A stretch of 33,190 bases of DNA from Candidatus Methanofastidiosia archaeon (GTDB taxonomy: Archaea; Methanobacteriota_B; Thermococci; Methanofastidiosales; NM3), in NCBI GenBank assembly GCA_016930445.1, contig JAFGGT010000084.1, positions 1 to 33,190 on the forward strand, read 5' to 3'. A program made the position numbers and the translations under genes. Shown in pieces: positions 1 through 33,190 of the stretch. The notes beneath the pieces are model-generated. The model saw only the letters and a program-made list of their open reading frames with translations, ran no database searches and was not told where the DNA came from. Within the stretch, counting starts at the first letter, position 1, and each line of letters opens with the position of its first letter.

Positions 1-2
1 GG

Positions 3-2135
3 GCAAGGAAACTTACTGGTTTCAAATCTGAAGAAACAGATATGAGAAATTTCGAAGGCGAGGGTGTCACAAAGATAGTGGTCGGTCAACCATCTGAAGT
101 CAGGACAATTCGGGAATTATTTGAAAAAAACGACATAGAATGCTTTGAATCCGACATAAAATTTGAGAACAGATTTCTGATGGACAATGGCATAAAGGGG
201 TATATTGGCATCGAGGGGGACTCCTATGGGACCAAGAGAATAGACAAGGTCTTCATTAATCCCAAAGTGAGGGCGGTCCAAGATGATGTCGACCTAAGGA
301 TCCTCTCCATAGACATTGAGACCCATGAGAGGGGATTTGAGGACTTTTCACTTCCGATATACTCGGTCGCACTATATGGCGAAGGCCTGAGAGAAGTGAT
401 GATGCTAGAGAAATGTTGTGAGAATGCCACGTCATTTCCTAGCGAGATCGAGCTCCTAAAGGCATTGGAGAAGAGGATAATCGAATTCGATCCGGATGTG
501 ATAGTCGGTTGGAACATAGTGGACTTTGACCTTGTTTACCTCAAGAAGAGGTTTGAGGCCAACAAGATGCCATTTGACATCTGTAGGTCAGAATCCGAGG
601 TCTCCCTTCTACCACAAACATCCTTCATAAAAGCCTCAAGGGCCAAGGTAGAGGGGCGGATGGTCCTAGATGCCATGTACCTTTTGAGGGACTTCTTCTA
701 CAAGTTTGAGGATTACAGATTGGACACGGCCGGAAAGGTCCTTGTCGATGAAGGAAAGCACGTGCTCGACAAGTCAATATCTGAGCTATACCAAAAAGAC
801 CCGTCTGAACTTTCCAAATACAATCTCAAGGATGCCTATCTTGTCTACAGGATCGTGGAAAAGGAGAATCTGGTGAAGCTAGCCATGACGCTTTCATCGA
901 TCACTGGGATGATGATGGACAGGGTCAAAGCGTCCATTGCGACACTGGACTCGCTCTACATCAGGAAGGCAATTGCAAAAGGGATAGTATGCCCCTCTGT
1001 CAAGGGGGAAAAACGCATAGCCGTCGTTGGAGGATTTGTTGAGGAACCCCTGTACGGGATCTACGATAACGTCATACTGTGTGATTTCAGGAGCCTATAC
1101 CCTTCCATCATCGCAACTTTCAACATCGACCCCCTGACTTATGATAAAGGGGATATCTGTGCGCCGAACAATGTGTGCTTCGGAGGAGGGGATTCCATCC
1201 TGCCAGAGATAATCCTAGAGCTCCTCGAAGAGAGGCGCAAGGCCAAGAAGGATGGGCACTACACAAAACAATTCGCCATAAAGATAATCATGAACTCAAT
1301 TTTCGGAGTGTTGGGAAATCCTAATTGCCGCTTTTACAACTCAAGTATCGCCAATGCGGTCACCTCCTTCGGCAGGCACATACTAGTCGAGACATCGCAG
1401 AAGATAGAGAGCTGGGGATATAAGGTCATATATGGCGACACGGACTCTGTATTCGTTGTGTCGAACACCGATGATGCTGGCAGGTCGGCGCAGATAGGCA
1501 AGGAGATAGAGTCCAGGGTGAACGAGTTCTACAGGTCCTATGTTAAGGAAAAATATGGACGGGAATCCTACATAATCTTGGAATTCGAGAAGGTGTTCGA
1601 AAAGTTCTTCCTGCCAAGGCAACGGCATTTGGAGAAGGGCGCCAAAAAGCGCTACGCCGGGATGGTAGATGGAGAACTTCAGATAATAGGGCTTGAGTAT
1701 GTAAGGAGGGATTGGACGCAGCTTGCAAAGGAGTTCCAGTTCAATCTGCTGACCAAGCTCTTCAAAGGCGAGGATTACGAGGATTACATAAGGCGTTACG
1801 TGAAGGACATCTACTCCGGGAAGCTGAACGATAAGCTTGTCTACAGGAAGAAGCTCAGAAAGGACATAGAGAAGTATACAAAAACGACGCCACCCCACGT
1901 CAAGGCGGCAAGGATGCTTGACCACCAAGGCAAGGAGGATGCCTCGCTGATAGAGTACGTGATCACTAAGAAGGGCCCTCAGCCCCTGTCCATAGCCAGG
2001 AACATTGACTACAATCATTATGTCGATAAGCAGATAATGCCCATAGCAAAGTCGGTGCTCTCACTCCTTGACAAAAGATTTGAGGATGTAATCTCAGGTG
2101 CAACGCAGAAGACATTGATGGATTTCTTCACATGA
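3..2135 (+). CDS. polB: DNA polymerase II-like family B polymerase, 5' partial
   Basis: This is a template-directed DNA polymerase with a 3'-5' proofreading domain. Numbering from the ATG at 42, Exo I is DIE at 91-93, Exo II is N158/D163 and Exo III is Y260/D264. Polymerase motif A is DFRSLYPSII from D348 and motif C is YGDTDS at 464-469, followed by KKRYAG. The C-terminal third (LVYRKKLRK, then PPHVKAAR) matches what I recall of E. coli Pol II much better than archaeal replicative PolB. The frame stays open upstream of the ATG to base 3 and reads ARKLTGFKSEETD, which resembles the usual polymerase N-domain. The true start therefore lies outside the window, with roughly 50 or more residues missing. 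The ATG at 42 is probably internal. A role in repair or translesion synthesis is inferred from the E. coli relative; a replicative role cannot be excluded. Confidence 0.93.
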   Translation, partial: ARKLTGFKSEETDMRNFEGEGVTKIVVGQPSEVRTIRELFEKNDIECFESDIKFENRFLMDNGIKGYIGIEGDSYGTKRIDKVFINPKVRAVQDDVDLRILSIDIETHERGFEDFSLPIYSVALYGEGLREVMMLEKCCENATSFPSEIELLKALEKRIIEFDPDVIVGWNIVDFDLVYLKKRFEANKMPFDICRSESEVSLLPQTSFIKASRAKVEGRMVLDAMYLLRDFFYKFEDYRLDTAGKVLVDEGKHVLDKSISELYQKDPSELSKYNLKDAYLVYRIVEKENLVKLAMTLSSITGMMMDRVKASIATLDSLYIRKAIAKGIVCPSVKGEKRIAVVGGFVEEPLYGIYDNVILCDFRSLYPSIIATFNIDPLTYDKGDICAPNNVCFGGGDSILPEIILELLEERRKAKKDGHYTKQFAIKIIMNSIFGVLGNPNCRFYNSSIANAVTSFGRHILVETSQKIESWGYKVIYGDTDSVFVVSNTDDAGRSAQIGKEIESRVNEFYRSYVKEKYGRESYIILEFEKVFEKFFLPRQRHLEKGAKKRYAGMVDGELQIIGLEYVRRDWTQLAKEFQFNLLTKLFKGEDYEDYIRRYVKDIYSGKLNDKLVYRKKLRKDIEKYTKTTPPHVKAARMLDHQGKEDASLIEYVITKKGPQPLSIARNIDYNHYVDKQIMPIAKSVLSLLDKRFEDVISGATQKTLMDFFT

Positions 2136-2262
2136 GCAAGGCAATGGGAAAGATATGTTCAAGACATCAAATAATTTTGGCATTTAAATAGATTTTAATC
2201 ATTTTCGCCAATATGCACCTTCCCATTATCTTCGATGGAAAGTGTTTTAAAGAGAGGAATAA

Positions 2263-2302
2263 GAATCAAAAATATTAATTTTTAGCTTATTGGGGCATTA
2301 AT
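2263..2302 (+). promoter_or_regulatory. Probable gyrA promoter, leaderless
   Basis: The intergenic stretch before gyrA is AT-rich. A TATA-like AATATTAATTTT begins at 2271, centred about 28 bases before the ATG at 2303, and no Shine-Dalgarno sequence precedes that ATG. This is the spacing expected of a leaderless archaeal transcript. A second TTTTAAAG lies at about 2245 and is an alternative. Confidence 0.5.
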
Positions 2303-4714
2303 ATGGTAGATAACATTATCCCGGTGAACATAGAGGACGAGATGAAGGAGTCCTATATGAATTACGCCATGAGCGTAATAGTGAGCAGGGCTCTTCCAGA
2401 TGTCAGGGACGGATTGAAACCCGTGCAGAGAAGGGTGCTCTATTCCATGTTCGAGTCTGGGATACTCTCTAACAAGCCCCATAAGAAATCCGCCCGTGTG
2501 GTGGGTGACGTCCTTGGTAAATATCACCCTCATAGCGATACTGCGGTCTATGACACTCTGGCCAGGATGGCGCAGAACTTCTCGATGAGGTACATGCTCA
2601 TCGATGGCCAAGGCAACTTCGGTTCCGTGGATGGCGACTCCCCTGCTGCCATGAGGTACACTGAGGCCAGGATGTCAAAGATCTCCGAGGAGATGCTTCA
2701 AGATATCAACAAGGAAACGGTATCGTTTATGCCAAACTATGACAACTCCCTGATGGAGCCCATGGTGCTGCCCTCAAAGATGCCGAACCTACTTGTGAAC
2801 GGCGGATCAGGCATAGCTGTGGGAATGGCGACAAAGATACCTCCTCACAACATTAGCGAGATCGTAGAGGGTATCGTAGCGATAATCGATGATAGGGAGA
2901 TGGACGACCTTGACCTGTTCCAGATCATACGGGGCCCTGACTTCCCCACTGGCGCGACCATCTATGGCGCAGAGGGGATCATATCTGGCTACAGGACCGG
3001 CAGGGGGAGCATAAAGATCAGGGCCAAGGTAGAGATGGACGAGACTAGCCAAGGGCCAAGGCTCATAGTCAAGGAGATACCATACGAGGTCAACAAGACG
3101 AATCTGATAGAGCAGATAGCAGAACTGGTAAAGGACAAGAAGATCGTTGGTATAAGGGATTTGAGAGATGAATCCGACAGAAGCGGGATGAGAATAGTCA
3201 TAGAACTAAAGAAAGAGGCCAACACTGATGTCATACTCAATCAGCTGTACAAGCACACGAACATGCAGACAACGTTCGCCTTCAACATGCTCGCCCTTGT
3301 TGACAACAAGCCCGAACTACTGGGCCTGAGAAGGATTATAGACCTGTTTCTCGAGCATCGCTTCATAGTCGTTAGGAACAGAACGGCATTCGACCTCGAC
3401 AAGGCCTTGAAGAGGGCTCACATACTAGACGGATTGATAATAGCCCTTGACAACATTGACGAGATCATAAGGATAATCAAGTCGGCCTCCAAACCAGAGG
3501 ACGCCAAAGACTCCCTCATCTCTACATTCGAGCTCAGCCCTGAACAGGCCCAAGCCATATTGGACATGCGCCTATCAAGGCTGACAAGCCTCGAACAGGA
3601 CAAGATAAGGAACGAGCTCAAGGAGCTAAGGGAAAAGATCGATGACCTGAGGGACGTCCTTGCAAAGGACGCGAGGGTCTATGACATAATAAAGGAAGAG
3701 CTCCTAGAGATGAAGGAAAAGTATGGTGATGAGAGAAGGACAGAGATAGAGTTCGAAGGCATAGAGTTCGAGGATGAGGACCTCATACCCTCTGAAGATG
3801 TCGTGATCACCCTGTCCCATGAAGGTTACACTAAGAGGATCCCAGTGGACACATACAGGATCCAAAGGAGAGGCGGAGTAGGAATAGTCGGGACCGGTAC
3901 GAAGGAAACAGACTTCATAGAGCACATCATAGTTACGAACACCCACAACTACATCCTTTTCTTCACGAACAAGGGCAAGGTGTACTGGAAGAAGGCATAC
4001 CAGGTCCCACAGGGAGGAAGGCTTTCCAAGGGCAACAATGTGGTAAATCTTCTAAATATAGAGCCTGGTGAGATGATCTCAGCGTTCATTCCGATAAAGG
4101 AGTTCGATCCGAACAAGTACCTGTTCTTCTCAACAAAGAAAGGACTTGTCAAGAAGACCCCACTCAGTGCTTTCTCCCACCCAAGGTCTGGCGGAATAAT
4201 CGCCATGACTCTAAACAAGGACGATGAGCTCATAAAGGTAAGGCTGACCAATGGCGAGAGCAACATTATCCTGGGCACAGAAAAGGGGAAGGCAATAAAG
4301 TTCAACGAGAATGACGTCCGGCCAATGGGCAGGGGCGCTATCGGTGTGAAGGGCATAGGTCTTTCAAAGAACGACAATGTCATAGGCATGGACATAGCCA
4401 CCGATGATGTAGAGATTTTTACCATAACCGAGAACGGTTATGGGAAGCAGACTGAGATATCGCAATATCCCCTCACTAGAAGGGGCGGCAAGGGCGTCGT
4501 CAACATAAAGACGGGAGGAAGGAACGGAAAGGCCGTTGGCATAAGGACCGTCAAGAAGGGGGATGAACTGATGCTTGTAAGCAACGAGGGCATCATCATC
4601 AGGCCGAATCTGGAAGATGTGCCATCAATCGGAAGGAACACCCAGGGCGTCATCATCATGAAGACGAGGCCAGGGGACAAGGTCGGTGCATTGGCAAGGT
4701 TCTCTCTCGACTAA
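2303..4714 (+). CDS. gyrA: DNA gyrase subunit A
   Basis: GyrA is the breakage-reunion subunit of the type IIA topoisomerase that introduces negative supercoils together with GyrB, which is not in this window. At 803 residues it has typical length. The N-terminus has the expected sequence ([20 protein letters not shown] at 21-40), and the catalytic tyrosine is Y119 in AAMRYTEAR. The C-terminal beta-pinwheel contains repeated RGG-type blades, and the GyrA box is QRRGGVG at 521-527. That box argues for gyrase over ParC-type topoisomerase IV, although its last position before glycine is valine where the classical box has lysine. Bacterial-type gyrase is known in several euryarchaeal lineages, including Thermoplasmata. 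The gene follows the polymerase gene by 167 bases, with its own promoter-like sequence. Confidence 0.96.
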
Positions 4715-4837
4715 AAAGCGACATACTTGAGCAGGTATTGACCCGCCTGAGTAAATTATCTTTCATCATCCATTTTTAGTGAGCGGACAGCTCAATATCT
4801 CTTTCACATTGTTGGCAAACTAAAAGCATCTTGAGAA

Positions 4838-4914
4838 TGGCGGGCTCGCCGGGATTCGAACCCGGGATATCAAGGTCCGAAGCCTTGCGCCCTATCCTGC
4901 TAGACTACGAGCCC
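4838..4914 (-). tRNA. tRNA-Arg (anticodon UCG), CCA encoded
   Basis: The reverse complement folds as a full cloverleaf. The acceptor stem GGGCTCG pairs with CGAGCCC. The anticodon stem CAAGG/CCTTG encloses the loop CTTCGGA, giving anticodon TCG, and the T-loop is TTCGAAT. The discriminator is G and the 3' CCA is encoded at 4838-4840, unlike the other tRNAs in the window. The gene lies between the 3' end of gyrA and the convergently placed reductase gene. The 120 bases between gyrA and this tRNA hold nothing else I could identify. Confidence 0.95.
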
Positions 4915-4957
4915 ATGCTAATAAGAAATCGCTGTTTATAAAGATTTGTGATTGACA

Positions 4958-6301
4958 TCATACCATATAGGCCAGATCTGAAGTGTTAGTCGGGAATGCC
5001 CAAGGTATCTCCTTGAGCTCCCTTGCAGGCATCTTCGCCTTGATGGCCAGGGCAAACACGTTGATGAGGTCCCCTGCCCGAGGACATATCAGGTGCGCTC
5101 CCAGGATGTGATCGTGCGCCTTGTCCTTGATCACCTTGGAGTAGGCGTTTCCCATACCGATGTGGCGCGATGAGAACCAGCTGGACATATCCATCTCCTT
5201 GACGACATAGTCGAGCCCCTCGGCCTTAGCCTGGCCCTCTGTAAGCCCCACAGAGGCCATCTCGGGCATCGTGAAGAGCACTGATGGTGTAACTGAATAG
5301 TCCATCTCCAACTTATTGCCATGGAGGATGTTATTTCCTGCAATTATACCCTCGTGCTCGGCAAGCGCTTTCAGCATTGGTCTTCCCTGCACCACGTCGC
5401 CAGCAGCGTACACATTTGGGTTGGATGTGCTTTGAAGGAAGGAGTTGACGATAACGCCCTTGCTGCTATGGTCCACGTTCGCATTGTCAAGGGCAAGGGC
5501 ATCCAGTTCTGGAACGCGCCCAGCGCCATGAACGGCGCAATCCGCCTCGCTATATAGAAATTCCCTGTTCTTCGTCGACTTGACCATGACCCCTTTCTCA
5601 TTACTCTCTATCGAGGCTACCTGGGAGTCAAGTATGACCTCAATTCCCAGTGCTTTCGTGGCGTCCAGAAGCCTTTTGACTACGGCCCCATCAAAACCGG
5701 GAAGCGGGTTTGGACCCTTATGTATGATCTTCACTTCCGCCCCTGCCGATGCCGCAACATGGGAGAACTCGAACGATATGTAGCCGCCGCCGACGAAGAT
5801 GATGCTCTCAGGGAGCTTGTCAAGCTCCATGAAATCCTCGCTTGTCAGGAGATGCCCCTCACCAGGGATGTTCAATTTTCTTGGCACTGAACCGCTTGCC
5901 ACGAGAAAATACCTAGAGCTCAAGGCCTCTTCCCCAACGTACAAGCTATCCGGGCCCCTAAAAGTTGCAACGCCGGAATACGTGTCTATACCGTTCCTCT
6001 TGTAATAGTGCATCCTTTTCTCTGGTATCAGATCTGTAAATGACCTCTTGAATCTAATTAAGCTTCCCCAGTCAAATTCCAGATCCGGCCCGAACATTCC
6101 AAGCCCTTGCATCCTTTTTGCATGCGCCAAGGTGGAAGTCGCTCCCACAAGCACCTTTTTCGGCGCACATCCCCTGAGCGCACATGTGCCGCCATACGGC
6201 CTAAAATCTGCTATCGCGACGCGCATCCCCCCAGAGCTGCACACAAATGCGGCATTAGTGCCTGCGGTACCTGTTCCAACTATGACAAGGTCGTAATCCA
6301 T
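4958..6301 (-). CDS. NAD(P)/FAD-dependent disulfide reductase-like protein
   Basis: This is a 447-residue flavoprotein of the class I pyridine-nucleotide-disulfide oxidoreductase family (glutathione, mercuric and dihydrolipoamide reductases). It begins with an FAD-binding VIVGTGTAGTNAA. The redox-active pair is C40/C45 in GGTCALRGCAPKK. A central NAD(P) fold starts at FVGGGYISFEF, and a second FAD motif ends in YAAGDV. The dimer domain ends FPTNTSDLAYMV, so the catalytic His of the usual HPTxxE signature is Phe and the Glu is Asp. The substrate is therefore unlikely to be ordinary glutathione or lipoamide and I cannot name it. I chose the ATG at 6301; an upstream in-frame TTG at 6310 is possible. 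A TATA-like element about 35 bases before the ATG suggests a leaderless or near-leaderless transcript. Confidence 0.88.
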   Translation of the reverse strand: MDYDLVIVGTGTAGTNAAFVCSSGGMRVAIADFRPYGGTCALRGCAPKKVLVGATSTLAHAKRMQGLGMFGPDLEFDWGSLIRFKRSFTDLIPEKRMHYYKRNGIDTYSGVATFRGPDSLYVGEEALSSRYFLVASGSVPRKLNIPGEGHLLTSEDFMELDKLPESIIFVGGGYISFEFSHVAASAGAEVKIIHKGPNPLPGFDGAVVKRLLDATKALGIEVILDSQVASIESNEKGVMVKSTKNREFLYSEADCAVHGAGRVPELDALALDNANVDHSSKGVIVNSFLQSTSNPNVYAAGDVVQGRPMLKALAEHEGIIAGNNILHGNKLEMDYSVTPSVLFTMPEMASVGLTEGQAKAEGLDYVVKEMDMSSWFSSRHIGMGNAYSKVIKDKAHDHILGAHLICPRAGDLINVFALAIKAKMPARELKEIPWAFPTNTSDLAYMV

Positions 6302-6310
6302 AGGGATCAA

Positions 6311-6345
6311 ACTAAGATATGTAAAAAGTAGGATATAAAGCTATA
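6311..6345 (-). promoter_or_regulatory. Probable promoter of the flavin disulfide reductase gene
   Basis: On the minus strand the sequence CTTTATATC at 6333-6341 sits about 25-30 bases before 6305-6311, which places transcription start almost on the ATG at 6301. No ribosome-binding site is seen. Confidence 0.45.
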
Positions 6346-6462
6346 TACACCATCGAACTAAAGTTTAGCAAAACTCCCTGGCATCAAGATAATAACTACA
6401 CATTAAAAGGTCGTAGCAATTGATAGGTTCAAAATTCTTAAATAAGTGCCCTGATCGATAAG

Positions 6463-6546
6463 TGCGGGGGATGGGATTTGAACCCACGGACCCCTACGGG
6501 ACTAGGCCCTCAACCTAGCGCCTTTTCCAAACTCGGCAACCCCCGC
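6463..6546 (-). tRNA. tRNA-Leu (anticodon GAG)
   Basis: The reverse complement folds as a class II tRNA of 84 bases. The acceptor GCGGGGG pairs with CCCCCGC. The anticodon stem CTAGG/CCTAG encloses the loop TTGAGGG, giving anticodon GAG. There is a long variable arm, then T-stem GTGGG/CCCAT around TTCAAAT. The discriminator is A and CCA is not encoded. Confidence 0.95.
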
Positions 6547-6616
6547 TCCATGTCAATTGGCTGTCTTCCGCCATAATCATCATAGGTATATATAAAATTT
6601 ACTATCTCGTGCTTGG

Positions 6617-7093
6617 TTACATGAACGTCGAATTCACCCACAGTCCGACAAGATAGCTTATTATGATGACTAAGAATGCTATCGAAACGTGCTCGATTAT
6701 TATCCGGACTGGGTTCTCGTTCTTTATCGTAGAGATATAGTAACTAAATAATGTTATCAGGGAAAAGCCCCAGGCGATGTTCACAATAATCGCTCTCTCA
6801 AGCTCCATGAACCATACAGGTACCGCGAATGTGAGCGCAAAGATGAACTTGGAAAGGAATGTCGTTATGGTGCACTCCCAGACGTGTTTGGAATCAGTAT
6901 ACTCCTTGGACTCCTCCGAGATGTGTATGCCCAGTGAGTCGGAAAAGGCATCGGCTATGGCTATCGTTATGATGCCCCCGATTATCGCTATCTCGGAACC
7001 AGTGCCTGAGTACAGGCCCATCATCAGACCGAGCGTTGTGATTATGGCGGACGTAAGGCCAAACCCAATGCCTGTCTTGAATGAATCCTTCAC
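6617..7093 (-). CDS. VIT1/CCC1-like integral membrane protein
   Basis: This is a 158-residue membrane protein with about five hydrophobic segments. The N-terminal pattern (FGLTSAIITTLGLMMGL, then IADAFSDSLGIHISEES) resembles the first two helices and the small-residue-rich loop of VIT1/CCC1 Fe2+/Mn2+ transporters. It is shorter than most family members, and the cytosolic metal-binding region is reduced to a charged stretch, so metal transport is only a suggestion. The start is GTG at 7093. A TATA-like TTAAATTTT about 27 bases upstream fits a leaderless GTG. It stands between tRNA-Leu and the ABC exporter genes on the same strand, 53 bases after the ABC ATPase, and probably has its own promoter. 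Confidence 0.6.
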   Translation of the reverse strand: MKDSFKTGIGFGLTSAIITTLGLMMGLYSGTGSEIAIIGGIITIAIADAFSDSLGIHISEESKEYTDSKHVWECTITTFLSKFIFALTFAVPVWFMELERAIIVNIAWGFSLITLFSYYISTIKNENPVRIIIEHVSIAFLVIIISYLVGLWVNSTFM

Positions 7094-7146
7094 AATCTAA
7101 CTTCCTAGGTCGCTATTAAAATTTAACGTCAAGAAAAGAGAGAGTC

Positions 7147-8070
7147 CTAATCCCTGAGCCTCTTCCCAGTTATTGATATGAAGACGTCCTCAAGAGTGGG
7201 TTCCACAGATGATATGGACTTTATCGGCCTGTTTGAAAGCTTTGTTGCTATGTCCAGAAGCAGCTTGTCCCTGTCATCGATGTAGAGTTTCAGCATTCCC
7301 TTGTCATAGAGCGCCTTGGTAACTCCATCCACAGACTCCACATCCTCTATGAGCCTCTCATCGAACTCTATCTGGATCTCCAGTATGTCCTGCCCCTTGA
7401 GCTTTCTCTTTAGATTTCTTGGGGTGTCTATGGCCTGTATCTTTCCCTCATCGATTATCGCGATCCTGTTGCAAAGGTAGTCCGCCTCTTCCATGTAGTG
7501 CGTTGTGAGAAATATCGTCATGCCCTCGGCGTTGATCCTTTTGATGAAGTCCCAGATCATCCTTCGTGCCTGTGGGTCCATGCCGGTCGTAGGTTCGTCC
7601 ATGAAGAGCACATCGGGTTTGTGCAGTAGTGCCAATATGACATTGAGCCTCTGCTTCATGCCACCTGAATAGTTCTTCACTAGGTCATCCTTCCTCTTCA
7701 GCAGGCCCATGGCATCCAACAGCTCATCAGACTTTTCCTTGATGACATTTCTTGGAACATTGTAAAGAGAGCCGTAGAGATATAGATTCTGGCTAGCTGT
7801 CAGAAGGTCGTTCAGTGAAAGCTCCTGTGGCACTACCCCTATCTTTTCTCTGATCTCCTTGGCGTTCTTGATATCAATGCCACACACCCTGGCATTGCCA
7901 GAACTTTTTCTCAACTGGCATGTCAACATGTTCACCGTAGTGCTCTTACCGGCCCCATTGGGGCCAAGGAAGCCAAAGATCTCCCCTTTCTTTATATCGA
8001 AGGATATCTCGTCTACGGCGGTCAGCATACCGAACTGTTTTACAAGGCCGTCTACTTCGACTATGTTCAT
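7147..8070 (-). CDS. ABC-2 type exporter ATP-binding protein (DrrA-like)
   Basis: This is the 307-residue ATPase of a two-component exporter. It has Walker A GPNGAGKST at 36-44, the ABC signature YSGGMKQR at 134-141 and Walker B VLFMDEP at 154-160, followed by TTGMD and an H-loop in TTHYMEEAD. The C-terminal 90 residues are the extra domain seen in daunorubicin-resistance-type (DrrA) ATPases. Its ATG overlaps the stop codon of the upstream permease gene by four bases, so the two are translationally coupled. The exported substrate cannot be read from the sequence; lipids, drugs and peptides are all known for this class. Confidence 0.94.
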   Translation of the reverse strand: MNIVEVDGLVKQFGMLTAVDEISFDIKKGEIFGFLGPNGAGKSTTVNMLTCQLRKSSGNARVCGIDIKNAKEIREKIGVVPQELSLNDLLTASQNLYLYGSLYNVPRNVIKEKSDELLDAMGLLKRKDDLVKNYSGGMKQRLNVILALLHKPDVLFMDEPTTGMDPQARRMIWDFIKRINAEGMTIFLTTHYMEEADYLCNRIAIIDEGKIQAIDTPRNLKRKLKGQDILEIQIEFDERLIEDVESVDGVTKALYDKGMLKLYIDDRDKLLLDIATKLSNRPIKSISSVEPTLEDVFISITGKRLRD

Positions 8071-9260
8071 GCCGCCTCACTCCTGTTAAGCATGACTATC
8101 CCAAGGCCTAGGACCAATGCGGCAAATCCTATTGATACTATTAGTTCCGTGCTGACCTCGGATATGCCATAGCCCCTTATCATGACGCCCCTAAGTGCAT
8201 CGTTTATGTATGTTAGGGGGAATAACTTTGATATGCTCTGCATCCATCCTGCGGACAGGGGAAAGAATATTCCTGCAAGGAACATCATTGGGAAGTTTAT
8301 CAGAAGGCCCATCTGTGACGCCTCCTCTGCGGTCTTTGCAAAATTAGATATCAGTATGCCTATACCTATCATTGAAAGTGATCCTATCATGATTATCAAT
8401 GCGGTAAGCATGTAAGAACCCACGATGTTGAGGCCGTATATATATCTGGCGACCAGGAGCAGTATGAATATCTGTAAGCTCACTATGGCAAGCTGCGAGA
8501 GCATGTCACCAAGAATAATAGAGCTTCTCGGAGCGGGGGTCGAGAGTATCCTTCTCCTTACTCCCTTCACCCTGTCCTCGACCAAGCTAGTTGATGCGCC
8601 TGTCACGCCGGTCCAAAGCATCGACATTGCCACAAGGCCGGGGACCAGGAAATCTATGTATTTCAGGTCCCTTTCCTCATCGGGGCTCACGGCAACGAAC
8701 TCAGCTTCTATCGGGGATGAGATGGACTCTATTATCTGGACGTCCTCTGCTGAGAGCATTCCACTCTCCTCTATTACAGCCAGGCTCTGCTCGAACATGT
8801 TAGAAGAGAACTCCTCTATCACGCCAGATGCGATGCCTGTGCCTATGCTCAGCTCGCTCTGGTCGGCGGCCTCGTCATAATAAACTTCTATCTCTACTTT
8901 CGAGCCATCATAGTTCATGAAGGTATCTGGGAGGAATATGACCATCACGACATCCTCATCCTCGATGAGCTTGCTCGACTGCGTAAGATTGGACTCGCCG
9001 GTGTTGGAATAAGTCTTCAGGTTGATGCCGTCCATGTCATCAAAGACACCTATGAACATGTCCATGACGATATCCGTGCTTCCGTCCTCAGGCATCACCA
9101 TCGCCACATCGACCGTTATTGGGGATCCCGCCCCGCCAAATGCACTTCCGAATATGAGCATGAACAGGAGAGGGTATGATATAAGGAAAACCATAAGCTT
9201 TTTCTGATGCCAGACCTCTGAGAGACCTCTCCATGATATTAATAGCGATTTTTTAATCAT
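8067..9260 (-). CDS. ABC-2 type exporter permease
   Basis: This is a 397-residue ABC-2 membrane subunit. One transmembrane helix (about residues 20-42) is followed by a large extracytoplasmic domain of roughly 150 residues rich in acidic residues. Five more hydrophobic segments then occupy the C-terminal half, including the conserved block ASQMGLLINFPMMFLAGIFF. It pairs with the ATPase gene through a four-base overlap. The ATG at 9260 is preceded by a GGGGGT Shine-Dalgarno seven bases away and by a TATA-like TTATAAATTT near 9310-9320. A DNA dyad lies further upstream at 9337-9351. Confidence 0.92.
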   Translation of the reverse strand: MIKKSLLISWRGLSEVWHQKKLMVFLISYPLLFMLIFGSAFGGAGSPITVDVAMVMPEDGSTDIVMDMFIGVFDDMDGINLKTYSNTGESNLTQSSKLIEDEDVVMVIFLPDTFMNYDGSKVEIEVYYDEAADQSELSIGTGIASGVIEEFSSNMFEQSLAVIEESGMLSAEDVQIIESISSPIEAEFVAVSPDEERDLKYIDFLVPGLVAMSMLWTGVTGASTSLVEDRVKGVRRRILSTPAPRSSIILGDMLSQLAIVSLQIFILLLVARYIYGLNIVGSYMLTALIIMIGSLSMIGIGILISNFAKTAEEASQMGLLINFPMMFLAGIFFPLSAGWMQSISKLFPLTYINDALRGVMIRGYGISEVSTELIVSIGFAALVLGLGIVMLNRSEAA

Positions 9261-9336
9261 GCCGTAACCCCCTATAACAAGCGTTGTAAAATAGTACTTA
9301 GACCTAAATTTATAATTTTCGATATATTAAATATAT

Positions 9337-9351
9337 GCCCTATGATAAGGC
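9337..9351. promoter_or_regulatory. Imperfect inverted repeat upstream of the ABC exporter promoter
   Basis: The sequence GCCCTATGATAAGGC has seven-base arms with one mismatch around a central G. It lies about 20 bases beyond the TATA-like element of the exporter operon, where an archaeal activator could bind. No regulator gene is adjacent. It is a single occurrence, so chance is possible. Confidence 0.25.
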
Positions 9352-9378
9352 ACTAAAAGGTTAAAAAAAGTACCCGAG

Positions 9379-9452
9379 CGGACCCGCCGGGATTCGAACC
9401 CGGGATCTTCGGCTTAGAAGGCCGACGCCATATCCAACTTGGCCACGGGCCC
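9379..9452 (-). tRNA. tRNA-Arg (anticodon UCU)
   Basis: The reverse complement folds as a cloverleaf. The acceptor GGGCCCG pairs with CGGGTCC with one G-U. The anticodon stem TCGGC/GCCGA encloses CTTCTAA, giving anticodon TCT. The T-loop is TTCGAAT, the discriminator is G and there is no encoded CCA. It begins three bases after the eS1 stop codon on the same strand, so it may be cut from the eS1 transcript. Confidence 0.95.
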
Positions 9453-9455
9453 ATC

Positions 9456-10031
9456 TCAACTAAGCTTCTTTATCTTCACTACTTCTACACGCCTTATGGG
9501 ATATATCTTCTTGGCGGACTTGTAGATTTCTGATGTGATCTTGCCTAAGATGAGCTCTTGGACCATTGGGACGAGGTCCGTTTGGGAGGCCATCTCCTTC
9601 ATGTGATTCCTAATGAGGTCATTGACTGCCAAGACCTGGGAGCTCTGCATCCTTCGGGGTGCAATGGCCGTTAGTGTGACCCTTATCTTCATGCCGTCCT
9701 TTGTCCTGAGGTCGAGGATGTTGTCCAACTTAGTGTTATTACGCCTGGTCTGCGAGCGAATGTACGATCTAAGGAGCTCATGCTTCTTGAACTCTGTGTA
9801 AGCGTTATCGCCCTGGACCTCATTTATCCTGAAGAACAGCTTGACATGCGTCTTCGAGAAGTCGCCTGTCAAATCCCTCAGGGATGTCATCATAGTCCTT
9901 CCTATCAAATTATCCGGATCGCTTGAAACGACCTCGCCAAGGCTCTGTTTTCCAAACATGTCAGGAGCATAAACATTATACCACTTCTTGTCCTTCCAAG
10001 TGTCCTTCATCTGACTCGATCTTCTTGCCAT
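9456..10031 (-). CDS. rps3ae: 30S ribosomal protein eS1 (S3Ae)
   Basis: This is the archaeal/eukaryotic small-subunit ribosomal protein eS1, 191 residues and basic throughout. Recognisable family stretches are WKDKKWYNVYAP near residue 11, VKLFFRINEVQG near 80, HELLRSYIRSQTRR near 105 and VLAVNDLIRNHM near 135, ending in YPIRRVEVVKIKKL. The ATG at 10031 follows GGTGAG on the minus strand. A TATA-like TTTATAATC lies at about 10067-10076. Downstream, tRNA-Arg(UCU) begins after only three bases, which suggests a shared transcript. The protein is definitive for an archaeal (not bacterial) genome. Confidence 0.95.
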   Translation of the reverse strand: MARRSSQMKDTWKDKKWYNVYAPDMFGKQSLGEVVSSDPDNLIGRTMMTSLRDLTGDFSKTHVKLFFRINEVQGDNAYTEFKKHELLRSYIRSQTRRNNTKLDNILDLRTKDGMKIRVTLTAIAPRRMQSSQVLAVNDLIRNHMKEMASQTDLVPMVQELILGKITSEIYKSAKKIYPIRRVEVVKIKKLS

Positions 10032-10174
10032 TTTCTCACCAAAACTCTCAAATAATGGATTGGATGATTATAAAGTTGATGTCTCATATCTTATAGGACC
10101 CTTTTTAACTCTTTCGGAAGAGATATTTTATCAGGGCGAATTTTACTTTTCTCGGGGAAAAAGTTAAGTGCGAT

Positions 10175-10187
10175 AAATTTATAAATG
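10175..10187 (+). promoter_or_regulatory. TATA box of tRNA-Glu
   Basis: AAATTTATAAATG is centred about 28 bases before the first base of the tRNA-Glu gene, the canonical archaeal spacing. The preceding 140 bases (from 10032) contain the opposite-strand eS1 promoter and nothing else I could identify. Confidence 0.6.
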
Positions 10188-10209
10188 CATTTGATTTTTG
10201 ATATCTAGA

Positions 10210-10284
10210 GCTCCGATAGTGTAGTCCGGTCAATCATCCAGCCCTTTCGAGGCTGAGACTCGGGTTCGAATCCCGGTCGGAGCA
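10210..10284 (+). tRNA. tRNA-Glu (anticodon UUC)
   Basis: The plus strand folds as a 75-base cloverleaf. GCTCCGA pairs with TCGGAGC, the anticodon stem CAGCC/GGCTG encloses CTTTCGA (anticodon TTC), the T-loop is TTCGAAT and the discriminator is A. CCA is not encoded. Confidence 0.95.
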
Positions 10285-10338
10285 CCTTCTTCTTCAAAAA
10301 ACAGATAACTATTTTAAATTTCCTCCCGACTTTTTGGG

Positions 10339-10707
10339 ATGGCATCTGTACTGATCGTGGACGATGATGAGGATATACGATTCATATATTCAAAGACCTT
10401 GTCCTCAAAGGGATACGTCGTATTCTCCGCCGAGAGCGGATCCCATGGATTGGAAATCTATGTTAACAAGAGGCCGGACCTGGTGATCATGGACTCTAAG
10501 CTGTCAGACATGAACGGGATTGAGGTGACGAGAAGGATAATAGGGATCGACCAAGACGCAAAGGTGCTTGGCGCGACAGGATATTCAGACCTAGATGAGG
10601 CATTCATAGAAGCCGGCGCCGCCAGGGTTTTGCTAAAACCGTTCACCATGGCGAACTTGTTGGAGGTCGTCTCAGAGATGCTTGGCGATCATCATTGCCA
10701 TAGATAA
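10339..10707 (+). CDS. Stand-alone response-regulator receiver protein
   Basis: This 122-residue protein is a single CheY-like receiver domain with no output domain. The acidic pocket is D8-D10 in VLIVDDDED, the phospho-acceptor is D52 in VIMDSKL, the switch residue is T80 in GATGYSD, and the conserved lysine-proline is K100-P101 in LLKPF. It would be phosphorylated by a histidine kinase, and none is encoded nearby, so partner and output are unknown. The ATG at 10339 follows a TATA-like ATTTTAAAT about 25 bases upstream with no Shine-Dalgarno, so it is probably leaderless. It lies between two tRNA genes and appears monocistronic. Confidence 0.92.
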   Translation: MASVLIVDDDEDIRFIYSKTLSSKGYVVFSAESGSHGLEIYVNKRPDLVIMDSKLSDMNGIEVTRRIIGIDQDAKVLGATGYSDLDEAFIEAGAARVLLKPFTMANLLEVVSEMLGDHHCHR

Positions 10708-10780
10708 TCAATGTGCTCAAAAATATCGAGACATAGAAAGGCTTATAAAGAGGCGATAATTAATTTTATAGGCGATTTGA

Positions 10781-10855
10781 AGCGGGGTGGGGCAGTTAGG
10801 AGTGCCCGGCGGGCCCATAACCCGCAGGTCGGTGGTTCAAATCCACTCCCCGCTA
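10781..10855 (+). tRNA. Initiator tRNA-Met (anticodon CAU)
   Basis: The plus strand folds as a 75-base cloverleaf. Acceptor AGCGGGG pairs with CCCCGCT, giving the A1-U72 pair typical of archaeal and eukaryotic initiators. The anticodon stem GCGGG/CCCGC carries the three consecutive G-C pairs of initiators. The loop is CCCATAA, so anticodon CAU is preceded by C33 instead of the near-universal U33. The T-loop is TTCAAAT, the discriminator is A and CCA is absent. A TATA-like CTTATAAAG is centred about 35 bases upstream. Confidence 0.95.
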
Positions 10856-11003
10856 TTCTGATTCTACAAAGATCGAAATCATCCCAAAAAAAAGGTAACT
10901 CGACAAAATATATGCTAATCTATCTATTCTCATTAGAAATGGATAAAAAAATATAAATATAAAGGAAAATAAATTCATATAATTTGATAAAAGAGTGGTC
11001 ACT

Positions 11004-11207
11004 ATGAGAATTTCAAACTATTATGGTCTTAAGATATATAACGACAAGGCGGAATATGTCGGAATAGTCAACGATATAGTCCTGGAGTTCAACAAAGGGG
11101 AGATATTCGGCCTGGCCATAGGTCAGGAGGTCGGCATGGAAAACACAGCCATACCATACACTGATGTCATCTCCGTGAGGGACATAGTCCTAGTGAAGTC
11201 AAAGTAG
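11004..11207 (+). CDS. PRC-barrel domain protein
   Basis: This 67-residue protein is essentially one PRC-barrel domain, the small beta-barrel also found in ribosome maturation factor RimM and photosynthetic reaction-centre H subunits. Visible family features are YYGLKIYNDKAEYVGIVNDIVL, the turn EFNKGEIFGLAIG and the end IPYTDVISVRDIVLVK. Many archaea carry several such lone barrels, and their role is not established. I chose the ATG at 11004; an in-frame GTG at 10995 is possible. A TATA-like ATATAAATAT lies at 10951-10960. It converges with the DUF39 gene, whose stop is one base away. Confidence 0.82.
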   Translation: MRISNYYGLKIYNDKAEYVGIVNDIVLEFNKGEIFGLAIGQEVGMENTAIPYTDVISVRDIVLVKSK

Positions 11208-11208
11208 T

Positions 11209-12459
11209 TCAGATGCCGCTTACTTTTTTTGTCAGGTAGAACTCTTTGTCCATTATCATGTCCCTGAGTTTTTTACAAAGCTTATCAGCCATCGCCCTAT
11301 TGGACTGCCTTAGGCTAATAGGCACATCTCTGCCCTCGCAGTGCAAGCTTCCCAAAGCCCCCGAGTAGGAGCCGTTCGGACATACATAGACGCAAGTACC
11401 GCAATTGAAGCATCTCCTCTTGTCTATGCCACCCTTATTCGGCCTTATGGCGTTTGTCGGACAGTGCATGTCCGCATGGCATTCTTCACATTCCTTGCAC
11501 CTCTTAGGGTCGAACGTGATCTCAAGGTCGGTGCCTTGCCATACTCTGCCATAGTCAGATGAAGCAAATGGCACCCTGTCATGGATGTCGGCTACCGGAA
11601 GGCCGATCCCATCGTCCGTTACCTTCAGATATTCCATGGTCTCCTCTGTGAATGGCAACGGTGCGGCAAGTGTATTGATCACCTCGGGCGTCGCCGAGGT
11701 CTTGAATCCGCCCATGAACTGGGGGTCCATGCCCTTTATCTCACCAAATACCGATAGCACGGGTCTTTCCTTGCTGCTTCTCGTGCCCTGCCCCATGACA
11801 TATGCCACCTGGCCGTTCAAGAGGACCTTCGTGCCCACGCCCATCGTCTTTAAGCAAGGATCGTTCTCGATAGGATTTATCTCCCCACATCCGATGGCAG
11901 TAGCTTCCTTAAAAGGCCCTTTGAGGCCGGTGACAGAGAATATGGTGTCAAAGCTTTCCTCAAGCCTGTTGACAAATGATACATAGTTCCTATAGCTTGT
12001 CCTGGTCGTGACCATCCTTGAGAATAGGAAATCATCGAGCGTTATGGCGTTCTCAAACGTCCTGCCGTCCTCAGATACTACCCTTACGTCGACCTCCTTT
12101 CCCTCTACAAGGTCCCTAAGTAGATGGCCGCCACCATATTCCTTGCTGGCATACGACGTACCGTACAAGAATGCGTCCACCATCCCAAGGCTCTCGTTGG
12201 GGCAAGGCCCTGGAAATGCCGGCACATCATTGAGCCAAAGCTGCTTGGCCTTCTTGAAAGCGCCTTTTCCCGCAACAGGAATGGTAAGGATCGCGGCTGT
12301 CCCAGACATCAGACCACATGTCCCGGCGGTAACGACGTCGACATTGGCAGGGGAAACGCGCTCCCCATCCCTTATCATCGATTTAAGCTCTTGAGCCGTA
12401 TAGACGACCGCCTCGCCCTTACTTATCTTCTCATTGATCTCATCGATGGTCTTTACCAT
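11209..12459 (-). CDS. DUF39 homocysteine-biosynthesis family protein with ferredoxin domain
   Basis: This 416-residue protein combines an N-terminal DUF39 domain (about residues 1-310) with a C-terminal two-cluster ferredoxin domain. The family is also called methanogenesis marker 16 and is linked to homocysteine formation from aspartate semialdehyde and sulfide in methanogens. DUF39 hallmarks are TAGTCGLMSGTAA near 45, PGPCPNE near 83 and ATAIGCGEINPI near 188. Iron-sulfur cysteines are C321, C324, C327 and C333, then C350, C353, C356 and C360; the first motif has a longer last gap than usual. In Methanosarcina these two functions are separate neighbouring genes, as I recall, so here they appear fused. 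A TATA-like TTTATATC and a GGAGA Shine-Dalgarno precede the ATG. It is monocistronic. Despite the family name it also occurs outside methanogens. Confidence 0.85.
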   Translation of the reverse strand: MVKTIDEINEKISKGEAVVYTAQELKSMIRDGERVSPANVDVVTAGTCGLMSGTAAILTIPVAGKGAFKKAKQLWLNDVPAFPGPCPNESLGMVDAFLYGTSYASKEYGGGHLLRDLVEGKEVDVRVVSEDGRTFENAITLDDFLFSRMVTTRTSYRNYVSFVNRLEESFDTIFSVTGLKGPFKEATAIGCGEINPIENDPCLKTMGVGTKVLLNGQVAYVMGQGTRSSKERPVLSVFGEIKGMDPQFMGGFKTSATPEVINTLAAPLPFTEETMEYLKVTDDGIGLPVADIHDRVPFASSDYGRVWQGTDLEITFDPKRCKECEECHADMHCPTNAIRPNKGGIDKRRCFNCGTCVYVCPNGSYSGALGSLHCEGRDVPISLRQSNRAMADKLCKKLRDMIMDKEFYLTKKVSGI

Positions 12460-12528
12460 AAGAACGTCTCCAAAGAAAATGGAAGTTGATAAGAAATCTC
12501 TTGCAAGATATAAATAATCTTGGTGAAC

Positions 12529-13002
12529 TCAGCGGGATGCCTTTCTCTTGACTACCTTCTTCAGTGCGCTGCCGCATACGTCGCACACTTCTTCAGTGCC
12601 ATTGAAAGCCTTGCCGCATCCAGTGCACTTCTTCGACCAGAAGAATACACTTCCTATCCCGGCTGACTTTGCAGTTGCATATCTTATCCCAGATATCTTT
12701 GCCATGTTCTGGATCCCATAATCGTCGGAGATGACCGTCGCCCCAAGCTCCAATGCCAATGCCAGGACGCTCACATCCGCAGGTGAGAGCGAATCGCCGG
12801 TCCTCAGGACCGCCTGCCTTATCTTGTCCAAGAACTCAAGCTTTGGATGCCTTACCTCTATCCTTCCAGAGCCGATATTGGAGAGAAGATTCTCTGCCGA
12901 CAACGAATCCTTGATCTCCGCCTCCACCTCCGGAGTGATGAAGCACCTCTCGGAAGGTATGTGGCCAGAGAATATGGCTGATGAATCAAGGACGAACATC
13001 AA
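12529..13002 (-). CDS. nob1: rRNA maturation endonuclease Nob1
   Basis: This 157-residue protein is a PIN-domain nuclease with a C-terminal zinc ribbon, the layout of archaeal Nob1, which trims the 3' end of 16S rRNA. PIN acidic residues visible are D6 in VLDSSAI, E26 or E28, D76 in LSPADVSVLALA and D94 in VISDDYGIQNM. The zinc ribbon uses C126-x2-C129 and C140-x2-C143 followed by a basic tail. Its start overlaps the NAD kinase stop by four bases, so it is the last gene of an operon with NAD kinase and, upstream, the phosphatase and arginine decarboxylase genes. Confidence 0.92.
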   Translation of the reverse strand: MMFVLDSSAIFSGHIPSERCFITPEVEAEIKDSLSAENLLSNIGSGRIEVRHPKLEFLDKIRQAVLRTGDSLSPADVSVLALALELGATVISDDYGIQNMAKISGIRYATAKSAGIGSVFFWSKKCTGCGKAFNGTEEVCDVCGSALKKVVKRKASR

Positions 13003-13745
13003 TTCCTCCTTCTTATGAATCTGGCCACCTCTGAAGATTTACAGACAATTATGCTCTCGCCATTCTGGAGAATATGTATCGGTTGGCCATCTAATATTAC
13101 ATAGCTGTCCTTTCCCAGATTTACTATCTCTATCTCCAGATCATCGGGGACCACATAGGGATGCCATTCCCTAAAAAGCGGGCTTATGGGGGTTATCATG
13201 AATACGTTGGCCTCGGGATGCAAGAGCGAACCCCCTGCAGAAAGGGAATACGCTGTAGAGCCGGTCGGAGTAGCCACTATCACTCCGTCGCCCCTGACAT
13301 CGTAAGGCTCCTCGCCTTCGACAATTATGGAAAGATAGTCGATCTTTATCGGAGACGTAGATCTGACAACGACCTCGTTCAGTACATTGCCTAGAAGCCT
13401 TCCCTCAAAGTATATGGCCAGCTTCCCCCTGCAATCGAGTTCATAATCCTCGAGCAGGGCAGGGATCTTCGTTATCTCTTCGACCTCGAGCTCACAGAGG
13501 AAACCGAATGTGCCCATATTGACGGTCAATATTGGGATGTCACCGTACTCCTTGCATGCCTTCAGGATCGTGCCGTCACCTCCAACAGCGATCAGAATGT
13601 CGACCTCAACTATCTCGGGTCCACCGAAAATAGCGCTAAGGGGTTTATCGAAGAAGAGCTCATGGTCATGCAATAGAGATGCTATTTCCTTCACCAGATC
13701 TACTGCCTCTGACCTGTCGGTCCTGGAAATAAGTCCAATCTTCAT
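12999..13745 (-). CDS. nadK: NAD(+) kinase
   Basis: This 248-residue enzyme phosphorylates NAD to NADP. The signature GGDGT is at 55-59 with the catalytic Asp at 57, followed by VNMGTFGFLCEL, which is the NE/D-type loop region. The second signature is GDGVIVATPTGSTAYSLSAGG near residue 155. Length is typical. The gene starts 12 bases after the phosphatase gene stop and overlaps Nob1 by four bases. In several archaea NAD kinase and an inositol-phosphatase-like enzyme (an NADP phosphatase in some methanogens) are adjacent or fused, so the pair here may balance NAD and NADP. Confidence 0.95.
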   Translation of the reverse strand: MKIGLISRTDRSEAVDLVKEIASLLHDHELFFDKPLSAIFGGPEIVEVDILIAVGGDGTILKACKEYGDIPILTVNMGTFGFLCELEVEEITKIPALLEDYELDCRGKLAIYFEGRLLGNVLNEVVVRSTSPIKIDYLSIIVEGEEPYDVRGDGVIVATPTGSTAYSLSAGGSLLHPEANVFMITPISPLFREWHPYVVPDDLEIEIVNLGKDSYVILDGQPIHILQNGESIIVCKSSEVARFIRRRN

Positions 13746-13757
13746 TTAAGAATCATC

Positions 13758-14504
13758 TCATTTGAGCTTATTTATAATTTTCTTATGCAGCTCCTTGTCG
13801 GCGCTGGCCACGACATTGACATGGTCCTCCTCCATGCCTATGGGGTCTCCGTTGAGGTCGGTCACTATCCCGCCAGAGCTCTCGAGAACTATCCTGCCTG
13901 CAGCTATGTCTGTCGCCCTCATCTTCTCCCTGGCATCGACAAAGGCCAAAAGGCTTCCATTCGCCACATAGCATATCTCAAGTGCGACGGACCCGAAGCA
14001 TCTCAGCTTGTTTGTGATCTCCCTGAGCTCATCTATGTATCTGCCCTTTCTTGTATAGACAGAGATCATCTGGGAGTGTGGGGTGTATTCCAATGGCCTG
14101 CCGTTCATCAGGGAGCCATACCCTCTTATTCCCTCGAACCATTCATTCCATACCAGATTCCTTACCAGGCCATATTGAGAGTCTTCCCTTATTATGGCCA
14201 AGGATGTGCAATAGAAAGGCAGGCCCGATATCGCATTGTTGGATCCGTCCACAGGGTCGAGTATCATTGTAAAATCGCTGCCAAGTTCGACCTTCCCTGC
14301 CTCTTCGCTTATCAGGTTGCACCTGATGTCGTTGCTCTTGAGATAAGTTACGACGGCATCCTCCGCATTCTTGTCCAAAAGATAGGTATTTCCGCCATTT
14401 GGGTCCATGGCGACTATCTGGTGAGGGTTTCCTGCCCTCTTGCAGCTTTCAACAGCTGTCTTGATCTCTTCAGAAAGCTTCCAACAAAGAGTCCTATCCT
14501 TCAT
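13758..14504 (-). CDS. Inositol monophosphatase-family phosphatase
   Basis: This 248-residue Mg2+-dependent, Li+-sensitive-type sugar phosphatase has metal ligands in SEE at 66-68 and DPVDGS at 83-88, and a C-terminal motif in ATDIAAGRIVLESSGG. Archaeal members hydrolyse inositol-1-phosphate, fructose-1,6-bisphosphate or NADP, and the sequence alone does not decide among them. The direct link to the NAD kinase gene (12-base gap) makes NADP phosphatase activity worth considering. It follows the arginine decarboxylase gene by 11 bases, so all four genes of this block probably share one transcript. Confidence 0.9.
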   Translation of the reverse strand: MKDRTLCWKLSEEIKTAVESCKRAGNPHQIVAMDPNGGNTYLLDKNAEDAVVTYLKSNDIRCNLISEEAGKVELGSDFTMILDPVDGSNNAISGLPFYCTSLAIIREDSQYGLVRNLVWNEWFEGIRGYGSLMNGRPLEYTPHSQMISVYTRKGRYIDELREITNKLRCFGSVALEICYVANGSLLAFVDAREKMRATDIAAGRIVLESSGGIVTDLNGDPIGMEEDHVNVVASADKELHKKIINKLK

Positions 14505-14515
14505 CGCAAATCAAC

Positions 14516-14983
14516 TCAATAAAGCAGGAGGCACAATGAGATACAACATCCCCATCCCTGTTCGACCAGCATCTCTGCCGATGTCGTGTCGATGGAACTT
14601 GGAGTGGCATTCCTTATGCTCAGCATCTCCTTGCACATCTCCCTTGCCCGCTCCTCTGATTCCCTGCTAGAGAAGCTGCCGCTGGATTCGGTTACGACCC
14701 CAACGGTCTCCTTTGTCCTGGCGCAGGCAATTGCAGAGGATATTGTCTCCCCTTTCATGTTGCTTGAGGCCTTGGACATCACGCAGTACATGAATGAACC
14801 CCTCTCTATCCCCTTTATCGCATCCATCGTCGTCTTTTTGCATCCCTTGGGCAGTATCGAGGACACCGTGATGAAGTTGAAATCTGCTATTCCGGCGCTG
14901 TGCAATGCGGCATCGAACGCGTTCAATCTGCTATCCGCCGCACCCTTGCAGGATATTAGGACATAACTGTGGGGCGTAATCAT
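14516..14983 (-). CDS. pdaD: Pyruvoyl-dependent arginine decarboxylase
   Basis: This 155-residue proenzyme decarboxylates arginine to agmatine and cleaves itself to create a pyruvoyl cofactor. The processing site is S41-S42 in TVSSILPKGC, which matches the Ser-Ser site described for the Methanocaldococcus enzyme. The C-terminal region carries the conserved GVVTESSG block. It diverges from the aIF5A-agmatinase pair across a 124-base shared promoter region. This links agmatine supply to agmatinase and, probably, to hypusine formation on aIF5A. A TATA-like CTTAAATTC lies about 27 bases before the ATG. It heads the operon that continues into the phosphatase, NAD kinase and Nob1 genes. Confidence 0.93.
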   Translation of the reverse strand: MITPHSYVLISCKGAADSRLNAFDAALHSAGIADFNFITVSSILPKGCKKTTMDAIKGIERGSFMYCVMSKASSNMKGETISSAIACARTKETVGVVTESSGSFSSRESEERAREMCKEMLSIRNATPSSIDTTSAEMLVEQGWGCCISLCLLLY

Positions 14984-15107
14984 AGGACATAATAATGCTA
15001 TGCTGAATTTAAGTCTTTTTATTCTATATTAAAGGCAAAAGTAAGATAATTCAATACAGATAAATTTTTAAATTGGTCATTTATAAAAGGAGAGGAGGAA
15101 GATTATT
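14984..15107. promoter_or_regulatory. Divergent promoter region, pdaD / aIF5A
   Basis: This AT-rich stretch contains a minus-strand TATA-like element at about 15005-15014 for the decarboxylase. Plus-strand candidates lie at 15017-15033 and 15061-15072 for aIF5A. A strong Shine-Dalgarno, GGAGAGGAGG at 15089-15098, precedes the aIF5A ATG at 15108, so that gene has a leader, unlike many others here. Confidence 0.55.
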
Positions 15108-15506
15108 ATGGGTACTACTAAACCAGAGAGAGTCGGACTGTTGAAAGTTGGAAGATACATCGTGATAGACGATGAACCTTGTAAGATCATTGCATACAGC
15201 ACATCCTCACCAGGAAAGCATGGTGCGGCAAAGGCGAGAATCGATGCCAGGGGCATATTTGACAATCAGAAGAGAAGCATCATCAAACCAGTTGATGCCA
15301 AGGTGCCCATCCCTATAATTGATAAGGCTAGCGCCATGGTAACGGCCATCATGGGCGACACAGTGCAGATAATGGATATGAACTCCTACGAGTATTTCGA
15401 CATCAACATAAACGATGACATAGAGGGAGACCTTCAGGAAGGGGTCCAAGTGGAATACATGGAGACCCTTGGAAGGATGAAGATACTCAGAGTAAAGGGG
15501 TCTTGA
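15108..15506 (+). CDS. eif5a: Translation initiation factor aIF5A
   Basis: This is the 132-residue archaeal IF5A, which stimulates peptide-bond formation at difficult sequences once a conserved lysine is modified to deoxyhypusine or hypusine. That lysine is K37 in the loop STSSPGKHGAAKAR. An SH3-like N-domain and an OB-fold C-domain are both present. A very strong Shine-Dalgarno precedes the ATG by about nine bases. The stop codon overlaps the agmatinase start as TGATG. The flanking genes make and consume agmatine, the aminobutyl donor in the archaeal hypusination route described in Haloferax. Confidence 0.97.
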   Translation: MGTTKPERVGLLKVGRYIVIDDEPCKIIAYSTSSPGKHGAAKARIDARGIFDNQKRSIIKPVDAKVPIPIIDKASAMVTAIMGDTVQIMDMNSYEYFDININDDIEGDLQEGVQVEYMETLGRMKILRVKGS

Positions 15507-16345
15507 TGTCCGAAGACCTCTATTTCTATACTTACAGAAAATGTTATTTTCCTCTGGACACAACTAGGATAGACGAAGCCGAATATCTCTTGTTGGGAGT
15601 ACCTTTCGATTCTACCCAGACAGGCATGACCGGGGCCAGATACGGCCCGAGCAGCATAAGGATGGCCTCATTCGACCTGGAGCACTATGACCCTGAGGAG
15701 GACCTAGACCTATCTGAGATCAGGCTTCACGACATTGGTGATGTCGATTGTGTGCCGGGATCGCCGGTCGAGACATTCAACAGGATCCGCCACACGATGG
15801 AGAACATCCCTCCTCAAAAGAAATTGATATCCCTTGGGGGGGAACATTCCATATCCCTTCCCATTATCGACATGCTGAGGCCCCAGATGGTGATATCATT
15901 CGACGCACATCCTGATCTCAGGAACGATTATATGGGTGTAGGGCTCTCGCACTCTAGCGTCATGAGGCGCGTGAACGAACGGGGCATACCGCTTGAGATC
16001 ATCGGAGCGAGGGAAGGCTCGAAGGAAGAGTTCGATTATGCCAAAGGCAACGGCATTGGGGTCGTTCCTCCGCAATTGATAGATGATTATAAGGGCCCAA
16101 GCGATAAGGACATCTACATATCAATAGACCTGGATGTCTTCGACCGCCTGGAAGTAGGAAATCCCGTGCCTGGAGGCATCGATTTCAACACCTTCTGCAA
16201 GATCACAAAGGAACTTATTAGAAAAAACTCGATTCGGGGATTCGATATTGTTGAGCTGTCCTCACAACCAAATGAATACAGTTCCTACTTTGCAGCTAAA
16301 CTTCTCTTCAAGATGATATCCTACCTTGAATCTTACAAGGATTGA
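15506..16345 (+). CDS. speB: Agmatinase-family ureohydrolase
   Basis: This 279-residue binuclear manganese hydrolase has GGEHS (H114), DAHPD (D133, H135, D137) and a second acidic cluster in SIDLDVFD. The family converts agmatine to putrescine and urea. The usual DPxxAPGxGxPxPGG segment after the acidic cluster is shortened and altered to DRLEVGNPVPGG, so the substrate may differ. Given the coupling to aIF5A through a TGATG overlap, the substrate could be a protein-bound aminobutyl-guanidino intermediate, as proposed for the Haloferax agmatinase-like enzyme. I chose the ATG at 15506; an in-frame TTG at 15503 is possible. Confidence 0.92.
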   Translation: MSEDLYFYTYRKCYFPLDTTRIDEAEYLLLGVPFDSTQTGMTGARYGPSSIRMASFDLEHYDPEEDLDLSEIRLHDIGDVDCVPGSPVETFNRIRHTMENIPPQKKLISLGGEHSISLPIIDMLRPQMVISFDAHPDLRNDYMGVGLSHSSVMRRVNERGIPLEIIGAREGSKEEFDYAKGNGIGVVPPQLIDDYKGPSDKDIYISIDLDVFDRLEVGNPVPGGIDFNTFCKITKELIRKNSIRGFDIVELSSQPNEYSSYFAAKLLFKMISYLESYKD

Positions 16346-16404
16346 ATCATAGAAACTACTAAATAATGGGAAAATAGGAATTTGACACTTGATTTAAAAA
16401 TGCT

Positions 16405-16545
16405 TCAGATTATTCTAGATTCCTCGTAGAACTCCATTGCCCTTGCTAGGAACTCAGCCCAAGATTTGGCGTTAATCTTAATCCTCATGTCCCATGCTTT
16501 CTCGTACAGCTCTTCTTCACAGTTCTTTATTTCAATGTTTCTCAT
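16405..16545 (-). CDS. Small 46-residue protein, possible ribbon-helix-helix type
   Basis: This short minus-strand frame starts ATG at 16545 and ends TGA. It reads MRNIEIKNCEEELYEKAWDM and then continues with KSWAEFLARAMEFYEESRII. A short beta-like opening (RNIEIKN) followed by two amphipathic helices resembles ribbon-helix-helix or VapB-like small regulators, but 46 residues is at the lower limit and I do not recognise the family. In support of reality, codon use is sensible, a TATA-like GATTTAAATAGT lies at 16651-16661, and a perfect hairpin stands between promoter and start. It sits alone between the agmatinase gene and the TPD nuclease gene. Confidence 0.5.
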   Translation of the reverse strand: MRNIEIKNCEEELYEKAWDMRIKINAKSWAEFLARAMEFYEESRII

Positions 16546-16568
16546 AGTCAACACCCCTATAGTGTGGA

Positions 16569-16599
16569 GGATAAGATGGGCATAAGGTCCATCTTATCC
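16569..16599. promoter_or_regulatory. Perfect 11-bp inverted repeat upstream of the 46-residue protein gene
   Basis: GGATAAGATGG and CCATCTTATCC are exact inverted complements separated by nine bases. The element lies between the TATA-like boxes (16630-16661) and the small gene's ATG at 16545. It could be a DNA operator bound by the small protein or an RNA hairpin in its leader. The rest of the 16346-16698 interval holds only the small gene and this promoter. Confidence 0.55.
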
Positions 16600-16698
16600 A
16601 ATTTGAGGGAGGGATACCAATTGCGTGCGTATATAATATTGCTCATCAATACTATTTAAATCTTTCGGTAAAACTAGTATTCAATATTGATAAAAAAC

Positions 16699-17454
16699 TC
16701 AACAGCCGTTCTGGAAGAAGCGCCTGTCGACCATAATTATCTCCTTGCCCATGGATATGTCGTCCACATATCCAAGCCAATAGGAGACTAGCCCGGGTCC
16801 AAATAGCTTCAAATAATGGCTCAACTGATTGTCATAGTCGTATCTGGTCTGGTAAGGCGAACCAAAACTGCCCTTGCTCTCGAACCATCTTATCGACTTC
16901 CCATCCATGATGTAGGGTTCCTTTAGAAGGAAATCTGGGGTCTTGCTTCTCTCTAGGGCCCTCGACTCTTCCTCGGTGCAGTATTCCATCTCCCTGTCAT
17001 CAAGCCAATATTTTATCTGTTCCTCGCAAAATATGCCCCTGTTCTTCTGGTTCTCTATGCCTTGGGGAGAGTAAATTATGTCCGCATCGAGGATATCTAT
17101 TATCTCCTTCCTGAACCTATCGTCCCTTATTGAGTCTGGGTTGTGCAAGAGGTCCTTGAACTGCTTCTTCGTATAACCATCGTTCTTCAGGATGAAAGAG
17201 GCAGTGAGAATTGGCGAGAACATCCTTTCCTCTGCAATCTCCAAAAGGCTCTTTCCATTCCTCCATTCCCTCAGCATAGTAAGGCTTTGCCGCTGGATCA
17301 GGTAGAAATCCCTCTTCGTCCTCCTTACCATCTTTTGGGAATATATGCTGTAGAGCACATCCTCGGGCACCTTGAATCTCTTGGATGTCCTTGGTATGTC
17401 CCTAACAGAGTTTAATCTGTCGTTCAATTTAAAGAAAGTGACCCTTTTCATCAT
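16699..17454 (-). CDS. TPD-motif nuclease-like protein (CDIN1/C15orf41 family)
   Basis: This 251-residue protein carries the TPD signature (KTPDFLL) of the family that includes human CDIN1, a predicted PD-(D/E)xK nuclease. Counting from the ATG at 17454, the candidate catalytic residues are D174 in TPD, then E192 and K194 in FESKGSF. An upstream Glu in IFCEEQIKYWL near 145 could complete the site. The N-terminal 110 residues are helical and basic, probably nucleic-acid binding. The start overlaps the stop of the HD-domain gene as ATGA, so the two are coupled. An alternative ATG at 17469 would overlap more. DNA or RNA cleavage is a family prediction; the true substrate is unknown to me. Confidence 0.8.
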   Translation of the reverse strand: MMKRVTFFKLNDRLNSVRDIPRTSKRFKVPEDVLYSIYSQKMVRRTKRDFYLIQRQSLTMLREWRNGKSLLEIAEERMFSPILTASFILKNDGYTKKQFKDLLHNPDSIRDDRFRKEIIDILDADIIYSPQGIENQKNRGIFCEEQIKYWLDDREMEYCTEEESRALERSKTPDFLLKEPYIMDGKSIRWFESKGSFGSPYQTRYDYDNQLSHYLKLFGPGLVSYWLGYVDDISMGKEIIMVDRRFFQNGC

Positions 17455-18101
17455 AATTCGCCATTGCATTCTTGTTGTAGTCTCGAGAAGTATCGCCTCA
17501 TGAATGCGTCTCTCTCTTCAGCCATCCGCTTTCCTTCGCCAGTCAGCATCCTGTCCTTTATCTTTGAAAGTTTCACCTTATATTCTTTTATGGGAGAATG
17601 GTCAGAATGGTCCACCTTAAGGTCGGAACCATAGTCGGATTCAAAGTCTGAGACCAGCATCTGATTATGTTCGCCTGCATAGGAGTATGCCCTTGCTATC
17701 CCAATAGCCCCAATGGCATCCAGTTTGTCGGCATCGTAGAGTATCTTAGCTTCGAGGGTCGACGGTACATTCTCATTTCGGAATCTGTGGGACCTTATAC
17801 AGTGGACGACCGCCTCGATGACGTCCTTGCCCATGCCTGCCCTCACCATTATGTCCCTTGCAATGGCCGCCCCTTTCTCAGCATGGCAAATGCTTATGTC
17901 TCTCTCTTCGAAACATCTGCCAACGTCATGCAGATATGCGGCGTGGGATAGGATATTCAGATCCGCTCCCTCGATCCTGCCAATGTGCATGCATAGATTA
18001 TGGACCCTGAGAACATGAGCCCAATCGTGGGTGGGTTTTGAATCTGCGAAGAATCCCCTTGCCTCGGTCATAATGAATAACGATTCCTTGTCCTCATTCA
18101 C
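17451..18101 (-). CDS. HD-domain phosphohydrolase
   Basis: This 216-residue HD-superfamily hydrolase has metal ligands H25-D26-x2-H29, H58-D59 in YLHDVGR, H73, a His in VHCIRSHRF near 100 and an Asp in YDADKLDAIG near 125. This is the YedJ-type layout, whose members act on nucleotides or other phosphoesters; the substrate is not evident. The start appears to be GTG at 18101, about 27 bases after a TATA-like ACTTAAATA (leaderless); an ATG at 18071 is an alternative. It is coupled by ATGA overlap to the TPD nuclease gene downstream, which suggests a shared nucleic-acid or nucleotide process. Confidence 0.88.
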   Translation of the reverse strand: MNEDKESLFIMTEARGFFADSKPTHDWAHVLRVHNLCMHIGRIEGADLNILSHAAYLHDVGRCFEERDISICHAEKGAAIARDIMVRAGMGKDVIEAVVHCIRSHRFRNENVPSTLEAKILYDADKLDAIGAIGIARAYSYAGEHNQMLVSDFESDYGSDLKVDHSDHSPIKEYKVKLSKIKDRMLTGEGKRMAEERDAFMRRYFSRLQQECNGEL

Positions 18102-18238
18102 GATGAAGCTTTAATTGATTCGTATTTAAGTCTTTTGAATGGATCGACAGTGCTCTTGCCGTCTTACAAGAACGAAAATCGGTTTTTGATATTCAATTTA
18201 CAAAATCAAGCGACCATAGCTTAGCCACATAGAAAGAA

Positions 18239-18266
18239 TAAAAAATATCAAATTAAATTATTCTCA
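18239..18266 (+). promoter_or_regulatory. Probable fdhD-mobA promoter
   Basis: An AAAAAATAT stretch at 18239-18248 lies about 24 bases before the ATG at 18267, with no Shine-Dalgarno, so the transcript is probably leaderless. The rest of the interval from 18102 contains the opposing HD-gene promoter and no other recognisable feature. Confidence 0.4.
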
Positions 18267-18944
18267 ATGCTAAAGGACATCAGGGCCAAACAGCACAAAG
18301 GATTTGATTGCACATCTGTAGATGAGGTGGTGGCAGTCGAGAGCCCATTCACCATAAGGTGCATGGGATATGAGTTCAGGGGATTCGCAACGCCTATCGA
18401 GCTCAAGGAGCTATGTATAGGCCATCTTGCCACCCAGGGCATAATAGGCCGCATGGAAGATATAGGGAAGCTGGATGTAATAGTCGAGGATAATGGATTT
18501 ACCCTATGGGCATCCATCAATGCTCATCCATTCGTATTGAAAGGAGGAATGGGCATAAGCCTAGATCCAGACGACATCTACAAGATGAACGACTATGTCA
18601 GGGAGAACGCAGAGCTCTTCGATAAATCCGGCGCCCTGCACTACGCCTATGTTTTCGACACAAAAGGCAATATCCAATGCAACGCCTATGACATTGGCAG
18701 GATGAACGCCATCGACAAGGTCGTGGGGAAATGCCTACAGATGCGATTGGACCTAAACGACAAGATAATATACACTACGGGCAGGATTGCCACCAGGACT
18801 GTCGAAAAGGCGATAAGGGCTCATATACCTGCCATCATCTCGAAGGCGCCTCCAATGTACGAGGCCATTGAGCTGGCAAAGGAGCGTGGGATAACGCTCA
18901 TCGGTTTCTCAAGGGGAAGGAGATATAACGATTACACAGGATGA
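18267..18944 (+). CDS. fdhD: FdhD-like formate dehydrogenase accessory protein, CxxC motif absent
   Basis: FdhD proteins transfer sulfur to the molybdenum cofactor of formate dehydrogenase. This 225-residue copy has the fold signatures ELCIGHLATQGII at 48-60, YDIGRMNAIDKVVG at 141-154, TTGRIATRTVEKA near 171 and the C-terminal ITLIGFSRGRRYNDYTG. The central loop, where the catalytic CxxC of the E. coli protein would be expected (about residues 83-100), reads without any cysteine. The only cysteines are C15, C32, C50, C138 and C156, none as CxxC. It may use another cysteine, act as a cofactor-binding chaperone only, or be a diverged paralogue. It overlaps mobA by ATGA and converges on the fdhA operon. 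Confidence 0.85.
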   Translation: MLKDIRAKQHKGFDCTSVDEVVAVESPFTIRCMGYEFRGFATPIELKELCIGHLATQGIIGRMEDIGKLDVIVEDNGFTLWASINAHPFVLKGGMGISLDPDDIYKMNDYVRENAELFDKSGALHYAYVFDTKGNIQCNAYDIGRMNAIDKVVGKCLQMRLDLNDKIIYTTGRIATRTVEKAIRAHIPAIISKAPPMYEAIELAKERGITLIGFSRGRRYNDYTG

Positions 18945-19507
18945 CCAAGATGGATATCAGCATAGCGATACTATGTGGAGGGAGATCGAGGAGGTTTGGA
19001 ACGGATAAGACACTCTTCGAATATAAGGGGAAACCGCTCTATAGGCACCTCTATGACAAGCTATCAAAGCTCTCCGATGACATATTCATACAATGTGGAA
19101 AGAAGGATAGTTCGCTCTATGGGGTGAAATGCCACAATGACGATTACCTAGACCTTGGCCCTATAGGGGGCATATATTCTGCCCTCAAGAGCTCCCGGCA
19201 TAATAGGACATTCGTTGTCGGATGCGACATGCCAAACATTGAAGCATCATTCGTGGAGCTCCTTTCTAGCTATGATGCGGATATCGTGGTCCCTGTATGG
19301 GAAAATGGCTACTACGAGCCGCTCAGTGCCGTATATTCTAAGAAGATAGTCCCATATCTGGAATATAACATAGTGACTGGGAATCTGAAGATATCACAGA
19401 TATTCGAAGAAAATGATGTTAAAAAAATAAGTATAGAATCCCTGATATCTCAGGGACTCATCGACAAATTCACGTTCAAGAATGTCAACAGGCCTGATGA
19501 CATTTGA
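18941..19507 (+). CDS. mobA: Molybdenum cofactor guanylyltransferase
   Basis: This 188-residue nucleotidyltransferase links GMP to molybdopterin to form the guanine dinucleotide cofactor used by formate dehydrogenases. It has the nucleotide loop AILCGGRSRRFGTDK near residues 9-23, the LGPIGGIYSALKSS block near 72-85 and the metal-binding VVGCDMPN near 92-99. The first glycine-rich loop has LCGG where LAGG is usual. The start overlaps the fdhD stop by four bases. Position next to fdhA, on the converging strand, fits maturation of that enzyme. Confidence 0.92.
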   Translation: MTKMDISIAILCGGRSRRFGTDKTLFEYKGKPLYRHLYDKLSKLSDDIFIQCGKKDSSLYGVKCHNDDYLDLGPIGGIYSALKSSRHNRTFVVGCDMPNIEASFVELLSSYDADIVVPVWENGYYEPLSAVYSKKIVPYLEYNIVTGNLKISQIFEENDVKKISIESLISQGLIDKFTFKNVNRPDDI

Positions 19508-19508
19508 A

Positions 19509-20348
19509 CTAAGCTGGACATAGCTCCTTCCTTCTCTCCCTATAGTGCTCCAGTATGTACTTTGTTATGATCACTGATGTGAAGCCTATGGTACCAAGCT
19601 TTCCTCCACCGCCCGGGACCATGTCTACTGTCACTGTGAACAGGATCGCAACAAAGACACCGCATGCCGCAAAGTGCCTGTAGTCTTGGAAAACGCCTGG
19701 CACGGCTGTCATTCCGGCAAAGGAGGCCGAGAATCCCACCAACGCCAACGTAAGACCATAGGTGGACGATATCTCAGGGAATAGCGCCCCGATTATGATA
19801 CCCACCAATGCGGACCCTAGTACGGCATCGGCGCACTTATCCGTGAGCAGCCTCTGGAAGAGGTCCCTTCGTATGAACCATGTCAACGGTGTCAGAACTA
19901 CGGATGTTACAAGCACCAGTAGGAACCATTTAACCGTTATCGCCTGTGATGCCGTTGCTACCACGCCATTGTAGTCCTTGCCGACAAGCGCCAGAACGAT
20001 CAGTCCGAAGCATACTGCCATAAAGGCCGTAGTTCCGAACTTTCCGCCATGGCCATTGAGGTAGTCCTTCCAGATAACATATATCAGACCAGCGATTATT
20101 CCAAAGAATATGGAAAAATATATGTTTTCAATGACCAATGAGGAGCTCATACCGGCAAAGGAGCCACAGAAGATCTGCCCTGCATATCTTTTCAGGAACA
20201 GGCCTCCTAGGAATCCCACAATACCGGATGCTAGAACCGCATTCATGTCATATCCACCTATCACCAGCTCGTTGTTAAGGTACCATGTGACTACGGTACC
20301 TCCCAACACAGCCAATATGGATCTAAAATCCGATCTTTCGTAAGGCAT
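19509..20348 (-). CDS. Integral membrane protein with internal duplication, downstream of fdhA
   Basis: I do not recognise this 279-residue protein. It is strongly hydrophobic with about eight to ten membrane segments. It is built from two similar halves offset by roughly 146 residues: SFAGMSS near 63 recurs as SFAGMTA near 209, and GHGGKFGTTAF near 99 recurs as GGGGKLGTIGF near 246. VLASGIVGFLGG near 38 recurs as VLGSALVGIIIG near 176. Two-fold repeats of this kind are typical of transporters and channels. The ATG at 20348 follows the fdhA stop after a single base, so it is the last gene of the Hdr-Fdh operon. A formate, proton or ion channel role is a guess from context. It converges with mobA at a one-base gap. 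Confidence 0.75.
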   Translation of the reverse strand: MPYERSDFRSILAVLGGTVVTWYLNNELVIGGYDMNAVLASGIVGFLGGLFLKRYAGQIFCGSFAGMSSSLVIENIYFSIFFGIIAGLIYVIWKDYLNGHGGKFGTTAFMAVCFGLIVLALVGKDYNGVVATASQAITVKWFLLVLVTSVVLTPLTWFIRRDLFQRLLTDKCADAVLGSALVGIIIGALFPEISSTYGLTLALVGFSASFAGMTAVPGVFQDYRHFAACGVFVAILFTVTVDMVPGGGGKLGTIGFTSVIITKYILEHYRERRKELCPA

Positions 20349-20349
20349 T

Positions 20350-22401
20350 TCATTCACCAATTGTCTCTATTTTACATGCACATACCTTGAATTCAGGTAT
20401 CTTCGCTATTGGATCTAAAGCGGGATTTGTCAGCATGTTCGCAGCGCATTCGTTGAAGTGGAACGGAATGAACACAGTCTTCAGCGGCACCTTGCGCGTC
20501 ACGTAGGCAGGGATGTCTATTGTTCCTCTCCTCGTGCTTACCTTGACCTTTTCCCCATCCTTTATTCCCAGTTCCTCCGCATCCTGGGGATTTATCTCGA
20601 CATATCCTGTCGGCACCTCTTTGTTAAGCTTCTCAGAGCGCCTTGTCATGGTCCCTGTATGGAAGTGGAACAGGATACGCCCAGTAGTCAGGGTGAACGG
20701 GTATTTTTCATCAGGCAGCTCTGCAGGAGGTTTGTATTCGACCGCAAAGAAATGGCCCGGGCCGCGCGAACATTTGTCCTTGTGCAGGAAGACGGTCCCG
20801 GCATGCTCGGCATTCGGACATGGCCATTGCAAATAGCCAAGTTCATCGAGCCTGTCGTACGTTATCCCACCATAGATGGGCGTCAGGGATGCTATCTCGT
20901 CCTGTATCTCCTTCGGAGACTTGAATTCGAATCCCTTGGAACCCATTCTTTGGGCAAGTTCGCATATTATCTTCCAGTCCGGCCTTGAGTCGCCTATGGG
21001 TTCAATGGCCTTCCTGACCCTCTGAACACGCCTGTCCGTTGCAGTGAAGGTCCCATCCTTCTCTAGGAACGAAGTCCCTGGAAGAACCACATCGGCAAGG
21101 GCTGCAGTCTCGGTCACGAAGAGGTCCTGTACGACCAGAAAGTCGAGATTCTCCAGGGCTTCCTTGACATGTGTTATGTCAGGGTCGGAGATCATGGGAT
21201 TCTCACCCATGATGTAGATGCATTTGAGATTGCCCTTGTGGGCCTCGTTCATCATCTCTACAACGGTGAGACCGATGTTGTCGGGTATCTTCTCGGCCAT
21301 TCCCCACGCCTTCTCGAACTTCTCCCTGAAATCAGGATTCACGACTGCCTGATATCCGGGGAAGACGTTCGGAAGAGCGCCCAGGTCGCATGCGCCCTGC
21401 ACGTTGTTCTGCCCCCTGAGGGGGTTGACCCCCGTGCTCGGCTTGCCCAGATTCCCTGTGACCATCGAAAGGTTGGCACAGGACTTGACGTTGTCGACGC
21501 CGGTGGTATGCTGCGTTATCCCCATGCTGTATATTATTGAGGCGCTATCTGCACCTGCGTACATCCTTGCCGCCTTGACGAGGTCTTCCTTCGGAATGCC
21601 TGTGATCTCCTCCACCCTCTCGGGAGTGTAATCCTTCACCAGCTCCTTGAGCTCCTCAAAGTTCTCTGTCCTAGTCGTTATGAACTCCTCGTCTGCCAGT
21701 CCTTCTTCTATTATGACGTGTATAAATCCGTTGATCCATGCCACGTCCGTTCCAGGTCTCTGTCTCAGGTGCAGGTCGGCGAACTTTGAAAGCTGTATCG
21801 CCCTTGGGTCTATGAGGATGATCTTTGCCCCATTCTCCTTTGCCTTGAATATCCTGGACCCTATCAAAGGATGCTGCTCTGTTGTGTTCGAGCCTGTTAT
21901 TAGGATGCAATCCGCCTCTTCGACCTCGGGAGTGCTGTTGGTCATAGCGCCGCTGCCAAATGCCGCAGCCAGCCCTGCCACTGTGGAGGCATGGCACAAT
22001 CTTGCACAATGGTCCACGTTGTTCGTCACTATGACGCTTCTGGCGAACTTTTGCATCAGGTAGTTCTCCTCGTTGGTGGTCTTTGCAGAGGACAATAGTC
22101 CAAGTGCATTCGCTCCGTGGGTCCCCTTGATGTCCTTGAACTTGGAGGCTATGAGCCCATAGGCCTCATCCCAAGAGGCTTCCCTGAACTTTCCATTCTC
22201 CTTGATCAAAGGCGTCTTCAGCCGGTCCCCGCTATATACAAAGTCCACCGCGTTCCATCCCTTGATGCAAAGCTTTCCCTGGCTTATGGGATCCTCCTTG
22301 CACGGAAGTACATCCTTGGCCACGCCATCAATGACTTCTATGTAGTACTTGCACCCGCAACCACAATATGGGCAAGTCGTCAAAACTGTCTCATATTCCA
22401 T
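20350..22401 (-). CDS. fdhA: Formate dehydrogenase catalytic subunit (molybdopterin)
   Basis: This 683-residue member of the molybdopterin oxidoreductase family oxidises formate to CO2 or the reverse. The N-terminal [4Fe-4S] site is C10, C13, C17 and C45 (CPYCGCGC, then KLCIKGW). The active-site region VDHCARLCHAS places C136 where E. coli FdhF has selenocysteine, followed by H137, so this is a Cys-type enzyme. The GSGAMTNS motif and the C-terminal cofactor-cap domain (TTGRILFHFHTGTMTRR near 585) are present. No Tat signal is seen, so it is cytoplasmic. Its ATG directly abuts the stop of the FdhB-like gene. Tungsten versus molybdenum cannot be told. Confidence 0.95.
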   Translation of the reverse strand: MEYETVLTTCPYCGCGCKYYIEVIDGVAKDVLPCKEDPISQGKLCIKGWNAVDFVYSGDRLKTPLIKENGKFREASWDEAYGLIASKFKDIKGTHGANALGLLSSAKTTNEENYLMQKFARSVIVTNNVDHCARLCHASTVAGLAAAFGSGAMTNSTPEVEEADCILITGSNTTEQHPLIGSRIFKAKENGAKIILIDPRAIQLSKFADLHLRQRPGTDVAWINGFIHVIIEEGLADEEFITTRTENFEELKELVKDYTPERVEEITGIPKEDLVKAARMYAGADSASIIYSMGITQHTTGVDNVKSCANLSMVTGNLGKPSTGVNPLRGQNNVQGACDLGALPNVFPGYQAVVNPDFREKFEKAWGMAEKIPDNIGLTVVEMMNEAHKGNLKCIYIMGENPMISDPDITHVKEALENLDFLVVQDLFVTETAALADVVLPGTSFLEKDGTFTATDRRVQRVRKAIEPIGDSRPDWKIICELAQRMGSKGFEFKSPKEIQDEIASLTPIYGGITYDRLDELGYLQWPCPNAEHAGTVFLHKDKCSRGPGHFFAVEYKPPAELPDEKYPFTLTTGRILFHFHTGTMTRRSEKLNKEVPTGYVEINPQDAEELGIKDGEKVKVSTRRGTIDIPAYVTRKVPLKTVFIPFHFNECAANMLTNPALDPIAKIPEFKVCACKIETIGE

Positions 22402-23178
22402 CTAGAACTCCTCCTTCGTATAGAGCGGATTGACTTCCTCAGTATTTCCGACCACATAATCGAAAAGCTCCTTCATGTCATCGCGGAGCAATCTGTTAAT
22501 GGTCATTAGCGGTATTCCAGCCGGACATGCGGATTCACACTCACCACAACCGACACACTTCCCAGCAAGGTGGAAGGCCCTGATGAGGTGGTATACGGGG
22601 AAGTCCGGAGGCAGCCTGCCCTTCTTCAGCCATAGCTCGTTCTCAAGCTCGCAGTCCTTGCAGAAGCACATCTGGCATATGTTCCTACAACCATAGCACT
22701 TGTTGCACTTCTCGAACTGCTTCTTCCAGAATTCCAGCTTCTCGGCGGTGGACATCCTCTTGTAGTCTTCGAACGCATCCCCGAGCTCAAGCTCCTCCAG
22801 CTTCTCGCCTATGAGGTCCTCGCAGCTAGGGTAAGGGACTGAGCAGTTGCAATCCTTGGCGGTCTCTTCGTCACATGCGATGCCGATTATACTCAGCTTG
22901 TCCATGTCGATCTGATTCCTCTTCGCCATCTCAAGGAGGGCCCTCTCATCACAGCCCCGGCAAAGTATCGCTATCTTGTATTCCGGGTCCATCTTGTGCA
23001 TCTTCATGGCTAGTGTGGCCAACGGATAGTGCGGTGAGAGCCTCAATGATGAGAGGTCGTCCCCTTTCTTGAAGACGCACGGGGTCGTCATTCCAAGGAC
23101 GTCCTTGAGAGCGATGACGGCAGTTACCTCGCCGGAATCGAGCATCTCAGCTATCCTCTTTCGTACCTCGTCCTCCAT
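22402..23178 (-). CDS. fdhB: FdhB-like iron-sulfur subunit
   Basis: This 258-residue electron-transfer protein lies between fdhA and mvhD. Residues 1-115 form a domain with CRGCDER at C73-C76, resembling part of the F420-hydrogenase/dehydrogenase beta family but far shorter than methanogen FdhB (about 400 residues). I see no flavin or F420 site. A cysteine-dense middle has C158, C161, C164, C168, C171, C173 and C176. A ferredoxin motif follows at C208, C211, C214 and C218-P. It probably passes electrons from FdhA to MvhD/HdrA. Similar proteins accompany Hdr-type complexes in sulfate reducers, as I recall. Start and stop touch both neighbours. Confidence 0.82.
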   Translation of the reverse strand: MEDEVRKRIAEMLDSGEVTAVIALKDVLGMTTPCVFKKGDDLSSLRLSPHYPLATLAMKMHKMDPEYKIAILCRGCDERALLEMAKRNQIDMDKLSIIGIACDEETAKDCNCSVPYPSCEDLIGEKLEELELGDAFEDYKRMSTAEKLEFWKKQFEKCNKCYGCRNICQMCFCKDCELENELWLKKGRLPPDFPVYHLIRAFHLAGKCVGCGECESACPAGIPLMTINRLLRDDMKELFDYVVGNTEEVNPLYTKEEF

Positions 23179-23609
23179 CAGATCGCCTCCCTTGCGATCT
23201 CCCTGAGCGGGCTTGGACCAAGCTTTTTGATATCGTCACGGAGTTCCTTCATGGTCTTTGCGAACTCTTCTCCCTCTGCTGCAGATATCCATTCCAGCCT
23301 CAGCCTTTCGGGCTCGATGCCTATATGCTCGATGAGCCTCTTTAGAAGGTCTATCCTCTTCTTCGTTCTGTAATTCCCATCGACGTAGTGACAGTCGCCC
23401 GGATGACAGCCGCCTATGAAAACGGCGTCGGCACCGGTCTGGAACGCCTTTATTATCATCTCTGCGTTTATCCTCGAAGAGCACATCACCCTTATGACGC
23501 GTATGTTCGCGGGATAATGCATACGAGACGTTCCTGCCATGTCTGCTCCTGCGTAGCAACACCAGTTGCATAGGAATCCCACAATCTTAGGTTCCCATTC
23601 ATCGGACAT
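23178..23609 (-). CDS. mvhD: MvhD/FlpD-type [2Fe-2S] linker subunit
   Basis: This 143-residue protein is the methyl-viologen-reducing hydrogenase delta subunit family member that docks hydrogenase or formate dehydrogenase onto HdrA. Cysteines likely to hold the [2Fe-2S] centre are among C14, C17, C18, C43, C68 and C73, in the motifs FLCNWCCYAGAD and GGCHPGDCHYVDGN. No hydrogenase gene is present here, so its partner is the adjacent formate dehydrogenase, as in formate-using methanogens. Its ATG abuts the hdrA stop, and its stop overlaps the FdhB-like start as TGATG. Confidence 0.95.
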   Translation of the reverse strand: MSDEWEPKIVGFLCNWCCYAGADMAGTSRMHYPANIRVIRVMCSSRINAEMIIKAFQTGADAVFIGGCHPGDCHYVDGNYRTKKRIDLLKRLIEHIGIEPERLRLEWISAAEGEEFAKTMKELRDDIKKLGPSPLREIAREAI

Positions 23610-25562
23610 TTAAAGCACCTCCAGAAGTTGAGCTATTATCTGATCGTTCGTGAAGTGATTCATCCTGATGGATCCCGAAGGACATGCGGCCGCACATGAA
23701 CCACAACCTTTGCAAAGCGCTGCATTGACCTTCATCACACCTTTCTCCTCATCGAACTCATGAGCTTCGAATGGGCATAGGAGCATACATGTCTTGCAGC
23801 CTACACAGGCATCCTCATCGACCACGGCTATGGTGGGCTCGGCGAAGATCTCGTCCTTGGAGAGAAGGTTCACCACATGGGACGCGGCACCAGAGGCTTG
23901 GGCCACTGTATCGGGTATGTCCTTTGGCCCCTGCGCTACGCCTGCAAGGAAGACGCCGTCTATCACCGTGTCGACAGGCCTCAGCTTTGGATGGGCCTCA
24001 AGGAAGAATCCATCGGAGCTGAGTGACAGGTGCAGAAGCTTTCCGATGCCCTCAGCAAGCGGATTAGGCGTAAGCCCGGTCCCGAGCACCACAAGGTCTG
24101 CCTCAAGCTCATATGGTTCCCCAAGGAGCGTGTCCTCGGCACGGACGAATAGCTTTCCATCCTGGCCATAGACCTCTGCGGCATTGCCGCGCCTGTACTT
24201 GATGCCTTCCTTCTGGACCCTCTCATAGAACTCCTCATATCCCTTTCCGAAGGCCCTCATGTCCGTGTACATGACGGTGATGTCCGCATCCGGTATCTTC
24301 TCCTTGAGCAGATGGGCCTGCTTCGCGATATACATGCAACAGACACGGGAACAGTATGCATTTCCCACTTTCTTGTCCCTTGAACCAACGCAGGATATGA
24401 ATACAATCCTCTTTGGCTCCTTTCCATTGATCTTGGGCTTTCCTCCTGTTGGGCCGGAAGGTGCGAATATCCTCTCTAGCTCGAGGCCTGTCATGACGTT
24501 GGGATACTTGTCATAGCAGTATTCGGGCTTGAGCTCTGCAGAGAACTCCTTGAATCCCGTTGCAACGACTATCGCTCCAACATCGAACTCGACGAACTCG
24601 GGCTTGTCATCGAACTTTATGGCGTCAGTAGTACAGACATCGGCACATTTGGGTGAAGTCCCGCATTTTCCGTGCTTGAGGAAGAGACATTTCTCGGGGT
24701 CTATAGTATACCTTAGCGGCACGGCCTGTGGAAATGGAACATATATGGCGCCCCTCTTGCCTAGCCCCATGTCGAACTCCGAGGCTATCCTCCCAGCAAG
24801 CCTGCACGCCTCCGCGCAACTTCCACAGCCCGTGCATTTTTCCATGTCCACATATCTTGGGTTCTTCTTGACCCTTACATGGAAATTGCCCACAGACCCA
24901 TCGATGCTCTCGACCTCGCTGTAGGTTAGAAGCTCTATGTTCGGATGCCTTGCGACATCCACCATCTTTGGCGTCAATATGCATGCGGCACAGTCAAGTG
25001 TGGGGAATGTCTTGTCAAATCTCGCCATGTGGCCTCCTATGGACGGTTCCTTCTCCACCAGGTAAACCTTGTATCCAGAATTAGCGATGTCAAGCGATGT
25101 CTGGATCCCTGCTATGCCGCCGCCGATGACCAATGCCTTTGGCACGACTGGCACACCCTGGCTTACCAATGGCTCAAGAAGGGATGCCCTTGCAACGGAG
25201 CTTTTCACCAGGTCGATGGCCTTCTTGGTGGCCTTCTCCCCGTCCAAATGGACCCAAGAGCACTGCTCCCTGATGTTCGACATCTCGAAACAGTATGGAT
25301 TCATGCCCGCATCGCTCACAGTTGCCCTGAAGGTAGGTTCGTGCATCCTTGGAGAACATGCCGCAACGACCACTGAGTCGAGCTGGTTCTCCTTTATGGC
25401 CTTCTTTATCATATCCTGTCCAGGGTCTGAGCACATGTATTGGTAATCCGCACATGCGACCACGCTAGGGATCTTCGATATCTCCTCGACGACCTTCTTT
25501 ACATCGACCGTGTTTGATATGTTGACACCGCAGTGACAAATAAATACACCTATTCTCTTCAT
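23610..25562 (-). CDS. hdrA: HdrA, flavin electron-bifurcating subunit
   Basis: This 650-residue FAD protein is the bifurcating centre of the soluble HdrABC complex. An N-terminal cysteine segment (ICHCGVNI, C9 and C11) is followed by the FAD-binding GGGIAG at 147-152. CAAC at 191-194 follows in the thioredoxin-reductase-like domain. A ferredoxin motif CTGCGSCAEAC lies near 242, then a CLFLKHGKCGTSPKCADVC block near 295. A second flavin motif (FLAGVAQGPKDIPDTV) is near 545. Two C-terminal clusters follow, CVGCKTCMLLCP and CKGCGSCAAACP, which would pass low-potential electrons to ferredoxin. It sits between hdrB and mvhD, in the standard order. Confidence 0.96.
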   Translation of the reverse strand: MKRIGVFICHCGVNISNTVDVKKVVEEISKIPSVVACADYQYMCSDPGQDMIKKAIKENQLDSVVVAACSPRMHEPTFRATVSDAGMNPYCFEMSNIREQCSWVHLDGEKATKKAIDLVKSSVARASLLEPLVSQGVPVVPKALVIGGGIAGIQTSLDIANSGYKVYLVEKEPSIGGHMARFDKTFPTLDCAACILTPKMVDVARHPNIELLTYSEVESIDGSVGNFHVRVKKNPRYVDMEKCTGCGSCAEACRLAGRIASEFDMGLGKRGAIYVPFPQAVPLRYTIDPEKCLFLKHGKCGTSPKCADVCTTDAIKFDDKPEFVEFDVGAIVVATGFKEFSAELKPEYCYDKYPNVMTGLELERIFAPSGPTGGKPKINGKEPKRIVFISCVGSRDKKVGNAYCSRVCCMYIAKQAHLLKEKIPDADITVMYTDMRAFGKGYEEFYERVQKEGIKYRRGNAAEVYGQDGKLFVRAEDTLLGEPYELEADLVVLGTGLTPNPLAEGIGKLLHLSLSSDGFFLEAHPKLRPVDTVIDGVFLAGVAQGPKDIPDTVAQASGAASHVVNLLSKDEIFAEPTIAVVDEDACVGCKTCMLLCPFEAHEFDEEKGVMKVNAALCKGCGSCAAACPSGSIRMNHFTNDQIIAQLLEVL

Positions 25563-25565
25563 GGA

Positions 25566-26441
25566 TCATTCTCCCCCCTTCTTGAGATCCTTGAGCTTCT
25601 TTTCAAGGTCGCGTGTCGATACCAGATGGGTGTGCAAAGCGAGATGCTTCGGCCTTATCCCAAATGCAAGCCCGAACAGCTGATTGAGGTGCAGTACAGG
25701 TATCTCGGTCGTCTTAAGCTTCTTTTGGCTCTGGTCGAACTGCATGTGGCAGAAGGAACAGATATTGACGATGGCGTCGACATTCGCATCCTTCATATTG
25801 TTCAGCTTGGTGTTGATTATCTTCAGTGACACATCCGGCTCGCCACTCATGACGCCTCCGCCTGCGCCGCAGCAGGTCAGGCCGTCCTTGAACGGGACCG
25901 CCTTGCAACCTGCAAGTCCCACCAGCTCATCGAGCAGTGTCGGCCTCTCAGAGTTCTCGCCTGTCACCGAGGATGGTTTAAGATAATGGCAGCCGTAATG
26001 GACAGCCACGTTGAGCCCCAGGTCTATCTCCTTGAGCTCCGCTATCTTTTCCTTGTAGTTCTTCAATATATCCACGAAATGTATTGGATGTACCTTTCCC
26101 TTGTACTCAGCATCTATCCTGCCAAGATGGTCGTTCACAAAGCCCATGAGGTCAGGGTCGTTCTTGAGGGCGTACCACACATTGTGGAGCGTACCGTAAC
26201 AACCTGAGCAGACGGTCATCGGATTTAGGCCATCCTTTTCAGACTGGGAAAGATTCCTGGCCCCCATCACCAGCCATGACGGCTTGTCATAGCATGCCAG
26301 CACTCCAGGCGGAGGACAACATGAATATTCATAGTCCCTCAGGCCTATTCCGAGCTTCTCGAAAACGATCCGAGTGGCCTTCTCTATCCCAGGATAAACG
26401 TTCTTTGCGATACAGCCTGGGAAGAATGCATATTCCTCCAT
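25566..26441 (-). CDS. hdrB: HdrB, catalytic disulfide reductase subunit
   Basis: This 291-residue protein has two CCG domains that hold the paired noncubane [4Fe-4S] clusters of heterodisulfide reductase. Ligands visible are C10, C41-C42, C78 and C81 in the first, and C151, C190-C191, C228 and C231 in the second (YGCHYLKPS, CCGAGGGV, CSFCHMQ). In methanogens the substrate is CoM-S-S-CoB; in other anaerobes an unknown disulfide or another acceptor is used. Nothing here decides which. Its ATG overlaps the hdrC stop by one base and its stop lies four bases from hdrA. Confidence 0.95.
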   Translation of the reverse strand: MEEYAFFPGCIAKNVYPGIEKATRIVFEKLGIGLRDYEYSCCPPPGVLACYDKPSWLVMGARNLSQSEKDGLNPMTVCSGCYGTLHNVWYALKNDPDLMGFVNDHLGRIDAEYKGKVHPIHFVDILKNYKEKIAELKEIDLGLNVAVHYGCHYLKPSSVTGENSERPTLLDELVGLAGCKAVPFKDGLTCCGAGGGVMSGEPDVSLKIINTKLNNMKDANVDAIVNICSFCHMQFDQSQKKLKTTEIPVLHLNQLFGLAFGIRPKHLALHTHLVSTRDLEKKLKDLKKGGE

Positions 26442-26926
26442 TATCTCAGGCCTCCCTTCTTGGTGATCTCAAGACCGTCGAGAAGCCTTTGGAACTTTTT
26501 AAGGGTCTCAGCATTCGTCGAAACATCGTATGCTTCTTTTTTAAGCCCTATTATGGCCCTGATCTTGGACACTTCTGGTGATAGCGGTTGGCCTGCCCCA
26601 GTATCGTAAAGGCTCTTGATAATGATCTTCGGAACGTCTGACATCGTCGGAAAGTACCCTTCCTCGACAGCCAGATTCCTTAGCTCTATTATCATGTCGG
26701 TAGTTTTTACTTCCTTAGGGCAACGTTCCTGACATGTAAAGCATGTTGTGCAATCCCACAGCTCTTCAGTCTTGATAACGTCCATGCCCATCCTTGCCAT
26801 GTGAATCAGTTTTCGCGTACGTAAACTGCATTCACGTCCGGAAGGGCAAGATCCCGTGCATCTGCCGCACTGGATACACGCGTATCCATTTCCGTCGATT
26901 AAGATTTCTTTAACTGATTTTCCCAT
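26441..26926 (-). CDS. hdrC: HdrC, ferredoxin-like subunit
   Basis: This 161-residue protein has two [4Fe-4S] motifs: C17-x2-C20-x2-C23-x3-C27-P and C59-x2-C62-x2-C65-x3-C69-P. It carries electrons between HdrA and HdrB. I chose the ATG at 26926 because GGTGGTC lies about nine bases before it and homologues begin near this point. An ATG at 26968 would add 14 residues and enlarge the overlap with the upstream gene. Even so it overlaps the amidotransferase-like gene by 17 bases in another frame, which implies translational coupling. Confidence 0.93.
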   Translation of the reverse strand: MGKSVKEILIDGNGYACIQCGRCTGSCPSGRECSLRTRKLIHMARMGMDVIKTEELWDCTTCFTCQERCPKEVKTTDMIIELRNLAVEEGYFPTMSDVPKIIIKSLYDTGAGQPLSPEVSKIRAIIGLKKEAYDVSTNAETLKKFQRLLDGLEITKKGGLR

Positions 26927-28076
26927 TAGACCACCAATTATTTCGTTTAAGGTTGAAGTAAGTGTCAAATAGACCTTTGGAGAGTTTTTTGGTAGCTTCT
27001 ATCAACATCTCGGCCTCTTTACTGGTGTCTTGCCCCCCTTTCGATAAGACACGTATCTCGGCCAGCAAGGAGTGTATCAGCCTCGCATTCGTTTCCAGCC
27101 CTTTAGGATCCTCTATGGGCAGAAGATCATACCTCTGCAAAGTCCTTATCGTCTTCCATGTCTCGTTCAGGAAGTAGATTATCTTCTCATCCTCCCAGAT
27201 CTTTTCCCCTATCTTCCAACGGAGATTGACGAGACCGCTGGATAGCACCCTGGCGGAGGAAAGCTCCCTCTTGATGATGCCCAGCCATTCGCCGAGATCA
27301 TCGCCGTGCAGAAGCACAATGTCACCTTTCTTTGCTGGACCGATGGCAAAAGGCTTGATCTTGCTCATTATGTCGTATAGAAACATGTTTGCCCTTGGGT
27401 AACTTGGGTGCTCGAAATGAGGCCCAAATAGGTATAGGCAGCCTCTGCCTACCGGCACCCTTATGCCAGCTGCATTGCCGACCATGGTCTTCTTCGCTGT
27501 ATCCTCCTCTACGAGATACAATGTCTTATCATCGAAGTCTACATAGTCTAGCAGCCTATTCTCTGCAGGAGCCATCATTGATGGACCGCCATATAGCGGT
27601 GCCTTGAAGCTCATGTCCTTGTTACCAACTTCCAAGGAACCCCTGACCGGGTGAAATACAAAACCGTCCTTGTATGGCACGATGTACTTGTACTTCATCC
27701 TGATCGCCTCTGGGGGGCGTTCAGAAAAATTGTTTATCGGGACCTCGGCAAAATTTAACCATGGCATTGGGTCATCGTTGAATATTATAGAAAGATAAGT
27801 GCCTGCACATACCCCAATATAAGTGCCACCGTTCTTGACAAACTGTCTTATTTTGTCAAGCCCCTCTTCCAGAAGCCCATCAGCAATCAGGAAGGGATCC
27901 CCTCCGGGCAATACCAAGCAATCGTAGTTACTTAGCTCACCGTTCTTTATGTCAGATTCATCCAGAAAATAAACCTCATTAAAATCTAGCGAATCAAAGG
28001 TCTTCACGAACCATATCCATGAGTAGGATGCCCCATGACCAATATATATGGCAATTTTCAGGTTCTCAGAGTCCAT
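26910..28076 (-). CDS. BPL_N-type glutamine-amidotransferase-like protein
   Basis: This 388-residue protein begins with a class I glutamine-amidotransferase-like domain of the type found at the N-terminus of eukaryotic biotin-protein ligases (BPL_N). The nucleophile elbow is C90 in YIGVCAGTYLS, and the His-x-Glu pair is H220/E222 in FGPHFEHP, so a complete triad is visible. Residues from about 245 onward form a helical, charged extension I do not recognise; no ligase domain is attached. The ATG at 28076 follows GGGGAG; a TTG at 28085 is possible. A TATA-like TTTTTTAAAATC lies about 30 bases upstream. It overlaps hdrC by 17 bases, making it the first gene of the Hdr-Fdh operon. Its reaction is unknown. 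Confidence 0.78.
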   Translation of the reverse strand: MDSENLKIAIYIGHGASYSWIWFVKTFDSLDFNEVYFLDESDIKNGELSNYDCLVLPGGDPFLIADGLLEEGLDKIRQFVKNGGTYIGVCAGTYLSIIFNDDPMPWLNFAEVPINNFSERPPEAIRMKYKYIVPYKDGFVFHPVRGSLEVGNKDMSFKAPLYGGPSMMAPAENRLLDYVDFDDKTLYLVEEDTAKKTMVGNAAGIRVPVGRGCLYLFGPHFEHPSYPRANMFLYDIMSKIKPFAIGPAKKGDIVLLHGDDLGEWLGIIKRELSSARVLSSGLVNLRWKIGEKIWEDEKIIYFLNETWKTIRTLQRYDLLPIEDPKGLETNARLIHSLLAEIRVLSKGGQDTSKEAEMLIEATKKLSKGLFDTYFNLKRNNWWSNGKIS

Positions 28077-28106
28077 TCTCCCCAAAATAACTCTCCACCC
28101 TTGATT

Positions 28107-28138
28107 TTAAAAAATAAAGTAGAACCTTTTGAAGGTTC
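28107..28138 (-). terminator. Hairpin plus T-rich terminator after the AOR-like gene
   Basis: On the minus strand GAACCTT and AAGGTTC arms enclose three bases, then the transcript runs into CTACTTTATTTTTTAAAA. The hairpin begins four bases beyond the stop of the AOR-like gene. The T-run doubles as the TATA-like element for the next gene at 28076, so this 65-base junction ends one operon and starts another. Confidence 0.6.
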
Positions 28139-28141
28139 AAT

Positions 28142-29362
28142 CTACATCTTAAACGCATCAGCGTCGAAGTCAATGCCTGTCGATATGCTCGCAAGCTCTG
28201 CTAGTGTCTCGGCGTTCAAGGCCTCAGCCTTTGCAGCTAGGACTGGGCAGATGCCAGCGATGTATGCGGCCTCTGTTCTCTCGCTCTCTGGAGAGATCGG
28301 GCTGTATACGGCGTCAAACTTCTCTGCTTCTGAGGATTCAGCTAACTTCTCGAGGTCTGCAATCGCACCCTTGGCATCCTTAGCCTTTATCTTTGATGCT
28401 ATTGCCACTGGGTTCAGGCCAAGCCTGAATACTGCCTCGAGGACCTCGCCGGCCGCTTCTGGGTTGACCGCATTTCCAATTGCGGCAAATCCAATTGGGT
28501 CGGATACTAGCACTCCTGGATTCCATATGTCAGACATGGCCATGACACTGGGGTCCTCCCTGTACTTGAGATAGACCTTGTATGCCAGGGGGCTGTTGAA
28601 GTCTGCCTCTACCCTGTGCGTCTGCTTGGCTGCGGCGGCCTTGACGGCAGCCGGGATGTTCGCGTATGCTGCTGCGTCGAATCCCTTTGCGCTTCCGACC
28701 TGGGACACGACATCCTTGAACACTTCCTCGACCTTCTCGAGGAATCCTTCAGCATCGTCAACATCTAGTTCGCCCATACCTCTCATCGCTATTGCCTTGA
28801 GATTCTTCTCACCGAATATGGCGCCGAAACCGAATCTGTCCCCGTCTCCCCAATAGTTATTAATGACTTGGGCAGATGTGAGCTTGTTCTCTCCGGCCTT
28901 TCCTATGACAAGAAGCTGGATCCTGTCCTCTCCCTGTTCCTCTCTTATCGCATCAGTCGTCTGCCATGTGTCCTTGCCCCAGAGGGCGGTGGCATCCACG
29001 AAATCAGCTATCTCATCATGCAACCAAAGGTATGTTGGCTTCTCAGCCTTGTTCTTGACAACTACAAATGAATATCCTGTAAACTTAAGCTCTGCTCCAG
29101 CGTTCCAAGTGATCGGTGCGTGGGCTATCTTGCCCGTTACTGGGCTCTTTGCTGTAAGAACTCCAAGGCAGGAACCTGGAACCATAGTGCTGGTGAAAAG
29201 ACCGCTACCAAAAACGATCGGGTCTTCGTCCTTATACTTCTCATACAATGCAAGATTTAACTTTGCTCCGCCCACGTATTCTTTGACAAACTTCTCCTCG
29301 AGTTCGACTTCCTCTGCTTCCCCTGTGGCCAGATCCACTACAAGATAATATTCAGTATACAT
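28142..29362 (-). CDS. Shortened aldehyde:ferredoxin-oxidoreductase-like protein
   Basis: Residues 1-200 (from the ATG at 29362) match the N-terminal tungstopterin domain of aldehyde ferredoxin oxidoreductase. The features are YVGGAKLNL near 29, VPGSCLGVLTAKSPVTG near 61, AELKFTGYSFVVV near 89, LWGKDTW near 127 and DRFGFGAIFGEKNLKAI near 175. Typical AORs have about 600 residues; this has 406 with a compact alanine-rich second half ending in an AOR-like STGIDFDADAF. Only two cysteines exist (C65 and C372), so the four-cysteine cluster of AOR cannot form. C372 may match the last AOR cluster cysteine. It is probably an electron-transfer or pterin-binding subunit working with the adjacent ferredoxin. 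A TTG at 29371, with GGTGG before it, is an equally plausible start. Confidence 0.8.
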   Translation of the reverse strand: MYTEYYLVVDLATGEAEEVELEEKFVKEYVGGAKLNLALYEKYKDEDPIVFGSGLFTSTMVPGSCLGVLTAKSPVTGKIAHAPITWNAGAELKFTGYSFVVVKNKAEKPTYLWLHDEIADFVDATALWGKDTWQTTDAIREEQGEDRIQLLVIGKAGENKLTSAQVINNYWGDGDRFGFGAIFGEKNLKAIAMRGMGELDVDDAEGFLEKVEEVFKDVVSQVGSAKGFDAAAYANIPAAVKAAAAKQTHRVEADFNSPLAYKVYLKYREDPSVMAMSDIWNPGVLVSDPIGFAAIGNAVNPEAAGEVLEAVFRLGLNPVAIASKIKAKDAKGAIADLEKLAESSEAEKFDAVYSPISPESERTEAAYIAGICPVLAAKAEALNAETLAELASISTGIDFDADAFKM

Positions 29363-29371
29363 GTAATCCAA

Positions 29372-29707
29372 TTAGTCCACCTCTATTAAACATCCTGTTG
29401 GACAAAATCTAACGCAAAGCGCGTTCTTACATTTATCACATGGTTCTCTCATGAGGATAGGCTTTGCAGATGCGCCCGCTTCACTGTCAGAGGCTTCTCC
29501 CTCAGCTACGAATTTGGCTCCTTCTGGCCTACCTTCTATCATTCCGTCCTCTTCCTTTAGCATGAGACCGAAGTAGTTCCTGACTTCCTCACGGTACATC
29601 ATGATTGATGAGGACATCGTTGTGAAAACTTCATCCCTGTAGAAACTACAGGCCAATTCACATGCGCCGCAATTTATGCATTTTTCTGGTTCGACCTTAA
29701 TAGACAT
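29372..29707 (-). CDS. Two-cluster DmsB-type ferredoxin
   Basis: This 111-residue electron carrier has CINCGACELAC (C11, C14, C17, C21) and, after a 65-residue insertion, CDKCKNALCVRFCPTGC. The C-x2-C-x4-C-x3-C spacing of the second motif is that of DMSO-reductase B-type and AOR-associated ferredoxins. The insertion includes a flexible acidic and serine-rich linker (GEASDSEAGASAK). A strong Shine-Dalgarno AAGGAGGT precedes the ATG. Its stop directly abuts the possible TTG start of the AOR-like gene, so the two products are likely partners. It follows the HdrD-like gene by 29 bases. Confidence 0.9.
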   Translation of the reverse strand: MSIKVEPEKCINCGACELACSFYRDEVFTTMSSSIMMYREEVRNYFGLMLKEEDGMIEGRPEGAKFVAEGEASDSEAGASAKPILMREPCDKCKNALCVRFCPTGCLIEVD

Positions 29708-29724
29708 TTTTTTACCTCCTTAAT

Positions 29725-29733
29725 AAAAAAAAA
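29725..29733 (-). promoter_or_regulatory. Nine-T run between the HdrD-like and ferredoxin genes
   Basis: On the minus strand nine consecutive T residues lie between the HdrD-like stop and the Shine-Dalgarno of the ferredoxin gene. Archaeal RNA polymerase can terminate at oligo-U, so this may lower expression of the two downstream genes or help define transcript ends within the operon. There is no hairpin. Confidence 0.35.
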
Positions 29734-29736
29734 GGA

Positions 29737-31074
29737 TTAAAGAGCTTGGTCTAGAAGCTCTATTAAGTCCATTGTCTTGCATTCTGATTTAATTACCTTT
29801 GCACCATCGTTGAGGTTCGCGTGGCAGAATGGGCAACAGCTGATTATCATTTCCGCGCCAGTGTCTATTGCTTCCTCTACCCTGAGTGATGCGTTCTCGG
29901 CTGCCCAGTCCGGGAATGCGGTCTTTATGCCGCCGCCGGATCCACAGCAGAACGAGTTGTTCCTGGAACGCTTCATCTCTTCGAACTCAATTCCTGGGAT
30001 GGCCTTTATCAGTTCCCTTGGCGCTTCGAACACGCCTCTGTCAATGCAATCGAGGTATGAACCCTTCCATTGCTTTGAACCGTCCCAATCGATGATCCAA
30101 TCCTTAAGATGCCTTCCAAGGTGACATGGGTCGTGGTATGTGACCTTCATCTTAACTTCTTTGGTCGGTTCCCACTCGCCGTTCTTGAACTTCTCGTAGA
30201 GAAGCTCGGACGTATGCATTACCTTTATTCCATCCATACATTCCTTGTATGCATCTGAATGTGGGTAGTCCTCTACGAAGGCCCTGTAACAACCAGCACA
30301 TGACGTGACTATGGTGTCAACACCGCGCTCGTCGTGGAGCATCTTGAATTGCTCAAGATTCTTTGATGCTACGCGCTCGAACTGGTCACGCTCACCAATC
30401 CTTAGCACTGTGGAACCACAGCATACCTCGTTCTTTCCGAGTGCACCGTAGTTAAGCCCTATCTTGTCAAAGACTCTGACGGTTGAGAGGGCAAGGTCCC
30501 TTACTGGTGCGTTGTATGCTGGAGTACATCCTGCATAGTAGAGAACAGGTGCACTTTCCTTGTTGATGTCCTTAAGCTTTGAATCATTATCGATCTTCTT
30601 CATCCACTTTGCCCTGATGGCCCTTGGCCCTGTGTAGGGGTTGTCATTGTTCTTCATTGACATGACAAGAACGTGGTGCTCCTTCAATGGACCCTTGCCA
30701 TCCTGGACTGCCTTTGCTCTCATTGCCTCTATTGTGTCGATGATGTGTGGTTTGAAGTCGATCATACACTGATTCTGGCAGCCACCACACTCAGTACAGG
30801 AGTATAGTGTATGCAAGAACTCGGGTGTGTACTCGAATTTCTCATCCTTCAAATATGAACAGCCGGTCATCCAACGAGCCAAGGCGGCCTTACCCTTGGA
30901 ACCGTAGTATCCCTGGTATCCAAATTTGTTACCCTGGGGACAGATTACCCTGAACGTTGGTGGTGGACCGTATGTATATCCACTCCTACATGTACCACAG
31001 GCTGTGCACTTCCAGAAGAATTTCTTGAGATTGAGTTCTCCCTCATCGTCTATGTTTCTAAAATCCCATTCCAT
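29737..31074 (-). CDS. HdrD/GlcF-like iron-sulfur oxidoreductase
   Basis: This 445-residue protein has an N-terminal pair of [4Fe-4S] motifs and two C-terminal CCG domains, the layout of HdrD and of the GlcF/LutA iron-sulfur subunits. From the ATG at 31074, ferredoxin cysteines are C23, C26, C29 and C45, with an unusually long last gap, then C93, C96, C99 and C103. CCG cysteines are C183, C218-C219, C259 and C262, then C317 (DPCHLGRH), C376-C377, C413-C414 and C417. The upstream gene is an FAD-linked oxidase, so together they could oxidise a 2-hydroxyacid and pass electrons on, or reduce a disulfide. The ATG follows AGGTGA; an alternative GTG at 31083 overlaps the oxidase stop. Confidence 0.88.
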   Translation of the reverse strand: MEWDFRNIDDEGELNLKKFFWKCTACGTCRSGYTYGPPPTFRVICPQGNKFGYQGYYGSKGKAALARWMTGCSYLKDEKFEYTPEFLHTLYSCTECGGCQNQCMIDFKPHIIDTIEAMRAKAVQDGKGPLKEHHVLVMSMKNNDNPYTGPRAIRAKWMKKIDNDSKLKDINKESAPVLYYAGCTPAYNAPVRDLALSTVRVFDKIGLNYGALGKNEVCCGSTVLRIGERDQFERVASKNLEQFKMLHDERGVDTIVTSCAGCYRAFVEDYPHSDAYKECMDGIKVMHTSELLYEKFKNGEWEPTKEVKMKVTYHDPCHLGRHLKDWIIDWDGSKQWKGSYLDCIDRGVFEAPRELIKAIPGIEFEEMKRSRNNSFCCGSGGGIKTAFPDWAAENASLRVEEAIDTGAEMIISCCPFCHANLNDGAKVIKSECKTMDLIELLDQAL

Positions 31075-31079
31075 CGTAC

Positions 31080-32510
31080 TCACCTAATCAATAATTGTCC
31101 TGGATTCATTATCCCATTGGGGTCGATCATATCCTTGATATCGCACATGAGTTTTAAGTATCCTTTATCTGCACGCTTGTTGATTTCCACATTGAAGTCA
31201 ACAGGTGGCTTGTATGGGATACCTCCGGCATCAAGAATAGCTCCAAGTGCCTCAACAATTGCCATCTTGGCGTTCTCTGTTTCCTCTGGAGATTGCTTGT
31301 TGATTGGCGTCATTGCCCTAAGCATACCGTAGTGGATGCCCCTGTACATAGTAATACGGGTGGCTGGTGAAAGATTCCTTGCTTTGTAGATCTTCTCCCA
31401 CTTGTTGTAGACCTCTTCCCACTTGTTTGCTGGTGTGAAAGTGCCAGGCCATGATATGCCTCCGCCGGCTTCCTTACAGTAGTTCTTAGTTGAACCTACT
31501 ATCTGTGAGGGCAATTCCGTCCTGCCTCTCTTTGCTTCTTCGGGATACTCGGTAACCTGGACCGTGCTTCCAAGCTCTTGCTGATGCTTTATAACAGTGT
31601 GGAAAGCATCGACCTTTGCCTCAAGCTCCTTCTCAGTGTAACCGTATAGTACAGCATAGCTGTTCCACTTGTGCTGGTCTGCAGGTTTCTCCTTGTATGG
31701 GTATGGTATTGGGACCTGTGACAGCCACCAGTTGACTGCTGTGAGGTCGTCAGCCATCTCATACCTGCCGAACTCGAGCATGTACTTGTACATGTCCCTT
31801 ATTTCCTCTGTAGAACAAGTGACAACATCTACGTAGGGTGGTACTGCAGGTGTATAAACGGCCAATTTCGTAACTATACCGGTCGTTCCAAACCATCCGG
31901 TGAATATGCCGTCCATTCTTGGCAATGGTAAAAATGAGTGCCATGAGTCTTCCTTAATTGCACATGAACCAACTCTACAGACATCCCCAGTAGGGCGTAC
32001 TACTTCCATACTGGTGATCATTTGGCTGTTAAGCCCGTATCTTCCAGACATACCACTGATACCGTGACTGATTGCACACCCAGTGACTGTGCCGGATGGT
32101 GGACCCACTGGCCAGCCAAATCTGAGGCCCCTCTTGTAAAGTTCCTCTGCAAATTGAGCATGAGAAACACCTGGCTCGATTATGGCATATCTTGTCTCTT
32201 CATCAATTCTGATGATTTTATTAAGTCTTCTTAGATCAATTAGCAATGTATTGTCCTTCTTGGGAATACATAGACCACCGATATTCGTGTTCGCTCCTAC
32301 TGGGATCACTGGTGTCTTTGTTTTATTGCAGAGCTTCATTATCTCTACGATCTCTTCGACATTTGCTGGTTGGGCGACATACTGTGGCAACTTGTTCGGA
32401 ACAAAACACATGTCGTATGAATAGGCATACATTATGTGCTTGTCAGAGGTTGCGTGTTCATCGCCGACTATCCCTTTAAGCTCCCCTAAGATATTAGTAT
32501 TTCCTACCAA
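31080..32510 (-). CDS. FAD-linked oxidase (GlcD / D-lactate dehydrogenase type)
   Basis: This 476-residue flavoprotein belongs to the PCMH/vanillyl-alcohol-oxidase superfamily. The FAD-binding region has PVIPVGANTNIGGLCIP near 67-83, IDLRRLNKI near 91 and PPSGTVTGCAISHGISGMSGRYG near 137-159. The C-terminal FAD-linked oxidase domain ends with DPNGIMNPGQLLI. Known relatives oxidise glycolate, D-lactate, other 2-hydroxyacids or aromatic alcohols; the substrate is not readable here. The start is a TTG at 32510, supported by GGAGG about eight bases before it and by a TATA-like CTTTTATAG at 32537-32545. It heads the four-gene oxidase, HdrD-like, ferredoxin and AOR-like operon. Confidence 0.9.
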   Translation of the reverse strand: MVGNTNILGELKGIVGDEHATSDKHIMYAYSYDMCFVPNKLPQYVAQPANVEEIVEIMKLCNKTKTPVIPVGANTNIGGLCIPKKDNTLLIDLRRLNKIIRIDEETRYAIIEPGVSHAQFAEELYKRGLRFGWPVGPPSGTVTGCAISHGISGMSGRYGLNSQMITSMEVVRPTGDVCRVGSCAIKEDSWHSFLPLPRMDGIFTGWFGTTGIVTKLAVYTPAVPPYVDVVTCSTEEIRDMYKYMLEFGRYEMADDLTAVNWWLSQVPIPYPYKEKPADQHKWNSYAVLYGYTEKELEAKVDAFHTVIKHQQELGSTVQVTEYPEEAKRGRTELPSQIVGSTKNYCKEAGGGISWPGTFTPANKWEEVYNKWEKIYKARNLSPATRITMYRGIHYGMLRAMTPINKQSPEETENAKMAIVEALGAILDAGGIPYKPPVDFNVEINKRADKGYLKLMCDIKDMIDPNGIMNPGQLLIR

Positions 32511-32547
32511 ATTCCTTCCTCCTTCATCAAATTATTCGGTAGCTATA
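32511..32547 (-). promoter_or_regulatory. Promoter and Shine-Dalgarno of the FAD-linked oxidase operon
   Basis: On the minus strand CTTTTATAG at 32537-32545 is followed by GGAGG at about 32519-32523 and a TTG start at 32510. The Shine-Dalgarno is what decides the TTG start, since there is no in-frame ATG nearby. Confidence 0.5.
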
Positions 32548-32668
32548 AAAGGACACAAAACTACCGATGACAAAAAATAAAGATAGTAATATAAAAAACT
32601 TTCGTTAATTAAAAATAATTGTTGAAATGGCATCAAAAATAGAATCATATTCTTAAATTTATTCGGTA
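32532..32668. repeat. Ten-base direct repeat TTATTCGGTA
   Basis: TTATTCGGTA occurs at 32532-32541, beside the minus-strand TATA-like box, and again at 32659-32668, between the two dyads of the same intergenic region. Both copies are preceded by an AAATT-type stretch. It may be a regulator half-site; two copies in an AT-rich region could also be chance. Confidence 0.35.
32641..32653. promoter_or_regulatory. Operator-like dyad AGAATcatATTCT, copy 1
   Basis: Five-base arms AGAAT/ATTCT surround a three-base spacer. A second copy lies 45 bases away, centre to centre, in the same divergent region. Confidence 0.45.
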
Positions 32669-32685
32669 TTTCATGCATAAGTATA

Positions 32686-32698
32686 AGAATAATATTCT
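32686..32698. promoter_or_regulatory. Operator-like dyad AGAATaatATTCT, copy 2
   Basis: This copy has the same arms as copy 1 and extends to eight-base arms, ATAAGAAT/ATTCTTAT. It directly abuts the TATA-like TTATATATAA (32701-32710) of the small five-cysteine protein gene, where a bound protein would affect TBP/TFB recruitment. Confidence 0.5.
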
Positions 32699-32764
32699 TA
32701 TTATATATAAATACTAATATTACAGCATAGATAATTTTTTATGATGCAGCTAATTAATTGAATC

Positions 32765-33085
32765 ATGACGATTACTAAAATCAAGCCAGGGGCATGTGGA
32801 TTCAATACCATAATAGAGGCCAAACAGGTCGCTCCCGGTCACGTTTATGTCAAGGTGATATCGGACTGTGAGAGCCTTAATAAGCTGAACATCGGAATAG
32901 TGAACGCAATGGAGGACCTTTTCGGCAAGTTCGAGGACTCGAAGGTATACAAGAGGGCGAATGAATGCATAAAGCACGTGTCATGCCCAGTGCCGTGCGC
33001 GATCCTTAAAACGGTCGAGGTGGAGGCAGAGCTTGCAGTCCCTCGTCAAGTGAGCATTGAGATAGTCAAGGAAGAAGAAAAATAA
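32765..33085 (+). CDS. Small conserved-type five-cysteine protein
   Basis: This 106-residue soluble protein has a beta-rich opening (KIKPGACGFNTIIEA) and five cysteines at C11, C35, C68, C74 and C78, the last three in NECIKHVSCPVPCAILK. The pattern CGF, then a single Cys, then C-x5-C-x3-C, resembles a small family found near anaerobic redox genes (I think DUF6951), but I am not certain and its function is not established. Metal or cluster binding is plausible. The ATG at 32765 lies about 55 bases after a TATA-like TTATATATAA. It is divergent from the FAD-linked oxidase operon across a 254-base regulatory region carrying two operator-like dyads. Confidence 0.75.
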   Translation: MTITKIKPGACGFNTIIEAKQVAPGHVYVKVISDCESLNKLNIGIVNAMEDLFGKFEDSKVYKRANECIKHVSCPVPCAILKTVEVEAELAVPRQVSIEIVKEEEK

Positions 33086-33086
33086 T

Positions 33087-33190
33087 TCAGTGCCTTATCT
33101 CAAAATCGGACATCCCATCATCCAATTCAACATCATTTACGATGACGCTTCTCACAATGGCCATGGAAGGCCCTTCCCACACCCACTTCA
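33087..33190 (-). CDS. 3' end of an unrecognised minus-strand gene
   Basis: The minus strand is open from the window edge to a TGA at 33087-33089 and reads KWVWEGPSMAIVRSVIVNDV, then ends SDFEIRH. Only 34 codons are visible, too few to name a family. It converges with the five-cysteine protein gene with a one-base gap, the close spacing typical of this genome, which supports it being a real gene. Confidence 0.45.
   Translation of the reverse strand, partial: KWVWEGPSMAIVRSVIVNDVELDDGMSDFEIRH

Follow-up and report, generated by a model that had tools for sequence, protein, structure and literature searches.

The window, a 33,190-nucleotide stretch of DNA from a Candidatus Methanofastidiosia archaeon (contig JAFGGT010000084.1), encodes a short protein (sAOR) with the fold of aldehyde:ferredoxin oxidoreductase (AOR), a tungsten enzyme; it is probably a cofactor-free structural or docking subunit that belongs to a larger electron-transfer complex and carries its own two-cluster ferredoxin. 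The protein belongs to an old, widespread and apparently undescribed clade in archaea and bacteria. Further, and more tentatively, we suggest that this clade may represent a family of AOR-fold pseudoenzymes, in which a metal-free subunit docks a private ferredoxin onto GlcD/CCG proteins and joins HdrABC-formate dehydrogenase in archaea or quinone-side complexes in bacteria, an electron-transfer class that would so far have gone unrecognised.

The short AOR gene and its clade

In the open reading frame list, sAOR is a real frame on the minus strand (Table 1), and translation most likely begins with the TTG at position 29371, which follows the ferredoxin stop codon directly (TAA TTG); the equivalent site reads TAA ATG in the four closest relatives. 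The start at 29362 given in a preliminary description of this DNA is therefore probably 9 bases short. Counted from the TTG, the only two cysteines of the protein are C68 and C375 (C65 and C372 in the earlier numbering), and the earlier estimate of about 200 missing residues agrees with a length of 409 aa against 605 aa in 1AOR. The parts of 1AOR absent from sAOR in the alignment are about 47-54, 250-268, 357-379, 395-416 and 430-481, and everything beyond about 524. Pfam AFOR_N (PF02730) matched residues 9-198 (E 9.8e-50, 169.5 bits, cut-off 29.8); no other Pfam family matched the window sAOR, and AFOR_C (PF01314, domains 2 and 3) gave no match to it even at E<=1. Across the sAOR family, AFOR_C was weakly matched by 25 of 30 members (best E 6e-6).

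Table 1. Features of the sAOR locus, with positions in the window
Feature	Position	Strand	Basis or remark
sAOR, short AOR-fold protein, 409 aa	28142..29371	minus	Open reading frame list, AFOR_N match, fold, residue table
AFOR_N domain, residues 9-198	28778..29347	minus	Fold kept (predicted); R76->L, N93->P, R182->G (P. furiosus AOR numbering)
Former CxxCxxxC motif, now DFNSPLAY, residues 257-264	28580..28603	minus	C288->D, C291->S, C295->Y; gap-free alignment
Codon of C375, equivalent of C494, sole remaining cluster ligand	28247..28249	minus	Alignment
Dedicated ferredoxin, 111 aa, 8 Cys (two [4Fe-4S] sites)	29372..29707	minus	Conserved in relatives
CCG-domain Fe-S protein (GlcF/TfrB/HdrD-like), 448 aa	29737..31083	minus	PF02754
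GlcD-type FAD flavoprotein (FAD_binding_4), 476 aa	31080..32510	minus	PF01565 E 2e-31
BPL_N/glutaminase-like protein, 391 aa	26910..28085	minus	PF09825 E 1e-12; co-conserved downstream of sAOR
HdrC-like	26441..26968	minus	TIGR03290 E 3e-39, below its cut-off
HdrB-like	25566..26441	minus	Own reading of sequence; kept beside HdrC in relatives
HdrA (HdrA2-like)	23610..25562	minus	NF040770 E 5e-263, below its cut-off
MvhD-like	23178..23609	minus	Own reading of sequence, inference
FdhB-like	22402..23178	minus	Named from its position; no match in NCBIfam
FdhA, formate dehydrogenase alpha subunit	20350..22401	minus	TIGR01591 E 2e-273, above its cut-off

When 60 related genomes were searched, we found four further genomes of the window sAOR's family with a full-length gene of 409-410 aa at 72-77% identity, and dN/dS in this family was 0.07-0.12 for the pairs with unsaturated synonymous sites, which indicates that sAOR is under purifying selection there. 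The preliminary description had argued for internal loss in a gene that is not broken, and both the low dN/dS and the length conserved among relatives support this; moreover, we looked for close relatives of full AOR length, with a deletion in the window alone, and all close relatives were equally short. A recent deletion or a pseudogene was excluded on the same grounds. Relative to AOR, domains and cluster ligands are indeed missing, as one would expect of an AOR gene in decay or of an artefact of assembly, but such an origin is extremely unlikely given the equal length and the identity across five genomes of the window's family, the dN/dS values, a start codon sitting right on the ferredoxin stop, and the occurrence of the clade in both archaea and bacteria.

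The genome-contig scan returned ten sAOR relatives, including those of Methanomassiliicoccales, Theionarchaea and one deltaproteobacterium, all of them shorter than AOR, and the records nearest the window sAOR were labelled archaeon NM3, Methanomicrobia and Methanofastidiosia. A profile built from the sequences of ten-odd relatives matched the short AORs at E 1e-155 or better, against 1e-48 for the best full-length AOR of the same genomes. Counting profile matches at E 1e-60 or better, sAOR was present in 19 of 400 sampled genomes of the class containing the Methanomassiliicoccales relative and in 34 of 395 sampled genomes of the phylum of the deltaproteobacterial relative, and complete members were 362-500 aa long. 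When 48 short AORs and 15 full-length ones were placed in a maximum-likelihood tree, with the four cluster-ligand columns omitted, the short AORs were monophyletic (SH-aLRT 100), and the window protein shares the monophyly, the length range and the adjoining ferredoxin of the clade. Shortness and cysteine loss are two separate events: the former is ancestral to the clade, and the latter came later and recurrently.

Fold, tungstopterin site and cluster site

The AlphaFold2 model of sAOR, obtained with a 30-sequence alignment, had a pLDDT of 92.8 and a pTM of 0.91. A structure comparison with AOR and BamB had been proposed earlier; run on the predicted model, it gave Z 33.3 over 392 residues at 2.4 A for 1AOR and Z 30.5 for BamB (4Z3W), and sAOR is accordingly modelled as keeping the AOR fold. 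All seven of the listed structure matches were AOR-family enzymes, and Foldseek hits to other families, with E values no better than about 1e-3 and TM (query) <0.15, were noise. At residues 112-123 (window 29003-29038) we observed the block P..LWLHDEIAD, which shows no variation in alignment A1 and is unlike that of 1AOR (PVYIYIKDEHIE); it is probably a clade-specific interface or site.

The cofactor residues were read from an alignment to 1AOR (P. furiosus AOR numbering) for 48 short AORs and 33 full-length controls. From general knowledge of the AOR structure, we take Arg76, Arg182, Asp338, Lys450 and Asp489 to have roles in the cofactor site. Main-chain Mg contacts are made at Asn93 and Ala183, and Thr243, Glu311, Tyr312, Glu313, Tyr427, His448 and Tyr452 lie around the tungsten (PMC12096430); roles of AOR/WOR cofactor residues were also taken from PMC13328260. 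Arg76, Asn93, Arg182, Ala183, Asp338, His448, Lys450 and Asp489 were absent, by replacement or deletion, from all 48 short AORs, and so was Thr243 (Ser in one). Among the 43 short AORs outside the window's family, E311 was kept in 1, E313 in 8 and Y312 in 2; over all 48, Glu311 was lost from every member but one and Glu313 from every member but 8. The full-length controls kept H448 in 33/33, E313 and E311 in 31/33 each, R182 in 28/33 and R76 (R or K) in 32/33. In the window sAOR, the residues surrounding the W-bis-pterin (T243, E313, Y427, H448, N93, R76 and others) are all replaced or deleted. The N-domain had been described as pterin-binding and well preserved: its fold is, in the predicted model (Z 33 to 1AOR), but its cofactor site is not, the ligand residues being gone across the short AORs. 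The bis-pterin ligands, whose retention was checked in the alignment as had been suggested, are not kept in sAOR, and a pterin-binding role is not supported for a protein whose clade has lost the tungstopterin residues almost throughout, while full-length controls keep most of them.

One alternative is that sAOR is still an enzyme, which would hold another small ligand or substrate in the emptied interdomain pocket and work with the ferredoxin. Strong purifying selection is compatible with catalysis of another kind, and both the kept AOR fold and the clade-specific invariance of P112 and L115-D123 in alignment A1 (e.g. W116-L-H-D-E-I-A-D) would suit it; however, no conserved AOR catalytic residue set remains and the pocket-forming domains are partly deleted, so that we consider an enzymatic role unlikely and prefer a docking subunit.

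At the cluster site, D257, S260 and Y264 align without gaps to the AOR ligands C288, C291 and C295, and C375 corresponds to C494 of P. furiosus AOR; therefore, the cluster cysteines were substituted and not deleted. As had been stated from the cysteine count, an AOR-type [4Fe-4S] cluster is not possible in the window sAOR, where the ligands now read D, S, Y, C. Sister short AORs carry CFGCPWPC or CFNCPYAC where the window has DFNSPLAY. C288, C291, C295 and C494 are all intact in 28 of 48 short AORs, including all Thermoplasmata-type members, and the full-length controls keep C291, C295 and C494 in 33/33 and C288 in 32/33. The cluster columns read DSYC or DNYC in the window's family (C494 kept), mostly CTTH in one bacterial group and (G/S/A)C(Y/A)D in another. 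On the sAOR tree, parsimony gives three changes for the cysteine losses, and at least two are forced by well-supported branches. The idea that cysteine loss was private to the window's family was dropped after the bacterial survey showed other losses.

The four-cysteine sAORs might provide one additional cluster as a relay between the ferredoxin and its partner, with the cluster-less members, the window's included, using another path. The intact cysteines of the Thermoplasmata-type and other members, and their loss as a set, would be in keeping with such a relay, but the repeated losses, with close sister lineages differing, suggest that the cluster is inessential to the common function, and we regard the relay as quite improbable. 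An AOR cluster that is dispensable (still possible in 28/48) agrees with a scaffold that leaves redox work to the ferredoxin encoded next to it.

Ferredoxin partner and gene neighbourhood

The same 8-Cys ferredoxin was found directly before sAOR in 39 of the 39 loci examined, and this constant pairing bears out the earlier proposal that the two are dedicated partners. The ferredoxin has a conserved insert between its two cluster motifs (NYFGLMLK...GRPEG...KPILMREPC), and it is plausible that it supplies the clusters for sAOR. When both proteins were predicted as one fused chain, in which the intergenic TAA was read as Gly solely to join them, the pTM was 0.78 and the ferredoxin, at a pLDDT of about 25-50, had no confident placement.

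The gene order in the window's family is GlcD, CCG, Fd, sAOR, BPL_N, HdrC, HdrB, HdrA, MvhD-like, FdhB-like and FdhA, and the order GlcD-CCG-Fd-sAOR-BPL_N-HdrC(-HdrB-HdrA) is kept in related archaeal genomes, in both cases as far as contigs reach. At 18267-19507, next to the end of the operon that encodes formate dehydrogenase, there are FdhD-like and MobA-like genes by our own reading. The BPL_N gene adjoins sAOR in Theionarchaea as well as in the window's family, and a BPL_N/glutaminase-like gene stands right after or near sAOR in the window and in loci L029-L032, L036, L119, L122-L127 and L129-L133.

In the deltaproteobacterial phylum, the sAOR loci contain a CCG gene in 16/18, a GlcD-type flavoprotein in 11/18 and BPL_N in 12/18. 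With 7-21 PF01565 genes per genome as the basis of the chance expectation, GlcD (PF01565) occurs within the 15-kb stretch at sAOR in 9 of 12 bacterial genomes against 0.48 expected (P 3e-11). In at least one bacterial locus (L124), Rieske, cytochrome b and cytochrome c-CCG genes follow, and L125 and L126 look alike. A GlcD-CCG-GlcD trio lies just before Fd-sAOR in L119, L120, L121, L128 and L134; the window, with a single GlcD gene and a single CCG gene, lacks the full set of two FAD subunits and one CCG subunit of the GlcDEF or 'Magic' trimer. By our own reading, L122-L127, L130 and L131 often have a GntR-type regulator, an aldehyde dehydrogenase or an ABC substrate-binding-like gene nearby, which are possible hints to the substrate.

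In Methanomassiliicoccales-type loci, Fd-sAOR stands alone between aspartate carbamoyltransferase-like and nucleotide-kinase-like genes (own reading), and none of GlcD, CCG, BPL_N or Hdr was found near it in these genomes; therefore, the flavoprotein link is not universal. The Thermoplasmata-type loci L064-L076 and L078 have conserved pyrimidine-synthesis-like, TusA/DsrE-like and nucleotide-kinase-like neighbours, with no GlcD, CCG or BPL_N beside Fd-sAOR, and all keep the four cluster cysteines. In L037, a separate 88-aa frame (7363-7629) is almost a second copy of the C-terminal end (YVLGICP...) of the contig's short AOR, which lies at 3637-5244, and toxin-antitoxin-like genes stand between the two.

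The neighbourhood also bears on whether sAOR could be a pterin or W-pterin carrier or chaperone serving the cell's own full-length AORs or its formate dehydrogenase. Full-length-type AORs are present in the genome, and FdhA accompanies the FdhD-like and MobA-like genes in the window; however, the pterin, phosphate and Mg contacts are precisely the lost residues, the constant partner is a ferredoxin, and in the loci read we recognised no gene for cofactor maturation immediately next to sAOR. A carrier function is thus very unlikely.

For the docking subunit that we favour, the simplest reading is a scaffold: we propose that the tungstopterin site, together with some 100-240 residues of the catalytic domains, disappeared early from the sAOR clade, and that the fold, its chemistry gone, would hold the ferredoxin where AOR-type enzymes hand over electrons. 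In this archaeon, the chain would probably connect a GlcD-type flavoprotein and CCG protein with the ferredoxin on sAOR, the ferredoxin with an HdrC/HdrB/HdrA flavin hub, and this hub with MvhD and formate dehydrogenase; in bacteria, Rieske/cytochrome b/cytochrome c-CCG modules, or others on the quinone side, would take the place of the Hdr-formate dehydrogenase end. Physical binding, the direction of electron flow and the substrate of the sAOR complex are things we infer.

Comparison with known systems

The 2026 WOR classification defined large subunits by both N- and C-terminal domains, and very little variation of cofactor residues was reported for the AOR/WOR family (PMC13328260). The sAOR clade is a counter-example in which intermediate steps are visible: the fold is the same, the tungsten site is lost throughout and the cluster was lost several times. 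We found no description of a short or cofactor-free AOR clade in the open-access papers searched, and the withdrawn clades 24, 32, 37, 39 and 59 of the WOR tree (PMC13328260) could contain it. Genes for sAOR are likely annotated as aldehyde ferredoxin oxidoreductase, so that aldehyde metabolism and a requirement for tungsten would be predicted wrongly. The constant ferredoxin and the GlcD/CCG/Hdr neighbourhood offer directly testable complexes.

With AOR itself (WorL/AOR family, 1AOR, class I), sAOR shares AFOR_N, the overall fold (Z 33), the cysteine equivalent to C494 and a distant similarity in domains 2 and 3, but it is about 200 residues shorter, lacks the tungstopterin residues and has three of the four cluster cysteines replaced. 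BamBC of class II benzoyl-CoA reductase combines an AOR-fold subunit with a small Fe-S subunit, as Fd-sAOR would; however, BamB (4Z3W) is a full-length W enzyme of 652 residues, which sAOR is not. In class II WOR (WorL with ferredoxin-like WorS; e.g. PfASOR/WOR5, CbGOR), an AOR-fold subunit is likewise encoded with a ferredoxin-like small subunit, but WorS has four [4Fe-4S] clusters (PMC13328260) whereas the ferredoxin of sAOR, with eight conserved Cys and two clusters, is not a four-cluster small subunit, and WorL is catalytic whereas sAOR is without a cofactor site. AorABC of Aromatoleum (8C0Z) places AOR-fold subunits on a ferredoxin-like electron wire (precedent AorAB, PMC10413684), as proposed for sAOR, but AorB is catalytic with its cluster kept, and AorA has four clusters (PMC10413684). 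For anaerobic benzene activation, the candidates under discussion include FAD/Fe-S/FAD trimers ('Magic' flavoprotein; PMC13101534, PMC13416013), whose published descriptions include no AOR-like or ferredoxin subunit with the trimer. Compared by gene architecture only, the GlcDEF/'Magic' trimer has the same architecture as the trios of the five loci named above, so that some sAOR loci adjoin FAD/Fe-S/FAD trios of the kind discussed for that reaction.
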